Position numbers and translations under genes: made by a program
NCBI RefSeq assembly: GCF_000732625.1
Contig: NZ_JPJI01000023.1
Location: 248,001 to 312,000, forward strand
Length of the DNA: 64,000 nucleotides
Reading direction: 5' to 3'
Source: Nonlabens ulvanivorans
GTDB taxonomy: Bacteria > Bacteroidota > Bacteroidia > Flavobacteriales > Flavobacteriaceae
The notes under the pieces: model-generated
What the model saw: only the letters and a program-made list of their open reading frames with translations
Database searches by the model: none
Told to the model about the DNA's origin: nothing
In this document: positions 1 to 64,000 of the stretch, piece by piece
How positions within the stretch are numbered: position 1 is the stretch's first letter
Layout of the letters: each line of letters opens with the position of its first letter

Positions 1-760
1 ATTAAGAAAACGTACTGGACAACCGCTTGATTATGGCGATGATAGTTTGGGTTATGTAGATAACATTCTTAAAATGATGTTTAAGAAACCTAATTCTGAG
101 TATGTTGTTGATCCTATCGTTTCTCAAGCGTTAGATAAATTATTAATCCTTCATGCAGACCATGAGCAAAACTGTTCTACAAGTACAGTGCGTATCGTTG
201 GTTCTTCACATGCAGGACTTTTTGCAAGTTTAAGTGCTGGAATTAACGCCTTATGGGGTCCACTTCATGGAGGAGCAAATCAGGCAGTCCTTGAGATGCT
301 AGAAGGAATTAAAGAAGATGGTGGTGATACTAAAAAGTACATGGCCAAAGCAAAAGATAAAAATGATCCATTCCGTTTAATGGGATTCGGACACAGAGTA
401 TATAAGAATTTTGATCCGCGAGCAAAAATTATAAAAGTTGCTGCAGATGAGGTTCTTAATTCATTAGGTGTAGATGACCCTATATTAGATATCGCAAAAG
501 GTCTAGAAAAAGAAGCTCTAGAGGATCCTTACTTTGTAGATCGTAAGCTGTACCCTAACGTTGACTTCTATTCTGGGATTATCTATCGTGCTATGGGTAT
601 TCCTGTAGAAATGTTTACAGTGATGTTTGCATTAGGTCGCTTACCAGGTTGGATTGCGCAATGGAAAGAAATGCGTGAAAATAAAGAGCCTATCGGTCGT
701 CCACGTCAGGTGTATACGGGTGAGAACTCTAGATCATTTAAAGAAGTATCTGAAAGATAA
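1..760 (+). CDS. gltA: Citrate synthase, C-terminal part (cut by window edge)
   Basis: Condenses oxaloacetate and acetyl-CoA to citrate in the TCA cycle (cytoplasm). The frame is open from base 2, so the 5' half lies outside the window; the TTG at 47 is an internal Leu codon, not a start. About 252 C-terminal residues are present of the roughly 430 usual for the family. All three catalytic regions are visible: GPLHGGANQ (His), the signature [14 protein letters not shown] (His), and the VDFYSG segment (Asp). It ends in TAA and is followed by a clear terminator. Family assignment is secure. Confidence 0.97.
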
Positions 761-782
761 TATCTTAAATCATAATATTTAT

Positions 783-817
783 AAACTCTCTAGCGCGTTG
801 TGTTAGGGAGTTTTTTA
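783..817 (+). terminator. Rho-independent terminator after citrate synthase
   Basis: The arm AAACTCTCTA (783-792) pairs with TAGGGAGTTT (804-813) with one G-U pair, followed by a T run. It separates the citrate synthase transcript from the DDAH-like gene at 890. Confidence 0.8.
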
Positions 818-851
818 TTGGATAATAAAGTTGATAAACTCATTGTCGATC

Positions 852-885
852 TTGTAAAAAAGTGGTTGTTATATTATTAAATTCG
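852..885 (+). promoter_or_regulatory. Candidate flavobacterial promoter for the DDAH-like gene
   Basis: TTG (852-854), 23 nt spacing, then TAAATTCG (878-885), which matches TAnnTTTG except at one base. The box ends only 4 nt before the ATG at 890, so the transcript may be leaderless. Confidence 0.45.
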
Positions 886-889
886 CAAT

Positions 890-1810
890 ATGAATAAATT
901 AAATCTTAATGTAATTGATGAGACGTCACGATTGCGTGCCGTTATACTAGGAACAGCTGCAAGCAACGGTCCTGTGCCTGCATTAGAGGATGCTTATGAC
1001 CCTAAATCACGCGAGCACATCCTAGCAGGAACCTATCCTACAAATGAAGACATGGTGATCGAGATGGAAGCGGTAAATGCCGTTTTTCAAAAGTATGATG
1101 TTAAAGTCTATAGACCAACACACATTGAGGATTGTAACCAGATATTTACAAGAGATATAGGCTTTGTAATAAATGATGTTTTTGTTAAGGCAAATATATT
1201 ACCAGACCGTGAGGAAGAAATAGAAGCAATACAGTATATCATTGATCAAATAAATCCTGATAAGGTTATTAGACCACCAGAAGAAGTACATATTGAAGGT
1301 GGTGATGTCATGCTGCATGGTGAATATATCTTTGTAGGGACTTATCGTGGTGAGGACTATGCAGATTATATCATTGCGCGCACCAACGTTGAAGCTATAG
1401 ACTGGTTGAAAAAAACCTTTCCTAATAAAAAAGTCGTTTCCTTCAATTTGAGAAAAGACAACCTAGACCCTTATAACAACGCATTACATTTGGATTGCTG
1501 TTTCCAGCCGGTAGGTAACGGAAAATGCATTATTCATAAGAATGGTTTTTTACAAGAAGAAGAATATCAATATTTAGTCGATTTTTTTGGTAAAGAAAAC
1601 TGTTTTGAGATTACACAAGAAGAAATGTATTACATGAATTCTAATATTTTTTCTATAGCACCAGATGTCGTTATTTCTGAAAAGAATTTTACACGATTAA
1701 ACACATGGTTGCGCAGTCATGGAATAACTGTAGAAGAAGTTCCATATGCCGAAATTTCTAAACAAGAAGGCTTGTTAAGATGTTCTACTTTACCACTAAT
1801 AAGAGATTAA
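890..1810 (+). CDS. Dimethylarginine dimethylaminohydrolase-like / amidinotransferase-fold hydrolase
   Basis: A 306-aa cytoplasmic enzyme of the guanidino-group-modifying superfamily (DDAH, arginine deiminase, amidinotransferase), which cleaves arginine or methylarginine-type substrates through a Cys-His-acidic centre. Visible motifs in order are FTRDIGFV (about residue 88), the acidic loop HIEGGDVM (about 135), HLDCCFQP (about 204, catalytic His) and the C-terminal RCSTLPLIRD carrying the catalytic Cys near residue 299. The stop codon shares one base with the ATG of the next gene (TAATG), so the pair is translationally coupled. Substrate cannot be fixed from sequence: DDAH-type citrulline formation is the best guess and an arginine-deiminase-type role is possible. 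Confidence 0.85.
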   Translation: MNKLNLNVIDETSRLRAVILGTAASNGPVPALEDAYDPKSREHILAGTYPTNEDMVIEMEAVNAVFQKYDVKVYRPTHIEDCNQIFTRDIGFVINDVFVKANILPDREEEIEAIQYIIDQINPDKVIRPPEEVHIEGGDVMLHGEYIFVGTYRGEDYADYIIARTNVEAIDWLKKTFPNKKVVSFNLRKDNLDPYNNALHLDCCFQPVGNGKCIIHKNGFLQEEEYQYLVDFFGKENCFEITQEEMYYMNSNIFSIAPDVVISEKNFTRLNTWLRSHGITVEEVPYAEISKQEGLLRCSTLPLIRD

Positions 1811-2751
1811 TGAAACAAATTACAGATACGGTTTTTATGGTAAGACCGGTACAGTTCCGTTTAAATGAGCAAACAGCTGTAAATAATTATTACCAAGATC
1901 AAGAGGCGCACCAAAGTATTAAAAATGATATTGCAAATAACCAGGCTCAAGGAGAGTTTGATGCTTTTACAACTGCGTTAAGAAACAAAGGGATCCATGT
2001 GATCATTATTTCAGACGATGAAAAGAATGATACGCCAGATTCAATTTTTCCTAATAATTGGATTTCTACACATCAAAATGGTGATGTAGCCCTTTATCCC
2101 ATGTTTGCAGAAAACCGACGTCTGGAACGCAGACCAGAAGTTTTAGACACGCTAGAGAAAGAAGGATTTAGTATTACAAACATCATAGACTATACTAGTG
2201 CTGAGGATGAAGGCTTTTTTCTAGAAGGAACAGGTAGTTTATTACTGGATCGAGTAAATAAAAAGGCTTATTGTAGTATATCTCCACGTGCAGACGAGGA
2301 GTTATTTATAGAGTTTTGTGAAGATTTTGAATATACACCTGTAGTCTTTACAGCTTACCAAACAGTTGCAGATAAACGACTACCCATCTATCATACTAAT
2401 GTGATGATGGCGCTAGGAGAGAATTATGCGGTCATTTGTTTAGACAGTATAGATGATAAATCTGAGCGTAAGAATGTATTAAAACATCTTAAAGAAGATG
2501 GAAAAGAAGTCATAGCGATAACTGAAAATCAAGTAAACGCATTTGCTGGTAATATGATGCAAGTCCATAACGAGGCAGGTGATAGGTTACTAATTATGAG
2601 TGATCAAGCTTACCAATCGCTAACTGCAGACCAGATCAAAAAACTAGAAAAATATAATGAGATATTGCATCCATCTATTGAAACTATTGAAACCTTAGGT
2701 GGTGGATCCGTGAGATGTATGATGGCTGAGGTATTTTTACCAAAATCGTAA
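1810..2751 (+). CDS. ctlX: Arginine deiminase-related protein, citrulline utilization hydrolase type
   Basis: A 313-aa protein of the CtlX/arginine deiminase-related family, a second guanidine/ureido hydrolase of the pentein fold. Motifs are DSIFPNNW (about residue 78), EGTGSLLLDR, YHTNVMMALG (catalytic His region) and the terminal GGGSVRCMMAEVFLP with the catalytic Cys. The frame can be opened at 1780, but the ATG at 1810 overlaps the upstream stop by one base (TAATG) and gives the family length, so I chose it. With the preceding DDAH-like gene it forms a two-gene unit for arginine or citrulline breakdown, opposed to the biosynthetic arg operon at 32-41 kb. A bidirectional terminator follows. 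Confidence 0.85.
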   Translation: MKQITDTVFMVRPVQFRLNEQTAVNNYYQDQEAHQSIKNDIANNQAQGEFDAFTTALRNKGIHVIIISDDEKNDTPDSIFPNNWISTHQNGDVALYPMFAENRRLERRPEVLDTLEKEGFSITNIIDYTSAEDEGFFLEGTGSLLLDRVNKKAYCSISPRADEELFIEFCEDFEYTPVVFTAYQTVADKRLPIYHTNVMMALGENYAVICLDSIDDKSERKNVLKHLKEDGKEVIAITENQVNAFAGNMMQVHNEAGDRLLIMSDQAYQSLTADQIKKLEKYNEILHPSIETIETLGGGSVRCMMAEVFLPKS

Positions 2752-2771
2752 TTAAGACTCAATCGGTATAG

Positions 2772-2806
2772 AAAAAGGGTAGAAGTGAATGCTGCCCTTT
2801 TTATTT
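2772..2806. terminator. Bidirectional terminator between convergent genes
   Basis: AAAAAGGGTAG (from about 2772) and CTGCCCTTTTT form a hairpin with A and T runs on either side, so it can end both the ctlX transcript and the opposite SDR gene, whose stop codon it touches. Confidence 0.75.
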
Positions 2807-4229
2807 ATCCTTTTGCAATACGCCTGATCATTCCTGCAAAAATAAAGTAGTGAAACGGTAGCATAGAATACCAGTATAATCTTCCCCAAATACCTCGCGG
2901 TCTGAATGTTGCAGTTTGATGTATTATATCATCTTCATCTATTTCAAACTCAAGCCAGGCTTCTCCAGGAACGCGCATTTCTGCAAATAGAAGTAATCTT
3001 TTCTCTTTCTTATCTGCTACTAGGACTCTCCAAAAGTCTAAAGAATCTCCTGCATAGATGGTATTTGCATTTGTACGACCACGACGTAAACCTACACCAC
3101 CCATAAGTTTATCTACATAACCTCTTGTTTTCCATAAAAAAGTAGCATAGTAATATCCGTTCTTACCACCTATAGACCATATGCGTTCTAGCGCAGCATC
3201 TGGATCATCAGTTTTTAACTGTTGAGCGTCTTTTAAACAACCATAGCTAGGGACTTGTTTGTATTTATTGAGGTTAAGTTTAAATCGACCACTTACCATG
3301 GAGTCTTTCCAACTACTAGCTACTTGATTTTGCTCGATTTTAGCAAATGCCATATCTAGTGCTTCCTCATAACTGTAAAGTTGAATGCCTAGTTTTTCTC
3401 TCAAATCATTAGGTTGCGCAACTACCTCAATCGCCATGCTGTTAACTAGGTTTTGTGCTAGTTTATAAGAAGTGCTGGTAACAAAATATAACCAGTAAGA
3501 ACTAAGCTTAGGAGTCATGATGGGAACGGTGATGATGTATAGTTTAATTTTACGCATCTTGGCATAACGAGTCATCATTTCCTTGTATGTCAGGACATCT
3601 TTACCACCTATGTCATAACTGTTATTATAGCAGTCTTTACGTCCTAAAACGCCTGTTAAATAGCTCATCACATTACGTATGGCAATAGGGTGCGTTTTAG
3701 TGTTGACCCATTTAGGTGTTATCATTAAAGGCAGTTTTTCGCATAAGTCACGCACGATCTCAAAAGACGAACTTCCACTACCTACTATAATTCCTGCTCT
3801 TAGTACTGTCACTGCAGCTGTTGCTGTGTAGAGAAGATCTTCAACACGCTTTCGCGAAAGCAAGTGTTTACTAAGTTTATCTTCATTAACTATACCTGAT
3901 AAATAAATAATTTGCTTACAGCTGGTACTATTAATAAGTTGCACAAAATTCATCGCGCTTTCTGCTTCCATCGTGTCAAAACTTTCTGTACTACTGCTCA
4001 TTGAATGAATAAGATAGTAAGCAACATCAATATTTTGCGGAAGCTCTTGATGAGGTTTTAAGTTTAAAAAATCAATTTCTATTATTTTAATTTGATCTTT
4101 AATCTCTTGTGGAACCGATAGTCGTGCTGCACTGCGCACTGCACAGATTACTTCATGATCTTGTTTGAGTAATTCATATAGTAATCTTATACCTATGTAA
4201 CCATTTGCACCTGTGAGTAGAACTTTCAT
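2805..4229 (-). CDS. SDR family oxidoreductase with C-terminal DUF2867
   Basis: A 474-aa protein. The N-terminal Rossmann domain begins MKVLLTGANGYIGIRLL (GxxGxxG, NAD(P) binding) and resembles atypical or extended SDRs such as NAD-dependent epimerases. The C-terminal part from about residue 330 (WSIGGKNGYYYATFLW, GDSLDFWRVLVAD, RGIWGRLYWYSMLPFH) matches DUF2867. Proteins with this architecture are conserved in Bacteroidota, but their substrate is not established; a role in membrane or lipid-linked chemistry is conjecture. The 14-bp palindrome at 3848-3861 lies inside and encodes LSRKR near residue 125. A TATCTTTA box ends 4 nt before the ATG. Confidence 0.85.
   Translation of the reverse strand: MKVLLTGANGYIGIRLLYELLKQDHEVICAVRSAARLSVPQEIKDQIKIIEIDFLNLKPHQELPQNIDVAYYLIHSMSSSTESFDTMEAESAMNFVQLINSTSCKQIIYLSGIVNEDKLSKHLLSRKRVEDLLYTATAAVTVLRAGIIVGSGSSSFEIVRDLCEKLPLMITPKWVNTKTHPIAIRNVMSYLTGVLGRKDCYNNSYDIGGKDVLTYKEMMTRYAKMRKIKLYIITVPIMTPKLSSYWLYFVTSTSYKLAQNLVNSMAIEVVAQPNDLREKLGIQLYSYEEALDMAFAKIEQNQVASSWKDSMVSGRFKLNLNKYKQVPSYGCLKDAQQLKTDDPDAALERIWSIGGKNGYYYATFLWKTRGYVDKLMGGVGLRRGRTNANTIYAGDSLDFWRVLVADKKEKRLLLFAEMRVPGEAWLEFEIDEDDIIHQTATFRPRGIWGRLYWYSMLPFHYFIFAGMIRRIAKG
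3848..3861. repeat. Iterated palindrome GCTTTCGCGAAAGC, copy 1
   Basis: Exact 14-bp palindrome inside the SDR gene, read there as LSRKR. Confidence 0.95.
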
Positions 4230-4233
4230 TTCT

Positions 4234-4241
4234 TAAAGATA
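4234..4241 (-). promoter_or_regulatory. -7-like box for the SDR gene
   Basis: The minus strand reads TATCTTTA (one mismatch to TAnnTTTG), ending 4 nt before the start codon at 4229. No convincing -33 TTG was found, so confidence is modest. Confidence 0.4.
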
Positions 4242-4290
4242 AGGAGCAATTGTATGGTAATTCTATATGGATTTGTTAAAAGCGTTTGGC

Positions 4291-4343
4291 ACAAAAAAAC
4301 TTACCATCTTAAAATTGCTGCAACACAATTCTAAAATGGTAAG
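4291..4343 (-). terminator. Strong terminator of the ABC exporter/peptidase operon
   Basis: CTTACCATCTTAAAATTG (4300-4317) pairs with CAATTCTAAAATGGTAAG (4326-4343) almost throughout. In the minus direction it is followed by a T run, the complement of the A run at 4291-4299. Confidence 0.88.
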
Positions 4344-4371
4344 TGGTAACCTACTCTAATCAATAAAAACT

Positions 4372-7300
4372 TTATTCTTTTGCAGTAGTGCTAGATTTTT
4401 TTTCTGATAGTTTTGACCTGTTGTCGTCGCTATTTCTATCAATCAGCTTATTATAAGGATCGATACCAGCTTCCACAGGTTTAGCATCAACGATGATGTC
4501 AAAATTGTTGGAGATCTCAGTCACTTTTAACTTTTTCAAGTAAAGAACTTTTTCTACTCCAGTGTCCTCGTCTACTTCACCAAAAACTCCTACCTCAATA
4601 TAGTCTGCAAGTGGTAATGACTGTAGTGCTTTGGTTTTACCTTCAGGTGTAAAAGTTAGGCTGTCACCAGAGATATTTTTATAAACAGATTTACCTTTCT
4701 CATTAGAACGATATTTGATTACTTGAGCATCTAGTGTTACAAGATATTTACCATCTGGTAACTCTTGATAGGTAGCGCCTTTTACCTTGTTGTTATACAA
4801 GGTAATGGTTTCAAACATATCAGTTACTAGATATTGTAATGAGTCTGGCGTTACTGCTTTAATATCATTCACAAACTCTGTTGCAACTGGATAAGGAGCT
4901 CCTTTAAATTGATGCTTTTCTGCAAATCTTTTTATGACCGCATTAAATTTCTCATCACCTAGATAGTCACTCATGGCATATAATACAAGTGATCCTTTTT
5001 GATAATGGATATACTGCTGATTTTCATTATACATCAATGGATTCTCTTTAATTTGCTCTACAGTTCTACCTAGTAGGTAACCATCCATCGCATCTTTAAG
5101 GAATTTGCGCATTTGCTCTTTACCGTTTGCTTTTTCAAGGACTTTAAGAGAGCTATACTCAGATAAACTTTCAGAGAGTAACGTTGCTCCTTTTGCATTT
5201 GCACCTATCACTTGATGTGCCCACCACTGGTGTGCGAGCTCGTGAGCAGTTATACTAAATGGGTAATCAACGGCGTCATTATCCTCATCATCAACATCTG
5301 CTATAAAACCTATCGCCTCACTAAAAGGAATCGTATTTGGGAATGCTTGTGCAAAACCACCACCAGTTCTTGGGAACTCGATAATACGAGCCTGTCTGTG
5401 CTGATATGGTGTATAATTATCGTTATAATAATCTAGTCCTTCTTTTAAACCACTCATCATGCGGTCGACATTATAGTCATGATCTGGATGGTAATATATT
5501 TCTAATTTCACACCATCATGCTCGTCTCTCTTAACATCATAACGGCCGCTTAAGAAAGCATAGAAATTGAGGATTTTAGAATCCATTTTATAGTTATAAT
5601 ATTTACGTCCATCTTCTTCCCATTCTTTAATGAGATATCCTGGTGCAATGGCGATTTGATCACTTGAAGTACTAACCGTTGCTTCAAAATCTATCCAGTC
5701 ACTATTACCACCTATGTAATTATTATCTCTTGCACCTGGAGTATCTGGTGCTGGAAGACGATCTTTAGGTTCTAGATTATACTTTTTACGTACTTGAGTA
5801 TTGCGTATTTCAAATTGATCACTATATCCAATGGATGGGAAAATACTGTTATTAATAAAAGTACCATTATCCACCACAGGTGAGTTGTTGTCAAAGAAAG
5901 TATTCGGCTTATTCTCAGTCTCAAACTTCATGATTAAAGTATCACCTGGTTGTAGCGCCTTTTTAAATTCATACATGCGGTAATTGTAATCCTCAAAATC
6001 TTTGACGATATCACTTTCTAGATCTAGAGTAATTTCTGTAGGTCTATCTGGATAATTAACATGTAAGGTGTCAATAGCAACATCAGTTTGGTTAACTAGT
6101 GTGTAAGTAGCTCCAGCTTTAAAATCACGAGTGTCTGGAAAGATATCCATAAAGGTATTTACTGCAATTAATCGAGGTTGAGGTGCTTTACCGTACTTAC
6201 TCAAGTCCTTTTCATAATTTACTTGTAGTTCCTCTTGCTCTTTACCAGAGATTTGTTCATTGTCTAAATTATTAACTTTCCATATATAACCACCTATTGC
6301 AAAGAATCCTAGTAAGGAAACGGCCATTACAGCGATGATTGATTTTGACAATCGTGCTTTTGCAAATGCAATACGTTCTTTCATAGAAGTTCCCATACCA
6401 CGACGGTAGAATAATACCGCAAGAGCAAATAATGCAATACCTAATAGCATCCAATAAACTCTATAAGTAAAGTATTTCCCTAATCCACTTCCATATCCGT
6501 TCATGTCACTAGGACTAGGTGAACCAGCACCTTGATTAAATATAAACTGTCCTTGTTCTACACCTATAGCTCCTAATAGTGGAGGAATACCTATGGCAAG
6601 AACTAATAATACTATTAAACCAACCCATTTATTTTTAATCAGTGTGTGAATTAATAAAGACATCATAATCCAAGGAATGAAATCCCAGATATTAATTACA
6701 TAAAGGTCAAAAAGGTATAATGGTAACTCAAACTCAAAGAAACCGTTATAAGCCTGAATGATAATACCACTCAAGATCACGATCAATAAAATGGTTGCTA
6801 CCATGACTACCATAGCTATAAACTTCGATAATAACATGGTCCAATTTCTGGTAGGTGTAGCATCTACTAATTGATTAATATGAGCTGCTTTTGCGCGATC
6901 CATTATTAGTCCAGTATATAAGTATATCAATAGGTAAGCAAACGTACTGAAGATACCACCTGCAAATTGAAGCATTACCCAAGTTTTAGGCAAAATATCA
7001 GTTCCGTACTGCTGTCCGGTAATTAACATAGTCAATAATGAGAACGCAAATGCAACTGAAGCTATAATTATAAAAGGCCATCCTTTAACAATGTATGCGA
7101 TATCAGATTTTGCAATAATCCATGCCGTTTTAAGCTGTCCAAAGAAAGATAAATCTTGAGTAGCTGGTGGCATAACAACTTTAGTTATTGTTCCAAAGTT
7201 CTTTTTAGTGACGCGCTGTGCTTTGGTTTTTGCCAGTGATAGACTCGTCGGGTTTTGTGAAAAGTTAAACGCAAATAAAACACCGATAAAAACGAGTAAC

Positions 7301-8061
7301 GATATGCCTAACCAGATTAACCTGTTGTAAAGTAAGGTTCCGGTAATAGGTATTAATTGAGTGCTTTGTTCTTCTGGAGTCCAGTATTTAATCTGACTAT
7401 AAGTGGCACTATCACCAGTAGGCTCTAGTAATTCTACCCAGTAAGAGTCATCCATAGTAGGGACACTAGATCCTGCAGCAAATTGCAATATGATCATTAC
7501 CAATACAAACATAAAGCCTATATTGACATTTCTTAAAAATGCAGTAATGGCAAATACAATAGCACCATAAAAGAACACATTAGGAATAATATAAACTAAA
7601 AACGGCTGTAGATAGTTCATGATTTTAAAAGGACCAACTAACTCTTCATTGGCACCTGGTAAATAAAAACCTAAGGTGATTCCTATTAAACTAGCAATGA
7701 TGATTAATAAGGTCATCGTCATACCAGCACTAAACTTTGCTAGTAAATAATTCCATTTAGTTAATGGGTAAGAATAAAGCACATTGTGCATGTTGTTCTT
7801 AAAGTCACGCTGTATTGTTCCTCCTATAATTGAAGGGATTAATAGATATGTAAGTATAGCAAAAAAGCCTAAAAGACTATAGATACCTACCGCTCCATTT
7901 AATTTAATGGCACTTGTTACAGTCACATTATCGCTATCAAAGACACCTACTGCAAGTGCAGATATTAATAATGATAATAGAAATAGAACGCCTGCGTATA
8001 TGTAAAAAAGAGGTTTCTTAAACCAGGTTTTTACTTCGTGTGTATATATCGTTGAGAACAT
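4372..8061 (-). CDS. ABC transporter permease fused to an M1-family aminopeptidase
   Basis: A 1229-aa fusion. About residues 1-580 form an ABC-2-type permease with two sets of transmembrane helices; after a last helix near residue 590 follows a periplasmic-type M1 metallopeptidase. Zinc motif HELAHQWWAHQ is near residue 950, with the third ligand in LLSES (spacing HExxH-X19-E, one residue longer than the usual X18). The transition-state Tyr is probably in IHYQKGSLVL, and the GAMEN-type exopeptidase loop is degenerate (GGGFAQAFPNTIPFSE). The C-terminal 50 residues are charged and look disordered. It lies 2 nt downstream of its ATPase gene, so the two form an operon. This permease/M1 fusion recurs in Bacteroidota; the exported or processed substrate is unknown. 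Confidence 0.9.
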   Translation of the reverse strand: MFSTIYTHEVKTWFKKPLFYIYAGVLFLLSLLISALAVGVFDSDNVTVTSAIKLNGAVGIYSLLGFFAILTYLLIPSIIGGTIQRDFKNNMHNVLYSYPLTKWNYLLAKFSAGMTMTLLIIIASLIGITLGFYLPGANEELVGPFKIMNYLQPFLVYIIPNVFFYGAIVFAITAFLRNVNIGFMFVLVMIILQFAAGSSVPTMDDSYWVELLEPTGDSATYSQIKYWTPEEQSTQLIPITGTLLYNRLIWLGISLLVFIGVLFAFNFSQNPTSLSLAKTKAQRVTKKNFGTITKVVMPPATQDLSFFGQLKTAWIIAKSDIAYIVKGWPFIIIASVAFAFSLLTMLITGQQYGTDILPKTWVMLQFAGGIFSTFAYLLIYLYTGLIMDRAKAAHINQLVDATPTRNWTMLLSKFIAMVVMVATILLIVILSGIIIQAYNGFFEFELPLYLFDLYVINIWDFIPWIMMSLLIHTLIKNKWVGLIVLLVLAIGIPPLLGAIGVEQGQFIFNQGAGSPSPSDMNGYGSGLGKYFTYRVYWMLLGIALFALAVLFYRRGMGTSMKERIAFAKARLSKSIIAVMAVSLLGFFAIGGYIWKVNNLDNEQISGKEQEELQVNYEKDLSKYGKAPQPRLIAVNTFMDIFPDTRDFKAGATYTLVNQTDVAIDTLHVNYPDRPTEITLDLESDIVKDFEDYNYRMYEFKKALQPGDTLIMKFETENKPNTFFDNNSPVVDNGTFINNSIFPSIGYSDQFEIRNTQVRKKYNLEPKDRLPAPDTPGARDNNYIGGNSDWIDFEATVSTSSDQIAIAPGYLIKEWEEDGRKYYNYKMDSKILNFYAFLSGRYDVKRDEHDGVKLEIYYHPDHDYNVDRMMSGLKEGLDYYNDNYTPYQHRQARIIEFPRTGGGFAQAFPNTIPFSEAIGFIADVDDEDNDAVDYPFSITAHELAHQWWAHQVIGANAKGATLLSESLSEYSSLKVLEKANGKEQMRKFLKDAMDGYLLGRTVEQIKENPLMYNENQQYIHYQKGSLVLYAMSDYLGDEKFNAVIKRFAEKHQFKGAPYPVATEFVNDIKAVTPDSLQYLVTDMFETITLYNNKVKGATYQELPDGKYLVTLDAQVIKYRSNEKGKSVYKNISGDSLTFTPEGKTKALQSLPLADYIEVGVFGEVDEDTGVEKVLYLKKLKVTEISNNFDIIVDAKPVEAGIDPYNKLIDRNSDDNRSKLSEKKSSTTAKE

Positions 8062-8063
8062 GA

Positions 8064-8963
8064 TTAAGCGATTTCAGTTGCAGCAATAAACTTGTCATTA
8101 CTCAAAGTTGTAAAGTATACGTCTTCTAGTGTAGGGTCAGCTTTCGCGAAAGCGTCACCAGGAGAAACCTCTCCGTAAACACGTACATTAAGTTTATTAT
8201 CTTCATTATAGTTAGAAGAAATCACATTAAAATCTTGTTGCATTTGTTCAATTCCATCTCGTTCTACAGTAGTGGTCCATATTTTACCAGCAAGTGCAGC
8301 AGTCATTTGTTTAGGTGTTGCTTGTGCTAGTATTTTACCGCCATTGAGAATTGCCATATCAGTACAAAGTTCTTTTACATCATCAACAATGTGTGTAGAA
8401 AATATAACAATGTGATTAGTTCCTATTTCTCTTAAGACATTAAGAAAACGATGTCTTTCTGCTGGGTCAAGACCTGCGGTAGGCTCATCAACAATAATTA
8501 ATTTAGGATCGTTTAATAGTAATTGTGCGATACCGAAACGTTGTTTCATCCCACCAGAATAACCTGCTACATGTTTATTGCGTACGTCACTTAAATTAGT
8601 TACTTCAAGTGCTTTGTCAACGATAGCATTACGTTCAGCCTTGCTAGTGATACCTTTAAGACTTGCAAAATAATGAAGTAAATCATGAGCGCTCATTTTA
8701 GGGTATACACCAAATTCTTGAGGTAAATATCCCAGTGTCTTCCTGAATTCAATTTTATTATTTAAAATATCTAATCCGTCTAGGTGTATGCTTCCAGAAT
8801 CTGGTGATTGCAATGTAGCAATGGTACGCATCATAGAGGATTTACCAGCACCATTAGGACCTAGTAGGCCGAACATTCCTGCGTTAATATTAATAGTTAC
8901 ATTATCTAACGCTTTAACGCCATTAGGGTAAGTTTTAGAAACATTTTTAAGGCTTAGTATCAT
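8064..8963 (-). CDS. ABC transporter ATP-binding protein partner of the permease/M1 fusion
   Basis: A 299-aa ABC ATPase energising the permease encoded immediately downstream (2-nt gap). Walker A is GPNGAGKSS (about residues 35-43), the signature YSGGMKQR is near 140, Walker B LIIVDEP near 160, and the switch His is in FSTHIVDD. The domain order and C-terminal extension resemble drug or lantibiotic-type ABC-2 exporters. The palindrome at 8140-8153 encodes AFAKA in the C-terminal tail between GEVSPGD and DPTLEDVYF, a region that is variable in the family. Confidence 0.95.
   Translation of the reverse strand: MILSLKNVSKTYPNGVKALDNVTININAGMFGLLGPNGAGKSSMMRTIATLQSPDSGSIHLDGLDILNNKIEFRKTLGYLPQEFGVYPKMSAHDLLHYFASLKGITSKAERNAIVDKALEVTNLSDVRNKHVAGYSGGMKQRFGIAQLLLNDPKLIIVDEPTAGLDPAERHRFLNVLREIGTNHIVIFSTHIVDDVKELCTDMAILNGGKILAQATPKQMTAALAGKIWTTTVERDGIEQMQQDFNVISSNYNEDNKLNVRVYGEVSPGDAFAKADPTLEDVYFTTLSNDKFIAATEIA
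8140..8153. repeat. Iterated palindrome GCTTTCGCGAAAGC, copy 2
   Basis: Exact 14-bp palindrome inside the ABC ATPase gene, read as AFAKA in a variable C-terminal segment. Confidence 0.95.
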
Positions 8964-9098
8964 AATAAACAGTTCTTGAATAATTGGTTTTAAGTGTTAG
9001 TACTTTGAAAAAGAGATTTGTTACAGTTGTATGAAACTTTTCTCTTTCTGATTTCTTTAATAAGGTTTAGTTTAGAAGATTAATAAATTGATCCAACA

Positions 9099-10784
9099 GT
9101 GATAATAATACTTCTATATTTTTTTCTTTTGATAATAATTTTATTTCCTCTTGGAATAGGGACTAGTAAACTATTGTCAATAAAGGTTAAGTTACCTTTA
9201 GATATAGTTCTATTAGGATTGGTTACAATCACGATTTTTTCTAGCCTCTGGATGTTTTTTCTACCATTAGCTGGTTTATGGTCATTTTCATTGATTTTTT
9301 TATCAACTGTTGTGTTTTTTTATAATAGAGCTGAAGTTTATGAGCAATTGAAAATATCTAAAAATAATATTCTCAAGCTTTCTTTTCTCAATAAGTTAAC
9401 CTTGCTTTTTACACTATTGGCAATTGTTTATTGCACATCGTTGCCAGCTTACGTAATTGACAATGAAAGTTATTATATTCAAACGATAAAGTGGTTAGAT
9501 AAATATGGTCTTGTAAAGGGGCTAGCTAATTTACATGTCTACCTAGCCCAACAAAGTGGTTTCCACATATTAGAAGCGGCTCTTAATTTTGATAGTGTAT
9601 ATGATAGATTTAATGATTTAAGTGCTTTCTATTTATTGATAGGTGTAGTTTGGAGTTTGGAGAGTGACATTAATGATAACTATATTTTGAAATACTATCG
9701 TAAGGGATTGGTTGTTTTATCCTTGATTTGCTTTACGTTTATAAGTACTCCTAGTCCAGATACAGCTGTTTATGTTTTAACTTATATACTCATTTATAAA
9801 TTCTTGAAATTATGGCATCATTGGGATGAAAAAGAATTTATCATTTTGACGTTCTTTTGTTGTCAGATTATTTATTTTAAAGTCATCATGGTGTTGCTAT
9901 CTATTTTAGTAATTATGATATGGTTAAAATATTATCAGGTTAAAAAGAACGTAAGCTGGATGCTTGTTGGACTACTTTTTCTAAGTTTATTTATAGGGAA
10001 AAATTTAGTTGTCACCGGTCTTCCGTTATTTCCCTTAGATTATGGGATTGTTACAGAGACAGTATGGGAGTTGCCTCTAAGCGTAAGTAATTTTTACAAT
10101 GGTATAACTAAAGCACAAGCTTTTGGTGTCTCTCCAAAAGTGATTACTGAAATGAACGCTTTTGAACTTAGCCAATCTTGGTTTTTTCATTCAGGATTGG
10201 AAGGTTTGCTCAATAAAATTTTACTATTGAGTATATTAATTTCATTTATATTTCTTATCACTAAAAAAGTAAAGCCGGCTATTAAATCCGTTATTATAGT
10301 TTTTCTATTTCACGTAGTTGTATTGTTTGTCACTTCTCCACAATTTAGGTTTTTTATTCCTTTACTGGTTCCTTCCGCGGTTCTATCGGGATTATTAATG
10401 TTTAAACTGAGTCACAAAACAGTTAATTTCTTAATCTTAACCTTTTTGTTTGTCGGGTTAATAATCGCAACTTTTACGGGACTGCAAAATAGACTTACAG
10501 ATAACGATTTAATGATAAGAAATTATAATTTACATGCATTGAATTTATTGATTCAGCCAGCGCCTAAGTCTATTTATCCTAATGATTTTAAAAAAGTTAC
10601 AAAAAATGAGTTGCAATATCACTCACCCTTAAATAATAGTTTCTTATACGGAACCTATGACTTACCACTTCCGGCGGTAAATGAAAGATATGTAGAGTTT
10701 ATGGAGAATAAGTATCAAATTTCTATTCAGAAATTAGGAGATTCAATAAGTGAAGGGTTTAAATATGTAAAAATTAAAAATTAA
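9099..10784 (+). CDS. Polytopic membrane protein, LIC_10190-like (GT-C-like)
   Basis: A 561-aa protein with about 12-14 predicted transmembrane helices, very AT-rich and rich in Phe, Ile and Leu. It begins at a GTG (9099) with a hydrophobic helix. The segment IDNESYYIQTIKWLDKYG, then HVYLAQQSGFHILEAAL near residues 130-165, is typical of LIC_10190-family membrane proteins, whose layout recalls GT-C glycosyltransferases with an acidic residue after helix 1. No catalytic role is proven. It is monocistronic, and its stop overlaps the stop of the convergent GH53 gene by four bases. AT content and isolation suggest an accessory surface-polysaccharide function, which is inference. Confidence 0.6.
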   Translation: MIIILLYFFLLIIILFPLGIGTSKLLSIKVKLPLDIVLLGLVTITIFSSLWMFFLPLAGLWSFSLIFLSTVVFFYNRAEVYEQLKISKNNILKLSFLNKLTLLFTLLAIVYCTSLPAYVIDNESYYIQTIKWLDKYGLVKGLANLHVYLAQQSGFHILEAALNFDSVYDRFNDLSAFYLLIGVVWSLESDINDNYILKYYRKGLVVLSLICFTFISTPSPDTAVYVLTYILIYKFLKLWHHWDEKEFIILTFFCCQIIYFKVIMVLLSILVIMIWLKYYQVKKNVSWMLVGLLFLSLFIGKNLVVTGLPLFPLDYGIVTETVWELPLSVSNFYNGITKAQAFGVSPKVITEMNAFELSQSWFFHSGLEGLLNKILLLSILISFIFLITKKVKPAIKSVIIVFLFHVVVLFVTSPQFRFFIPLLVPSAVLSGLLMFKLSHKTVNFLILTFLFVGLIIATFTGLQNRLTDNDLMIRNYNLHALNLLIQPAPKSIYPNDFKKVTKNELQYHSPLNNSFLYGTYDLPLPAVNERYVEFMENKYQISIQKLGDSISEGFKYVKIKN

Positions 10785-11902
10785 TCTAATTCATAAATTT
10801 CTAAAGCCGTATTAGCTTCATAATTAAAGTTGAATAAAGCAAGATTTTCCCAACTACTACCGCTTGTCTGAGAAGAACTGCCAGTATGATGTGCTACCCA
10901 ATCTGGTGCCCAGTAGCAGTAACCTAAACCCTTATCGTTAGGTAAATTTTTCATCATATTATGAATACGTAACATAAAGGTTCTTTGCCCAACTGGTGTT
11001 GCAGGATATGAAGCGATGAGTTGATCTTGTAACCCTACAATATTATTAGTATTGTCATCCCAGTTCAGAGTAAATGGATAGGCTGTTTCAACAATCATAA
11101 TCTTTTGAGAAATACCGATAGCAAATGATTGTAGTTGATTCTCAATAAAATCGATATCATTATTATGCCACCAGGGATAATAACTTAAACCAGCAATGTC
11201 AAAATTTACATTATGAAATACTAATTGCTCGTAAAAAAAATCAGCGCCTTCTATACCTGCATGATGAATCATGATTTGAGATTCTGGAGAAGCTAGTAAT
11301 ACTCCTTCAATAGCAGCTTTAGTGAGTTGAATATAGTTATCCCAATTTTCACCACCAGAAGAATATATTTGGCCCAATGGCCATAACATCCCATTATTAG
11401 TTTCATTACCTATTTGTACTATCGCTGGTGAAGTGTCTTGAAGAACTAGCTCTTGTAAAACATTTTGCGAATAATTTTTAATGCTTTCGGTCATTGAGGT
11501 AATGTTCTGTGTTGCCCATACCATAGGTATATCTTGTGATCCTGGATCTGCCCAATTATCTGAGTAATGAAAGTCTAGTAAAAAATCCATGCCTTGCGCT
11601 TTAGCCTTCAACGCTTGATCTTTTACAAAATTGAGGTTGTAAAGACCGCTTGTATTATTAATCCATAAACGTATACGTACTAAATTAACACCGCGACTTT
11701 TTAGGTAAGCATAATTATCAACGATATCTTGACTATTCTCATCTTTAAAAACTACTCCATCTGACTCTATTTCAGGTAAAAATGAAAGGTCCATTCCTTT
11801 ATAGAATTCAATAGATTCTGGTTCTGGTTGCCTGTCATTATCATTAGTAGTACAAGAGATCAATAATAGAAAAACCAGAAATGGATAAAAGCATTTTTTC
11901 AT
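10781..11902 (-). CDS. Arabinogalactan endo-beta-1,4-galactanase (GH53), lipoprotein
   Basis: A secreted, lipid-anchored glycoside hydrolase family 53 enzyme that cleaves beta-1,4-galactan. The frame could open at 11929, but the ATG at 11902 gives a proper lipoprotein signal (MKKCFYPFLVFLLLISC, lipobox LLIS-C), avoids overlap with the upstream gene and yields 373 aa. GH53 landmarks: FYKGMDLSFLPEIE near the N-terminus, VRIRLWINN, LLDFHYSDNWADPG, acid/base Glu in VQIGNETNNGMLWPLG and nucleophile Glu in IMIVETAYPF. No SusC/D partner or other CAZyme sits beside it. The stop codons of this gene and the convergent membrane protein overlap. Confidence 0.92.
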   Translation of the reverse strand: MKKCFYPFLVFLLLISCTTNDNDRQPEPESIEFYKGMDLSFLPEIESDGVVFKDENSQDIVDNYAYLKSRGVNLVRIRLWINNTSGLYNLNFVKDQALKAKAQGMDFLLDFHYSDNWADPGSQDIPMVWATQNITSMTESIKNYSQNVLQELVLQDTSPAIVQIGNETNNGMLWPLGQIYSSGGENWDNYIQLTKAAIEGVLLASPESQIMIHHAGIEGADFFYEQLVFHNVNFDIAGLSYYPWWHNNDIDFIENQLQSFAIGISQKIMIVETAYPFTLNWDDNTNNIVGLQDQLIASYPATPVGQRTFMLRIHNMMKNLPNDKGLGYCYWAPDWVAHHTGSSSQTSGSSWENLALFNFNYEANTALEIYELD

Positions 11903-11918
11903 AAGTGAAATATAGGGT

Positions 11919-12344
11919 TTACAAATCATCTACATATTCAAATCCAGTATCACCTTTTTGCTGACTTACTTTTTTGAAAAAATCATGAATAGGTTTGCGG
12001 TTTGCTTTTACCTTAACAAAATAATTATCTCTGTAAATACTGTATTCTTCGGCACGACCTTTATAAACGTTAAGCTTATAATAGGGAATAGGTAGGGCAT
12101 AGGTCTGCAGTCTAGAACGAAATCTGACTATGATTCCTTTTTCTCTTAATTCGATATTGCACACGTTAAGACTGTTATCAACGACTAGCAAGTTATGAAT
12201 CTGTATGCTAGAAGATGTAATATGTAATTTAGGAGAACCACTGCCGTTGAGTTTCCACCTTTGGCGCAAGCTTAAAACTTTGCCTACGTCATTTTCAATA
12301 AGACGTCTCGTTTCTGGGTCGTTATAGGATACATTATACAGCAT
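11919..12344 (-). CDS. Hypothetical protein, conserved-looking
   Basis: A 141-aa soluble protein I do not recognise. It has no signal peptide, membrane segment or obvious motif; alternating hydrophobic strands (KLHITSSSIQIHNLLVVDN, GIIVRFRSRLQTYALPIPYY) suggest a mostly beta fold, perhaps PH-like. It lies upstream of the GH53 gene on the same strand with 16 nt between them, so the two may be cotranscribed, but no functional link is evident. Confidence 0.6.
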   Translation of the reverse strand: MLYNVSYNDPETRRLIENDVGKVLSLRQRWKLNGSGSPKLHITSSSIQIHNLLVVDNSLNVCNIELREKGIIVRFRSRLQTYALPIPYYKLNVYKGRAEEYSIYRDNYFVKVKANRKPIHDFFKKVSQQKGDTGFEYVDDL

Positions 12345-12386
12345 ATTCTAATAGTCTCAAAAGTTCCTTAAGCCTTTCATAATCCT

Positions 12387-12394
12387 TATCTTTG
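12387..12394 (+). promoter_or_regulatory. -7 promoter box of argS
   Basis: TATCTTTG, an exact TAnnTTTG match, 19 nt before the argS ATG. Confidence 0.6.
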
Positions 12395-12413
12395 CAAGCT
12401 TAAATTTGTAACC

Positions 12414-14195
12414 ATGACGCTTAACAATCAACTGGAAACTGCTGTAAAAAACACTGTTGAACAATTATTTTCTGTAAGATTAGAAAATGTGGAGATCACG
12501 CTTACGCGAAAAGATCAAAACGGAGACCTTACGGTAATGGTATTTCCTATGTTAAGACATATCAAAGGTAATCCTGCTGTCATAGGTGAACAAATAGGCG
12601 CAGAGCTAGCAAAAACAGACTTGATTACATCTTACGAAGTGATTAAAGGGTTTTTAAATATCACCGTAGCTCATGAAGTATATCTTAAAGACTTTAATGA
12701 TATCTTATCTCAATCTGATTATGGTAAATCACCAGTAGATAAAACAAAGTCAGGTGTGATGGTAGAGTACAGTTCACCTAATACTAATAAGCCACTGCAT
12801 TTAGGACACGTGCGTAATAATTTATTAGGTTACTCTGTAGCTCAAATAGTAGAGGCTACAGGACTTAAAGTGAATAAAACCCAAATTATCAATGATCGTG
12901 GTATCCACATTTGTAAATCTATGCTGGCTTGGGAACAATATGGTAATGGAGAAACTCCAGAATCTACAGGATTGAAAGGAGATAAACTGGTTGGGAATTA
13001 CTATGTGAAATTTGACCAAGAGTATAAAAAAGAAATCGCAGCTTTGATAGACGCTGGTAAAACCGAAGAAGAGGCGAAAAAAGAAGCGCCATCACTTATT
13101 GCTGCTCAAGAAATGCTCCGCAAATGGGAGCAAGGTGATGAAGCTGTAGTTGCTTTATGGAAAAAAATGAACGGTTGGGTATATGATGGTTTTGAAACTA
13201 CTTATAAAAACCTAGGTGTTGATTTTGATAGTTTATACTATGAAAGTAATACCTATTTACTTGGTAAAGATGTAGTTCAAATAGGTCTAGATAAAGGCGT
13301 GTTTGAAAAAGATCCAGATGGTTCTGTATGGATTGATTTGACTGATGAAGGACTGGATCGTAAAATTGTATTACGTTCTGATGGAACAGCGGTTTATATG
13401 ACCCAAGATATAGGAACAGCTATACAACGTGTAAAAGATCACGATATCAACTCTATGGTGTATACTGTAGGTAATGAGCAAGATTATCATTTTAAGGTGC
13501 TTTTCTTAATTCTTAAGAAACTAGGATATGATTGGGCAGATAACCTTTATCATTTAAGTTACGGAATGGTAGAGTTGCCGTCTGGTAAAATGAAATCTCG
13601 TGAAGGAACTGTGGTAGATGCAGACGAGCTCATGGAAGAAATGACAGATACTGCTCGTGAGATTGCACAAGAACAAGGCAAGCTAGAAGGAATGAGCGAT
13701 GCCGATAAGGAAGATCTTTATAAAATGATTGGACTAGGAGCATTAAAGTATTTCATGCTTAAAGTTGACCCTAAGAAAAGCATGATGTTTGATCCTAAAG
13801 AATCGGTAGATTTTCAAGGAAACACCGGACCTTTTATTCAATACACACATGCACGTATTAAGTCTATCTTAAAGAAATCTGGATTTGAACAAGGCGATTT
13901 AAAAGTAGCAACAGACTTAGCATTAACAGATAAAGATGCTGCTGTCATTAAATTATTACAACAATATCCAGAAACTATTGAAGCTGCAGCCAGAAATTAT
14001 AGTCCTGCGCTAGTAGCAAATTATGTATACGAATTGGTTAAAGAATTTAATTCATTCTATCAGAACGTTCCTAAAATCGTAGAGGAATCAAATGTAGATA
14101 TGAAGCAATTCCGTTTACTATTATGTTTTAAAACGGCAGCGGTAATAAAATCTGCTTGTGGATTGTTAGGAATAGAAGTTCCTGAACAGATGTAG
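12414..14195 (+). CDS. argS: Arginine--tRNA ligase
   Basis: A 593-aa class I aminoacyl-tRNA synthetase that charges tRNA-Arg. The N-terminal Add-1-like domain covers roughly residues 1-110. The HIGH-type motif HLGHVRNN follows SSPNTNKPL near residue 125, and the KMSKS-equivalent KMKSREGT is near 395, as is usual for ArgRS. The C-terminal anticodon-binding DALR domain contains FIQYTHARIKSILKK and the region to the stop. Length and motif order are normal for the family. It is monocistronic, with an exact -7 box upstream. Confidence 0.97.
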   Translation: MTLNNQLETAVKNTVEQLFSVRLENVEITLTRKDQNGDLTVMVFPMLRHIKGNPAVIGEQIGAELAKTDLITSYEVIKGFLNITVAHEVYLKDFNDILSQSDYGKSPVDKTKSGVMVEYSSPNTNKPLHLGHVRNNLLGYSVAQIVEATGLKVNKTQIINDRGIHICKSMLAWEQYGNGETPESTGLKGDKLVGNYYVKFDQEYKKEIAALIDAGKTEEEAKKEAPSLIAAQEMLRKWEQGDEAVVALWKKMNGWVYDGFETTYKNLGVDFDSLYYESNTYLLGKDVVQIGLDKGVFEKDPDGSVWIDLTDEGLDRKIVLRSDGTAVYMTQDIGTAIQRVKDHDINSMVYTVGNEQDYHFKVLFLILKKLGYDWADNLYHLSYGMVELPSGKMKSREGTVVDADELMEEMTDTAREIAQEQGKLEGMSDADKEDLYKMIGLGALKYFMLKVDPKKSMMFDPKESVDFQGNTGPFIQYTHARIKSILKKSGFEQGDLKVATDLALTDKDAAVIKLLQQYPETIEAAARNYSPALVANYVYELVKEFNSFYQNVPKIVEESNVDMKQFRLLLCFKTAAVIKSACGLLGIEVPEQM

Positions 14196-14271
14196 AGATG
14201 TAGTCTTTGAATTCGTAAGCCGTGAGTTTTTAAATTTCAGAACTCAATTTGAAAATAAAATTATAAGTATT

Positions 14272-14400
14272 TAATCTATCATTCCGAACTCGTTTCAGAA
14301 TCTGCCCATGATAGAAACGAAAGACTGTAGATGCTATTACCCAACGGCTTCGTTAAACCAGACGCTGAAAAAATTTAGTATGACGGATTTCAAAAAGAGA
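14272..14400. repeat. Degenerate intergenic repeat-like stretch
   Basis: The string CATTCCGAACTCGTTTCAGA (14280-14299), followed by TCTGCC, resembles the 'CATTCCGAACTTGTTTCGGAATCT' type of dispersed flavobacterial intergenic repeat that I recall. A frame of 65 codons crosses it but looks non-coding. No second copy was seen in the window, so the call is tentative. The rest of 14196-14430 holds nothing else I can name. Confidence 0.3.
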
Positions 14401-14430
14401 CTTCCTGATGAGGACTACAAAACTCAGGAC

Positions 14431-14595
14431 TTACTTCAAAGCATCCATTTTTTTGCCAATTTCTTCAGCTTTGGCAAAAGCAGCATCTGCAGCAGATCGA
14501 TCTGAAGTTGATAGTCTGTGAAAATCTCCCATGAGTTTTTTATACTCATCCTGTAATTTCTCTAACTCACTTTTCTTTTTAAATAATCCAAACAT
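14431..14595 (-). CDS. Small Lacal_2735-family protein
   Basis: A 54-aa gene on the minus strand, starting MFGLFKKKSELEKLQDEYKK and ending IGKKMDALK. The sequence and length match the small, charged Lacal_2735 family found in Flavobacteriaceae: a short amphipathic N-terminus then a helical, probably coiled-coil body. No function is known. It sits 38 nt downstream of the VOC gene on the same strand. Its AAFAKA segment is encoded by GCTTTTGCCAAAGC, two mismatches from the iterated palindrome, possibly a decayed copy. Confidence 0.8.
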   Translation of the reverse strand: MFGLFKKKSELEKLQDEYKKLMGDFHRLSTSDRSAADAAFAKAEEIGKKMDALK

Positions 14596-14633
14596 AATAG
14601 TCTTTTTAGTAAAGTCGGAAAAGTTTTATTTCA

Positions 14634-15005
14634 TTACTCTTTGAAAGCTCCTATATGCCACAATATATTACTAGGGTCATGAAGAAAGAACTCTTGTCCC
14701 CAATCATACTCCACCATTCCTTTAAGTTTAATGGTAGGGAATTGTTTCTTTAAATCTAGAGATTTCAAGTAACTTAAAAAGCCTGCTGGATCATTAACCT
14801 CAAGAAATAACATCGTGTTGTCTATCCAATCTTTAACCTGAGAATCTTGAAGATAGAAACTACAATTTCCTAGTTGACAAACACTCATGTTAGTCGCTAT
14901 GGAAGTCACTTGAAATCCTATGGCTTTATAAAAAGCAATAGATTCTGCATAATCATTGCAGCCTATAAAAGGTCGTATGTACTTAGCTAGTAGATTTTGT
15001 TGCAT
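14634..15005 (-). CDS. VOC (glyoxalase/bleomycin-resistance fold) protein
   Basis: A 123-aa single-module vicinal-oxygen-chelate protein. The typical opening YIRPFIGCNDYAESIAFYKAIGF, a middle beta-strand with LFLEVNDPAGFLSYL, and the closing EFFLHDPSNILWHIG support the fold. The classical metal ligands are not all present, so it may be non-enzymatic or bind another ligand. A perfect AT-rich palindrome lies upstream, between it and the divergent decarboxylase gene. Confidence 0.8.
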   Translation of the reverse strand: MQQNLLAKYIRPFIGCNDYAESIAFYKAIGFQVTSIATNMSVCQLGNCSFYLQDSQVKDWIDNTMLFLEVNDPAGFLSYLKSLDLKKQFPTIKLKGMVEYDWGQEFFLHDPSNILWHIGAFKE

Positions 15006-15040
15006 AGAATATTTGAAAATATATGTTTTACCTGAACAAA

Positions 15041-15056
15041 AATGATAATTATCATT
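15041..15056. promoter_or_regulatory. Perfect 16-bp palindrome, Fur/DtxR-like operator candidate
   Basis: AATGATAATTATCATT is a perfect inverted repeat and shares GATAAT/ATTATC half-sites with Fur boxes. It lies in the 106-nt intergenic region between the VOC gene (minus) and the PLP decarboxylase (plus), 36 and 56 nt from their starts. Metal or iron control of one or both genes is inference. Confidence 0.5.
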
Positions 15057-15111
15057 ACTTGTGATTCTAAATTTAAATAATTTAGCGGCTCATCTATTAA
15101 ATATAATATAA

Positions 15112-16386
15112 GTGACTTATAATCAGGTTTATAAAAATTGGAAGCGTCTTTCTAAAGAAACTATTGATCAGCACATTTTAGAGGCATTATCTCAAAATAT
15201 TAATTATTATGATAGTTTAAAAATGGGTGTGCCAGCATCGCATCTAGATAAGCAAGAATTTGCACCAGATTCTCAAGTGCTCGATGGCTCTACATTTCTT
15301 AAAACACTTATTAATAATCCCAATCATATAGGTGTACATACGGATACAGATTTATCAGAGCCTTATTTTTCTGGGACGCAGCGATTAGAAGCTGAGGTTA
15401 TTAAAATTATTGCCGAAGATATTCTCAAAGCACAGTCAGATACTATTGATGGCTATGTCTCCTCAGGTGGTACAGAAGGTAATATTCAAGCCATATGGGT
15501 ATATCGCAACTTATTTAATGAGACTTATGCATTAGAAAAAGACTATAGTTCTATAGCTATTTTATGTAGTGAAGATGCTCATTATAGTATGGATAAAGCA
15601 AGCAATCTGTTAAATATTAAACTTGCTAAAGTTAAGGTTGATTCAGAAACTAGAGCCATCGATTCAACAGATCTTAAAAATCGATTAGAGGTATTACAAT
15701 CACAAGGTGTTGATAAGCTGATACTGGTTTGTAACATGATGACGACTATGTTCGGTTCTGTAGATTCATTGGATGACTATATGGCTGTTATCGCACAGTA
15801 TCCTTCCATGACGGTTAAAGTTCATGTAGACGGAGCATATGGTGGCTTTTTCTTGCCATTTACAAATCCAGATCAACCATTGACCTTTAATGATGATCGT
15901 ATAGATTCATTTACGCTAGATGCACATAAGATGTTACAGGCGCCTTATGGTACTGGAATTTTTGTAATCAGAAAAGGATTACTCAAATATAGTCTTACCG
16001 ATAGTGCACAGTATGTAGCAGGTATGGATTGTACACTTGTAGGTAGTCGTAGTGGCGCAAATGCCATAAGTATTTATAAAATTTTAATGAATTATGGACC
16101 GTATGATTGGGCAGAGCGCATGCTGGCGCTAGCTGCTCGCACGACGCGATTAAAAAATCATTTGTTAGAGCTTGATGTAAAACTCATTCATTTTGAGGAT
16201 AGCAATATTATTACCATCCATCGTGATTTTGTTACACCTATGATTGCTGTTAAATACGGACTTGTACCAGATAATCATAACCATCCAGAGTGGTTTAAAA
16301 TTGTTGTAATGGATCATGTAAAGGGTGATAAAATCACACAGTTTCTTATTGATTTTAAAGAAAGTATTACGGTAAATGATGTGTAG
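15112..16386 (+). CDS. Pyridoxal-phosphate-dependent (group II) decarboxylase
   Basis: A 424-aa fold-type I PLP enzyme of the group II amino-acid decarboxylase family, closest in look to histidine-decarboxylase-like proteins. Features: GYVSSGGTEGNIQA (phosphate-binding region, about residue 122), ring-stacking His in SEDAHYSMDKA, the Asp of VHVDGAYGGFFLPF, and the Schiff-base Lys in TLDAHKMLQAPYGTG near residue 287. The start is a GTG at 15112. The substrate cannot be fixed from motifs; histidine or another aromatic or acidic amino acid is possible. The Fur-like palindrome upstream suggests metal-responsive expression. Confidence 0.82.
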   Translation: MTYNQVYKNWKRLSKETIDQHILEALSQNINYYDSLKMGVPASHLDKQEFAPDSQVLDGSTFLKTLINNPNHIGVHTDTDLSEPYFSGTQRLEAEVIKIIAEDILKAQSDTIDGYVSSGGTEGNIQAIWVYRNLFNETYALEKDYSSIAILCSEDAHYSMDKASNLLNIKLAKVKVDSETRAIDSTDLKNRLEVLQSQGVDKLILVCNMMTTMFGSVDSLDDYMAVIAQYPSMTVKVHVDGAYGGFFLPFTNPDQPLTFNDDRIDSFTLDAHKMLQAPYGTGIFVIRKGLLKYSLTDSAQYVAGMDCTLVGSRSGANAISIYKILMNYGPYDWAERMLALAARTTRLKNHLLELDVKLIHFEDSNIITIHRDFVTPMIAVKYGLVPDNHNHPEWFKIVVMDHVKGDKITQFLIDFKESITVNDV

Positions 16387-16408
16387 CGACGATTAGTTTT
16401 AGAATTAC

Positions 16409-16422
16409 GCTTTCGCGAAAGC
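16409..16422. repeat. Iterated palindrome GCTTTCGCGAAAGC, copy 3 (intergenic)
   Basis: Exact copy between the decarboxylase and rhodanese genes, extended to an 18-bp palindrome ACGC...GCGT at 16407-16424. Confidence 0.95.
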
Positions 16423-16454
16423 GTCATCTTATCAACCTAACAAATTGTAAATAA

Positions 16455-17123
16455 ATGGAGGAATATCATAAATCATCAGGTCTAGATGGAAAATTTAACC
16501 CTTTAAATGAATTACAAATAGACGTTAAAGACTTTGTGATTCGTGCGGTTAAAAATCAGGCGATTATCATAGATACTCGTCGTGCAGATCATTATGCAGA
16601 CGCAGCCATACCTGGTAGTATAAATATAGGGTTGAATGGTACTTTCACTAGTTGCTTAACTGCTGTAATCCCTAATTTGAATCAACCTATTTTATTAGTT
16701 TGTGATGATGGCACGGCGATAGATGTTTTAATGAAATTATCTCGAGCAGGATTCAATAATTGTATAGGTGTTCTTCTCGGAGGTTTCAACACATGGTTAG
16801 ATTCTGGAAGGCCTATAACTAAAACTTCGCGCATTGTTAATGACGAGTTTTTGAAAATGATTAAAGAACAAGACACTGTTTTAATAGATGTACGTCATAA
16901 GAGAGATTATCAATTAAATCATATAAAAGGAGCTAAACATTTATCCTTACATGAATTAAATACTGAAGCCAAAGCCATGGATAAGGAGGCAAGATATATT
17001 TTATATTGTGTAAATGGATATCGCAGTATGATTGCGGCTAGTATTTTAAAAGGTCACAATGTTATTGATGTACGTGATTTAATAGGTGGAATAAATGCGC
17101 TTAAAGATCCTAAAGCAGCTTAA
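16455..17123 (+). CDS. Tandem rhodanese-domain protein
   Basis: A 222-aa cytoplasmic protein with two rhodanese modules (about residues 22-118 and 125-218). Both keep the active-site Cys: LLVCDDGTA in the first and LYCVNGYRS in the second, so sulfur transfer is possible in both. The layout (NPLNELQIDVKDF start, first-domain loop without Arg, GGFNTWLDSGRPI linker) resembles the C-terminal half of metallo-beta-lactamase/rhodanese persulfide dioxygenases, but no MBL domain is encoded upstream. A stand-alone derivative of that family is my reading; tandem sulfurtransferase is the safe call. Confidence 0.85.
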   Translation: MEEYHKSSGLDGKFNPLNELQIDVKDFVIRAVKNQAIIIDTRRADHYADAAIPGSINIGLNGTFTSCLTAVIPNLNQPILLVCDDGTAIDVLMKLSRAGFNNCIGVLLGGFNTWLDSGRPITKTSRIVNDEFLKMIKEQDTVLIDVRHKRDYQLNHIKGAKHLSLHELNTEAKAMDKEARYILYCVNGYRSMIAASILKGHNVIDVRDLIGGINALKDPKAA

Positions 17124-17158
17124 ATATTGATTTTATAAACCTTAAAACCATTAGTGAC

Positions 17159-17290
17159 ATGAATAATGAAAACAAGACTTCAAAATGTTTAAGCTGTGTA
17201 TGTACCGGCTGTGATAACTTTAAAAATAATACCGAAAAAGAAGCTCAATTAAAACAAGAAGAATCTACTTCTCAAACTTCCAAGCAATAA
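17159..17290 (+). CDS. Small Cys-cluster protein (43 aa), hypothetical
   Basis: A short frame from ATG 17159 to TAA 17288-17290. It contains a compact CLSCVCTGC cluster (Cys 10, 13, 15, 18, pattern CxxCxCxxC) followed by a charged, Gln/Glu/Lys-rich tail. The cysteine spacing suggests metal or Fe-S binding. It begins 35 nt after the rhodanese gene on the same strand and overlaps the 3' end of convergent rlmF by 26 nt. No family is recognised; the Cys pattern and position after a sulfur-transfer gene are the reasons to keep it. Confidence 0.5.
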   Translation: MNNENKTSKCLSCVCTGCDNFKNNTEKEAQLKQEESTSQTSKQ

Positions 17291-18122
17291 AGCGACTCTT
17301 TTTATTCCCGCTATTCATAGGCACTATCTTATAGGTAGCCTTTAATTTGGTAAGTTGTTTTTCAAGTTTAGGTAAGTTTTCTTTACGAGATATTAAACTG
17401 GTAAACCAGCCCACTTGTGCTTTGAAAGCAACACTTTCTTTGATCAGTCTTTTTACAAATAATGCCTCGCCACCATTACACCATAATTCGTGAGATTTAC
17501 CGGCAAAATTGCGATCACTCACGTCGTTACCTAGGTTTTTATTTTTGCGCTGGTTGGCCTTAATAGCTTCATCTTCGCTACCGTAAAAAGGTGGATTACA
17601 CATAGTAAAGTCATAAAGCTCTTGAGGCTTAATGATATTCTTTAATATAGAACCACGGTCTTCTTGAAATCTCAATTTGATGTTAGAAATTTTACGTGAT
17701 TTAGGCATGGTAATTTTCTCTTGCAAGGATGTTGCAAAATCATAGCTTTCTGGATCAACTTCACTACCTACCATTTTCCAATTGAAAATAGCAGTTCCTA
17801 GAATAGGGTAAATCATATTAGCTCCAGTACCTATGTCTAAACCTGTGATGTTTTTTTCTCCTACTAAATCTGCTAGATGCAGTATGTAATCTACACGGCT
17901 AGGTATCGGCGGACTTAAATAATCGACTGGTAATTCCCAGTGATTAACACCATAATGCTCCTTGAGTAATGCGCTGTTTAAAGCAAGTACAGAGGCTGGA
18001 TTAGTGAAGTCTATACTTATATAGCCATCTTCTTTTGTAATGAAATGAGACTTCAGATCTGGATATGATTCTGACAGCAAGTCGAGATCATATCCATGTT
18101 TATGTAAATTATTATCATGCAT
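17265..18122 (-). CDS. rlmF: 23S rRNA (adenine(1618)-N(6))-methyltransferase
   Basis: A 285-aa SAM-dependent methyltransferase acting on A1618 of 23S rRNA. The SAM-binding GLDIGTGANMIYPILG (about residue 100) and the catalytic NPPF motif in MCNPPFYGSEDEA (about residue 182) are diagnostic of RlmF/YbiN. The N-terminal HKHGYDLDLLSESYPDLK also fits. A TATCTTTG -7 box ends 5 nt before the ATG, so its mRNA may lack a leader. Its 3' end overlaps the small Cys-rich gene on the other strand. Confidence 0.93.
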   Translation of the reverse strand: MHDNNLHKHGYDLDLLSESYPDLKSHFITKEDGYISIDFTNPASVLALNSALLKEHYGVNHWELPVDYLSPPIPSRVDYILHLADLVGEKNITGLDIGTGANMIYPILGTAIFNWKMVGSEVDPESYDFATSLQEKITMPKSRKISNIKLRFQEDRGSILKNIIKPQELYDFTMCNPPFYGSEDEAIKANQRKNKNLGNDVSDRNFAGKSHELWCNGGEALFVKRLIKESVAFKAQVGWFTSLISRKENLPKLEKQLTKLKATYKIVPMNSGNKKSRFIAWKFEK

Positions 18123-18127
18123 GACTG

Positions 18128-18135
18128 CAAAGATA
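18128..18135 (-). promoter_or_regulatory. -7 promoter box of rlmF
   Basis: The minus strand reads TATCTTTG, an exact TAnnTTTG match that ends 5 nt before the start codon. Confidence 0.6.
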
Positions 18136-18279
18136 AGATAGTAGATGCTCTTAAATATTAAAGAGCTGTGTTTCTGGTAGATTAGTTTGATTAATGACTG
18201 GGTAAATAAGTAAGTTTAAGATTGTTGCTAGCCCTGAAAAACCAATTGTTTAACAGCACGTTACCTGAGTCATTTCCAT

Positions 18280-18287
18280 TACCTTTG
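18280..18287 (+). promoter_or_regulatory. -7 promoter box of the DEAD-box helicase gene
   Basis: TACCTTTG, an exact TAnnTTTG match, 14 nt before the ATG at 18302. Confidence 0.55.
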
Positions 18288-18301
18288 CAAAAATCATTTT
18301 C

Positions 18302-19651
18302 ATGAAGAATTTTGAGGAACTAAATCTGGGAACACCATTGCGCAATGGTATTAACGATTTAGGTTTTACAACAATGACACCTATTCAAGAGCAGGCTTTT
18401 CCGGTTATTTTATCGGGTAGAGATATGATAGGTATTGCACAAACTGGTACTGGTAAAACACTGGGCTATATGTTGCCATTGCTTCATGAATTAAAATATG
18501 CAGACACTTTAGATCCTAGAATGCTTATTCTAGTTCCTACTAGAGAACTAGTTGTTCAAGTTGTTGAGCAAATTGAAGCTTATGCTGCTTATATCAATGT
18601 AAGAGTATTAGGTGTTTATGGTGGTACTAACATCAATACACAAAAGAAAGCGGTAACAGATGGAGTGGATATTATTGTAGCAACTCCTGGACGTTTATAT
18701 GATTTAATTGTTGCACAAACGGTGCGATTAAAGAATTGTAAGAAGGTAGTTATTGATGAGGTGGATGTGATGCTAGATCTAGGTTTTAGATTTCAGTTAA
18801 CTAATATCTTTGATCATTTACCTGTAAAGCGTCAGAACATTATGTTCAGTGCTACTATGACGGATCAAATAGAGGATTTTATAAAATCTTATTTCTTTAA
18901 TCCAGAAAAAGTATCTGTAGCAGTAAGTGGTACGAGATTAGAGAATATAGAGCAAACTTGTTATCCAGTAGAGAACTTTTATACTAAAGCTAATCTTTTG
19001 ATGGACCTTCTTACAGATGAGGAGGAATTTAGAAAAGTACTGGTTTTTGCTGGTAATAAAAAAAGTGCAGATCGTTTACAAGAGTACATGCTAGAACGAT
19101 ATGGTGATGAAATTGCAGTTATACATTCTAATAAAACGCAGAATTACAGATTGCGCTCTATTGAACTTTTTGATACTGGAGAACGTCGTATATTGATAGC
19201 GACAGACGTTATGGCGCGTGGATTAGATTTAGATAAAATATCACACGTAATCAATATAGATGTTCCTTCATTTCCAGAAAATTATATGCACCGTATAGGT
19301 CGTAGTGGACGTGCAGAGGAAAAAGGTAAAACTATCTTGTTCTACACAGAGAAAGAAAGAGAAGATAAAGAAGCTATCGAGGCATTAATGGATTATAAAA
19401 TTCCAGAAATTCCTTTCCCAGAAGAAGTTGAAATTTCAACTCAAAAAACACCTGAAGAGAAACCAGTCGTGCGTGAGATTTTCAATCCTCATAAAATCAT
19501 TGAAGAAGAACGTGGAGCATCTTTTCATGAGAAAAGCGAGAAGAATAAAAAAGTGAATTTAGGTGGTAGCTATCGTAGGGAAATTGCAAAAAAATATAAG
19601 AAACCCAAAACACGTGGTGATAAAATCGCAAATCGCCGTAGAAAAAAATAA
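18302..19651 (+). CDS. DEAD/DEAH-box ATP-dependent RNA helicase
   Basis: A 449-aa RNA helicase with both RecA domains. Motifs: Q motif (FTTMTPIQEQAFPVI), I AQTGTGKT, Ia PTREL, TPGR, II DEVD (VIDEVDVMLD, Val in place of Ala), III SAT, then domain 2 with LVFAGNKKSADRL, ATDVMARGLDLD and VI HRIGRSGR. The C-terminal 60 residues are Lys/Arg-rich and probably bind RNA, ending RGDKIANRRRKK. Such proteins act in ribosome assembly or RNA decay, often in cold adaptation; which applies here is not determinable. It has its own -7 box and a strong terminator. Confidence 0.95.
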   Translation: MKNFEELNLGTPLRNGINDLGFTTMTPIQEQAFPVILSGRDMIGIAQTGTGKTLGYMLPLLHELKYADTLDPRMLILVPTRELVVQVVEQIEAYAAYINVRVLGVYGGTNINTQKKAVTDGVDIIVATPGRLYDLIVAQTVRLKNCKKVVIDEVDVMLDLGFRFQLTNIFDHLPVKRQNIMFSATMTDQIEDFIKSYFFNPEKVSVAVSGTRLENIEQTCYPVENFYTKANLLMDLLTDEEEFRKVLVFAGNKKSADRLQEYMLERYGDEIAVIHSNKTQNYRLRSIELFDTGERRILIATDVMARGLDLDKISHVINIDVPSFPENYMHRIGRSGRAEEKGKTILFYTEKEREDKEAIEALMDYKIPEIPFPEEVEISTQKTPEEKPVVREIFNPHKIIEEERGASFHEKSEKNKKVNLGGSYRREIAKKYKKPKTRGDKIANRRRKK

Positions 19652-19656
19652 ATCAT

Positions 19657-19698
19657 AAAAATGCCCCTTAAGAAAATATGCTTAAGGGGCATTTTTTA
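19657..19698. terminator. Bidirectional terminator
   Basis: AAAATGCCCCTTAAG (19657-19671) and CTTAAGGGGCATTTTTT (from 19681) form a long perfect stem with A and T runs. It serves the helicase gene and the convergent DUF6263-like gene. Confidence 0.92.
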
Positions 19699-19713
19699 TT
19701 AGAGATATTACGA

Positions 19714-20610
19714 TTATTCAATAATTGTAATTGTTTGTGTTTTCATAGTCATTTTCATTTCTTGTGGCATCGTATCCGATTTCTTAATAACAATGTTACC
19801 ATCTAATTCTTGTTTTATAGATGCATTAGTAATCCAACCTGTTTCTTTGTCTATCGTGTAAGTTCCAGAACTAGGACCAGAAAGACTGTAGTTAGCTTCC
19901 ATACCATTAAGATTAGTACTTGAATTATCTGGAGTTTTTAAAATAGCCGTAGAGCTTATCATATAAGAATCCTCGGATACGCTTTCTAATTGAAAGCTGC
20001 TACTAGCCTCAAAAGAAGCTATAGAGTTCACCGTTATGGTTTGAAACCAAGAATCACCTACAGCGACTTTTTCTTTAGGTAAAATAGCGGTTAATTGCTG
20101 GTAGTTAGAGCTCTGTTTTTCTGCATCCATTTCTTTTTTTAAAGCTGCTTCTACTTGTAATAATTGCATTTGAGGCATTTCTACATCATCAGTTAAACCT
20201 TCCATTTGACTACTATTATCAAAGCTCAAAATCTCACCATGCTTATTCATGGTTATTTTGATAGGTTGTTTAATCATATTTTTAAAAATAGTATTCATCG
20301 AGTTAGACGCAGGACCATCAGATGATATTAATTCAGTCCCCATAGGTGATTTGGTTTCGCTTGACATTTTTTTAATTACAATATCTATATAATAAATACC
20401 GTCCTTGATATCTGTTACCATATAGTCAGTTTCTGTTGTGATAATGGTTGTGATTTCTTGAGGCATTCCATTAACAACTTGCTGTTGCTCACTAGTCACC
20501 ATTTGATTTTGTGGATATGACTTTCCTTTTTCAAGGTTGTATACAATTTCATGCTGAGCGGTAGCTACAATACTAAAAAGGATAGCAATAAAAAATAGAT
20601 ATTTTTTCAT
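19714..20610 (-). CDS. Periplasmic DUF6263-like protein
   Basis: A 298-aa exported protein: signal peptide MKKYLFFIAILFSIVATAQ with signal peptidase I site after ATA/Q. The mature part is beta-rich with repeated Thr/Ser strands (EITTIITTETDYMVTDIKDG, YYIDIVIKKM, KQPIKITMNKHGEILSFD, GTYTIDKETGWITNASIKQ), the pattern of the DUF6263 family of Bacteroidota periplasmic proteins. No catalytic motif is visible and the function is unknown. Confidence 0.7.
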   Translation of the reverse strand: MKKYLFFIAILFSIVATAQHEIVYNLEKGKSYPQNQMVTSEQQQVVNGMPQEITTIITTETDYMVTDIKDGIYYIDIVIKKMSSETKSPMGTELISSDGPASNSMNTIFKNMIKQPIKITMNKHGEILSFDNSSQMEGLTDDVEMPQMQLLQVEAALKKEMDAEKQSSNYQQLTAILPKEKVAVGDSWFQTITVNSIASFEASSSFQLESVSEDSYMISSTAILKTPDNSSTNLNGMEANYSLSGPSSGTYTIDKETGWITNASIKQELDGNIVIKKSDTMPQEMKMTMKTQTITIIE

Positions 20611-20720
20611 GTTGAATTATTTTGTTCGGCAATATAATATAGGGAAGGTAGAATATTGGTTTTTTAACGATTACATAACGATAATCTAAAGATAAGTCAG
20701 TTCTTGGTCAATAATTATTA

Positions 20721-20728
20721 TATTTTTG
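20721..20728 (+). promoter_or_regulatory. -7 promoter box of the T9SS-secreted protein gene
   Basis: TATTTTTG, an exact TAnnTTTG match. Its last TTG could be misread as the start codon; the box argues that the true start is the TTG at 20747. Confidence 0.6.
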
Positions 20729-20746
20729 CGGCAAAATTATATTTTC

Positions 20747-23362
20747 TTGAAAAAGCAACTGATTTTAAGCTTGTTATGTTTGTTTATTTTCGCTTTCGCG
20801 AAAGCGCAATCAGTAAATACTTCTTATTTATGTCTAGCAAATGGTGACATCGTACTGGCAGATTTAGGTAATTGTAGTTCCACAGTAGTGGCTAGTTATT
20901 CTTCTTCTTTCTTTGATATAGCACAAGGTGATACTGATGATACTTTGTACGGTATACGTAATGACGAATTATTTTTAATCAATGTATCCAATGGGGCAGT
21001 GACTTCATTAGGGATTTTAAACGTTGTAGGTTTTACGGGTAACTTCAGAGTTGATTCTCTAGTTAAGGAAGGACCAGGTACTTTATTAGGTGTCCATACT
21101 AATTCGCCTGGTGGACTTTTTAGGTTTGATATTGCAAGTATGACAGCTACATATATAGGTGATACGGGTTTTCCTAGTGCTGGAGATTTGACTTATTTCA
21201 ATGGTAATCTTTATCTAAGTGCAGACGGTAATGATCTCGCTCTTATAGATGTCGTAAATCCGAGTAATTCTAGTCTGGTAGGGACAATTCCTGGTGTATC
21301 TGGATTTAATAATGTTTTTGGGGTAGTAACTATAATTACCGCAAATCCTTGTGCGATAAATCCAACTTTTGAATTAGTAGCGACAGGTGGAAATGATACG
21401 CGTTTTATTGATATTAATACAGCTCAAACTACCGCAAACTGCCCTAACTTAGTAAGTTCAGATATATTTGGCGCTGCTGAGGTCGCGTCTGATGTTATTT
21501 GTTCGATTAGTTTAGATATAGAAGATTCAAACGGGAATACTGATCCAGAATATTGTCAAAATGCCAATACAATTCTTAACACTACTGCAAACCCTTTAAC
21601 TCCATTAGGCGTGTACTCTTATGAATGGCGTATACAAGGTCAGGCAGGTGTAGTAGGTACTAGTGCTATTTTACCTATTAATATCTCGGCCACTACCACT
21701 TACGAATGTACTATTACAGACTCGGGACGTGTGGCGCCAGATAATATAGCGACCTCTAGTATTACAGTTACTGTAAACCCAATACCATCGTGGAATCCTA
21801 TTGCAAATGTTATCGCGCATGATAATTATACATTACCATCAATAACAGGAACTAATATTCCTGCAAATGCTGCATTTTATGATAATCCAGCACATACGGG
21901 CACGCCTTGGAATGCCGGTGATGTAGTTGATCCATCTTTATTTACAACTAATCCAGCAACAATATTTGTATATGGAATTGATGCAAATGGTTGTGAGCTC
22001 ATTGAGCAGTTTGATATAGAATTTGTTGATGCTCAAGTTACCATTACTCCTGGAGGAATTCAAGATGTATGCGACGGTGATATGGTCACATTAACTGCTA
22101 CAACGGTTCCTGCAACTCCTTATGGTAATTATAGCTTTAACTGGTCAGATACACAGGGAACAAGTTATCCTAACACGTCATCTATTACCGTAACTGTTAA
22201 TGTTGCGACTACAGTTTCTGTAACTGTAAATGACTCTGGTGTAGAGAACGGAACGGATATGGGGTTTGATATGACAGATTTTAATGTACTACCAGTTATT
22301 GATATAGATGATCTAGTAGATCAAAACGTGACAGGTAGTTTTACATTTCCGGCCATAACAGGAACAGGTTTAACAGGAGCTGAGGCATATTATACACAAC
22401 CCAATGGAAATGGAATCATGTATAACCCAGGTGATGTAGTAACCGCAGCAGATTTTGCAGTATTGCCTATTGCTCTATACATTTATGATGATAACGGTAG
22501 TTGTAGTGATGAAGAGAGTTTTATTCTAGGTATAATGGATCCGCCTATGCTTAGTTTAACAATTAGTGCTACAGGAAATGATTTTTGCGCTGGTGAGTCT
22601 ACTACATTAACTGCAACGGTGAGTCCTGCGACTGCCCAAGGTTCTTATAATTATGAATGGCGAGAACAAGGAGCGACCACTGTGCTGTCTACTGCGATGT
22701 CTTTAACAGTAATGCCAGCTGTTACTACAGTTTATGAATGTACGGTTACAGATACTGGACTAACCACAAATAATTCCACCACAGAAACATTAACTATAAA
22801 TGTCATACCAGTACCAGAATTAAATCCTATAGGTTCTCAAATTGCCACAGGATCTTATACTTTTCCTAGTATCGGCGGGAATAATTTAAGTGGTAATCAG
22901 TTGTTCTATACGCAACCTAATGGATTAGGTAGTTCGTATGCTACTGGTGATGTTATCGACATTACAGATTTTATAACTTATCCAGTAACTCTATATGCTT
23001 ATGATATTAATGCGTCTGGTTGTGACGATGAGATAAGTTTTGAATTGACCATCAATCTGGTAGTGGTCATCCCAGAACCTGAAGAGCCTTTATTTGTGAT
23101 ACCAGATTATATGACACCTAATAATGACGGTTATCACGATTTCTGGAGAATAGATATCAATAGTGCTGATGTCACAGTCACGGGTATTTATATTTTTGAT
23201 AGGTATGGTAAATTGTTAAAGCAACTAGCGCCAGATGGAATAGGATGGGACGCCACTTATAATGGTAACCCATTGCCGTCTAGCACTTACTGGTATCAGT
23301 TAAAATATGAAGTTAACGGTGTTCCTACAGAGACGACAGGTTTTTTTGCAGTGAAAAGGTAA
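20747..23362 (+). CDS. Large secreted protein with T9SS type B sorting domain
   Basis: A protein of about 871 aa exported through Sec and then the type IX secretion system. I place the start at TTG 20747 because it gives a clean signal peptide (KKQLILSLLCLFIFAFAKAQS) and lies 18 nt after the -7 box. The N-terminal third resembles a beta-propeller (DUF6923-like). Three Ig/PKD-like repeats follow, each with a Cys-containing opening and an ATTVYECTVTD-type strand. The last 85 residues (from PDYMTPNNDGYHDFWRI, ending GFFAVKR) are the CHU_C/type B sorting domain. Surface attachment or adhesion is likely. The palindrome 20792-20805 encodes the AFAKA of the signal-peptidase site. Confidence 0.88.
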   Translation: MKKQLILSLLCLFIFAFAKAQSVNTSYLCLANGDIVLADLGNCSSTVVASYSSSFFDIAQGDTDDTLYGIRNDELFLINVSNGAVTSLGILNVVGFTGNFRVDSLVKEGPGTLLGVHTNSPGGLFRFDIASMTATYIGDTGFPSAGDLTYFNGNLYLSADGNDLALIDVVNPSNSSLVGTIPGVSGFNNVFGVVTIITANPCAINPTFELVATGGNDTRFIDINTAQTTANCPNLVSSDIFGAAEVASDVICSISLDIEDSNGNTDPEYCQNANTILNTTANPLTPLGVYSYEWRIQGQAGVVGTSAILPINISATTTYECTITDSGRVAPDNIATSSITVTVNPIPSWNPIANVIAHDNYTLPSITGTNIPANAAFYDNPAHTGTPWNAGDVVDPSLFTTNPATIFVYGIDANGCELIEQFDIEFVDAQVTITPGGIQDVCDGDMVTLTATTVPATPYGNYSFNWSDTQGTSYPNTSSITVTVNVATTVSVTVNDSGVENGTDMGFDMTDFNVLPVIDIDDLVDQNVTGSFTFPAITGTGLTGAEAYYTQPNGNGIMYNPGDVVTAADFAVLPIALYIYDDNGSCSDEESFILGIMDPPMLSLTISATGNDFCAGESTTLTATVSPATAQGSYNYEWREQGATTVLSTAMSLTVMPAVTTVYECTVTDTGLTTNNSTTETLTINVIPVPELNPIGSQIATGSYTFPSIGGNNLSGNQLFYTQPNGLGSSYATGDVIDITDFITYPVTLYAYDINASGCDDEISFELTINLVVVIPEPEEPLFVIPDYMTPNNDGYHDFWRIDINSADVTVTGIYIFDRYGKLLKQLAPDGIGWDATYNGNPLPSSTYWYQLKYEVNGVPTETTGFFAVKR
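20792..20805. repeat. Iterated palindrome GCTTTCGCGAAAGC, copy 4
   Basis: Exact copy inside a signal-peptide coding region, read as AFAKA and supplying the AKA of the cleavage site. Confidence 0.95.
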
Positions 23363-23454
23363 CCTTGACTAACTTTGGCTTAGTTATTGGAATTTGAAAA
23401 TTATATAAACAATAGGGAACATTTTAATTATCTTGTGCCCGTTAAAATACAATC

Positions 23455-23943
23455 ATGAAAAAATTATTATTACTAGTAGCTTTTGTAGCTTCATCTTTCT
23501 CATTTGCACAAACAGGTTATGTTGATGCAGAGTTTTTATTGTCTAAAATGCCAGAGGTAAGCGCTGCAGAAACACAATTAAAAAATTACACCAGTAACCT
23601 TCAGGCAGATATTACAAAAGCCGAAACCAATGCTAATGCAAGATTTCAAGCTTTACAACAAGAAGCACAATCAGAAGGAGTGACTGAAGAAAGAAGACAA
23701 GAAATCATTAAAATGGCGCAACAGCTAGAAGGTTCTTTAAATACAGAAAAGCAAGGTGCCGAATTAAAATTAGCAACTAGACGAAATGAATTGATGCAAC
23801 CTATATATGATAAACTGAATGCAGCTATAGAAAAGGTAGCAAAGGCAAAAGGATTTAAAATTATCGTATCTGTTAGTTCTGTATTATTTGCTGAAGATTC
23901 TGCAAATATTACTGAAGCTGTTAAAACAGAAATGGGATTATAG
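23455..23943 (+). CDS. OmpH/Skp-family periplasmic chaperone
   Basis: A 162-aa periplasmic chaperone for outer-membrane proteins. The signal peptide MKKLLLLVAFVASSFSFAQ is followed by the strand TGYVDAEFLLSKMPEV, a long helical coiled-coil arm (about residues 38-120) and the closing GFKIIVSVSSVLFAEDSANIT, the Skp body. Length fits the family. It lies 92 nt after the T9SS protein gene and has its own terminator. Bacteroidota often carry several OmpH paralogues; the others are not in this window. Confidence 0.92.
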   Translation: MKKLLLLVAFVASSFSFAQTGYVDAEFLLSKMPEVSAAETQLKNYTSNLQADITKAETNANARFQALQQEAQSEGVTEERRQEIIKMAQQLEGSLNTEKQGAELKLATRRNELMQPIYDKLNAAIEKVAKAKGFKIIVSVSSVLFAEDSANITEAVKTEMGL

Positions 23944-23962
23944 TCTCTATATTTTATAATTT

Positions 23963-23991
23963 AAAAGCCGCTCTAAAAGAGCGGCTTTTTT
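23963..23991 (+). terminator. Terminator of the OmpH gene
   Basis: AAAAGCCGCTCT (23963-23974) and AGAGCGGCTTTTTT form a perfect GC-rich stem with a 3-nt loop and T run. Confidence 0.92.
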
Positions 23992-24221
23992 TGTGACTGG
24001 TTGTGAGTGAATCACCATAAAAAACTTGTCATAATACATTAGTTATATTCAAATCTGTATATTTACCTAGTCTTCTTAAATGGCAACTTTTTAAGTTCTA
24101 AATCTTAGATACAATGATCGATTATTCATATAAAATAGCTTCTCATGTAAGGGCAATGTGGTAATAATATAAGTTCTCTATACCTTAATTATTATAACAT
24201 TATTTACAATTAAAAATTATT

Positions 24222-25385
24222 ATGTCTAAAGAAATAAAAAACTTAACTAACCTAGCAAATACAGAATATTCACTTAAAAAACTTTTCAGTGAAGCCGAAG
24301 ATTTTCTTCCATTACTAGGTACAGATTACGTAGAATTATATGTAGGAAATGCAAAGCAAGCAGCACATTATTATAAAAGTGCGTTTGGATTCCAATCATT
24401 TGCTTATGCTGGCCTAGAAACTGGTCTTAAGGATCGCGTATCCTACGTATTAACACAAGGCAAAATTAAACTTGTCCTTACCACTCCATTACAAAAAGGT
24501 GGAGAGCTCAATGAGCATATCAATGTTCATGGAGATGGCGTTAAAGTAGTTGCTTTATGGGTAGATGATGCTAGAAGCGCGTTTGAAGAAACAACTAAAC
24601 GTGGTGCAAAACCTTACTTAGAGCCTACTGTTGAAAAAGATGAATTTGGTGAAGTAGTGCGCTCGGGTATTTATACCTACGGAGAAACTGTTCACATATT
24701 TGTAGAACGCAAAAATTATAATGGAGTCTTCTTACCAGGATATGAAAAATGGGAATCTCATTACAATCCTGAGCCTGTAGGTTTAAAATTTATCGACCAT
24801 ATGGTTGGTAATGTAGGATGGGATGAGATGAATAAATGGTGTAAGTTCTATGGTGAAGTTATGGGATTTGCTCAAATCATTTCTTTTGCAGATGATGATA
24901 TCGCTACAGAGTATACTGCTCTTATGAGTAAGGTAATGAGTAACGGTAATGGTCGTGTTAAATTCCCTATCAATGAACCTGCCGAAGGAAAGAAAAAATC
25001 TCAGATAGAAGAATATTTAGATTTCTACAATGGTCCTGGAGTTCAACATATTGCAGTGGCCACAGATGATATAGTTGCGACAGTAAGCGCAATGAGAGAA
25101 CGTGGTGTTGAGTTTCTTTATGTTCCAGATACTTATTATGACGATATTTTAGAACGAGTAGGTGAGATCGATGAGGATATAGAATTACTTAAAAAACATG
25201 GTATTCTTATCGATAGAGATGATGAAGGTTACCTGTTACAGTTATTTACTAATAACGTATTAGATAGACCTACCATGTTTATTGAAGTAATCCAACGTAA
25301 AGGTGCCCAATCCTTTGGAGTAGGTAATTTTAAAGCTTTATTTGAGGCTATAGAAAGACAACAAGCGAGAAGAGGTACTTTGTAA
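24222..25385 (+). CDS. hppD: 4-hydroxyphenylpyruvate dioxygenase
   Basis: A 387-aa Fe(II) dioxygenase converting 4-hydroxyphenylpyruvate to homogentisate in tyrosine catabolism. It has two VOC modules; the catalytic C-terminal one carries the three iron ligands in FIDHMVGNVGW (His), GVQHIAVATDD (His) and PTMFIEVIQRKG (Glu). The C-terminal helix FGVGNFKALFEAIERQQ gates the active site. It has 230 nt of AT-rich upstream sequence without a recognisable operator. The homogentisate dioxygenase and fumarylacetoacetase genes are not adjacent. Confidence 0.95.
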   Translation: MSKEIKNLTNLANTEYSLKKLFSEAEDFLPLLGTDYVELYVGNAKQAAHYYKSAFGFQSFAYAGLETGLKDRVSYVLTQGKIKLVLTTPLQKGGELNEHINVHGDGVKVVALWVDDARSAFEETTKRGAKPYLEPTVEKDEFGEVVRSGIYTYGETVHIFVERKNYNGVFLPGYEKWESHYNPEPVGLKFIDHMVGNVGWDEMNKWCKFYGEVMGFAQIISFADDDIATEYTALMSKVMSNGNGRVKFPINEPAEGKKKSQIEEYLDFYNGPGVQHIAVATDDIVATVSAMRERGVEFLYVPDTYYDDILERVGEIDEDIELLKKHGILIDRDDEGYLLQLFTNNVLDRPTMFIEVIQRKGAQSFGVGNFKALFEAIERQQARRGTL

Positions 25386-25404
25386 ATATTATTTAAATCA
25401 AATA

Positions 25405-25440
25405 AAAAAGCCCGAAATCATTATTGATTTCGGGCTTTTT
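25405..25440. terminator. Bidirectional terminator after hppD
   Basis: AAAAAGCCCGAAATCA (25405-25420) and TGATTTCGGGCTTTTT (25425-25440) are perfectly complementary, with a 4-nt loop. The hairpin is shared by convergent hppD and the metal-handling cluster. Confidence 0.93.
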
Positions 25441-25454
25441 AAATTAGAATGATA

Positions 25455-26183
25455 TTAGCTTATCAGCATTATTGTAGCCATAATAATCATTATTGCATTT
25501 TCAATAAACGTAGCCTCAGTCATCGGTAATTTTAAAACCGTTCCCAAACATGCACATTGAATGGACTTCTTATCTAGTAAGGTTTTAGTTACGCCACCAG
25601 TTGTAATACTTAAGACTACTAAGGTGATAAGTAACGCAAGGTCAACTTGAAATCTTATTAGAAACATTAAACCTAGCGCTGTTTCTATAAATGGGTATGC
25701 CCAAGCATATCCAGGAATTAATTTGGCTAGTGGATCGTACATTTTAAAACTGACTGGAAAACCTTTTAAGTCCAGTATTTTAAAAAAACTAAAGACAATA
25801 AAGAATAATCCCATAAAATCGAGCATCGCTTCATTCCAGTTCTCTCTGCTATAGTTCAATAAAAGTGTAGCAATTGTGATATACCCTAGAATTAAAAATA
25901 GAGGCTTCAGTTGCTGTAACTTTGATTGTTTTGGTTCCGCTTTCGCGAAAGCGGAATTCTCAAATATATTTTTTTCCTCTATCAGACTTATATGATACTT
26001 AGGACTAAGTGCATGCTGGAATGTGTCTAAACTTATATGAGAGGCCATGTTTATCACAGCCTGCTCATTTTCTAGTGTAACAGTTGCGTGATCCACATCA
26101 TCAATGTTATTTAATTTATTCTCAACATCAGCACGACAACCATTGCACGTCATGCCTTCTATGTGGTAAATAAGTTTCATCAT
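25455..26183 (-). CDS. HMA domain fused to MauE/DoxX-like membrane domain
   Basis: A 242-aa protein. Residues 1-70 form a heavy-metal-associated domain with the CxxC motif of EGMTCNGCRADVENKL. From about residue 95 there are four transmembrane helices of MauE/DoxX type ending in the Cys-pair segment SIQCACLGTVLKLPM. The combination suggests metal (Cu/Hg-type) transfer or redox handling at the inner membrane. It is the last gene of the minus-strand cluster and overlaps the upstream gene by 4 nt. The linker between the domains contains the palindrome (25939-25952), read as AFAKA. Confidence 0.85.
   Translation of the reverse strand: MMKLIYHIEGMTCNGCRADVENKLNNIDDVDHATVTLENEQAVINMASHISLDTFQHALSPKYHISLIEEKNIFENSAFAKAEPKQSKLQQLKPLFLILGYITIATLLLNYSRENWNEAMLDFMGLFFIVFSFFKILDLKGFPVSFKMYDPLAKLIPGYAWAYPFIETALGLMFLIRFQVDLALLITLVVLSITTGGVTKTLLDKKSIQCACLGTVLKLPMTEATFIENAIMIIMATIMLIS
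25939..25952. repeat. Iterated palindrome GCTTTCGCGAAAGC, copy 5
   Basis: Exact copy in the interdomain linker of the HMA-MauE gene, read as AFAKA. Confidence 0.95.
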
Positions 26184-26899
26184 TTTTTAGGTAAATAAAG
26201 AGATAAATTAGAACCTTTTAATCCATCTATGTGACCAGCAATAACGGTTGGACTTATAGTTCTAAAGTGCATGTGTAAAAAAGTTGTGTGATGAGTAAAT
26301 ACAGCTTTGTGCTTTTTTGAATAAAAACCTATAATTTCTACTTCTTGGTTTTCAATCGTACCATAAGCACCTGATTCTTTATGTTTTTTATGATTGTGTA
26401 CTAGGTCGCCATCTATCCAATTAATCACATGCCAGTTTAATAGGTCAACAGTACCTTTTAAAAGAAAAGGAAATGGTTTTTCTGTATCTATGGCATTCTT
26501 TATAGCGTGTATTTCTAATTGCTGCTCTAATTGATTGTTATCAAAGAATCCATCAAGATTGATTGCTGTAGTCCAGTTTTCAACTTGCGCATAAACTAAT
26601 AAGGCTGCCTGATGATTAAAATGAGATTCTATAGTGACACGATTATCATCAGATTCTTTACTGACATAAGATTCACTATCGAAAATTTGAACTTCACCTT
26701 TCAAATTTTCTAAAGCACCTAGAGCATAGAGATGAGGTAATTCGTGAATGGAGTCTAGTGACGCAGTCGCCACTAGATTCCCAGACATGATGTTCATTAA
26801 AGCACCAGTATTCTTTACTGTATAATCTGTTTGCTTCTTCTTTTCACAGCTACATAGTATTAAAAAACATATTATAGATAAGAAAAAGAGCTTATTCAT
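26180..26899 (-). CDS. Acetolactate decarboxylase-like lipoprotein
   Basis: A 239-aa lipoprotein (MNKLFFLSIICFLILCSC, lipobox Cys). The mature protein follows the alpha-acetolactate decarboxylase (BudA) layout: TGALMNIMSGNL, LYALGALENLKGEVQIFD, then a C-terminal zinc-site-like FLHMHFRTISPTVIAGHIDG (His 209, 211 and 223; spacing one residue longer than in BudA as I recall it). The reaction in cytoplasmic homologues is acetolactate to acetoin, but an envelope lipoprotein inside a metal-handling cluster is an unlikely acetoin enzyme; metal binding by the same His site is the alternative. It overlaps both neighbours by a few bases. Confidence 0.7.
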   Translation of the reverse strand: MNKLFFLSIICFLILCSCEKKKQTDYTVKNTGALMNIMSGNLVATASLDSIHELPHLYALGALENLKGEVQIFDSESYVSKESDDNRVTIESHFNHQAALLVYAQVENWTTAINLDGFFDNNQLEQQLEIHAIKNAIDTEKPFPFLLKGTVDLLNWHVINWIDGDLVHNHKKHKESGAYGTIENQEVEIIGFYSKKHKAVFTHHTTFLHMHFRTISPTVIAGHIDGLKGSNLSLYLPKK

Positions 26900-27770
26900 G
26901 GGTTATATCTTTAAGTATATATTTGATCAATTGACCTTTACGGTAATTAGTAATATACATCAAACCGTCTTGAACAAAGATATCTGTAGGTTTATCGATG
27001 TTAGTTTCTATGATTTGTTTTAATTGATGTTTCATATCAAAAATGAGAACACGTCCATTTTCAAAATCTGTAAGCAATACTTCATTATCAGTTACATAAA
27101 TTCCTGTTGCGGCATTTATTTTTTGATCAGCTCCTATTATGGCTATTGCTTTTCCTGTTTTGTCAAATACTTGTGCTCTATGATTATAAGCATCTGCTAT
27201 GTAGATGTAGTTTTCTGTGATCTGCACATCTGTAGGGTAGTAGAGCTGTCCTAGCTCTTTGCCTTCTGTACCTATACTTATCCATTCTTTACCATCATAA
27301 TAAAGTACCCGATTAGGATAGAAATCTGCAATAGCGATTTCATCTTCAAAAACGCTTATCGCTGCTGGTGCGTCTAATGAATCTTGTAGTACTAAGTAAT
27401 CCATTTTGTTATCTCGCATTACTGCGATGGAGTCACGTCCATATTCTGGTATGAAAAGAGCTCTTTCCTTAAGTAATGAAGTAGTCACTTTATCTGTGAT
27501 TTCAAAGTCTGATTCTCCAAAATCTATATGCATCGGTCTTTCAAAGCCTTCCATCTCAAATAAAACACTTCCATCTTCATCTACCTTAACCACACGATTA
27601 TGGTCTCCATCACTTAGAAAGATATCATTACCATCCATAGCAATACCTATAGGGTTGATACCGTCCAGTTCGATTACTTTTTCAAATTGCCAGTCTTGTG
27701 GAACAGCAGCTTTATCTGTACATGAGATTATCGTGGTCGCAGCCACGATAATATATATTAATGTTCTCAT
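26892..27770 (-). CDS. NHL-repeat beta-propeller lipoprotein
   Basis: About 292 aa. I chose the ATG at 27770 because it shares one base with the upstream stop (TAATG) and gives a lipoprotein signal (MRTLIYIIVAATTIISC). The mature protein has NHL-type propeller blades, for example GINPIGIAMDGNDIFLSDGD, QLYYPTDVQITENYIYIADA and KPTDIFVQDGLMYITNYR. NHL propellers bind proteins or ligands; no catalytic residues are evident. It is encoded between a double-HMA protein and a BudA-like lipoprotein, so a scaffold or sensor role in the same envelope system is likely but unproven. Confidence 0.85.
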   Translation of the reverse strand: MRTLIYIIVAATTIISCTDKAAVPQDWQFEKVIELDGINPIGIAMDGNDIFLSDGDHNRVVKVDEDGSVLFEMEGFERPMHIDFGESDFEITDKVTTSLLKERALFIPEYGRDSIAVMRDNKMDYLVLQDSLDAPAAISVFEDEIAIADFYPNRVLYYDGKEWISIGTEGKELGQLYYPTDVQITENYIYIADAYNHRAQVFDKTGKAIAIIGADQKINAATGIYVTDNEVLLTDFENGRVLIFDMKHQLKQIIETNIDKPTDIFVQDGLMYITNYRKGQLIKYILKDITHE

Positions 27771-28399
27771 TAGTTTGCTCTTTCGTATTTGCAACATGGG
27801 TGCAAGTTATCATAACTAGCATCTGTAGCTCTAGTCCCATTAGTGTCATGACCTACACCAGCCGCAGCGCTCTCAATATTTTTTTCACTAGTCTGATTCT
27901 GGTCATAGCTAACAGTTAGTATTTTTGTGTCTACGTTCCATATAGCTGTAGCAACACCATCAACAGCAGTTGTTGCTTTTTCTATACGTGCCTTGCACAT
28001 ACCGCACATACCATTGACGTAAATTTTAGATGTAGTTACCTCATTGACTGTTTCTTTTTCAGCTTCTTTGTTAGTTTCAACTGTACCACTTGCGCGTGTG
28101 ATTTTTGCGTCGTTAGGTGTGTATCCCGCTTTTACTACTTGAGCTACAACAGCTTCCATAGTTAACTCTTTTGCTGCTGGATAAGTGAATGAGAAATCTC
28201 CTGTTTCTATATCAATTGCAATGTCTTTAATCCCTTTAAATTCTTTAAACTTTTTCTCTAGGCCATAAGCACAGAATGGACAGCCTAAACCGTCTACCTG
28301 TACCTCAAATTGATCTCTATCTTTATTAGATTGTGCATCTACTGGGGTTAAAGCAAGTAGGCTTATCATTATGCTTAATATAATTGTTATTTGTTTCAT
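27770..28399 (-). CDS. Periplasmic protein with two heavy-metal-associated domains
   Basis: A 209-aa exported protein: signal peptide MKQITIILSIMISLLALTPVDAQ, then HMA-like domain 1 (VDGLGCPFCAYGLEKKF, CxxC) and domain 2 (VNGMCGMCKARIEKA, CxxC), separated by an acidic Lys/Glu linker. The C-terminus has a conserved-looking NLHPCCKYERAN with a Cys pair. It is probably a periplasmic metallochaperone (copper or mercury class) passing metal to the HMA-MauE membrane protein of the same operon. Coupled to the next gene by TAATG. Confidence 0.87.
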   Translation of the reverse strand: MKQITIILSIMISLLALTPVDAQSNKDRDQFEVQVDGLGCPFCAYGLEKKFKEFKGIKDIAIDIETGDFSFTYPAAKELTMEAVVAQVVKAGYTPNDAKITRASGTVETNKEAEKETVNEVTTSKIYVNGMCGMCKARIEKATTAVDGVATAIWNVDTKILTVSYDQNQTSEKNIESAAAGVGHDTNGTRATDASYDNLHPCCKYERAN

Positions 28400-28472
28400 C
28401 TTGTTTTAATGTTATTCATTAGGAGACCGTTATAGCAGTATCCATGTTGATGTTTGTTGTGTTTATTTGTGA

Positions 28473-29237
28473 TTAAAAAGTATATCGCGTTCCCACAAAA
28501 ACAGAATAGTTCAGTGCGCGATCATCTGCTATATCTTGAATAAGAGGTAATTGAACCGCTAAGTCAAAGGTGATATTCTTACGAGCATATTGTATCCCTT
28601 GAGCATATAATAACTGGTACCAATCGCGCTCATGTAGCCATACACTGTTGTATTCAAAATATAGATTAAGTTGCTTATTAGGATACTGAGGTTTTAATAA
28701 TGGAAGGCCAAAACCTAGTTTAGTTCTGAATTCATCTAAGCTGCCGTCTGGCATCCAGTTGTAACCTATCTCTGTAGAAATACCGTATTTCAAAGTTTCT
28801 AAACCTGATACAATACCGTAATATCCAGAGTACTTTCCTGTAGAAATATCCATCACATCGATTTCCTGACCGGTAGGTAAAGTTTGTAAGGTCTTTGCAA
28901 CCATACGGAATGTTCTTCCAGTACCATCTTTACGGTAAAATTGATATTTCCCCATAATTTTCATGTCCGCTAGTCCACTGCCACTAGTGTCACTCAAGTC
29001 ATAGTTGACATAAGGTACGTGCAAAGCGATTAGTGAATTTGCAGTAGGTAAATAATGCAGCATTACGGGAACATAAACGGCTGTTCCACGCTCGGTGTTT
29101 CTGATTTCAGTTAGGGTTTTCATGGTGAAGCTATTGCCTCCTAGCATGATAGGTTTATCTGCTGTAATGGGTGGACCTTGAGCATACGCTTTCGCGAAAG
29201 CGAAAACCATCAAAGCCACCATAATAATATGTTTCAT
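28473..29237 (-). CDS. Outer-membrane beta-barrel, transporter-like
   Basis: A 254-aa predicted outer-membrane barrel: signal peptide MKHIIMVALMVFAFAKAYAQG, many alternating strands (AVYVPVMLHYLPTANSLIALHVPYV, LNLYFEYNSVWL, ITFDLAVQLPLIQ) and a C-terminal aromatic strand ending RYTF. It resembles the transporter/phenol-MetA-like barrels that accompany metal operons in flavobacteria. Within the cluster it may be the outer-membrane entry or exit port. The palindrome (29188-29201) encodes AFAKA in the signal peptide. Confidence 0.75.
   Translation of the reverse strand: MKHIIMVALMVFAFAKAYAQGPPITADKPIMLGGNSFTMKTLTEIRNTERGTAVYVPVMLHYLPTANSLIALHVPYVNYDLSDTSGSGLADMKIMGKYQFYRKDGTGRTFRMVAKTLQTLPTGQEIDVMDISTGKYSGYYGIVSGLETLKYGISTEIGYNWMPDGSLDEFRTKLGFGLPLLKPQYPNKQLNLYFEYNSVWLHERDWYQLLYAQGIQYARKNITFDLAVQLPLIQDIADDRALNYSVFVGTRYTF
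29188..29201. repeat. Iterated palindrome GCTTTCGCGAAAGC, copy 6
   Basis: Exact copy inside the signal-peptide coding region of the barrel protein (FAFAKAYAQ). Confidence 0.95.
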
Positions 29238-29302
29238 AGTGTTATAAAATAAAGTTAGTAATCTTAATTAATGCCTAATGGCAATTGAGAGAACAACTTT
29301 AC

Positions 29303-29719
29303 TTAGATAAGAAAAGACTGGTGCAACACTGGTATGTCCCTTATGACCAGAGGCGGCGAGTAAGATGTAAAAGGTGTGTCCACAAGATCATCGCCAGTGA
29401 TCGAATAGATAAAGGAATGAGTGAATAATATTATAAACTGTTGCTGGTCTAAATTAAAATGATCCCATGATAATTTTAAATCATCTTGCCCTTTTACTAA
29501 TTCCACAACATCATTACAACAACTTTTTTCTAGTACCACGGCACAAGATTCTGTTGTTTTGTTGGTCTCCATTCCACAACCATGGGATGGTACGATCATC
29601 GAAATATCTTTTAAAAATGGACCACAAAAATGTTTATGTACACTGAATGAAAGGGTAGAGCATAATACTACTACCGCCATCATAAGCACAGATATATTTT
29701 TAAGCATTTTTAAAAGCAT
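29303..29719 (-). CDS. HYC_CC_PP family protein
   Basis: About 138 aa with an N-terminal signal or anchor helix. The defining landmarks are present: HKHFCGPF (HxxCG-type), SCCNDV (CC) and YSPP (PP). The frame extends to 29734, but the -7 box TATCTTTG (29724-29731, minus strand) overlaps that extension, so the start is 29719 (or 29707). The Cys/His pairs suggest envelope metal binding, and the family is usually found next to HMA proteins in Bacteroidota, as here. First gene of the six-gene cluster. Confidence 0.85.
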   Translation of the reverse strand: MLLKMLKNISVLMMAVVVLCSTLSFSVHKHFCGPFLKDISMIVPSHGCGMETNKTTESCAVVLEKSCCNDVVELVKGQDDLKLSWDHFNLDQQQFIILFTHSFIYSITGDDLVDTPFTSYSPPLVIRDIPVLHQSFLI

Positions 29720-29723
29720 ATTA

Positions 29724-29731
29724 CAAAGATA
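29724..29731 (-). promoter_or_regulatory. -7 promoter box of the metal-handling cluster
   Basis: The minus strand reads TATCTTTG (exact TAnnTTTG), ending 4 nt before the ATG at 29719. It therefore excludes the longer reading frame and hints at a leaderless transcript. Confidence 0.6.
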
Positions 29732-29751
29732 CAATAGTTGTTCCTAAAATG

Positions 29752-29779
29752 TTGTTAAGTGGATTTTATAGTATTTTTG
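29752..29779 (+). promoter_or_regulatory. Promoter of the PAP2 phosphatase gene
   Basis: TTG (29752-29754), 17 nt, then TATTTTTG (29772-29779), both exact flavobacterial consensus elements. The -7 box ends 4 nt before the ATG at 29784, predicting a leaderless or nearly leaderless mRNA. Confidence 0.7.
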
Positions 29780-29783
29780 CAAA

Positions 29784-30632
29784 ATGAAAAAATTGATGTT
29801 TTGCTTGTGTTTTCTATGTGTTTGGGTCTCTCAAGGTCAATCTAATGGTAATAGTTTTAACACTGAAAATCAGTCCTTATGGAGAGATTTTACCTATGAT
29901 ATGGGTAATGTTTTTCAAGGTGTAGGATATGCGTACTCTAGACCTATCTACTGGCAACAAGATGATTTTTACAAACTAGGTGCGACAACAGCTGTGACGT
30001 TGGGACTTTATTCAATTGATGATCAATCAAGGCGTTATTTTGTAGAACATAAAGAAAATGTGCCTAATTTGATATTGGATTATGGATGGTATGCTGGTAG
30101 TCCACAAAATAACTATGGTGCTACAGGTGCAGTTTACCTAACTGGTTTGTTTACACGCAATGAGAAATTAAGAAGAACTGGAGTTTTACTATTATCATCA
30201 GCGACTGCTACAGGGTTTTTACAACAATTAACTAAGTCGGTAACAGGAAGAGCCAGACCACAGACTAATCTAGGTAAAAATCACTTTAAACCATTTGGTG
30301 GATCTGCTGGTTATCGATCTTTTCCGTCTGGACATGCAGTACTCACTTTTACAAATGCACACGTTATTGCAAAGCAATTTGATAGTTGGTGGATTAAAGG
30401 ACCTATATATGCCATCGGTGTGACTCCTGGATTAACACGTATCTATGAAGAACAGCACTGGGCAAGTGATGTTTTTTTAAGTTGGGTTTTAAGCTACTTT
30501 GTAGTAGAGAGTATCGATAAATACTTAGATAAAAAGTATGATCAAAAATATAATTCTGACTCTAAGGATAATCTAACTTCTCTAAATTTCACCTTTTCTG
30601 GTAATAGGTTAGGTGTCGTTTATTCTTTTTAG
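29784..30632 (+). CDS. PAP2-family phosphatase, exported
   Basis: A 282-aa protein with signal peptide MKKLMFCLCFLCVWVSQGQS. The phosphatidic-acid phosphatase motifs are in order: KSVTGRARPQ (KxxxxxxRP), PSGHAVLTF (PSGH) and RIYEEQHWASDV (SRxxxxxHxxxD-like). It likely dephosphorylates undecaprenyl or phosphatidyl phosphates in the envelope. It is divergent from the metal-handling cluster, with 64 nt shared upstream DNA. Confidence 0.93.
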   Translation: MKKLMFCLCFLCVWVSQGQSNGNSFNTENQSLWRDFTYDMGNVFQGVGYAYSRPIYWQQDDFYKLGATTAVTLGLYSIDDQSRRYFVEHKENVPNLILDYGWYAGSPQNNYGATGAVYLTGLFTRNEKLRRTGVLLLSSATATGFLQQLTKSVTGRARPQTNLGKNHFKPFGGSAGYRSFPSGHAVLTFTNAHVIAKQFDSWWIKGPIYAIGVTPGLTRIYEEQHWASDVFLSWVLSYFVVESIDKYLDKKYDQKYNSDSKDNLTSLNFTFSGNRLGVVYSF

Positions 30633-30638
30633 TAATTC

Positions 30639-31538
30639 TTAAGAATATAGTATTAAAAAAACACCTATCATGATGCCTGCTAGTGGTATGAGTTTTTGAC
30701 GTTTATTTTGTTCCTTAAAAATTAAACCGCCTATTACTACCGCAATGATGATTTGACTGCGTTTTATTGCGGACAGTAGCATAATCATGGCGTCGGGATC
30801 TTGCAGTGCTTTGAAATAAAAATAGTCTGCAGTTTGTAATAATATACCAACTGCAGGGATAGACCACCTAAATTTAAAATCTTTGCGTTTTTGTGGATAT
30901 GGAAACCATGTAATGGATAAGATAATCAGTAAGATTATAATAGTGTAAAAGCAGAACCAAAATTGTAGCGTTTGCGGATTGAGCATTAAACTTTGTATTA
31001 AGAACTTATCGTATAATCCACTTGACGCTCCTAAAAATGTGGCGCCTATAATCGCAAAAACCCATTTATTGCTTTTAAAATGGATGCCTTCTTTTTTACC
31101 TATTCTAGAATATAATAATACCGATAATATGATTAAGAAGAAGCCTATCCATTGATAATTATTTGGGGCTTCTTTATATATAAAAATAGCACCTATAAAT
31201 GTGAAAAATGGACCTGCAGACCTTATTGGTGTCACAATGGTGAGTGGTAAATGTTTAAGTGCTTGATAGGCCAGTATCCAGGAAGCAGCCATTATCATAG
31301 ATTTAATGATAATGTAACCATGCGTCGTCCATGGTATAGATTCTACATAAAAACCTATTTCTTTAGTTGCTTCAGGCGCATAGATAGAACCGATGTAAAA
31401 AGGTAAGATTAATAAAAAACCTGCGATCAATGTGCCTAATAAAACAGGGAACACCTCATTACCACGCACAGCATGCTTTTTACATAGATTGTGTAATCCT
31501 AAAAATAAAGCGGCAAGTAAGCCTAAATACATCCACAT
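30639..31538 (-). CDS. EamA/DMT-superfamily transporter
   Basis: A 299-aa inner-membrane protein with about 10 helices arranged as two EamA repeats (residues about 1-145 and 155-299). The repeat hallmarks SWILAYQALKHLPLTIVTPI and FTFIGAIFIYKEAP, and in the second half DYFYFKALQDPDAMIMLLSAIKRSQ with GGLIFKEQ, fit metabolite exporters. The substrate is unknown. A TATCTTCG box (31543-31550, minus strand) ends 4 nt before its start. Confidence 0.88.
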   Translation of the reverse strand: MWMYLGLLAALFLGLHNLCKKHAVRGNEVFPVLLGTLIAGFLLILPFYIGSIYAPEATKEIGFYVESIPWTTHGYIIIKSMIMAASWILAYQALKHLPLTIVTPIRSAGPFFTFIGAIFIYKEAPNNYQWIGFFLIILSVLLYSRIGKKEGIHFKSNKWVFAIIGATFLGASSGLYDKFLIQSLMLNPQTLQFWFCFYTIIILLIILSITWFPYPQKRKDFKFRWSIPAVGILLQTADYFYFKALQDPDAMIMLLSAIKRSQIIIAVVIGGLIFKEQNKRQKLIPLAGIMIGVFLILYS

Positions 31539-31727
31539 GCCGCGAAGATAGTTTTTTGAAGAAATTGAGTGGCATTATTTCAAATAAGTCTACGTTTTGA
31601 GATGTAAAAAGATGCAATCTATTTTCAAATGAGAATTTATTATTAAATCCTTGTTCAATTGAGATTAAAACAAGGAATTGTCAATCAAATTGCCAATATG
31701 CTAAATTTTAGAAGTTTGTGTAGGTTA

Positions 31728-31760
31728 TTGATGCCTGTTTCAAATAAATACTTACATTTA
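31728..31760 (+). promoter_or_regulatory. Candidate promoter of the arginine leader/operon
   Basis: TTG (31728-31730), 22 nt, then TACATTTA (31753-31760), one mismatch to TAnnTTTG. The leader-peptide ATG follows 4 nt later, the same geometry as at several other genes in the window. Confidence 0.5.
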
Positions 31761-31764
31761 CCGC

Positions 31765-31833
31765 ATGAATTTATCTAGAAATAAAAATATATCCTTACCG
31801 GTGCGCTTTACGTTGCGACGCCGCTGTGCTTAA
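31765..31833 (+). CDS. Arginine-rich leader peptide (candidate attenuator)
   Basis: A 22-codon frame from ATG 31765 to TAA 31831-31833. It begins MNLSRNKNIS and ends TLRRRCA. Five of 22 residues are Arg, three in a row (CGA CGC CGC at 31816-31824); CGA and CGC look less used than CGT and AGA in the surrounding genes. It starts 4 nt after a -7-like box and precedes a complete arginine biosynthesis operon. This is the classic architecture of a transcription-attenuation leader peptide in which ribosome stalling on Arg codons senses charged tRNA-Arg. A U-rich tract follows at 31855-31869, but only a weak hairpin is visible before it. Confidence 0.6.
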   Translation: MNLSRNKNISLPVRFTLRRRCA

Positions 31834-31872
31834 TCTCACTTAGCATTTAGATATAATTTTTATTTTTTTACA

Positions 31873-31968
31873 TTGAATTCACTTCCATTATTATTTACTA
31901 CTTTTTTAACTGCTCCTTCTAGGAATGGTTTTTCTGTGCGTCCTACTTTACGACGCCCACGCCCGTAA
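31873..31968 (+). CDS. Second arginine-rich leader-like ORF
   Basis: A frame of 31 codons opening at TTG 31873 (no ATG available) and ending RPTLRRPRP before TAA 31966-31968. Its C-terminal half, SRNGFSVRPTLRRPRP, aligns with the first leader peptide (shared SRN, VRxTLRR), and the underlying DNA matches at 17 of 22 positions (31801-31822 against 31935-31956 by my hand alignment). A short stem CTTTACG (31947-31953) / CGTAAGG (31964-31970) is followed by a T-rich tract, so this ORF may overlap the attenuator hairpin. Real translation is uncertain. Confidence 0.35.
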   Translation: MNSLPLLFTTFLTAPSRNGFSVRPTLRRPRP

Positions 31969-31985
31969 GGGTTCTTTCTTTTTGG
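31947..31985 (+). terminator. Possible attenuator hairpin in the arg leader
   Basis: CTTTACG pairs with CGTAAGG (7 bp with one G-U) around an 11-nt loop, followed by GTTCTTTCTTTTT. It is weak as a terminator but correctly placed to respond to translation of the second leader ORF. Confidence 0.3.
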
Positions 31986-32056
31986 GAATTTAGGTGCGTC
32001 CAGTTCTTCTTTTCACAACTACACTTTACACTTTTTAATTTATAAAATCAATCTCA

Positions 32057-32680
32057 ATGGAAATTGTTATTGCTCATAAATCGCATTCAAAATATGCGCA
32101 AATCATTTGTGATACCATAGCCGACGCTGCCAAAGTGCGCGGTACAGGAATCGCAAAACGTACACCAGAATATGTCACTACCAAAATGGAAAATGGCAAC
32201 GCGGTTATCGCACTGGATAACGGAAAATTTGCAGGTTTTTGTTACATAGAGAAATGGGGACACGGCAAGTTTGTCGCAAACTCAGGCCTTATTGTACATC
32301 CAGATTATAGAAATCTAGGACTGGCCAAACAAATTAAAGAACGCATCTTTTTACTATCTAAAGAAAAGTTTCCTGATGCAAAGATATTTAGCATCACCAC
32401 TGGACTAGCTGTTATGAAAATGAATAGCGACCTAGGTTATAAGCCTGTTACTTTTTCTGAATTAACAGACGACCAGCAATTCTGGAACGGTTGCCAGACC
32501 TGTAAGAACTACGACATCTTACAACGTACAGAACAAAAAATGTGTTTGTGTACAGGAATGATCTATGACCCTTCTAAGAAAACAACCGAAGAAAAGAAAC
32601 CTATTAAAAAGTCTGTTTTCAACAGATTAAAACAAATTAAGCAAACGCTTATTCTCAAAAAAGATCAAAATGAACAATAA
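32057..32680 (+). CDS. GNAT acyltransferase, candidate N-acylglutamate synthase
   Basis: A 207-aa GNAT-fold acyltransferase. The acyl-CoA pyrophosphate loop is in HPDYRNLGLAKQIKERIF (R-x-x-G-x-A type, about residue 90). After the fold comes an unusual Cys-rich segment, FWNGCQTCKNYDILQ then KMCLCTGMIYDP (four Cys), which may bind zinc, and a basic tail. It is the first gene of the arginine operon and overlaps argG by 11 nt. The operon has every other step of the pathway but no argA or argJ, so this protein is the natural candidate for acetyl- or succinyl-transfer to glutamate. Confidence 0.75.
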   Translation: MEIVIAHKSHSKYAQIICDTIADAAKVRGTGIAKRTPEYVTTKMENGNAVIALDNGKFAGFCYIEKWGHGKFVANSGLIVHPDYRNLGLAKQIKERIFLLSKEKFPDAKIFSITTGLAVMKMNSDLGYKPVTFSELTDDQQFWNGCQTCKNYDILQRTEQKMCLCTGMIYDPSKKTTEEKKPIKKSVFNRLKQIKQTLILKKDQNEQ

Positions 32681-33866
32681 TAAAAAATTAGTAATAGCCT
32701 ATAGTGGCGGACTGGATACCTCATATTGTGCCGTATATCTTTCACAAGATCTAGGTTATGAAGTGCATGCCGTGTGTGTGAATACAGGTGGTTTTACTCA
32801 AGAAGACCTTAAAACTATAGAATCTAACGCTTATAAAATGGGCGTGAGCACTTTTAAAGCAATAGATGCTGTCAGCACTTTTTATGATAAAGTCGTTAAG
32901 TATTTGATTTATGGAAACGTGTTGAAGAACAATACATATCCGCTATCGGTAAGTGCAGAGCGTATTGTGCAAGCCATTGAGATTATAGAATATGCAAAAA
33001 CCATAGACGCACAATTTATCGCTCATGGAAGTACTGGCGCCGGAAATGATCAAGTACGTTTTGATATGATTTTTCAAACTCTAGCACCACATATAGAAAT
33101 TATTACACCTATAAGAGATGGTAAACTATCACGTAAACAAGAGATAGATTATCTCATAGAAAACGGAATAGCCATGTCTTGGGAAAAGTCTCAATATTCT
33201 GTCAATAAAGGACTGTGGGGAACTAGTGTCGGTGGAGCAGAAACTCTGACCTCGCTCAAAGCATTACCAGAAGAAGCCTATCCATCACAACTTCAAAAAG
33301 AAGGAAAGGAACAAGTGAAACTCACCTTTAAAAAAGGAGAGTTAATCGCTGTAAATGGGAAAGAGCAATCTTCAGAACTGGCTATACAACAACTCAATGA
33401 TCTTGCTTCTTCATATGCTATAGGTAGAGATATCCATGTAGGCGATACCATAGTAGGTATGAAAGGTAGAGTAGGTTTTGAAGCCGCAGCAGCGTTGATT
33501 ACTATCAAAGCACATCATTTATTAGAAAAGCATACACTTACTAAATGGCAGTTACAGCACAAAGATTATCTGTGTAGTTTTTACGGTATGCACCTGCATG
33601 AAGGTCAGTACCTCGATCCTGTAATGCGCGACATGGAGGCTTTCTTAGAAAGTAGTCAGGTTAAAGTTACTGGAGATGTTTATGTCACTTTACAACCTTA
33701 TCACTTTACTCTGGACGGTATAGAATCGGCAAACGATTTAATGAATGCAAAATTCGGTACTTATGGAGAAGAGAATAAAGCATGGACAGCAAGTGAGGCC
33801 AAAGGTTTTATCAAGATCATAGGTAACAGCAATAAGATTTATAACCAGATACATCAAGAATCATGA
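32670..33866 (+). CDS. argG: Argininosuccinate synthase
   Basis: A 398-aa enzyme joining citrulline and aspartate with ATP, the penultimate step of arginine synthesis. The ATP pyrophosphatase P-loop is LVIAYSGGLDTSYCAVYL at the N-terminus; HGSTGAGNDQVRFD (about residue 114) and GLWGTSVGG are the other typical segments. It overlaps the GNAT gene by 11 nt and argC by 4 nt, so the genes are translationally coupled. Confidence 0.96.
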   Translation: MNNNKKLVIAYSGGLDTSYCAVYLSQDLGYEVHAVCVNTGGFTQEDLKTIESNAYKMGVSTFKAIDAVSTFYDKVVKYLIYGNVLKNNTYPLSVSAERIVQAIEIIEYAKTIDAQFIAHGSTGAGNDQVRFDMIFQTLAPHIEIITPIRDGKLSRKQEIDYLIENGIAMSWEKSQYSVNKGLWGTSVGGAETLTSLKALPEEAYPSQLQKEGKEQVKLTFKKGELIAVNGKEQSSELAIQQLNDLASSYAIGRDIHVGDTIVGMKGRVGFEAAAALITIKAHHLLEKHTLTKWQLQHKDYLCSFYGMHLHEGQYLDPVMRDMEAFLESSQVKVTGDVYVTLQPYHFTLDGIESANDLMNAKFGTYGEENKAWTASEAKGFIKIIGNSNKIYNQIHQES

Positions 33867-34840
33867 TTAAAGCAGGAATAATAGGTGGTGCAGGTTACAC
33901 AGCAGGAGAATTAATAAGACTTTTAATTCACCATGATGAGGTAGCCATAGATTTTATATACTCGACTTCAAACGCTGGCAATGCGGTGAGTGATGTGCAT
34001 CAAGACCTTTTAGGTACTACAGATTTGGTGTTTACAAGCCAGTTAAATAACAATGTAGATGTTTTGTTTTTATGTCTAGGCCATGGCAATTCAAAATCTT
34101 TTTTAGAGAAGCATCAATTTTCAACGAGTACAAAAATTATCGATTTAAGTAATGATTTTAGATTGATGGAATATGCACGCTTTCGCGAAAGCGAGTTCAC
34201 ATATGGACTGTGCGAGTATCAAAAAGAAGAGATTAAAAAAGCTACTCATGTGGCAAATCCAGGATGTTTTGCAACAGCCATACAACTTGCTATTTTACCA
34301 CTAGCTGTACAGCAATTGATAAAAGAAGATGTGCATGTAAATGCGGTTACTGGTGCAACTGGTGCAGGTACAAGTCTGTCACCTACAACACATTTCACAT
34401 GGAGAGATAATAATTTCTCACACTATAAAGCTTTTACGCATCAGCATCTAGGAGAAATAAATCAGACTTTAAAACAGTCGCAACAAGATTTTAATTCTAA
34501 TGTGTTATTTGTGCCTAATCGTGGTGATTTCAGTAGAGGGATTTTTGCGACAGCTTATACTAAAATAGACCTATCACTAGAAGAAATAAAAGACTTTTAT
34601 AAGGACTACTATAAAGACTCACCATTTGTATTTGTGTCTGATAAAGAAGTGCATTTAAAGCAAGTAGTTAATACTAATAAGTGTCTTATTCATCTACATA
34701 AGCATAATAACATTTTATTGATAACGAGTGTCATCGATAACTTATTAAAAGGTGCGTCTGGACAGGCAGTACAAAATATGAACTTGATGTATGATTTTCC
34801 AGAGGATCAAGGTTTACAACTTAAAGCCAACTTTTTTTAA
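33863..34840 (+). CDS. argC: N-acetyl(succinyl)-gamma-glutamyl-phosphate reductase
   Basis: A 325-aa NADPH-dependent reductase of N-acyl-glutamyl phosphate to the semialdehyde. The Rossmann start GIIGGAGYTAGELIRLL and the catalytic Cys in VANPGCFATAIQLAILPL (about residue 136) are diagnostic, and HQHLGEI carries the second catalytic His. The palindrome at 34179-34192 lies inside and encodes RFRES in the variable loop before TYGLCEYQ. Start overlaps the argG stop (ATGA). Confidence 0.95.
   Translation: MIKAGIIGGAGYTAGELIRLLIHHDEVAIDFIYSTSNAGNAVSDVHQDLLGTTDLVFTSQLNNNVDVLFLCLGHGNSKSFLEKHQFSTSTKIIDLSNDFRLMEYARFRESEFTYGLCEYQKEEIKKATHVANPGCFATAIQLAILPLAVQQLIKEDVHVNAVTGATGAGTSLSPTTHFTWRDNNFSHYKAFTHQHLGEINQTLKQSQQDFNSNVLFVPNRGDFSRGIFATAYTKIDLSLEEIKDFYKDYYKDSPFVFVSDKEVHLKQVVNTNKCLIHLHKHNNILLITSVIDNLLKGASGQAVQNMNLMYDFPEDQGLQLKANFF
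34179..34192. repeat. Iterated palindrome GCTTTCGCGAAAGC, copy 7
   Basis: Exact copy inside argC, read as RFRES; the only copy in the window in this reading phase. Confidence 0.95.
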
Positions 34841-34850
34841 ACTCAAAATC

Positions 34851-35651
34851 ATGAAAATAGCCATAATAGGAACTGGTAATTTAGGCCGCTCCATCGCAAA
34901 GGGATTGATTCATAATAATGCAATAACGACATTGTATTTAACTAAAAGGAATCTAGAAGATCTAGAGTTTTTTCAAGATTATTCTGGCGTGTTTTTGACT
35001 GCAGATAATGAAGAAGCAATCAAGAAATCTGACATTATCATATTTGCGGTGCAGCCAGCACATTTTACTGATATTCTAGAAACAACTAAAGATTTATTTA
35101 ATGAGAACCATGTGTTGATATCGACGATAACTGGTTTTACGGTAGATAAAATAGAGGCAATTGTAGGTTCACATCAGCATGTGATTAGGGCAATGCCTAA
35201 TACAGCGATCGCGGTTGGTAAATCGATGACCTGTCTGTGTCATAATGAAAAAGGGACTCTTAGAATAAAAGTAGCTCAGGCTATTTTTAATCGTTTGGGA
35301 ACCACCCTAGTTATTCCAGAAACACAAATGCAAGCTGCAACCGTGGTATGTGCTAGTGGAATAGCTTTCTGGATGCGATTAATAAGAGCGAGTACACAAG
35401 CCGCTATTCAGTTAGGTTTTGACGCTAGCGAGGCACAATTATTAGCAATGCATACTGCCGAAGGTGCTGCAAGTTTATTAATAACAACAGGCAACCACCC
35501 AGAACAAGAGATCGATAAAGTTACCACGCCCAAAGGTTGCACCATAGAAGGTTTAAACGAGATGGAACATAAAGGATTGAGCAGTTCGCTTATTCAAGGA
35601 ATGATAGCTTCTTTTCAAAAAATTAATACGATTAAAGAAAAACAGATATGA
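34851..35651 (+). CDS. proC: Pyrroline-5-carboxylate reductase family protein
   Basis: A 266-aa NAD(P)H-dependent reductase. I use the ATG at 34851, which gives the proper Rossmann start MKIAIIGTGNLGRSIAKGLI; the longer frame from 34791 would overlap argC. The MPNTAIAVGKSMTCLC segment and the C-terminal EQEIDKVTTPKGCTIEGLNEME match the P5CR signature. ProC normally makes proline from pyrroline-5-carboxylate; within an arginine operon it may link glutamate semialdehyde or ornithine to proline. Confidence 0.9.
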   Translation: MKIAIIGTGNLGRSIAKGLIHNNAITTLYLTKRNLEDLEFFQDYSGVFLTADNEEAIKKSDIIIFAVQPAHFTDILETTKDLFNENHVLISTITGFTVDKIEAIVGSHQHVIRAMPNTAIAVGKSMTCLCHNEKGTLRIKVAQAIFNRLGTTLVIPETQMQAATVVCASGIAFWMRLIRASTQAAIQLGFDASEAQLLAMHTAEGAASLLITTGNHPEQEIDKVTTPKGCTIEGLNEMEHKGLSSSLIQGMIASFQKINTIKEKQI

Positions 35652-36772
35652 GTTTATTTGATGTTTATCCACTTTTTGATGTGACGCCCGTGCGTGCACA
35701 AGATGTTTATGTTTATGATCATAATGATGTCGAGTATCTAGATTTATATGGTGGTCATGCTGTTATTTCTATAGGTCATTCTCATCCAGAATACGTAAAT
35801 AATATAAGTGAGCAAGTTTCTAAGATAGGCTTTTACAGTAATGCGGTTCAAAACCCATTGCAAGAAGCGCTTGCTCATCAATTAGTTGACTTTTCTGGTT
35901 GTAAAGATTACCAACTATTCATGTGCAATTCTGGTGCAGAGGCAAATGAAAACGCATTAAAACTAGCCTCTTTTTATAATGGAAAGCATAAAGTAATCGC
36001 TTTTAAAAATGGTTTTCATGGTCGTACATCTGCAGCGGTGGCGGCTACAGATAATGCAAAAATTATCGCACCATTAAATGCACAACAAGAAGTAGAAATT
36101 ATTGAATTAGGAGATCTGGAAGCTGTAGAAAAAGCACTAGATAAGAATAACGTTTGTGCGGTGATTGTAGAATGTATTCAAGGAGTAGGTGGTCTAGATG
36201 AAGATACTACTGTATTTTATCAAGGTTTGCAAGCTTTATGTCGTCAGTACAATACTTCTTTTATTGCAGATGAGGTGCAATCTGGTTTTGGTAGAACTGG
36301 TGATTTTTTTGCATTTCAAAAACATGGACTAGAACCAGATATTATTTCAATGGCAAAAGGTATGGGAAATGGGTTTCCTGTAGGTGGTATTTTGATCCAT
36401 CCACAAATTAAGGCTTCTTATGGATTGCTGGGTACTACTTTTGGCGGTAATCATCTAGCATGCACCGCAGTTTCTACGGTGCTAGATGTTATAGAAAAGG
36501 AGCAATTAATGGATAATGCAAAAGCAGTATCTGCTCACTTTTTAAAAAGAGCTCAAGAATTACCACAGGTTAAAAATGTAAAAGGACGCGGATTAATGTT
36601 AGGACTAGAATTTGATTTTCCTATTACGACAATAAGAAAGAACATTCTGTTTAATCATCACATTTTTACTGGTAGTGCAAAGAATCCTAACGTGATAAGA
36701 ATTTTGCCGCCATTAACGATTAAAGAATCTCATATCGATTTATTCTTTGACGCTTTAAAAGCCGAATTATGA
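35648..36772 (+). CDS. argD: Acetyl(succinyl)ornithine aminotransferase
   Basis: A 374-aa class III PLP aminotransferase making N-acylornithine from the N-acyl semialdehyde. Landmarks: CNSGAEANENALKLA, FHGRTSAAVAAT, FIADEVQSGFGRTG (PLP-binding Asp) and the Schiff-base Lys in ISMAKGMGNGFPVGG. It overlaps proC by 4 nt and argF' by 4 nt within the operon. Confidence 0.95.
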   Translation: MSLFDVYPLFDVTPVRAQDVYVYDHNDVEYLDLYGGHAVISIGHSHPEYVNNISEQVSKIGFYSNAVQNPLQEALAHQLVDFSGCKDYQLFMCNSGAEANENALKLASFYNGKHKVIAFKNGFHGRTSAAVAATDNAKIIAPLNAQQEVEIIELGDLEAVEKALDKNNVCAVIVECIQGVGGLDEDTTVFYQGLQALCRQYNTSFIADEVQSGFGRTGDFFAFQKHGLEPDIISMAKGMGNGFPVGGILIHPQIKASYGLLGTTFGGNHLACTAVSTVLDVIEKEQLMDNAKAVSAHFLKRAQELPQVKNVKGRGLMLGLEFDFPITTIRKNILFNHHIFTGSAKNPNVIRILPPLTIKESHIDLFFDALKAEL

Positions 36773-37707
36773 AAAAATACACTGAACTTAAAGATATAAA
36801 AGACCTCTCTCAAATAGTTGAAGAGGCAATTGCACTCAAGCAAGCACCATTTGAATTTAAACATCTAGGTAAGAACAAAACTCTAGTAATGTTGTTTTTT
36901 AATGCGAGTTTAAGAACACGATTAAGCACAGAAAAAGCAGCAAAGAATCTAGGGTTAGAAGTGCAAATATTAAATGTGAATGATTCTTGGAAACTAGAAT
37001 TTGATGATGGAACGGTGATGAATGCAGACACTTCTGAACATGTAAAAGAAGCTGCTCAGGTCATCTCTCAATATGCAGATGTGATTGCGGTAAGAGCTTT
37101 TCCTTCTTTAGTTGATAAAGAAAAGGATGCTCAAGAAATAGTCCTAAATAGTTTTATAAAATATGCGTCTGTACCTATTGTAAATATGGAAAGTGCAACA
37201 GCTCATCCTTTACAAGCTCTTGCAGATGTTATTACTCTGGAAGAATTGAAAACCAAGAAAAAGCCCAAAGTCGTTATTTCTTGGGCGCCACATCCCAAAG
37301 CCTTGCCGCAAGCAGTGGCAAACTCATTTATTGAAGTGATGCAAATGGCAAACGTAGATTTTACGATTACGCATCCGCAGGGATATGAATTATCTGATGC
37401 GATTGTAAAAGATACACCGGTGATTTATGATCAGGAAAAAGCTTTGAAAGAAGCCGACTTTGTCTATGTGAAAAACTGGAGCAGTTATACTGATTATGGT
37501 AAGGTTTTAAGTCAAGACGCTAGCTGGATGATGACTCAGGAAAAATTAGGTAATGCAAAATTTATGCACTGTCTTCCTGTAAGAAGAAATGTTGTGGTAG
37601 AAGATGCTGTGCTAGTTAGTGAGAACTCTATCGTCATCCACCAGGCTAATAATAGAACCTATGCAGCTCAAGTAGTTTTAAAAAATATTTTAGAAAACAT
37701 AGAATAA
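36769..37707 (+). CDS. argF': N-acyl-L-ornithine carbamoyltransferase (AOTC/SOTC type)
   Basis: A 312-aa transcarbamylase. The carbamoyl-phosphate motif is FFNASLRTRLST (about residue 43) rather than the STRTR form of ordinary ornithine carbamoyltransferase, and the C-terminal HCLPVRRNVVV fits the N-acylornithine class. Overall it matches the Bacteroides succinylornithine enzyme as I recall it (HPLQALADVITLEE, WAPHPKALPQAVANSF). At the specificity position, Glu92 in the Xanthomonas acetylornithine enzyme and Pro90 in the Bacteroides succinylornithine enzyme, this protein has Ser89 in ADTSEH. Substrate is therefore ambiguous. One-base overlap (TAATG) with argB. Confidence 0.9.
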   Translation: MKKYTELKDIKDLSQIVEEAIALKQAPFEFKHLGKNKTLVMLFFNASLRTRLSTEKAAKNLGLEVQILNVNDSWKLEFDDGTVMNADTSEHVKEAAQVISQYADVIAVRAFPSLVDKEKDAQEIVLNSFIKYASVPIVNMESATAHPLQALADVITLEELKTKKKPKVVISWAPHPKALPQAVANSFIEVMQMANVDFTITHPQGYELSDAIVKDTPVIYDQEKALKEADFVYVKNWSSYTDYGKVLSQDASWMMTQEKLGNAKFMHCLPVRRNVVVEDAVLVSENSIVIHQANNRTYAAQVVLKNILENIE

Positions 37708-38483
37708 TGGAACAGCTTAAAGTTATAAAAATAGGTGGACACATTATCAATGACCAGCAAGCACTAGATGATTTTTTAACCACATTTACTGCGATAAAAG
37801 GGCTGAAAGTTCTTATTCATGGAGGTGGAAAAGTAGCTACAGAATTAGCTCAAAAAATGAATCTTGAAGTAACAATGATCGATGGCCGTCGCATCACTGA
37901 TTCAGAAACACTAGACATTGCTACTATGGTTTATGCTGGTAAAGTAAATAAAACCATTGTAGCAAAGTTACAAGCTAAGAAGTGTAATGCTATAGGATTT
38001 ACAGGAGCTGATGGGAATACTATTTTGTCTAAAAAACGAGATGTAGAAGAGGTAGATTTTGGTTATGTTGGAGATGTTGTAAAGGTAGATACAGAGATTG
38101 TTGAGGTGTTGCTTTCGCGAAAGCGTACTCCAGTATTTTGCGCCATAACGCACGACGGACATGGTCAATTATTAAATACAAATGCAGATACTCTTGCGGC
38201 TGAACTCGCTATAGCACTAGCCAAAAACTATGAAACAGAACTGTATTACTGTTTTGAGAAAAAAGGAGTTTTGCAGAATATCACAGATGAAGATTCTGTA
38301 ATTAAGAATATCAATTTAGAAAATTATCAAGATTTAAAATCTCAAGGGATTATTGCCGACGGAATGCTGCCTAAAATGCAAAATTGTTTTCATGCTATTC
38401 AAAATGGCGTGCAAAAAGTATGTGTAGGATTGCCAGATATGCTTCAAAATTCAAACAGTTTATTCACAACAATATCGAACTAA
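37707..38483 (+). CDS. argB: N-acetyl(succinyl)glutamate kinase
   Basis: A 258-aa amino-acid kinase phosphorylating N-acylglutamate. The start VIKIGGHIIND and LIHGGGKVATELAQKM are the phosphate and glutamate loops; GFTGADGNTILSKKRD and the C-terminal GIIADGMLPKMQNCFHAI complete the family pattern. The feedback-arginine N-terminal helix of arginine-inhibited NAGKs is absent, suggesting no direct feedback at this step. The palindrome 38111-38124 encodes LSRKR between VEVL and TPVFCAITHDG. Confidence 0.94.
   Translation: MEQLKVIKIGGHIINDQQALDDFLTTFTAIKGLKVLIHGGGKVATELAQKMNLEVTMIDGRRITDSETLDIATMVYAGKVNKTIVAKLQAKKCNAIGFTGADGNTILSKKRDVEEVDFGYVGDVVKVDTEIVEVLLSRKRTPVFCAITHDGHGQLLNTNADTLAAELAIALAKNYETELYYCFEKKGVLQNITDEDSVIKNINLENYQDLKSQGIIADGMLPKMQNCFHAIQNGVQKVCVGLPDMLQNSNSLFTTISN
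38111..38124. repeat. Iterated palindrome GCTTTCGCGAAAGC, copy 8
   Basis: Exact copy inside argB, read as LSRKR. Confidence 0.95.
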
Positions 38484-39547
38484 TGAAACATCAAGATTTA
38501 AAAAAAGAGGCTCTAGAATTGTTGAAAAAAATGATTGAAACACAATCGTTTTCTAGTGAAGAAGAAGGAACTGCTCTACTGATAGAATCATGGTTTAATA
38601 ATCATGAAATTCCATTTAAAAGAGACCATCATAATATATGGGCGACTAATAAATATTTTGAAAAAGGGAAACCTACGTTATTATTAAACTCACATCACGA
38701 TACGGTACAACCTAATAAAGCCTACACAAAAGATCCATTTAGAGCAATAGTTGAAGATGGTAAGTTATACGGTCTAGGCAGTAATGATGCTGGTGGTTGT
38801 CTGGTTTCCTTAATAGCTACGTTTACTCATTTTTATAAGCAAAAAGATCTAAAATATAACCTTGTCATAGTCGCTAGCGCCGAAGAGGAAAGTAGCGGCC
38901 CAAATGGTTTAAATAGTATGCTAGATATCATACCACATATAGATGTTGCTATTGTAGGCGAGCCTACTTTAATGAATCTAGCAGTCGCTGAAAAAGGATT
39001 GGTCGTTTTTGATGCTAAAATAAAAGGGACGCCAGGACACGCGGCTCACCCCAATGATAATAATTCGATTTACAATTCTATAGAAGTTTTAAAATGGTTT
39101 CAAGATTTTAAGTTTGACAAATCATCTGAGGCATTAGGTGATGTAAAAATGACGGTAACGCAAATTAAAGCTGGCGTGCAACATAATGCTGTGCCGTCAG
39201 AGGTAGAACTGGTCATTGATGTAAGAGTCAATGATAAATACAGCAATCAAGAGATCGCAGAAATGCTGAAAGAACAGTCGCCTTGTGATGAAATTATTGC
39301 ACGAGGTTTGCGATTAAATTCTTCTTCTATTCCTGTAGAACATGAGTTGGTGCAAGCAGGAATAGCGATGGGAAGAACCACTTATGGATCACCTACTTTA
39401 TCAGATCAGGCGTGTTTAAGTTGTCCTTCTTTAAAATTAGGTCCTGGCGATAGCACACGATCTCACAGCGCTGATGAGTTTATTTATCTAGAAGAGATTG
39501 AAGAAGGCATCGATATATACATCAATTTATTAACGAGTATTTTTTAA
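38483..39547 (+). CDS. argE: N-acetyl(succinyl)-citrulline/ornithine deacylase (M20 family)
   Basis: A 354-aa M20 zinc amidohydrolase. The ATG at 38483 shares one base with the argB stop (TAATG); the longer frame from 38384 would run back into argB and is rejected. Metal motifs are LLLNSHHDTVQP (His, Asp), GLGSNDAGGCLVS (bridging Asp), ASAEEESSGPNG (catalytic Glu pair) and IVGEPT. In the N-acylornithine transcarbamylase pathway the physiological substrate should be N-acylcitrulline rather than N-acetylornithine. Confidence 0.92.
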   Translation: MKHQDLKKEALELLKKMIETQSFSSEEEGTALLIESWFNNHEIPFKRDHHNIWATNKYFEKGKPTLLLNSHHDTVQPNKAYTKDPFRAIVEDGKLYGLGSNDAGGCLVSLIATFTHFYKQKDLKYNLVIVASAEEESSGPNGLNSMLDIIPHIDVAIVGEPTLMNLAVAEKGLVVFDAKIKGTPGHAAHPNDNNSIYNSIEVLKWFQDFKFDKSSEALGDVKMTVTQIKAGVQHNAVPSEVELVIDVRVNDKYSNQEIAEMLKEQSPCDEIIARGLRLNSSSIPVEHELVQAGIAMGRTTYGSPTLSDQACLSCPSLKLGPGDSTRSHSADEFIYLEEIEEGIDIYINLLTSIF

Positions 39548-39557
39548 AGATAGAATT

Positions 39558-40835
39558 ATGAAACTTTGGGATAAAGGAATTGCGATAGATAAAAAAATGG
39601 AACAGTTTACAGTAGGTAATGATCGCGAGATTGATCTACATATTGCTCCTTATGATGTAATAGCATCTCGTGCACATGCTAGAATGCTAGCAAAGATTAA
39701 TATCATTTCTAGCGAAGAGTTAAAACAATTAGAATCTGGACTGGATGCGATTGCATTACAAATAGAAGAAGGCACTTTTATTATTGATGATCAGTTTGAA
39801 GATGTACATTCTAAAATTGAGCACGAACTGACTTTACAACTGGGCGAAGTAGGGAAGAAGATTCACTCGGCTAGATCTAGAAATGATCAAGTTCTAGTGG
39901 CGTTACAATTGTATTACAAAGAGGCACTGGGACAAACGAGAACTAGTATAAAGACATTGTTTGATACATTATTAGATTTAGCCGAGTTACATAAGGATCA
40001 ATTGTTACCAGGTTACACTCATTTACAGGTGGCGATGCCATCATCATTTGGTTTGTGGTTCTCGTCTTATGCAGAGTTGCTGGTGGATGATGTATATGTT
40101 CTAGACGCTACGATGCGTATTGTAGATCAAAATCCGTTAGGAAGTGCTGCAGGTTATGGAAGTTCTTTTCCTATCGATAGAGAATTCACTACTCAAGAAA
40201 TGGGTTTTGCAGCGTTAAAGTATAATGTAGTTGCTGCACAACTCACTAGAGGTAAAAATGAACGAAGTATAGCTGCTTCTTTATCAAACGTGGCAAATAC
40301 ACTTTCTAGATTTGCGATGGACATCTGTTTGTATATGAGTCAGAATTTTGGGTTTATAAGTTTTCCAGATGAGTTAACGACAGGTAGTAGCATCATGCCG
40401 CATAAAAAGAATCCAGATGTCTTTGAATTGATACGTGGTAAGTGCAATAAAATACAAGCTTTACAAACTGAAATGTTATTGATAACAAACAATTTACCTA
40501 GTGGTTATCACAGAGATTTTCAATTGCTCAAAGAGAATGTGATCGCTTCTTTTGTAGAATTAAATGACATTCTAGAAATCTTTAATTACTCTATAAAGAA
40601 AATTATAGTAAAGGAAATTGACCTTAGTGATGAGAAATATCAATATCTATTTACTGTAGATAATATCAGTAATCTAGTGGTAGATGGAGCATCTTTCAGA
40701 GAAGCGTATAAAACGATAGGTGAGCAGGTTGAGAATGGAACGTATGTTCCAGATACATCAAAGCACCATACTCATATAGGTAGTATTCATAACTTATCAT
40801 TGAGTCATATTAGAGAAAAGTTCCCTATAGAGTGA
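39558..40835 (+). CDS. argH: Argininosuccinate lyase
   Basis: A 425-aa fumarase/aspartase-superfamily enzyme releasing arginine and fumarate, the last step of the pathway. The family signature GSSIMPHKKNPDVFELIRG (about residue 277), HSARSRNDQV (about residue 112) and GYTHLQVAMP carry the conserved catalytic residues. It begins 10 nt after argE and is the last gene of the operon. No strong terminator is visible directly after it. Confidence 0.96.
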   Translation: MKLWDKGIAIDKKMEQFTVGNDREIDLHIAPYDVIASRAHARMLAKINIISSEELKQLESGLDAIALQIEEGTFIIDDQFEDVHSKIEHELTLQLGEVGKKIHSARSRNDQVLVALQLYYKEALGQTRTSIKTLFDTLLDLAELHKDQLLPGYTHLQVAMPSSFGLWFSSYAELLVDDVYVLDATMRIVDQNPLGSAAGYGSSFPIDREFTTQEMGFAALKYNVVAAQLTRGKNERSIAASLSNVANTLSRFAMDICLYMSQNFGFISFPDELTTGSSIMPHKKNPDVFELIRGKCNKIQALQTEMLLITNNLPSGYHRDFQLLKENVIASFVELNDILEIFNYSIKKIIVKEIDLSDEKYQYLFTVDNISNLVVDGASFREAYKTIGEQVENGTYVPDTSKHHTHIGSIHNLSLSHIREKFPIE

Positions 40836-40968
40836 TTTATTTGTTAATTTAATTCATAAAAAATAATGTAAACAAGCTTTTTTTGTGAATCCATTATAAT
40901 TAAGTCGTTAAATAGTGCTAAAGTCATTTATTTTATTACAATTCGTTAATATCTTTAAAATAAAAACT

Positions 40969-41100
40969 ATGAAAAAGTTCTTTAAAGTATTGACCGTCGC
41001 GCAGCTCGCTTTTCAAGCTTACAACTACTATATGGAACATAAGCGCAATAAAGAGGTCAAAGAGATGAAACGCCAACTAAACGAATCACTAACTAAATAA
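40969..41100 (+). CDS. Small basic protein with N-terminal hydrophobic stretch, hypothetical
   Basis: A 43-aa protein starting MKKFFKVLTVAQLAFQAYNY and ending RQLNESLTK. I prefer the ATG at 40969 over the upstream frame beginning at 40915, because the extension adds an AT-rich low-complexity stretch. A short amphipathic or hydrophobic segment is followed by a charged helix (EHKRNKEVKEMKRQ). It lies 11 nt before the DUF2383 gene and is probably cotranscribed; a stress-related role by association only. Confidence 0.6.
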   Translation: MKKFFKVLTVAQLAFQAYNYYMEHKRNKEVKEMKRQLNESLTK

Positions 41101-41111
41101 AATTAACCACT

Positions 41112-41588
41112 ATGGAAACTACAAGAGAAGAAGCTCACAGAAAATCACATGATGCCACTGTAAATGCATTAAATGCTTTACTTGAGAAAAATTATGATGC
41201 AGAACAAGGCTATAAAAATGCACTCACTGATGTGAAGAGTGATAATTTGAAAACTTATTTTATGCGACAAGCAGCACATCGTAGTCAATATGCAAATGAA
41301 TTAGACGCATCATTAAGACTTTTAAATGCTACACCAGTAGAAAAAGGAAGTGCCACAGCAGCAGCACATCGCACGTGGATGGATTTCAAGACAGCATTTA
41401 CTGGTAAAAATGATGAAGCTATTTTAGAAGAATGCATACGCGGAGATAAAGCTGCCGTTCAAGAATACAAGGATGTATTAGAAAACCAAGATTATTTGCA
41501 CGAGTATAAGGACGTAGTCCGCAATCAATTAAGTGGAATAGAAAATACACTACAAACGATAAAAGGATTAGAAGATATAGTAGATTAA
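41112..41588 (+). CDS. PA2169-family four-helix-bundle protein (DUF2383)
   Basis: A 158-aa ferritin-like four-helix-bundle protein. The repeated helical segments NALNALLEKNYDAEQGYKNA, YFMRQAAHRSQYANELDA, AHRTWMDFKTAFTG and ILEECIRGDKAAVQEYKDVL are typical of DUF2383/PA2169 proteins, which appear in stress-response contexts. Glu and His residues suggest a ferritin-like fold, but no di-iron site can be asserted. Followed by a strong bidirectional terminator. Confidence 0.88.
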   Translation: METTREEAHRKSHDATVNALNALLEKNYDAEQGYKNALTDVKSDNLKTYFMRQAAHRSQYANELDASLRLLNATPVEKGSATAAAHRTWMDFKTAFTGKNDEAILEECIRGDKAAVQEYKDVLENQDYLHEYKDVVRNQLSGIENTLQTIKGLEDIVD

Positions 41589-41607
41589 TAATATTTTCAG
41601 ATTAAAT

Positions 41608-41640
41608 CAAAAAGCCAGTAATATGATTACTGGCTTTTTG
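41608..41640. terminator. Bidirectional terminator
   Basis: CAAAAAGCCAGTAAT (41608-41622) and ATTACTGGCTTTTTG (41626-41640) form a 15-bp perfect stem with a 3-nt loop, between the DUF2383 gene and the convergent FAD protein gene. Confidence 0.93.
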
Positions 41641-41658
41641 ATTTTTAATGAAATCATG

Positions 41659-43371
41659 CTATTCCAATAAATGAGTATTAACAAAATGATTGGACCATTT
41701 TTCAGTCTCTGTACTAAAGCATTCAAGAATCGCATCTACACCATAAACTGATCCTTTAGCATTTCTACCTAGTACTGCTATATCTATTGTAGATTCTGTC
41801 TCAGTAAGAGCGCATCCATTTTCATTTGTTTTAATTCCAAGTTCTTTATGAAAAGGTTCAAGATAGTTGCTAGAGAACAAGCTATTGATTAATGGATCGT
41901 TGATTTTTTTAACGTTTGGACTGGCCAATACACCATTTACCATGGCATGCACCTTCTTTTCAGTAGATTTATTTTTCAATATCCACCCATTTTTATCTTC
42001 TATAATCGTCGGGTTAGAGGCTAAACCGAAATCTAGTATACCACACTCTGATAAAGCGATTAATTGTAAAACTCGTTCTACTGGTGGACCATAGGAGTAA
42101 CGTTTAGTAAACTCATCGATCTTTATGAACTCGCTTTGTAAATCTGGTGGCAAATTAGAATGAGTGAAAATGGAATAAAGTGTTGGTTGTAGCTGTCTCC
42201 ATACTTGGCCTATGGTATAATCTAGTGTAAATGGTTGATCGCCACAAGCCATTAAACAAGCTTGTTTTAAATAATCAACCGAACTTAACTCTTTATCCAG
42301 CCATATAGAGCTATCCACCTTTTTACCCATCAGCCAGTCGAGTATTAGAGAATGAATATCTTTATTTGAATCATCATACTCCAATCGTTCATAAATTATC
42401 TGAATAATATCTGCAATAGGAGCTAGTATATTCTCAATTTTGAGATGCTGCGGACTTTCTTGCAATGTTTGCAATTTCTTTTTTAAATTATCTATAACTT
42501 CTTTTTCAACATTAAAGTGTTGATCTACTTTTTTTCCTAAAGGTTTTGGAATTACAGGTAGCCCATCTAACGAGAACGGATATATCTTTAAATCTGACTT
42601 AGAATGGTGTTCATAAGATAAAAAAGGTTCTTGATTTAAAGTTTTAAACTCACCGTTTAATCGTGCAATACATAAATGAACTATATCTATCATGCTTAAT
42701 CCCATTCCTTTGATAGCAACGTGATGTAATTGGTTATACTGGTTATAAGCCTTTTTTGAATAAGGATTGTGAATAAAAAAAACGTCGCTGAATTGGTTAG
42801 CATGATGACTAAATTCTTCGTCTTGTTTGGATTTTTCTTCAGGTAAATGGCCAGTGGTTAATAGGGTATGTTGTACATGTATTGATTGGTGTTGATCGTT
42901 TTCAAAATCGATTTCAGTAATTTGATTTACAATTTTTAAACTTGTTGCTCTAGCATTAATAAGCGTTACAACGTCTTGTTTAATCAAAGGGTCAATTATA
43001 GTTCTAGCCCGTTGATGCAAGTAATGTCCCATGACATTCCGCTTAAAATAGGTGTCTTTGTTATCATCTAGTTCATGATTGTAATTATCGCGCACCCAGT
43101 CAATAAAAGAAGGAAAAGCAATGATAAGATATCCATCTCCGTTTATTGTTTCACGTTCAGGAAGCTCAACGAGGTCTCTGTCAGAAATGTTTATAGTATT
43201 TGCATCAGGTTGATGGATACTCCAGGCGCTACCGCAACCTATCTCTGTTTGGGATTCTATTAAAGCTACTTTAGGAATGATTTTATGACGCTTTCGCGAA
43301 AGCGTTACAAATAAACTCTCAAGTGCATATAATCCTCTCGGGCCTAAACCTACAATGGCTAGTGAATACAT
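41659..43371 (-). CDS. FAD/NAD(P)-binding protein (NAD_binding_9 type)
   Basis: A 570-aa flavin/nucleotide-binding protein of the NAD_binding_9 class. The dinucleotide fold begins MYSLAIVGLGPRGLYALESL (GxGxxG), followed by IGCGSAWSIHQPDANTINIS and the second segment HVAIKGMGLSMIDIVHLCIARL. The family is uncharacterised; HCN/lysine-oxidase-like and FAD-dependent urate-hydroxylase-like functions have been suggested for relatives, none provable here. The palindrome at 43290-43303 encodes LSRKR near residue 25, in the loop after the first helix. Monocistronic. Confidence 0.85.
   Translation of the reverse strand: MYSLAIVGLGPRGLYALESLFVTLSRKRHKIIPKVALIESQTEIGCGSAWSIHQPDANTINISDRDLVELPERETINGDGYLIIAFPSFIDWVRDNYNHELDDNKDTYFKRNVMGHYLHQRARTIIDPLIKQDVVTLINARATSLKIVNQITEIDFENDQHQSIHVQHTLLTTGHLPEEKSKQDEEFSHHANQFSDVFFIHNPYSKKAYNQYNQLHHVAIKGMGLSMIDIVHLCIARLNGEFKTLNQEPFLSYEHHSKSDLKIYPFSLDGLPVIPKPLGKKVDQHFNVEKEVIDNLKKKLQTLQESPQHLKIENILAPIADIIQIIYERLEYDDSNKDIHSLILDWLMGKKVDSSIWLDKELSSVDYLKQACLMACGDQPFTLDYTIGQVWRQLQPTLYSIFTHSNLPPDLQSEFIKIDEFTKRYSYGPPVERVLQLIALSECGILDFGLASNPTIIEDKNGWILKNKSTEKKVHAMVNGVLASPNVKKINDPLINSLFSSNYLEPFHKELGIKTNENGCALTETESTIDIAVLGRNAKGSVYGVDAILECFSTETEKWSNHFVNTHLLE
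43290..43303. repeat. Iterated palindrome GCTTTCGCGAAAGC, copy 9
   Basis: Exact copy inside the FAD-protein gene, read as LSRKR. Confidence 0.95.
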
Positions 43372-43550
43372 AGTTGAAATTTAAAGACACAAGATAGAAT
43401 TTCAAAATAGGTTATATCCTAAGGTTTGATTAATTCTTAAAAAATTAAGAATTAAGATTTAAATTACGAGAAAAGTAATTTTTGTCCAAATAATTTAAAT
43501 AATTTATTATTTTTATAATTGTCTATTTTGGATTTTTTAAAACCACTTAC

Positions 43551-43967
43551 ATGGAGAGCAATTATTATACTATATGTTATTTTAGTGATGAGACTACTTC
43601 TTTAAATAAGAACGATATGGAAGCGCTTTTTAATCAGAGTAGTAGCTTTAACAATGCAAATAATATTTATGGTATTTTTTTACATATTGCAGGTAAATAT
43701 CTTCAAATATTAGAAGGTAATAAAGCAGTGATTGATCCATTATATGCTAGGATTGTAGAGGATAGTAGACATAAAAATATCTACGAGGTTTTTAATAAAA
43801 AAACAGATAATCTCATTTTCAAAAATTATAACAGCAAATTCAGTATAGTTAAAACTACTGACGATCTTGATGACATCAATAATTATCTAGAATCCAATAG
43901 GTATGACAGTCGATGTGATAAATTGTCTAGATTGCTAGCTCCTTTTTTAATGTTTAGAGAAGCTTAA
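43551..43967 (+). CDS. Stand-alone BLUF-domain photoreceptor
   Basis: A 138-aa protein consisting essentially of one BLUF (blue light using FAD) domain. The key residues can be placed: Tyr in TICYFSDE (AppA Tyr21 equivalent), Asn in NNIYGIFLHIAG (Asn45), and Gln in KYLQILEGN (Gln63), then DPLYARIVEDSRHKN. No effector domain follows; the C-terminal 40 residues are helical and probably form the output cap. Short BLUF proteins signal by protein-protein contact, and the partner is not evident from neighbours. Confidence 0.85.
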   Translation: MESNYYTICYFSDETTSLNKNDMEALFNQSSSFNNANNIYGIFLHIAGKYLQILEGNKAVIDPLYARIVEDSRHKNIYEVFNKKTDNLIFKNYNSKFSIVKTTDDLDDINNYLESNRYDSRCDKLSRLLAPFLMFREA

Positions 43968-43968
43968 A

Positions 43969-43998
43969 GCGGCTATCAATTATACTATTGATAGCCGC
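43969..43998. repeat. Perfect 12-bp inverted repeat, hairpin without T-tract
   Basis: GCGGCTATCAAT (43969-43980) and ATTGATAGCCGC (43987-43998) around a 6-nt loop. It lies between the convergent BLUF and UspA genes, probably a terminator or mRNA-stability hairpin. Confidence 0.6.
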
Positions 43999-44022
43999 CA
44001 TAATATGAAAGGTCTTTATTTA

Positions 44023-44841
44023 CTAAATTTTAAAGCTCATCACTGGTAGTTTTGAGTGATTTGCGACATCTTCAGATATACTTCCTTTAAAGAAGTGTGA
44101 GATTCCTTTTCTAGCATGCGTGCTTACGGCCACACAATCAGATTTTACATCATGTGCATATTCAAATAGGCCATCTTCAACAGTATAACCAGCTATAAAT
44201 TCTACCTGATCTGTCCCGCCAGCTTTTGCAAACTCGCGAGTTAATTCCTTAAATTCTCTTGTACTTATAAAATTATGATGTGGTCTGTTCACATAAACCA
44301 ATTGGATAGAGCTGCCCAAAGTATCAAAAATATCTAATGCCTTTTTATAAGCTGCAACGCTTTGTGCACTTAGGTCTGTGGCTAGAACTACATTTTTAAG
44401 ATCAAAATTTTTGGGGTCGGACTTAACAGTTAATACTGGTGTATTACTATTTCTCACCATTTTTTCTGCATTAGAACCTGCAAAAATCCCTTCATGTGCC
44501 ATTAATCCATGTGAACCCATTATGATAAGATCTGCATTTACTTTTTGCGCTAGGGCATCTACTTCTTTGTAAACTTTATGATGTTTTATTAGGGCCTCAA
44601 CTTTTACATCTTCTAGAAAATCTTTATCCAGAAAAGGCTCAAATTTCTTTTTTGTAAGAGCCAGTAAAAACATCATCTCATTCTTGTTTTCATTTGCCGA
44701 GTATGATATCAAAGAATCAGACAATTCCAACATGTGAAGTACATGCAAGGTAGCATTATGCTTTTTGGCTATGATGGCACCTGTCTTTAAAGCATATTCT
44801 GAATGCGTTGAGAAGTCTACTGGTATGATGATATTTTTCAT
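44023..44841 (-). CDS. Universal stress protein, two UspA domains
   Basis: A 272-aa tandem Usp protein. Domain 1 starts MKNIIIPVDFSTHSEYALKTG and carries the ATP-binding loop GSHGLMAHEGIFAGSNAEK (G-2x-G-9x-G-S). Domain 2 starts NVVLATDLSAQSVAAYKKAL and ends with the degenerate STHARKGISHFFKGSISEDV loop. A soluble stress-response ATP-binding protein. It neighbours the BLUF photoreceptor and DUF2383 genes, suggesting a small stress-gene neighbourhood but not a shared transcript. Confidence 0.93.
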   Translation of the reverse strand: MKNIIIPVDFSTHSEYALKTGAIIAKKHNATLHVLHMLELSDSLISYSANENKNEMMFLLALTKKKFEPFLDKDFLEDVKVEALIKHHKVYKEVDALAQKVNADLIIMGSHGLMAHEGIFAGSNAEKMVRNSNTPVLTVKSDPKNFDLKNVVLATDLSAQSVAAYKKALDIFDTLGSSIQLVYVNRPHHNFISTREFKELTREFAKAGGTDQVEFIAGYTVEDGLFEYAHDVKSDCVAVSTHARKGISHFFKGSISEDVANHSKLPVMSFKI

Positions 44842-45147
44842 GTGATAAAGTTTGTTTAAAGTTACTGCTTTCCACTGTTTTACAGTATTTCTTCTAGCTG
44901 ACTTTTATCATAGTTTATATATTTGATCTTTTATAAAGTAAAAGGATGATCGATTGTAGTTCATCGATTTTATAGTAGCTAGCCAGACATGTAGGTACTC
45001 TTGCAAACGTTGAAGTAATATTAGAAATTTATTTTAAATCTATATACAAAGAGTAAGCTTTAAATAATAAACCATCTCTAAAAGAGATGGTTTATGGTGA
45101 GCGTTGGGGAAAGAATTCGAACTTTTTGAAGGAAGATGTGGAGTGGA
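44842..45147. other. 306-nt intergenic region
   Basis: AT-rich. It contains one clear hairpin (AAACCATCTCT 45069-45079 / AGAGATGGTTT 45083-45093), which may end the formylglycine-generating enzyme transcript, and at 45096-45130 a stretch whose minus strand includes GTTCGAATTC, reminiscent of a tRNA T-loop but not foldable into a tRNA. Nothing else is recognised. Confidence 0.6.
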
Positions 45148-46242
45148 TTATTTCAACATATCTATAGAAGCAATAGTTCTAAACCCTAAATGATCACTTC
45201 CAGAATCTTTACTAGTACTCATTCTAGCGCTGATACGAAAACTAGCGCAATAACTCGAATGACATAAATAAGAACCACCTTTCATAATCATTTCGATTTG
45301 GTAAGGGCTTTGAGGATTAAAATATGTTGACGCACCAGTTGGGTTTATTATAGGCTTAGTGGTATCTAATTGTTTATAATAATCATGATTATACAAGTCA
45401 GTTGTCCACTCCCAAACGTTACCAGCCATTTCATAAAAACCTAAATCATTAGGAGGAAAAGACTTAATCGGAGCAATATATTTAAAACCATCTACACCAG
45501 TGTTAGTAGTAGGGAAGGTTCCTTCCCATGTATTAGTTTGAGAGCTAAGTTGTGAGATATCATTTCCCCATGTGAAGATTTTATCAGCTTCTTTTCCCTG
45601 TGCAGCACTTTCCCATTGTGCCTCAGTAGGAAGTTTGCGATTTGCCCATTTGCAATAAGCAATAGCATCTTCATAAGCTACATGTACTACGGGATAATCC
45701 TCTTTTCCTACTATAGAGCTGCCTGGTCCATCCGGTTGTTTCCAGTTAGCGCCTATTTTCCATGTCCACCACTGGCCATAATTGTTCATGTTTACGACTG
45801 CTTCTACATCTTTATTGAAAACTAGTGAACCTGGTTGTAAAACAGAATCTGGAGGTTTAGGTGTTCCTTCTGGTAATTCTTTTTTCATTTCTTCCCAATC
45901 TATTGGTCGTTCAGCTACGGTTACATAATTAGTGGCCTCGATAAATTTTTCAAATTGAGCATTGGTCACTTCTGTTGCATCCATAAAAAAACCATCTACT
46001 AGCACGTTGTGACCAGGTTTTTCACGAGGCATTGCCATAGGGTCATTAGGTTTTGCACCTTGGATAAACACTTTTCCTGGAACCCATATCATTCCTTCTG
46101 GTGCTGTAATACCTTCAGGTGGTGTTATGAGTAACGCTATGTTTTGTGAAGTACCATCCTTATGACTCGGTTTTGAATTACAAGAATTTAGTAACATAAC
46201 GCATATAATTACAGTACTTATTTTTATGGTTTTAATTATCAT
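45148..46242 (-). CDS. Formylglycine-generating enzyme (sulfatase-modifying), lipoprotein
   Basis: About 364 aa. The ATG at 46242 gives a lipoprotein signal (MIIKTIKISTVIICVMLLNSC) and lies downstream of a TACATTTG box (46264-46271, minus strand) that overlaps the longer frame. The mature protein is an SUMF1-type domain: GMIWVPGKVFIQGA, FFMDATEVTNAQFEKFIEAT, KLPTEAQWESAAQGK and MAGNVWEWTTDLY. The C-terminal MKGGSYLCHSSYCASFRISAR keeps both copper-site/catalytic Cys (C-x4-C, as in human Cys336/Cys341), so it should oxidise sulfatase Cys to formylglycine. A Cys-type S1 sulfatase is encoded 15 kb away. Confidence 0.9.
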   Translation of the reverse strand: MIIKTIKISTVIICVMLLNSCNSKPSHKDGTSQNIALLITPPEGITAPEGMIWVPGKVFIQGAKPNDPMAMPREKPGHNVLVDGFFMDATEVTNAQFEKFIEATNYVTVAERPIDWEEMKKELPEGTPKPPDSVLQPGSLVFNKDVEAVVNMNNYGQWWTWKIGANWKQPDGPGSSIVGKEDYPVVHVAYEDAIAYCKWANRKLPTEAQWESAAQGKEADKIFTWGNDISQLSSQTNTWEGTFPTTNTGVDGFKYIAPIKSFPPNDLGFYEMAGNVWEWTTDLYNHDYYKQLDTTKPIINPTGASTYFNPQSPYQIEMIMKGGSYLCHSSYCASFRISARMSTSKDSGSDHLGFRTIASIDMLK

Positions 46243-46263
46243 TTTGTAGGTCAATGTTGTTTT

Positions 46264-46271
46264 CAAATGTA
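46264..46271 (-). promoter_or_regulatory. -7 promoter box of the formylglycine-generating enzyme gene
   Basis: The minus strand reads TACATTTG, an exact TAnnTTTG match 21 nt before the chosen ATG, which supports the shorter start. Confidence 0.5.
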
Positions 46272-46503
46272 TACTAGCAAGATAGTTATTAATAGAATAA
46301 TTGTAAAGAATGAAGCGATCTAGATTCTATAATATTAGTAATATAAGTAAGTGCCATATATACTGGCATTGCTCATACCGTCCTTAGCGGCATTAGTTCC
46401 ATTTCTACAACTGGTGATGCCTTTTTACCTAAAAGATTTACAGAGATTGTTTTTTTAGTGTGATGTTTTAAACTTAAAGAATAATTACAAGTCTTAATTG
46501 TAT

Positions 46504-46511
46504 TATTTTTA
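46504..46511 (+). promoter_or_regulatory. -7-like box of the DUF1800 gene
   Basis: TATTTTTA, one mismatch to TAnnTTTG, ending 5 nt before the ATG at 46517. A minus-strand open stretch in 46310-46480 (SPVVEMELMPLRTV-type frame) has no start codon and is not called a gene. Confidence 0.4.
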
Positions 46512-46516
46512 AGACT

Positions 46517-47899
46517 ATGGAAAAAAGCGATCTAAAACATCTGTATTGGCGGCTGGGTTTTGGTATCAGTCCAGCCCAACTTGAGGAGTATAAGCAACTG
46601 TCTCGCGAGAAAGTTGTTGATCTCGCTTTTGCTAAAGCACAATCTCTACAGTCCTTATCTATAGATTTGTCACCATTTGAAATCTTGCGAGAAAAAGGCG
46701 TTAGACAAAAAATGACCACTGATGCCTTTAGGAGTTTGAGGCAAAAAGGTAGACAGATGACACGCGATCTTAATTATATGTGGTTACAGCAATTGTCTTT
46801 ACCAGAGGCTGGATTACGTGAAAAAATGACACTTTTCTGGACTAATGTTTTTGTATGTCGTGATAATATGGTGTGGAATACACTATGGTATAACAATATG
46901 CTACGCGAGCACGCTTTAGGTAATTTAAGAGACTTTTTAAAAGCTATGGCGCGACAGCCAGCAATGCTTAATTATCTAAATACCAATAAGAATGTAAAAA
47001 GCAGTCCCAATGAGAATTTTGTACGTGAACTAATGGAACTGTTTACACTTGGTATAGGAAATTATACAGAAAAAGATGTTCAAGAAGGCGCACGTGCATT
47101 TACTGGTTGGTCTTCAAACAGGCAAGCTCAATTTATAATACGTGATCGGCAACATGATGATGGAGAAAAAACCTTTTTAGGTAAAACAGGCAATTGGAAT
47201 GGCGATGATATCATTGATATAATTCTAGAGCAAAAAGCTTGTGCTAGATTTATTTGTAAGAAGATCTATAGATACTTTGTGAATCCGCAGGCGGATGAGG
47301 TACGGCTTCAAGAGCTTACAGATTTTTTTTATCTACATTATGATATCGAGAAATTGATGCGCTATATTTTTAATTCAGATTGGTTTTATGATGCGCAACA
47401 TAAAGGTGTTAAAATTAAATCGCCTATAGAATTACTGGCAGGTATTCAAAAAGTGGTGCCTACTGTTTTTAATAAAGAAAAGCAGTTGTTTTACTTACAG
47501 AAAATGATGGGACAAGTATTATTTTATCCACCAAATGTTGCAGGCTGGAAAGGCGATCGCAGCTGGATAGATGCAAATACACTCGTTTTACGTATGAATC
47601 TAGCCAGTACGATGCTTAATAATATGCAAATAGAATTTCAAGAACAGGCGGCATTTGAAGATGATTTTGAAGATTTTTATAGAGCAAAGAAAAAGCGTAA
47701 AACCCATCTTAAAGTTACCGTAAACTGGGAATTATTTGAACAAAACTATAGAAATCAAACAGTACAAGAATTAAAAGACATCCTTATAGCCACAACTCTA
47801 GATGTGGATACCGCTAGATTTATAGATGAATTACCTGCAACAGATAAGCGCAATCGCTGTGTTCAATTAATGAGTTTACCAGAATATCAAATGTGTTAA
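46517..47899 (+). CDS. DUF1800 family protein
   Basis: A 460-aa protein with the DUF1800 hallmarks: the N-terminal HLYWRLGFGISPAQLEEY, LREKMTLFWTNVFV, FVRELMELFTLGIGNYTEKDV and YPPNVAGWKGDRSWIDANTL. DUF1800 proteins are always paired with DUF1501 proteins, as here (next gene starts 2 nt after its stop), and are thought to act in the envelope, perhaps on polymers; no activity is established. No signal peptide is visible. Residues LAFAKAQSL are encoded by GCTTTTGCTAAAGC (46625-46638), a two-mismatch relative of the iterated palindrome. Confidence 0.9.
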   Translation: MEKSDLKHLYWRLGFGISPAQLEEYKQLSREKVVDLAFAKAQSLQSLSIDLSPFEILREKGVRQKMTTDAFRSLRQKGRQMTRDLNYMWLQQLSLPEAGLREKMTLFWTNVFVCRDNMVWNTLWYNNMLREHALGNLRDFLKAMARQPAMLNYLNTNKNVKSSPNENFVRELMELFTLGIGNYTEKDVQEGARAFTGWSSNRQAQFIIRDRQHDDGEKTFLGKTGNWNGDDIIDIILEQKACARFICKKIYRYFVNPQADEVRLQELTDFFYLHYDIEKLMRYIFNSDWFYDAQHKGVKIKSPIELLAGIQKVVPTVFNKEKQLFYLQKMMGQVLFYPPNVAGWKGDRSWIDANTLVLRMNLASTMLNNMQIEFQEQAAFEDDFEDFYRAKKKRKTHLKVTVNWELFEQNYRNQTVQELKDILIATTLDVDTARFIDELPATDKRNRCVQLMSLPEYQMC

Positions 47900-47901
47900 T
47901 T

Positions 47902-49092
47902 ATGCAACGTAGAGACTTTTTAAAGCGCAGTGCGCTAGCCAGTAGTGCGATTATGATTCCCAGTTTTATGCGTGCGTTTGAAAACGCGCCAGCTAGTATT
48001 TCTGGTTTTAAAAAACTGGTAGTGATACAACTTTCTGGTGGTAATGATGGGTTGAATACCATCGTGCCTTATCGCAATGATATTTATTATAGTAGTAGAC
48101 CACAAATCGCTATTCCTGAAAATAAGATTCTTAAAGCTACAGATGATTTAGGGTTTAATAAGCATCTCGCACCATTAAAAGAACTTTATGATAAAGGCTA
48201 TTTAAGTATCATTAACAATGTAGGATATCCTAATCCTAATCGATCCCATTTCCGTTCTACAGATATATGGCATAGTGCTAGTGATGCAACACAATATTTA
48301 GAAAGTGGCTGGCTGGGTAGATATATAGAAAAAGTAGGTACGCAATCGCATTTAGGGATAGAAGTAGATGAGAACTTATCGATGATATTAAAAGGTGAAA
48401 ATCGTAACGGTATTGCCACACAAAATGCGGCACTGTTTCGTCGTAATATGGAACAACCATTTTTTAGTGAAGTATTACATCAAAAAACAGATACTCATTT
48501 AAGTGAACACAATTTAGGATATCTATATAAAACCATGCTGGCTGCAAAAAGTAGTGCTAGATACTTGCATGAGAAAACGCGCGTTTATGAGAGTAAACAG
48601 GAATATCCTAATAATCCATTTGCGAAACAATTGAAAACTACCGCCCAGTTCATTAATTCTGGAGTAGAAACACAGGTGTATTACGTTTCTATGGGTGGTT
48701 TTGATACCCATGTGAATCAGCAAAACAGTCAAGGGAAATTGCTCGCAACCTACAGCAATGCGATGTCTAGCTTTATAAAAGATTTAGAAAAGAACGATAC
48801 CTTTAAGGACACGCTGGTGATGACATTTTCAGAATTTGGTCGTCGTGTGGCACAAAATGCTTCTAATGGAACTGATCACGGTACGGCAAATCAGGTTTAC
48901 ATTATGGGTGGAAATTTAAAAAAGGCTGGTTTTTATAATCCAGCGGCAAACCTGTCTCAACTAGATGATAATGGTGATATGAAATTTGAAATTGATTTTC
49001 GTACGGTATATGCTACTATTCTAGATCGATGGATGGACGTGGATGATGCTACTGTACTGAATAAAGAGTTCAGTAAATTAGATTTTGTTTAA
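47902..49092 (+). CDS. DUF1501 family protein with Tat signal
   Basis: About 396 aa. The ATG at 47902 gives the twin-arginine signal MQRRDFLKRSALASSAIMIP (RRDFLK), so the protein is folded before export to the periplasm. The body is the DUF1501 (sulfatase-like/alkaline phosphatase superfamily) domain: VVIQLSGGNDGLNTIVPY, YYVSMGGFDTHVNQQ and VMTFSEFGRRVAQN with DHGTANQVYIMGG carrying the putative metal ligands. It forms a unit with the DUF1800 gene 2 nt upstream. Confidence 0.92.
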   Translation: MQRRDFLKRSALASSAIMIPSFMRAFENAPASISGFKKLVVIQLSGGNDGLNTIVPYRNDIYYSSRPQIAIPENKILKATDDLGFNKHLAPLKELYDKGYLSIINNVGYPNPNRSHFRSTDIWHSASDATQYLESGWLGRYIEKVGTQSHLGIEVDENLSMILKGENRNGIATQNAALFRRNMEQPFFSEVLHQKTDTHLSEHNLGYLYKTMLAAKSSARYLHEKTRVYESKQEYPNNPFAKQLKTTAQFINSGVETQVYYVSMGGFDTHVNQQNSQGKLLATYSNAMSSFIKDLEKNDTFKDTLVMTFSEFGRRVAQNASNGTDHGTANQVYIMGGNLKKAGFYNPAANLSQLDDNGDMKFEIDFRTVYATILDRWMDVDDATVLNKEFSKLDFV

Positions 49093-49112
49093 GCCTGATT
49101 GCTTTGAATTAC

Positions 49113-49126
49113 GCTTTCGCGAAAGC
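49113..49126. repeat. Iterated palindrome GCTTTCGCGAAAGC, copy 10 (intergenic)
   Basis: Exact copy 21 nt after the DUF1501 stop codon. Confidence 0.95.
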
Positions 49127-49222
49127 GAACTCCTAATCATTCACAGGTAACTAAATACGACCTGATCAAAAACGTTAAAAAGATTTAATGAAGCAGTGCT
49201 GAGATAACGAGTTGTTAAAAAC

Positions 49223-49264
49223 AAAAAAGCTCTACAAATAGGATATATTTATAGAGTTTTTTTT
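49223..49264. terminator. Bidirectional terminator
   Basis: CTCTACAAAT (49230-49239) and ATTTATAGAG (49247-49256), one mismatch, flanked by an A run and a T run. It lies between the convergent DUF1501 and permease genes. Confidence 0.8.
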
Positions 49265-49304
49265 AGTCTAACTCCTTAGAGTTAATTAGTTCAATACGAT
49301 TAAT

Positions 49305-50720
49305 TTAAGAGCCTTTTTTTTGTATCACCTTACTAAAGACTAAGAACAAAACACCGCTTAATAGCCATGCTGGTAAAGTTACAAACGAAAGAAACACATC
49401 AAATTGTACTGAGATAAAGTAAAACAGCCCAAAGCTTATCGCCCAAGCAAAAAGAACGGCATTGTTGACTTTGATACCTGCGATTTCTGCGTAGTTCTTT
49501 GTAATGCCAAACTTATCTGCAAAGAAATGCTCAAATACAATCACAGCACCCACAGGAGCTAGAATAAAGCCGTACAGCGCCACAAAACCAAGCAATTTCA
49601 TAGCAAATGCCGGGAATAAACCTGCTATGGTAGCAATGGTACCAGCGATAATGGTTACCCAGAATGTAGAAACTTTAGGAATAATAGCCTGGAAAGCGAG
49701 TCCCGCTCTATAAATTGTAGGGTTTGCGGTTGTCCATCCTGCCAGAACAACAGCTATAATACCAAAAATACCTATCGCATTATTTGCTAATGGACCAGGT
49801 GCCACTGGTGGAGCTTCTCCATTGTTTAAGAAGCTTAATGCTTCAGGAGTTTTTAAATATACCGCGTAAAGAAGTGCAGCTGCGATCCATGCCATATAGT
49901 GCCCTACATACATTCCTGCTGCGGTGGTCCATCCTGCACTGGCTTTCTTTGCAAAACGAAATACTGATAAATCAGACATCCCTACATGCATGGCGCCATT
50001 TGCAAACCATGACCATATCACTACGTGCCAAAAGGTAAACTTAATCTGACCAGGAAATGGTTCTGATCCTTCTCCCCAAATATTCCAGAAGTCTGAAAAG
50101 CTGGTAACCTCTAATTGTGTTAATGCAACAACTCCACATGCAACAAATGCTAGAACAATAACAGGAGACATCCAGTTTGCCGCTTTAGAAACCGTATCAT
50201 AACCTTTTGATGCAATTAAGGAAATTACTGCTCCTATTGCAATAACGATGATGATCCAAGTAACTCCATTAGGCATGGTGTCAGAAAGTTTAGGCATTTC
50301 CATATCAAATGGAATACCTACTGCCGTAGCCGATACAGTAATCATGGATCCCGCTAAGAAGCAGAATAAAATACCATTAGCAAGGTTATAAGCGGTTACT
50401 AGTTTTTTACCACATATTTTTTCTAATTGAAAGTATAATGTCAATCTGTTTTTAACTGCAATTTCTGCGGTTAAAAAACGCCAGCTTAAAACAGCTAATA
50501 AATTTCCAAATAGCAGACCTACAATTAGATCAAAGGCGCTTACACCAGCCGTAAGAAATAGTGGTCCTATCATAAATTCAGTTCCTGCGGCATGCTCGCC
50601 AGCATACATTCCTAGAAAACTTTTCCATCCTTTTAATTTGGATTTCGGTACTGGTTCTCTTTCAAACTCACCACCGGCTATTTCTTCTATTTGATCTGAT
50701 TCTATGTTTACTTGACTCAT
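49305..50720 (-). CDS. NCS1-like permease in the rhamnose operon
   Basis: A 471-aa inner-membrane transporter with about 12 helices, resembling purine-cytosine permeases of the NCS1/APC-type fold (AGEHAAGTEFMIGPLFLTAGVS at helix 1, WHVVIWSWFANGAMHVGMSDLSVFRFA in the middle). It is the last gene of the minus-strand rhamnose cluster, 18 nt after the L-lactate dehydrogenase gene. A nucleobase role makes little sense there; transport of rhamnose, lactate or a uronic-acid breakdown product is more likely by context. The family assignment is moderate and the substrate unknown. Confidence 0.75.
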   Translation of the reverse strand: MSQVNIESDQIEEIAGGEFEREPVPKSKLKGWKSFLGMYAGEHAAGTEFMIGPLFLTAGVSAFDLIVGLLFGNLLAVLSWRFLTAEIAVKNRLTLYFQLEKICGKKLVTAYNLANGILFCFLAGSMITVSATAVGIPFDMEMPKLSDTMPNGVTWIIIVIAIGAVISLIASKGYDTVSKAANWMSPVIVLAFVACGVVALTQLEVTSFSDFWNIWGEGSEPFPGQIKFTFWHVVIWSWFANGAMHVGMSDLSVFRFAKKASAGWTTAAGMYVGHYMAWIAAALLYAVYLKTPEALSFLNNGEAPPVAPGPLANNAIGIFGIIAVVLAGWTTANPTIYRAGLAFQAIIPKVSTFWVTIIAGTIATIAGLFPAFAMKLLGFVALYGFILAPVGAVIVFEHFFADKFGITKNYAEIAGIKVNNAVLFAWAISFGLFYFISVQFDVFLSFVTLPAWLLSGVLFLVFSKVIQKKGS

Positions 50721-50738
50721 TAGTAGATTAGTATTAGT

Positions 50739-51887
50739 TTATTTAATCAAGTGATTTGGGAAATCCTCTACGCGCTCGCAGCAAATTTGCTCCATCACCT
50801 GTTGTAATTCTGTTTTTAATAAGGATATTGTGTGGTCACCACCTTTATTTCCTAAAGCGGCAACTCCATACATAAAAGATCGTCCCATGAAAGTGAACTT
50901 TGCACCAGAAGCAAGTGCTCTTGCCACGTCTGGACCAGAACGTATGCCGCTATCCATCATCACCTCAATTTGATCACCGTATTTCTCAGCAATAGAGGTA
51001 AGAGGTTTGATGGAAGATTCTCCGGCGTCTAGTTGTCTTCCTCCATGATTGGAAACAATAATACCGTCTAAACCTAATCGAATGGCTTGCTCTGCATCAT
51101 AATGTGATGCAACTCCTTTAAGAACGATTTTCCCTTTCCACATATCGCGAATAGGTTTAATTTTCTCTTCATTCAATCTCCCAGAAAAAGTTTGATCCAT
51201 GAACTTGCCTAGTTGTTTGAGATCTAAATTTTTAGGCATGTAAGGCAATAGATTAGCAAAACTAGGAATCCCATGTTTGAGTGTCTCTATACTCCAGTGT
51301 GGTCTACCTAAAGCCTGTAGGACATTACTCAAGTTCATTTTAGGAGGCATGGCGAGTCCATTTCTAATATCTCTAGGTCTAAATCCAAAACTGGGTACGT
51401 CACAAAGAATAACTAGAACAGGACATTCTGCAGCTTCGGCCCTTTTGATAATGTCATCTCTCAATCGGTCTTCGGTAGGATGGTACAGTTGAAACCATGC
51501 TTTTCCTTCAGTAAGTTCTGCAGCTCTTTCTATACTGGTTGTGGTAACTGTACTAAGAATGAAAGGAATGTTGTGTTTAAAGGCAGCTTTAGCAAGAATT
51601 TCTGGTGAGTTAGGCCACATTAAACCTTGCAAACCTATAGGAGAAATGCCAAATGGTGCATCATACTCAATACCAAATAACTTAGTTTTTAAAGAGGATC
51701 CACCGTGATTTCTTAAATAATTAGGCTTTAATTGTACTTCTCTTAATTCAGAAGTGTTTCTGTGAAGATTTACATCTTCATTACAGCCACCATCTAGATA
51801 TTCAAAAGCAAATTTAGGAATCTTCTTTTTAGCCTTGTTTCTTAAATCATCTATGGAAGGATATTTAGTATTTATGTTTAATGCCAT
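50739..51887 (-). CDS. lldD: FMN-dependent L-lactate dehydrogenase (alpha-hydroxy-acid oxidase family)
   Basis: A 382-aa FMN enzyme oxidising L-2-hydroxy acids. Key features: FAFEYLDGGCNEDVNLHRN, GISPIGLQGLMWPNSPEILA, FQLYHPTEDR, LKGVASHYDAEQAIRLGLDG and the active-site signature SNHGGRQLDAGESS (His, Arg). In L-rhamnose breakdown the aldolase/dehydrogenase yields L-lactate, which this enzyme would turn into pyruvate. It is 4 nt from the kinase gene. Confidence 0.9.
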   Translation of the reverse strand: MALNINTKYPSIDDLRNKAKKKIPKFAFEYLDGGCNEDVNLHRNTSELREVQLKPNYLRNHGGSSLKTKLFGIEYDAPFGISPIGLQGLMWPNSPEILAKAAFKHNIPFILSTVTTTSIERAAELTEGKAWFQLYHPTEDRLRDDIIKRAEAAECPVLVILCDVPSFGFRPRDIRNGLAMPPKMNLSNVLQALGRPHWSIETLKHGIPSFANLLPYMPKNLDLKQLGKFMDQTFSGRLNEEKIKPIRDMWKGKIVLKGVASHYDAEQAIRLGLDGIIVSNHGGRQLDAGESSIKPLTSIAEKYGDQIEVMMDSGIRSGPDVARALASGAKFTFMGRSFMYGVAALGNKGGDHTISLLKTELQQVMEQICCERVEDFPNHLIK

Positions 51888-51891
51888 AGTT

Positions 51892-53265
51892 TTATTTAAT
51901 TATAAAGGGTACATGTTTTTTAAGAGAGTAGTTCTTTTTCAAAAATTTAGAATTCAATTTTCTGTCAGAAATAGCAACTGCTGCACCTAGTGCTGATCCT
52001 AATGAGGCTTTTGTAGTGCGTAATTTCATATCTCTGAGGTAGTGGGATAATAATTTAATATAGAGATCATTGTCTGAGAACCCTCCATCTACGTATAGTC
52101 GGTCTATTTGTTGTTCTTTAGAGATTCTCTCAATGTTTTCTACTTGTAATGAGACTAATTCAATCATCATATGATGATATGCATGCTCAAATTTATCATA
52201 CTGATAGGATGTTTTTGCTGGCATGTTTTCATGTGAAAAGGACTTCCAGGCAAAACTATGTTTGAACTCTTTAGAAATTTCAGCATATAGTTGATGGTCA
52301 AATTGTACTGTTTTGTGATAATCCTTTTCAACATTAAACTTTTTTGATAGTTCTTTTACTTGTAGATTATATTCATTACCTAAGAATAATCGAGATGACT
52401 TAACTGCTTTTCCATTAATTCTCATGTAATTGATACAACTGTTTTTTGTCTCGTCTTCAGTTAGTAATTTTTTAGAAAAGGGATTTAAAGAAATAGACCA
52501 AGTGCCTGTGGATACTAGAATGAAGGGTTTTTTAATACTTCTTACATAAGGCAGTAGGGCAGAGGAGCTATCGTGAATTCCCACACCTATTTTAATACGT
52601 TTACCATTATAATTCATGTTAATACTAGTCTCAGTAGAAACTATAGGTGGTAAAATTTCATGAATATTTTCTTCGTAGACCCATTGATGATAATCTTTAG
52701 TCTCATAGTTCCACAGAGATGTGTGACAACCTATACTGGTATATTCACTTAAAGCAATTCCCGTGAAAATATAACTAAGGTACTGAGGTAAATGTAGTGA
52801 ATATTTAATTTTTTTAAATACTTCTGGTTTTTGATGTTTTAACCAGTAAAGTTGCATACCAGAATTAAGCAAACCAGAGCGTGGAGAACCCGTTTTAGTA
52901 GCAAAGGTTAACTCTGGACCGTATTTTTCATAAAATTTTTCCTCAACTTGTGGATCTATTTCTTTAGTATAGTTATAAAGTGGTGTCAGTACCTCGCCAT
53001 TTTCATCTAGATGTACAAAGCTAGCGCCGTATGTTGAAAAATTGATGGCTTTAACGGTATATTCTTCATTTTCTAAAATGCGATGAAACAAATCTTTCAA
53101 CCATTTTTGTAACGCTGCTAGATCTTCAGTAGGGTGCCCATCTTCATCTTTAACAGTTTCAAAACGAGAATACTCTCGATGTACTTCTTTAAAGTCATTA
53201 TCAAATAGAAAGAATTTTTTATTGGTCTTACCTATGTCAAATACAGCAGTTACTTTTTGCTTCAT
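51892..53265 (-). CDS. rhaB: Rhamnulokinase (FGGY family)
   Basis: A 457-aa sugar kinase with the FGGY fold. The phosphate-binding start AVFDIGKTNKKFFLFD, the central GVGIHDSSSALLPYV with LVSTGTWSISLNPFS, and the ATP-site DRLYVDGGFSDNDLYIKLLS support it. Between the isomerase and lldD genes, with 10- and 4-nt gaps, it should phosphorylate L-rhamnulose. L-fuculokinase is the alternative, made less likely by the RhaI-type isomerase beside it. Confidence 0.9.
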   Translation of the reverse strand: MKQKVTAVFDIGKTNKKFFLFDNDFKEVHREYSRFETVKDEDGHPTEDLAALQKWLKDLFHRILENEEYTVKAINFSTYGASFVHLDENGEVLTPLYNYTKEIDPQVEEKFYEKYGPELTFATKTGSPRSGLLNSGMQLYWLKHQKPEVFKKIKYSLHLPQYLSYIFTGIALSEYTSIGCHTSLWNYETKDYHQWVYEENIHEILPPIVSTETSINMNYNGKRIKIGVGIHDSSSALLPYVRSIKKPFILVSTGTWSISLNPFSKKLLTEDETKNSCINYMRINGKAVKSSRLFLGNEYNLQVKELSKKFNVEKDYHKTVQFDHQLYAEISKEFKHSFAWKSFSHENMPAKTSYQYDKFEHAYHHMMIELVSLQVENIERISKEQQIDRLYVDGGFSDNDLYIKLLSHYLRDMKLRTTKASLGSALGAAVAISDRKLNSKFLKKNYSLKKHVPFIIK

Positions 53266-53275
53266 GGCTACTAGT

Positions 53276-54556
53276 TTACAGTCCTGTTGCTAAGGTGTTC
53301 TTACCTCTTTCTTTAATTAATAGATCTCGTACAGATAACGATCTATAACTATTAATAGGGCTAATTGCTCCACCTGTTTGTAATCGTGCTTCAGCTAGTA
53401 ATGGTCTTACGTCAGTTCTATAGGCTTCTTGTAAAAGCTCTTGACATTTAACAACGTCGTTGTCTAATTGCGCGTTTTTTAATGCTGTTTGATCTACTAA
53501 TAATGCTTTTGCATAAGCTTCTTGAATAGCTTCTAAGGATTGTATTAAATCTTCTAGTGGATCCTTAATATTATGACTTGCATCGATCATCCAGGCAAGA
53601 TCTGGATTTTGAGGATTGTTTTCCATACCGTAAACTAACTCATTAAAAATTAAGAATAGCGCATATGGCTTAATACTTCCCACGGTAAGGTCATCATCGC
53701 CATATTTACTATCGTTAAAGTGAAAACCTCCAAGTTTTCCTTTTAATTGCAGAATGGCTACTATTTGCTCTATATTAGTATTAGGTAAATGGTGTCCTAA
53801 ATCTACTAAGGTATATGCCTTGTCACCACAACCATTTGCGAGCATCAATGATGCACCCCAATCTTGAATAACAGTACTGTAAAAGTTAGGTTCATAAGGT
53901 TTGTATTCTATTAAGAGATTCCAATCTTTAGGTAAGCCTTTATAAATCTCGATTAAGCTATCTTGAGTGTATTGAAATGCAGTTTGGAAATTATTTTGAC
54001 CAGGGAAACTTGAACCATCTGCTAACCATACGGTTAATGCCTTAGATCCTAGTTCATTACCTATTTTAATAACATCTAAGTTGTGTTGTATCGCCTGATC
54101 TCTTACAGCTTTACTCGTATTGCTTAATGAACCGAACTTGTAACTCTCTTTTGCATTTGTTTGATCCTGGAATGTATTTGAGTTAACAGCATCAAATTTA
54201 ATGTTTAAATGATCAGCTTTTTCTTTTATAGCTTGGTAGTCTGATGGAATATCCCAAGGAATATGTAATGAAACCGCTCCAGCGGTTTGTGTTAGACTAT
54301 GAAGTATTCCTATATCATCGATTTTCTGTTCTAATGAGGAAGGTTCGCCATAGAAAGAAAAACGTCCAAAACGTGTTCCTCCTGCTCCTAATGCCCAGCT
54401 AGGAATTGCTACTTGAAAATCTGATAATTGCTTTAAAATCAGTTCTAAATTATGACCTTTTTTTGTTAAAGCATCTGCAAGATGATTATAGCTGTTATAA
54501 TGAGCGTCAAGATGTTTTTTATTATCGTCTTGAATATGTTGCTTAGTTAAGTTCAT
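53276..54556 (-). CDS. rhaI: L-rhamnose isomerase (RhaI/Pseudomonas type)
   Basis: A 426-aa TIM-barrel sugar isomerase converting L-rhamnose to L-rhamnulose. Segments IPSWALGAGGTRFGRFSFYGEP, SLHIPWDIPSDYQAIKEKA, LIEYKPYEPNFYSTV, LVDLGHHLPNTNIEQIVAIL and GGFHFNDSKYGDDDLTVGS carry the metal ligands (Glu, Asp, His, Asp) of the RhaI family, which differs from the E. coli RhaA type. Confidence 0.92.
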   Translation of the reverse strand: MNLTKQHIQDDNKKHLDAHYNSYNHLADALTKKGHNLELILKQLSDFQVAIPSWALGAGGTRFGRFSFYGEPSSLEQKIDDIGILHSLTQTAGAVSLHIPWDIPSDYQAIKEKADHLNIKFDAVNSNTFQDQTNAKESYKFGSLSNTSKAVRDQAIQHNLDVIKIGNELGSKALTVWLADGSSFPGQNNFQTAFQYTQDSLIEIYKGLPKDWNLLIEYKPYEPNFYSTVIQDWGASLMLANGCGDKAYTLVDLGHHLPNTNIEQIVAILQLKGKLGGFHFNDSKYGDDDLTVGSIKPYALFLIFNELVYGMENNPQNPDLAWMIDASHNIKDPLEDLIQSLEAIQEAYAKALLVDQTALKNAQLDNDVVKCQELLQEAYRTDVRPLLAEARLQTGGAISPINSYRSLSVRDLLIKERGKNTLATGL

Positions 54557-54653
54557 TAAATTGATATTTTAATGAAAAACTTCCATAAGTTAAAATAGTA
54601 CTTTATGGAAGAATTCCTGTATAATAATAGTATTTCAGTATTTGGTATAGCAC

Positions 54654-54667
54654 GCTTTCGCGAAAGC
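54654..54667. repeat. Iterated palindrome GCTTTCGCGAAAGC, copy 11 (intergenic)
   Basis: Exact copy in the 186-nt gap between the isomerase and aldolase/dehydrogenase genes. A weaker hairpin (ACCGTAA / TTACGGT, about 54713-54735) in the same gap may partly terminate the aldolase transcript. Confidence 0.95.
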
Positions 54668-54742
54668 GGAATAATTATCCAGCTCTAATGCTACGAGAGT
54701 CTTTGGATTGTAAACCGTAAGGTTAATTTACGGTAGTTTAGA

Positions 54743-56848
54743 TTATCTCACAAAGGCGTTTGCCATACCACCATCTACATTGATGATATTACCTGTAGAT
54801 TTATCTAGGATTCCTACCAAAGAAAATACACCATTTGCGATATCTTCTGGTCTGATGATCTCATTTAATAAATTACGTTTTGCATAAAAAGCAGGCAGTT
54901 CTTCTACGGTTATCCCGTTTGCTTTTGCACGACCTTCTGCCCAGGCACCTTCCCAGATTTTACTACCTACGATTACACCATCTGGATTCACCGTATTTAC
55001 TCTGATTTTATCTTTACCTAGTTCTGCAGCGAGCAAACGCACCATGTGCTGTTGAGCAGCTTTGGCGGTTCCATAAGCCACATTATTAGGTCCCGCTACA
55101 AGTCCATTTTTACTAGCGATAGAGATATAATCTCCACCTAGTCCTTGCTTGCGCATGATTTCTACAGATTGTTGAGCAAGTTCAAACTGACCTTTTACTA
55201 GGATGTCTTGTAAAATATTCCAGTCTTTGTCTGTTGTGTTTTCTAATGATTTTGAGATTGCTAGACCTGCACTGTGTACAATAATGTCTACTCCTCCAAA
55301 TTCTAAACATGCTTTCTTATAAGCAGAAGCTATAGATTTTGTATCTGTGACATCACAAACAGCATAAGTAGAAACATCTCTTTTATAAGTCGCGTTTGCA
55401 GTAACTAGGCTTTCTTCATTAATATCTGTAAGTACTACGTTTGCACCTTCGGCAGCTAGTTTATCTGCAATTGCTTTACCTATTCCACCACCTGCACCAG
55501 TAATTAGGGCTACTTTTCTAGAAAGTGGCAACTCTTTAGGCATTCTTTGTAACTTAGCTTCTTCTAGTAACCAGTATTCTATATCAAAAGCTTCTTGACG
55601 TGGTAATGAAGTGTATGAAGTAATAGCTTCTGCACCGCGCATTACGTTAATCGCATTGATATAAAATTCATTTGCTACTCGAGTAGTTTGCTTGTTTTTT
55701 GCAAAACTGAACATTCCTACTCCTGGATAAATGATAATCACAGGATTTGCATCTCTTATCGCTGGACTATTGTCTCGTTTACAAGTGTTATAGTAATCTA
55801 CATATTCCTGACGGTAAGCTTCAAAAGCTGGTTCTAATTTTGCTTTAATAGCATCAGTGTCAGATAGATCTTCATTTTTATCTAGTGATAATACTAGTGG
55901 CTGTATTTTTGTACGTAAGAAATGATCAGGACATGATGTTCCCATAGGAGCTAGTCGCTCTAGATCATTACTATTAATGTATTCCATCACTACGTCTGTA
56001 TCAGAGAAGTGACCTATCATTCTGTTTTCTGAAGAGCAAAGTCCTCTAAGAAGAGGCATTAACTGTGCTGCTTTCTCTTTACGCTCTGCTGGTGGAAGAC
56101 TTTCTACTTTTTGTCCGCCAAAAACAACTCCGTTTTCTTTTATTTTCTTCTCAATATATTCTGAAGCCATTTCAATAACTTCTAAACTATTGATATATGA
56201 TTCATAAGAAGTGTCTCCCCATGTAAATAAACCATGACTTCCTAGAACGATTCCTCTTATTCCAGGATTATCTGCTAGGCATTTCTCTAGTTGTAGTCCT
56301 AGGTCAAAACCTGGTTTTTGCCATGGTACCCATCCCATAGTATCTCCCCAAATTTCTTTGGTTACTTTCTCACTATCTTCTGCAGCAGCTACCGCAATAA
56401 GTGCATCTGGATGTAAGTGATCTATATGTGCAAATGGAAGTAAACCATGTAAAGGTGTATCAATAGAAGGTGCTTTACTGTCTAGATCAAAAATACAATG
56501 GTTAAATAAACCTACCATTCTATCCTCATCATGTAAACCTTGATATACTTGTTTAAGATCACGTAATCTACTTGTGTACAGACCAGCAATTCCTGCTCTG
56601 TTAAGTGTTCCTATGTCACCACCAGAACCTTTTACCCACATTACTTCTACATCCTCATTAGTCAGTGGATCTTTTTCAATGGTTTTACAGCTGGTATTAC
56701 CACCACCATAGTTAGTAATTCTTAAATCTGCTCCTAATATATTAGAACGGTATAAGAATAAAGCCACCTGATCATCACCAAGTGAATCTGCTTTTTTCTG
56801 ATCCCATAAATAATCTACGTACTTAAAAGTTTTTGCGCTAGTTGACAT
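54743..56848 (-). CDS. rhaEW: Bifunctional rhamnulose-1-phosphate aldolase / SDR lactaldehyde dehydrogenase
   Basis: A 701-aa fusion. Residues about 1-420 form a class II aldolase/adducin domain (NYGGGNTSCKT, VKGSGGDIGTL, LPFAHIDHLHPDALIAVAAA with zinc His, GSHGLFTWGD). Residues about 430-701 form a short-chain dehydrogenase (ALITGAGGGIGKAIADKLA, VHSAGLAISKSL, catalytic YGTAKAAQQH). It cleaves rhamnulose-1-phosphate to dihydroxyacetone phosphate and L-lactaldehyde and oxidises the latter to L-lactate, which lldD downstream then uses. The divergent GntR regulator lies 207 nt away. Confidence 0.93.
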   Translation of the reverse strand: MSTSAKTFKYVDYLWDQKKADSLGDDQVALFLYRSNILGADLRITNYGGGNTSCKTIEKDPLTNEDVEVMWVKGSGGDIGTLNRAGIAGLYTSRLRDLKQVYQGLHDEDRMVGLFNHCIFDLDSKAPSIDTPLHGLLPFAHIDHLHPDALIAVAAAEDSEKVTKEIWGDTMGWVPWQKPGFDLGLQLEKCLADNPGIRGIVLGSHGLFTWGDTSYESYINSLEVIEMASEYIEKKIKENGVVFGGQKVESLPPAERKEKAAQLMPLLRGLCSSENRMIGHFSDTDVVMEYINSNDLERLAPMGTSCPDHFLRTKIQPLVLSLDKNEDLSDTDAIKAKLEPAFEAYRQEYVDYYNTCKRDNSPAIRDANPVIIIYPGVGMFSFAKNKQTTRVANEFYINAINVMRGAEAITSYTSLPRQEAFDIEYWLLEEAKLQRMPKELPLSRKVALITGAGGGIGKAIADKLAAEGANVVLTDINEESLVTANATYKRDVSTYAVCDVTDTKSIASAYKKACLEFGGVDIIVHSAGLAISKSLENTTDKDWNILQDILVKGQFELAQQSVEIMRKQGLGGDYISIASKNGLVAGPNNVAYGTAKAAQQHMVRLLAAELGKDKIRVNTVNPDGVIVGSKIWEGAWAEGRAKANGITVEELPAFYAKRNLLNEIIRPEDIANGVFSLVGILDKSTGNIINVDGGMANAFVR

Positions 56849-57016
56849 AAAAGAAATAAATTTTTAAACGAATTTAAATCAACAAGATAATTTTGCTATC
56901 CTGTGCTGTGCGGTTATGGATAACTTTTTACATAGTTGTTATGTTTAATAGATTCTATATCCGATACTTGAATTTATAATATTTATGGTAATTAAAGTAT
57001 TTGTGTATTAGTTTAC

Positions 57017-57024
57017 TATTTTTG
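57017..57024 (+). promoter_or_regulatory. -7 promoter box of the GntR regulator
   Basis: TATTTTTG, an exact TAnnTTTG match, 31 nt before the ATG at 57056. Confidence 0.55.
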
Positions 57025-57038
57025 TTAGGATTTCCTAA
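57025..57038. promoter_or_regulatory. Inverted repeat, candidate GntR operator
   Basis: TTAGGA-TT-TCCTAA is a perfect 14-bp inverted repeat directly after the -7 box, where a bound dimer would block transcription. Autoregulation of the GntR gene, and possibly control of the divergent rhamnose operon, is inference. No second exact copy was seen in 56849-57055. Confidence 0.45.
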
Positions 57039-57055
57039 AAAGCCTAAGTCATTTT

Positions 57056-58096
57056 ATGTTTAAATTTATTAATATCGATGAGGATTCAAGGATCCCCAAA
57101 TATCAACAAATTGTAAATTCCATTATTTCCAATATTGAGGCAGGAAACCTAGTTATTGATCAAAGAATACCTTCTATTAATAAATTTAGTGAAGAATTTT
57201 ATCTATCCCGAGATACCGTCGAGAAAGCATACGGTATACTGAAGGAACGTAATATAATCACTGCCATAAGAGGTAAAGGATACTATATCAATAGAACAAA
57301 ATTAATTTCAAAAACGAATATTTTGTTTTTTATTAATAAATTAAGTTCTTACAAGTTAAGAATTTATAATTCCTTTATTAATAGTATCGGTCACAATAGC
57401 CACACTGACCTAGTGATATATCATTGTGATGAAACATTGTTTTTAAATTTATTAGAAAAGCATCAATCATCTTATGATTATTATATTATCATGCCGCATT
57501 TCAAGACGGAAGATCTAAAACATTCTAGTTATACTCAAGACGTAATTACGGCGCTTAAAAAATTGCCTAAAGAAAAGCTAGTAATACTGGATAATAAAAA
57601 GTCAACCATTAAAGGTTTGGATATTGAAATATATCAAGATTTTGAAAATGATATCTATAATGCTTTAAAAGAAGGATTTGTTAAGATTAAGGAATATAAA
57701 AAAGTTATATTGTTTTATCCTGAGAAAGCAGTATATCCTTATCCAAGAAGAATTTTACATGGATTTAGAAAGTTTTGTGTAGAATTTGATCTCGATTTTG
57801 AAATTCTTAATGAAGTGATCGATGATATGATTATCAAGAAGGGTGATTTATTTATAACTATTGAAGAGGCAGATTTAGTAAGTTTAGTAAAGCAAGCCAA
57901 AGAAGATGAATTTGTTTTAGGAAAGGAGATAGGTATTATTTCTTATAACGATACGCCACTCAAGGATTTATTAGGTATTACAGTTGTATCTACAGATTTT
58001 AAAATAATGGGTGAAACTGCAGCTGATATGATTTTAAATAATAAAAAAGGAAGTTTTAAAGTACCTTTTAATTTAATTGAAAGAGATTCTCTTTAG
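57056..58096 (+). CDS. GntR-family regulator with sugar-binding (LacI-type) domain
   Basis: A 346-aa transcription factor. The N-terminal GntR winged helix (residues about 1-75: IPKYQQIVNSIISNIEAGNL, FYLSRDTVEKAYGILKERN, IRGKGYYIN) is followed by a periplasmic-binding-protein-like domain (about 85-340) with EIGIISYNDTPLKDLLGITV and TAADMILNNKKG, the layout of Bacteroidota sugar-responsive GntR/LacI hybrids. Divergent from the rhamnose operon, it is the likely rhamnose or rhamnulose sensor. The last 29 nt overlap the convergent lactonase gene. Confidence 0.9.
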   Translation: MFKFINIDEDSRIPKYQQIVNSIISNIEAGNLVIDQRIPSINKFSEEFYLSRDTVEKAYGILKERNIITAIRGKGYYINRTKLISKTNILFFINKLSSYKLRIYNSFINSIGHNSHTDLVIYHCDETLFLNLLEKHQSSYDYYIIMPHFKTEDLKHSSYTQDVITALKKLPKEKLVILDNKKSTIKGLDIEIYQDFENDIYNALKEGFVKIKEYKKVILFYPEKAVYPYPRRILHGFRKFCVEFDLDFEILNEVIDDMIIKKGDLFITIEEADLVSLVKQAKEDEFVLGKEIGIISYNDTPLKDLLGITVVSTDFKIMGETAADMILNNKKGSFKVPFNLIERDSL

Positions 58097-59237
58097 ATTT
58101 TCTATAAGTATGCATTTGCAAGCTTGATGGACTATCTACAAGAATTTCATTAGGAAGTTTAGTAAGTTTTCCAGTTTCAACATCACGACTAAAAACAACA
58201 ATATTACCCGAGAACTGATTAGCTACTAATAAGAAGTTACCACAAGGCGACAACGTAAAGTTTCTCGGATGTTTACCATAAGTAGGTTCATGCCCTACTA
58301 AACGTAGCTTTCCTGTAAGCATATCAATAGAAAAGATGGAAATACTATCTTCTTCTGGACCTCTATTTGACACATACAAGAATTTACCATCTAGTGAAAT
58401 ATGAATATCTGCGGCTCTATAAATCTCTTGTAGTTTCTGGTAAGATGAATAATCTTCCATAAATTCTAAGTCCCCATTATGATAGTTAAAAGCTGTTATT
58501 TTTCCACTTAATTCCGAAATGCTATACCCAAATTTACCATTGGGATGAAATGTAAAATGACGTGGTCCACTGCCTGATTTCATGACTACATCACTAGTAT
58601 TGTGAAGAATAGAATCTTGATCTTTAACATCTAAACGGAAGGTTCTAATTTTATCTGCACCTAGGTCATGAGCAAATAAATAGTTGTTATCTGGAGAGAA
58701 GTTAGCAGAATGAATATGAGAAGCTTCTTGACGACTTTTAATAACACTACTGTCCTTAAATCTTAAAACTTGGCTATAAGGATTAAGACTTCCATCCTTA
58801 TTAATTTCTAAAAGACTCAAACTGCCATCAGAATATTGAGAACTCGCTAAAAAAGTACCTGTCTTATCTATTTCAATATGAGCTGGATTTAAACCTCCAC
58901 AATCTTTAACATTAACTAAATCTATTTTTCCTTGTTTAACATCTACAGTAAAGGATGCTATTTTTCCATTATAAGACATCTGACTATCCATTACAGAATA
59001 GAGATGCTCACCATCTTCTGATAATTTTAAAAACGAGGTATTGGTAACACTATCTAAAACATATTTTAAGGTGCTTTCTCCTGTGTCGTTGTTAAACTCG
59101 TAGACATGAATACCTTTACCTGGTTTTTTATCCGTAAAGCTGCCCACAAAAAGTATTGTGCTTTCTTTTTTTGACTCACAACTATGGATTAAGAATGTAA
59201 GAATAACTAGAAATGAAAATTTAGTTAGCTTATTCAT
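58068..59237 (-). CDS. Lactonase-family beta-propeller lipoprotein
   Basis: A 389-aa lipoprotein (MNKLTKFSFLVILTFLIHSC, lipobox Cys). The mature part is a seven-bladed lactonase propeller (PF10282 type): SYNGKIASFTVDVKQGKI, LNPAHIEIDKTGTFLASSQY, SGPRHFTFHPNGKFGYSISE, ADIHISLDGKFLYVSNRG and GKHPRNFTLSPCGNFLLVAN. 6-phosphogluconolactonase relatives hydrolyse sugar lactones; here a periplasmic sugar-acid lactone from polysaccharide breakdown is a possible substrate. 13 nt from the heparinase-like gene. Confidence 0.88.
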   Translation of the reverse strand: MNKLTKFSFLVILTFLIHSCESKKESTILFVGSFTDKKPGKGIHVYEFNNDTGESTLKYVLDSVTNTSFLKLSEDGEHLYSVMDSQMSYNGKIASFTVDVKQGKIDLVNVKDCGGLNPAHIEIDKTGTFLASSQYSDGSLSLLEINKDGSLNPYSQVLRFKDSSVIKSRQEASHIHSANFSPDNNYLFAHDLGADKIRTFRLDVKDQDSILHNTSDVVMKSGSGPRHFTFHPNGKFGYSISELSGKITAFNYHNGDLEFMEDYSSYQKLQEIYRAADIHISLDGKFLYVSNRGPEEDSISIFSIDMLTGKLRLVGHEPTYGKHPRNFTLSPCGNFLLVANQFSGNIVVFSRDVETGKLTKLPNEILVDSPSSLQMHTYRKSKENLFQLN

Positions 59238-59250
59238 ATAGATAATTATT

Positions 59251-61749
59251 CTAATAGGATTTGAAAAATGTTTTACTGTTATCAGTGTCTATAGTCACAT
59301 TTTTGTAGCTGAGACGTTCACCTTCACCTATGTAAATACTCTTCACATCGTTGTTTTTATTTAAAGTAATTACCGCAAAGGTTCCTTTAAAGTAAATACC
59401 TAAATTCTTATCTGTATAAACAGCGTTTTTTGATTGAGTAATGACATATTGAGTTAACTTTTCCGTAGGTGTTTTACTTTCTATCTTCAATCCTTTATAA
59501 ATATTATTTTCTTCTAGTTTTTCTACTGATTGTATTGTTGGCTTTTCGTTTTCATTAAATGGTTCAAAAACTACAACAAATGGATTTGTCCATGCTTCAC
59601 CTTTATTACGGATTATCAGAGTAGGTGTAGGCAATTCGTCATAAGGCGCTGGTGATTCAAAAGTTATAGGTGCTTTTACTGTAGTAAATTCTCTATTTTG
59701 AAAACCAGGAATATGCAGTTGCATAAAGATAGTCTCTGGATGTAATTTTTCAGTTTTAAAAGTGGCTTTAACAGATTCAGTAAAAGGTTGTGAAGTTTTT
59801 ACCTTTTTAAAAAAATGCCAGCCTGGATTTCTATATACTTGGTTGCGTTTCCATTCACCATTAGCATTTACCATGTAGCGTTTTGGTGTTTTTTTTAAGT
59901 CTAATTTTTTAGTTTCAAAGATTAATTTATCTGCAATGTTATGATATAAGTAATCATGATATTCATTAGGTAATCTAGATTTTGAACGGAAAACATCCAC
60001 ATAATAACCTGTTGTAGGCGAGGTTCTTATTAAAGCCAGAGTGCGCTCTTGACTAGCCTCGGCTTTATCACCTTTATCATCTTCAAAACTGGTCTGACTA
60101 AATGAATGATTTGGGGAAACAGCTACTTCACCAACTTTAGGTTCCATAGAAATGAGTTGTACTGTGTTGATGCCTAGATTTACCCATCCACCTTCTCCTT
60201 GAGAACTACCATTAACTATAACTGTATTGTGAGCTGCATATAGTCTTGAATAATTTTCATGTAAATCTTTTCCATATTTTTTTCTACCATGATCCACACC
60301 TAAAACTTGTCCTTCACCATATAACTCCATATTCATACCTTCTGCATGACCATGAACCATGTGTGCGCCACCTATAAAACCCATCAGACCATCTTTAGGA
60401 TTTTTGGTACTGCTTAAATTGCGTTGCATTACAATTCCTGCGTGATATACTCTGTCTGTTCTGGGCAATTCAACAGTGGTGCTTTGAGTCTCTACAGAAT
60501 TAGTATGCCAAAATAATGCTTCCGGACTTTTTCTTTGATACTTACCTGCGTCTATGGCTTTTTTTAATAGTGGAGCAAATTTTTCCTGTAACTCTGCAAG
60601 ACTATCCATCTTTGCAAGCAAATAAGCATTTTCATACGCCTCGTAAAGTGCACGGGCATTTCTATGTCCATCGCCCCATCTTACGATCTCACCATTAGGA
60701 TATACAAAATATTCTAAACGAGGTAAAGCAAACAAAATATTGGGATACTGACGTGCAAGTTTTAATGAAGGTTGATACCTGTTAGCCACAAGCATTAATT
60801 TGGTAATTTTTGCTGTAGAATGATTTAAATATTGCGAGGTTTCTGGCCAGATATCACCTTGGTTTTTATAATTTAAAGCCATCACATTTAGCGCATCTTG
60901 ATGTTCTGTATTTTCGGTTAAGAAATAAGATAACCATTTTTCGCGCTCAGCGACATCATCTATTGCTAGTGCATTATATACCAAACTTGTTGCTTCTAAA
61001 ACAGAATGATTAGAGCCAGTATGTCCATAATTTACGCTTATGTTAGCATAAGTTTGAAATACATTTTGAACTTCACTGATAGGAAAATATACGTTTTGAT
61101 TTTTAATAATATCAAAAGCTTTTCCTTCTTTTTTAATGTATGGATGAATAAAATCATAAATCAAAGGAAGTTTATAACCTATCTCTCTAACCTCTCTAAA
61201 ACCATCATAAGGAAATAATAAACCGCCTCTACCACGCCAGTCTGAAAGTTCAGATTTCTGTACAGATTTTGTAAAAGAATATAAAATGCTGCTTGCTACA
61301 TAAGCATACTTTGCATCTTGCGTGAGATAATACATCATACTACAATCTAATGCAGTTTGTAAATTCTCGATGAGAAGTTCTGCCGGTTGCCATTCTTCAT
61401 CTGTAGCGTTGTCTAGATTTCTATGTTTACCATTTTCTATGTGGTCGGTTTTTTGAAAAGGTGGAAATTCATTTGTGTTTCCGTCAGACCAATTAAAGGG
61501 TAGTTTTTTAATAAATGCAGTCGGATTCTTATAAAATTTTTCAATTTGAACATCTGCCTTATTTTTTAGTTCTAGATAAATGTTATTTGCCCAAGTTTCT
61601 GTTTCTATTTTATTGAGAATTTCTGAGCGTTCTGAAGATTTGACAAGAATAAAAGGACGTTCTAATTGTTGCGCACACAAGTTCGTGATTCCTAAAAATA
61701 CCAACACCAAAAAGGTTACTTTCAATTTTATATTATTAAAGTCTTTCAT
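59251..61749 (-). CDS. Heparinase II/III-like polysaccharide lyase
   Basis: An 832-aa exported protein: signal peptide within MKDFNNIKLKVTFLVLVFLG, processed after NLCAQ. It has an (alpha/alpha) toroid (about 40-420; SVNYGHTGSNHSVLEATSL, GDIWPETSQYLNHS) and a heparinase II/III-like beta domain (GGAHMVHGHAEGMNMELYGE, LHENYSRLYAAHNTVIVNGS). The GHAEGMNMELYGEG block recalls ulvan-lyase family PL40 as I remember it, which fits the rhamnose and sulfatase neighbours; the family call needs a CAZy comparison. It overlaps the sulfatase gene by 14 nt. Confidence 0.8.
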   Translation of the reverse strand: MKDFNNIKLKVTFLVLVFLGITNLCAQQLERPFILVKSSERSEILNKIETETWANNIYLELKNKADVQIEKFYKNPTAFIKKLPFNWSDGNTNEFPPFQKTDHIENGKHRNLDNATDEEWQPAELLIENLQTALDCSMMYYLTQDAKYAYVASSILYSFTKSVQKSELSDWRGRGGLLFPYDGFREVREIGYKLPLIYDFIHPYIKKEGKAFDIIKNQNVYFPISEVQNVFQTYANISVNYGHTGSNHSVLEATSLVYNALAIDDVAEREKWLSYFLTENTEHQDALNVMALNYKNQGDIWPETSQYLNHSTAKITKLMLVANRYQPSLKLARQYPNILFALPRLEYFVYPNGEIVRWGDGHRNARALYEAYENAYLLAKMDSLAELQEKFAPLLKKAIDAGKYQRKSPEALFWHTNSVETQSTTVELPRTDRVYHAGIVMQRNLSSTKNPKDGLMGFIGGAHMVHGHAEGMNMELYGEGQVLGVDHGRKKYGKDLHENYSRLYAAHNTVIVNGSSQGEGGWVNLGINTVQLISMEPKVGEVAVSPNHSFSQTSFEDDKGDKAEASQERTLALIRTSPTTGYYVDVFRSKSRLPNEYHDYLYHNIADKLIFETKKLDLKKTPKRYMVNANGEWKRNQVYRNPGWHFFKKVKTSQPFTESVKATFKTEKLHPETIFMQLHIPGFQNREFTTVKAPITFESPAPYDELPTPTLIIRNKGEAWTNPFVVVFEPFNENEKPTIQSVEKLEENNIYKGLKIESKTPTEKLTQYVITQSKNAVYTDKNLGIYFKGTFAVITLNKNNDVKSIYIGEGERLSYKNVTIDTDNSKTFFKSY

Positions 61750-63226
61750 TCACTCTCTTTTTTTGCTCTACAAAATAAGGCTGAAACGTATAGTTAGATT
61801 CCGAATCCCATTTTGAATTTACCTGAGGTAAAAGCGTTTTCAACTCTTCTATTTTATCGGTATACTTAGGATTATTTGCCTCGTTATACCATTCATTAGG
61901 ATCAGAATGATGGTCGTAAAATTCTTCTTTACCATCTTCATATCTAATATACCTATAGCCATCAACTTTAACGGTATGATTGTTCATTCCAAAGGTTGTA
62001 ATCGCTCGTGCTTTGTCAAGTCCTTCATCGTTTTGCATCATAGCGACTAAACTATTTCCTTCATTCCTTTCATAAGCAGGAAGTCCGCTTAACTCTAGAA
62101 GTGTAGGGTAAATTGAGAGCATTTCAACTGGTGCATCAATTTTCTTTCCTTTAGGCAAATTAGGTCCTGCAAATAGTAAAGGTGCTTTAGTTGCTGTTTC
62201 CCACAAGGCGTGCTTTGCAAAGGTTCCTTTTTCCCCTAAACGATAACCATGGTCTGACCATAAAACAACAATAGTATTATCTCCATACTCACTATTTTCA
62301 AGCGCATCTAAAACACGACCTAATTCATAATCTACATAGCTTATACAAGCTAAATAGGCCTGAACTATTTTTTTCCATTCGCCATTCTCTTTAGCCCATT
62401 CTGTTGATGGCATCATGGGCAAATCATTAATTTGCATACCGACTGATGGAATATCCTCTAAATCATCTGCAAAATAAGGTGGTGTTTCGATGGTTTCTAA
62501 TGGGTATAAATCAAACCATTTTTGTGGCACATAAAGTGGTACATGAACACGCAGAAAACCAAGCCCCATGAAGAATGGTTTATCGTATTTTCTATTTAAA
62601 CGCTCAACCACCCAATCAACAGATTGATGATCTGGCATTAAGGTGTCATTCTCAGGAAAAGCTCCCCAATCTGTACTAGTTCTTCCGTGTGTTCCTTTGA
62701 TTCCATTTCCGAGACCATTCCAAACAAAACGTTTTTTTGGATAAGGTCCAAAACCTCTTACACGTCCTCCAGACTCACTAAAAACACTGTCTGGTGCATG
62801 AACATGAAATAGCTTCCCTATTCCCATCGTATGATAACCATTATTTGTAAAATACTCTGGTAAAAAGGTAATGTCTTTTGTTGCCGGATTCCCTTTTCTT
62901 CTTATTTTCTGATCTGGTGTCATACCATAAATACCTGTAGTAGACGGTCGTAAACCTGTCATTAGAGAAGCTCTAGAAGGACCACATAATGGTGCCTGAC
63001 AGTGTGCATTAGTAAACGTAACGCCCATGGCCGCTAATCGATCAAAATTTGGTGTTTTTACATTTGAAAAGTTATCGATAGGACTTATCCAATTGTTTAA
63101 ATCATCAACGGCTATAAAAAGTATATTTGGTTTAGCCTCTTCAGCTTTGACTTCTTTGTTAGTTAAATCTTTACATGAAAAGATAAAGACTAATGAAGTC
63201 AATAATATCAATTGTACTTTTTTCAT
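61736..63226 (-). CDS. S1-family sulfatase (Cys-type), lipoprotein
   Basis: About 496 aa. The ATG at 63226 gives a lipoprotein signal (MKKVQLILLTSLVFIFSC) and avoids overlap with the upstream gene. The sulfatase fold starts NILFIAVDDLNNWISP (metal Asp pair), and the maturation motif CGPSRASLMTG (C-x-P-S-R) requires conversion of Cys to formylglycine. HALWETATKAPLLFAGPNL and LWSDHGYRLGEKGTFAKH (Asp, His) complete the active site. It resembles iduronate-2-sulfatase-like S1 enzymes. The matching formylglycine-generating enzyme is encoded at 45-46 kb. Confidence 0.93.
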   Translation of the reverse strand: MKKVQLILLTSLVFIFSCKDLTNKEVKAEEAKPNILFIAVDDLNNWISPIDNFSNVKTPNFDRLAAMGVTFTNAHCQAPLCGPSRASLMTGLRPSTTGIYGMTPDQKIRRKGNPATKDITFLPEYFTNNGYHTMGIGKLFHVHAPDSVFSESGGRVRGFGPYPKKRFVWNGLGNGIKGTHGRTSTDWGAFPENDTLMPDHQSVDWVVERLNRKYDKPFFMGLGFLRVHVPLYVPQKWFDLYPLETIETPPYFADDLEDIPSVGMQINDLPMMPSTEWAKENGEWKKIVQAYLACISYVDYELGRVLDALENSEYGDNTIVVLWSDHGYRLGEKGTFAKHALWETATKAPLLFAGPNLPKGKKIDAPVEMLSIYPTLLELSGLPAYERNEGNSLVAMMQNDEGLDKARAITTFGMNNHTVKVDGYRYIRYEDGKEEFYDHHSDPNEWYNEANNPKYTDKIEELKTLLPQVNSKWDSESNYTFQPYFVEQKKRVNERL

Positions 63227-63233
63227 ATTTGCT

Positions 63234-64000
63234 TTAATCATTTAGTACTTGAGCTTCTTTTTTAGACCGTTTTATAGGACCATTATCTCCTAACAAATAC
63301 ATTTTTCTAAAGTCTGTACCTTCTTCTTTTTCTGCCACGATGATTCTAGCATCTGGATGCGGATTATCAATAAGAGATGATATGACAAATCCAGAGTTTT
63401 CGCGTTGTAAAAACACCTTGCTCTTTTGAAAAGATTCTCCACCATTAAAACTGTCCCATCTACTTATCTCACCAACATCATTGCTGGTTTTATTTTCTAA
63501 ATAGATGCTCACTTCTGTTGCTGATGTTACTTCTAGATCACCATCTCCTCTAGGAAGATTAGCAGTATTACTTTTTAACCATTGTTGTCCATCCCATCTA
63601 AAATGTTGTAAGCGTTTAGGACCACTTCTCCTTGCATTTATATCTGGACCTACTAATACAGCAACATGCGGATTCCCATCTGGATCTACATCAGTTATGC
63701 CCTGAAATGTCCAATCATTAGGTATACTTCTTACTAATGTCTTTTCGTCTGCCATTTCTTTAGTTAACGGCATTTGTAAGCGTTCATTCTTTACATTTTT
63801 CCACTGGCCATTCTTAGTGTCAAAAACCATGTAATACACATTATGTCGTTCTGGAATATGACCACGTGCATCTTGAGCATTTACATTATCTCGGCAAATG
63901 TGGTAATCAAATGCTACAATGATATCATCAGCATTACCTCTGCTTACCCATGGATACCAGGAATCTTCTGCTTCAATATTAGTTCTACGTTTATGTTTTA
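63234..64000 (-). CDS. BNR-4 repeat protein, C-terminal part (cut by window edge)
   Basis: The frame is open to the window edge, so only about 255 C-terminal residues are seen. Segments ADDIIVAFDYHICRDN, DARGHIPERHNVYYMVFD, TFQGITDVDPDGNPHVAVL, RLQHFRWDGQQWL and NPHPDARIIVAEKE are propeller-blade strands of the BNR-4 family, which includes the ulvan lyases of PL24/PL25 type as well as uncharacterised hydrolases. A GTG at 63839 could be mistaken for a start, but the codons upstream continue without stop. First visible gene of the lyase/sulfatase run, 7 nt from the sulfatase start. Confidence 0.75.
   Translation of the reverse strand, partial: KHKRRTNIEAEDSWYPWVSRGNADDIIVAFDYHICRDNVNAQDARGHIPERHNVYYMVFDTKNGQWKNVKNERLQMPLTKEMADEKTLVRSIPNDWTFQGITDVDPDGNPHVAVLVGPDINARRSGPKRLQHFRWDGQQWLKSNTANLPRGDGDLEVTSATEVSIYLENKTSNDVGEISRWDSFNGGESFQKSKVFLQRENSGFVISSLIDNPHPDARIIVAEKEEGTDFRKMYLLGDNGPIKRSKKEAQVLND

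Follow-up and report, generated by a model that had tools for sequence, protein, structure and literature searches.

Arginine biosynthesis is a textbook case of control by the ArgR repressor. How, then, is arginine sensed in bacteria that appear to lack this protein? The question is raised by an arginine operon of Nonlabens ulvanivorans (Flavobacteriaceae), which lies in a stretch of 64,000 nucleotides hereafter called the window; positions are counted from its first letter. The original prediction, made from the letters of the window, held that a short ORF ahead of the operon encodes an arginine-rich leader peptide and that the operon responds to the charging of tRNA-Arg in place of a repressor. 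Such leaders offer a testable answer to the question of arginine sensing in these bacteria. The reading that I develop here is that control is probably exerted in this way, by two arginine-sensing leader peptides acting in series.

The operon and its two leader reading frames

Direct reading of the window bears out the predicted ORF exactly as it was described: 22 codons, five of which specify Arg (in order AGA, CGC, CGA, CGC, CGC), the last three being consecutive (leader 1, or ORF1; Table 1). Its ATG follows a promoter-like box by 4 nt, again as described. The distance to the operon, predicted to be about 220 nt, is 223 nt from the leader 1 stop to the first gene, and the gene set as named by NCBIfam agrees with the claim that the operon is complete, with nine genes. 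The first of these encodes a GNAT acetyltransferase presumed to act as N-acylglutamate synthase. The carbamoyltransferase (36769-37707) scores 285.6 bits with the N-acetylornithine carbamoyltransferase model (cut-off 288), as against at most 153 bits with the ornithine carbamoyltransferase models, and this better fit indicates that the pathway probably proceeds via acylated ornithine. A proC gene (pyrroline-5-carboxylate reductase, 34851-35651, above the NCBIfam cut-off) is inserted between argC and argD.

A second Arg-rich ORF, overlooked in the original prediction, lies between ORF1 and the operon and has a conserved, structured end (leader 2). In the window CCA replaces one of its Arg codons, while in the close relatives L111 and L112 its end encodes RRRRP. 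The nearest named relatives are Nonlabens species, and there the acetyltransferase is identical over 207 residues.

Table 1. Features of the arginine operon and its upstream region (positions in the window).
Feature	Position	Strand	Basis
Promoter-like box TACATTTA (TAnnTTT[G/A])	31753-31760	+	4 nt ahead of leader 1 ATG; read in window
Leader ORF 1, MNLSRNKNISLPVRFTLRRRCA then stop	31765-31833	+	ATG start, TAA stop; frame Arg enrichment in 34 tandem loci; ORF1-like leader in 76/80 named loci
T1 long-range stem, 5' arm (inside leader 1)	31777-31793	+	Pairs with 31850-31867 in fold; duplex energy matched by 1/200 shuffles (window)
Leader 1 Arg codon run CGA CGC CGC	31816-31824	+	Read in window
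Hairpin across leader 1 stop codon (GTGCT..AGCAT)	31826-31846	+	Part of minimum-energy fold; similar GCTAA..TTAGC hairpins in folds of several relatives (uncounted)
T1 3' arm (31850-31867) and U-rich tract TTTTTATTTTTTT (31857-31869), terminator-like	31850-31869	+	U-rich block in 33/34 tandem loci; unreported by simple terminator scan
Leader ORF 2, MNSLPLLFTTFLTAPSRNGFSVRPTLRRPRP then stop	31873-31968	+	TTG start; in 72/80 named loci; frame test on 83/98 loci
Leader 2 Arg codon cluster CGA CGC CCA CGC CCG	31951-31965	+	Read in window; relatives compared
Hairpin 1, CGCCC-GTAA-GGGTT; Arg codon in 5' arm, stop codon in loop	31960-31973	+	Model R1; GTAA/GTGA loop in 51/75 loci
Hairpin 2, six-pair stem, bulged TA, GG-TGCGT-CC; family core AGGTGNG[T/C]CC	31985-32007	+	Arm pairing; arg leader the sole place found at R2 sensitivity
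GNAT acetyltransferase, first operon gene, presumed N-acylglutamate synthase	32057-32680	+	NCBIfam: no match
argG, argC, proC, argD, acetylornithine-type carbamoyltransferase, argB, argE-like, argH	32670-40835	+	NCBIfam; several are best matches below model cut-off

ArgR in Flavobacteriaceae

The ArgR family (PF01316) has no match in any of 149 Flavobacteriaceae genomes, that of the window included, while 9 of 14 control genomes, Bacteroides among them, were positive. One family genome beyond the 149, G311, comes just short of the cut-off of 27 with a borderline score of 26.9 bits for an open frame of 312 codons, and both leaders are present in its upstream region (L192). A large family is thus found without ArgR in 149 sampled genomes and with arginine leader peptides instead, two in a row in one large group.

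Conservation of the leaders

The acetyltransferase gene occurs in 98 of the 149 family genomes. A first comparison used 90 of these loci, and the other eight were added for the leader criterion and for the frame, codon, spacer and competing-fold counts given below. By that criterion, which was fixed after the sequences had been seen, a leader is an ORF of 15-50 codons, at most 400 nt upstream and ending at least 50 nt from the gene, whose last 14 residues include RR(x)R or four Arg. One or both leaders so defined precede 85 of the 98 operons, and 13 upstream regions fail the criterion; the reverse strand gives 8, and dinucleotide shuffles, repeated 20 times, average 1.95 and never exceed 6. 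Among named relatives (the best 80 by acetyltransferase similarity, which include Polaribacter, Olleya, Lacinutrix, Winogradskyella, Tenacibaculum and Psychroserpens), looser criteria applied with no shuffle control recover leader 2 from 72 loci and an ORF1-like leader from 76, with the two together in 69; the core of hairpin 2 is present in 78. A strict ORF1 leader is found in 34 of the 90 loci first compared. Conservation of the Arg codon run in relatives, which the original prediction had chosen as its own test, is therefore borne out for leader 1 itself as well as for the leaders taken together. Across the compared loci leader 2 is nonetheless the more widely conserved unit of the two. A chance ORF can be discarded as an explanation in view of the shuffles, the conservation and the frame tests presented below.

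The acetyltransferase tree places all 34 strict tandem loci, along with six others, in one well supported group of 40. The strict label was retained for 34 of 41 candidates: L049, L055, L070, L078 and L079 were dropped though tandem-looking, and L054 and L072 as false matches. Since tandem-looking loci were left out of the label, the five label changes seen on the tree do not constitute a firm history.

Reading frame and codon choice

In leader 2, Arg reaches 0.436 per codon in the ORF's own frame, against 0.042 and 0.018 in the alternative frames (83 loci, with an anchor that fixes one of the nine codons; the other 15 of the 98 loci could not be anchored). The codon just ahead of the anchor is Arg in 76 of the 83 loci and its third base varies (CGT 53, CGC 20). 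The tails of ORF1 behave similarly, with 0.438 in frame versus 0.037 and 0.055 in the other frames (34 loci). Codon choice is equally marked. CGC and CGT account for 309 of the 326 leader 2 Arg codons (CGC 178, CGT 131, CGA 8, AGG 5, AGA 3, CGG 1), and the 134 Arg codons of the ORF1 tails comprise 105 CGC, 16 CGT, 7 CGA, 4 AGA and 2 AGG. The commonest Arg codon of the window is AGA, at 41% over 49 long ORFs, with CGC at 13%, so that the leaders choose CGN codons against the commonest Arg codon. Taken together, the frame and codon counts indicate, at the level of sequence, that the leaders preserve these positions as Arg codons from the CGN box. This box is mainly read by tRNA-Arg(ACG).

These codon counts bear on an alternative in which the leader 2 peptide, rather than its codons, is the sensor. 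TnaC arrests the ribosome in response to tryptophan; in the same manner, a nascent peptide ending in Arg-Pro could stall the ribosome at the stop codon in response to free arginine. Arg-Pro-stop does end 64 of the 75 leader 2 ORFs that have the hairpin 2 core, as such a mechanism would have it. However, the frame reads on in the other 11 (as RPLGV, RLVRV or RTSVRV), Pro-stop overlaps hairpin 1, which can by itself account for its presence, and the avoidance of AGA (3 of 326 Arg codons) argues for the sensing of tRNA. Arrest by the peptide is for these reasons improbable, and codon-specific sensing of charged tRNA-Arg is the reading pursued below.

Leader 1 and the start of the transcript

Folding of ORF1 together with the downstream U-tract (31765-31890) gives a z of -4.77, with none of 200 shuffles as good, in contrast to ORF1 folded alone, which shows no excess over shuffles in the window (z -0.73). 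This fold contains the long-range stem T1. A T4+A0-2T4+ block is found 3' of ORF1 in 33 of the 34 tandem loci, as against 1 of 34 in the stretch upstream of ORF1, and this U-rich block can pair with early ORF1 codons. Over the 34 tandem loci the T1 duplex has a median z of -1.78 and is at or under 10 of 200 shuffles in 14, that is, it appears only moderately better than shuffled sequence. RNAalifold found no consensus structure in a MAFFT alignment of the 34 leader 1 regions, and a terminator scan of 31600-32100 found no terminator in the window. The minimum-energy structure of 31765-31890 also joins the start of leader 1 (31766-31773) to that of leader 2 (31874-31881), a pairing that would hide the leader 2 start.

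Do the two leaders belong to the same transcript? A TAnnTTT[GA] box lies at most 16 nt from the ORF1 start in 30 of the 34 tandem loci. No TAnnTTTG box is found in the 75 nt that follow the ORF1 stop in any of the 34, and sigma-70-like sites downstream of this stop show no excess over shuffles in the window. The lack of a TAnnTTTG box between the leaders in all 34 loci indicates that leaders 1 and 2 probably share a single transcript. In 19 of 64 loci without a strict leader 1, TAnnTTTG followed by an ATG precedes leader 2, sixteen times at exactly 7 nt (mononucleotide-shuffle mean 0.84, maximum 4). This spacing between box and ATG suggests that transcripts begin at, or just before, the start codon of the leader.

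The structured end of leader 2

Two hairpins mark the end of leader 2. In its family form, hairpin 1 reads CGCCC-GTAA-GGGTG, with the last Arg codon of leader 2 in its 5' arm. Hairpin 2 is a six-pair stem with a bulged A, with or without T, followed by GG-TGNGT-CC; its core, AGGTGNG[TC]CC, is present in 75 of the 90 loci. Because the length of the bulge varies, a first alignment of 75 elements misplaced an arm of hairpin 2, and the model of the element, R1, was built from 33 rows that agreed in bulge type and in hairpin 1 sequence and formed no fewer than 5 of the 6 arm pairs. Five pairs of hairpin 2 are changed on both sides in these rows, a number reached in none of 500 shuffles but biased, since the rows were chosen partly for good pairing. 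A fairer test is provided by dealing the arms out among all 75 loci, which were chosen by the core alone: the arms form 6 of 6 pairs in 62 of the 75 loci, whereas 1000 such deals average 20 and never exceed 31, relatedness of the loci not being allowed for. Hairpin 1 is nearly invariant within the 33 rows; in other loci both sides of its stem are altered with pairing retained, as in L050 (CGCAC..GTGCG). A natural variant is offered by the upstream region L113, also from Nonlabens ulvanivorans, in which hairpin 1 is altered (CGCGTAAGGGGGGG) and hairpin 2 is intact.

The element defined by R1 is tied to the arginine operon. Of the 90 fetched loci, R1 matches 86 where expected, a figure that includes the 33 rows used to build it and two matches with E > 0.4; there are two chance matches besides. 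Searched against whole genomes, it gives one match in the window's own genome and one match each in 90 of the 149 family genomes, 33 of which are sources of the model; 9 of the 98 genomes with the acetyltransferase gene have no R1 match. According to coordinates compared by eye, 89 of the 90 copies lie directly upstream of the acetyltransferase gene. The ninetieth, in G084 (L102), precedes argG, argC and an argD-like gene, named by likeness to the proteins of the window. The first gene there (L102 1154-1738) encodes a different protein of 194 residues, and the acetyltransferase query has no match in this genome. In another genome, G010, which is from the genus of the window, the acetyltransferase and the R1 element are both missing, as if operon and element were absent together. 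In wider searches, R1 matches 12 of 196 genomes of the order, all in Flavobacteriaceae, and 4 of 295 genomes of the class, three in Flavobacteriaceae and one, a weak match, outside the family. It has no match in the seventeen listed genomes of genus g127, and all five of these that were tested have the acetyltransferase.

Hairpin 2 alone, as model R2, is found in 50 of the 149 genomes, and all 50 matches fall inside the arg leader; R2 misses 40 of the 90 R1 genomes, the window's own included, and its filters were strict, so that a weaker copy elsewhere could escape it. The own genome contains six other AGGTGNGTCC sites. No hairpin-1-like stretch precedes any of them, and none forms all six pairs, L099 and L101 reaching five; open frames of at least 150 codons cover five of these six sites. 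Neither these sites nor the R2 search of the 149 genomes support a more general use of hairpin 2 ahead of other operons.

The constancy of its core suggests that hairpin 2 has a partner. This observation can be carried further, to an alternative in which a protein or RNA dedicated to hairpin 2 binds there, the leader peptides serving for tuning only. The conservation of the core beside a stem that varies and still pairs fits this proposal, as does the confinement of hairpin 2 to the arg leader at R2 sensitivity. On the other hand, a candidate for the partner is missing and the Arg codons are conserved independently of the hairpin, which makes it rather doubtful that the leaders are accessory. 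I prefer to regard hairpin 2 as a conserved RNA hairpin with a putative partner that may act together with arginine-sensing leaders.

Possible termination after leader 2

In most loci hairpin 2 does not have the usual sequel of an intrinsic terminator. At least five T in the 8 nt that follow it are found in 8 of 75 loci, and the U-tract is missing in the other 67. The window itself is T-rich at this place (TCTTTTCA), and for this reason a weak terminator is possible there. An alternative for most loci is that leader 2 acts through Rho-dependent or factor-assisted termination, or through pausing of RNA polymerase, a ribosome that has finished leader 2 exposing the hairpins and an untranslated stretch on which the factor would act. 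The missing U-tract is what would be expected, and so are the U-rich spacer between hairpins 1 and 2 (56% T in 77 loci) and the composition of the stretch after hairpin 2 (6.6% G, 15% C). This G-poor stretch is ordinary, however: 23 other upstream regions of the window are similar, with 9.7% G and 15.7% C, and a special Rho site in the spacer after hairpin 2 was rejected on this account. Moreover, Rho needs no fixed hairpin core, which counts against its being the factor. Such an outcome is conceivable without being the expected one, and it is compatible with the sensing step of the model set out below, sensing of tRNA-Arg charging by the leader ribosome.

The original prediction also proposed a search for mutually exclusive hairpins. 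Of 82 loci folded at minimum energy, 22, the window among them, favour a structure that would compete with the two hairpins by engaging the hairpin 2 core with sequence upstream of it. In the same 82 loci there is no covariation of this structure with the Arg codon. Pairing of the Arg codon with the hairpin 2 core was discarded for want of this covariation.

A proposed model with two sensors in series

The conserved, in-frame Arg run and the lack of an ArgR match in all 149 genomes, with G311 as the borderline case beyond them, support the interpretation given in the original prediction, leader-peptide control by tRNA-Arg charging that dispenses with ArgR. Sequence comparison establishes the two ORFs with their frames and codon choice, the two hairpins of leader 2 and the association of these features with the arginine operon. 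I infer that the ribosome stalls at the leader Arg codons, that stalling favours expression of the operon, and that transcription rather than translation is the output. The transcript would start at 31765 or just before and encode leader 1 first. When Arg-tRNA is plentiful, the ribosome would complete leader 1 and leave, and the RNA would fold back onto the U-rich tract at 31857-31869 to form T1, the putative terminator, favouring termination before leader 2. When charged CGN tRNA-Arg is scarce, a ribosome held at CGA CGC CGC would block this fold and RNA polymerase would continue. Leader 2 would then repeat the test. A ribosome held on its CGN codons, chiefly CGC, would block hairpin 1, whose 5' arm holds the last Arg codon, while a ribosome completing leader 2 would allow hairpin 1 to form; hairpin 2, through its conserved core, may then help to decide whether the operon is expressed. 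The locus would thus represent a natural case of two attenuators in series.

A bolder version can be put forward tentatively. It holds that the two serial sensors operate without ArgR, that leader 2 is a new RNA device, composed of a stop-codon hairpin and a fixed-core hairpin (AGGUGNGUCC), which decides expression without an intrinsic terminator, and that arginine leaders are an older, class-wide alternative to ArgR in Bacteroidia.

Relation to known leaders

In having a short ORF with a run of codons for the pathway's amino acid before the cognate operon, and a hairpin overlapping the control codons, the arg leaders resemble the trp, his and leu attenuators. They differ from them in the amino acid, in the arrangement of two leaders in series, in the start of the leader ORFs close to the promoter box and, for leader 2, in the presence of a hairpin of fixed core mostly without a U-tract. 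The likeness to ArgR control lies in the pathway regulated; the difference, in the repressor itself. Bacteroid-trp is a trp leader. No Rfam family, T-box included, matches the window at the gathering threshold, eight loci at E up to 5 or eighteen loci at gathering; with no covariance model match, a known RNA family (Bacteroid-trp, T-box or other Rfam family) was set aside. Bacteroid-trp RNA (RF01692), described as a structured RNA of the same phylum (PMC2864571), differs from the present element accordingly, and in being concerned with tryptophan instead of arginine.

A closer precedent for the signal is rbfL of Staphylococcus aureus, reported as a leader peptide with Arg codons through which arginine is sensed by way of tRNA charging (PMC13009471). 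As described there, the effect of rbfL is on translation, the ribosome site that follows being covered; rbfL also differs from the arg leaders in its AGA/AGG codons, its length of eight residues and its target, a biofilm regulator (PMC13009471). That an arginine-sensing leader peptide acts on translation in this case (PMC13009471) is a precedent for translational control here, whereby a ribosome stalled on leader 2, or having finished it, would alter access to the start site of the acetyltransferase gene. Yet leader 2 stops 88 nt ahead of this start codon and leader 1 further still. At that distance a stalled leader ribosome would not cover the start; furthermore, the element precedes an operon of nine genes. 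Control of translation is quite unlikely on these grounds, and the preferred output remains transcription.

In the same family, a study of Flavobacterium psychrophilum reports strong indications that leader peptides attenuate amino acid operons (PMC9723704). The conserved 5' elements named in section 19 of that paper are those of pheA and hisG, arginine being unnamed in this section. Among the matches listed in a search of openly licensed papers, none describes a leader peptide for a bacterial arginine biosynthesis operon; the scope of this statement is the papers themselves, and the supplement of PMC9723704 may list arginine.

Arginine leaders and ArgR in the class

ArgR matches 16 of 295 genomes of the class, 12 of them over the cut-off, with G311 counted among the 16. 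Seven of these genomes have argR immediately ahead of the acetyltransferase gene of the same operon, and the 400 nt before argR contain an ORF meeting the leader criterion in none of the seven. Since argR itself takes the place upstream of the acetyltransferase gene in these genomes, a test of the co-occurrence of ArgR and leaders would be confounded.

Outside Flavobacteriaceae, 90 genomes have the acetyltransferase gene, 61 of which entered the leader count and 29 of which were left out. An Arg-run leader ORF precedes 27 of these 61 operons; the reverse strand has 11, and shuffles average 2.5 and never exceed 6. Arginine leaders may on this evidence be class-wide in Bacteroidia, a weaker claim than that made for the family because the reverse-strand count is high. 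The leader ORFs of these other families (L199-L258) are of different sequence, with endings such as SRRRPYMPRA, RRRLFIPRV and RFRRPILPRA.
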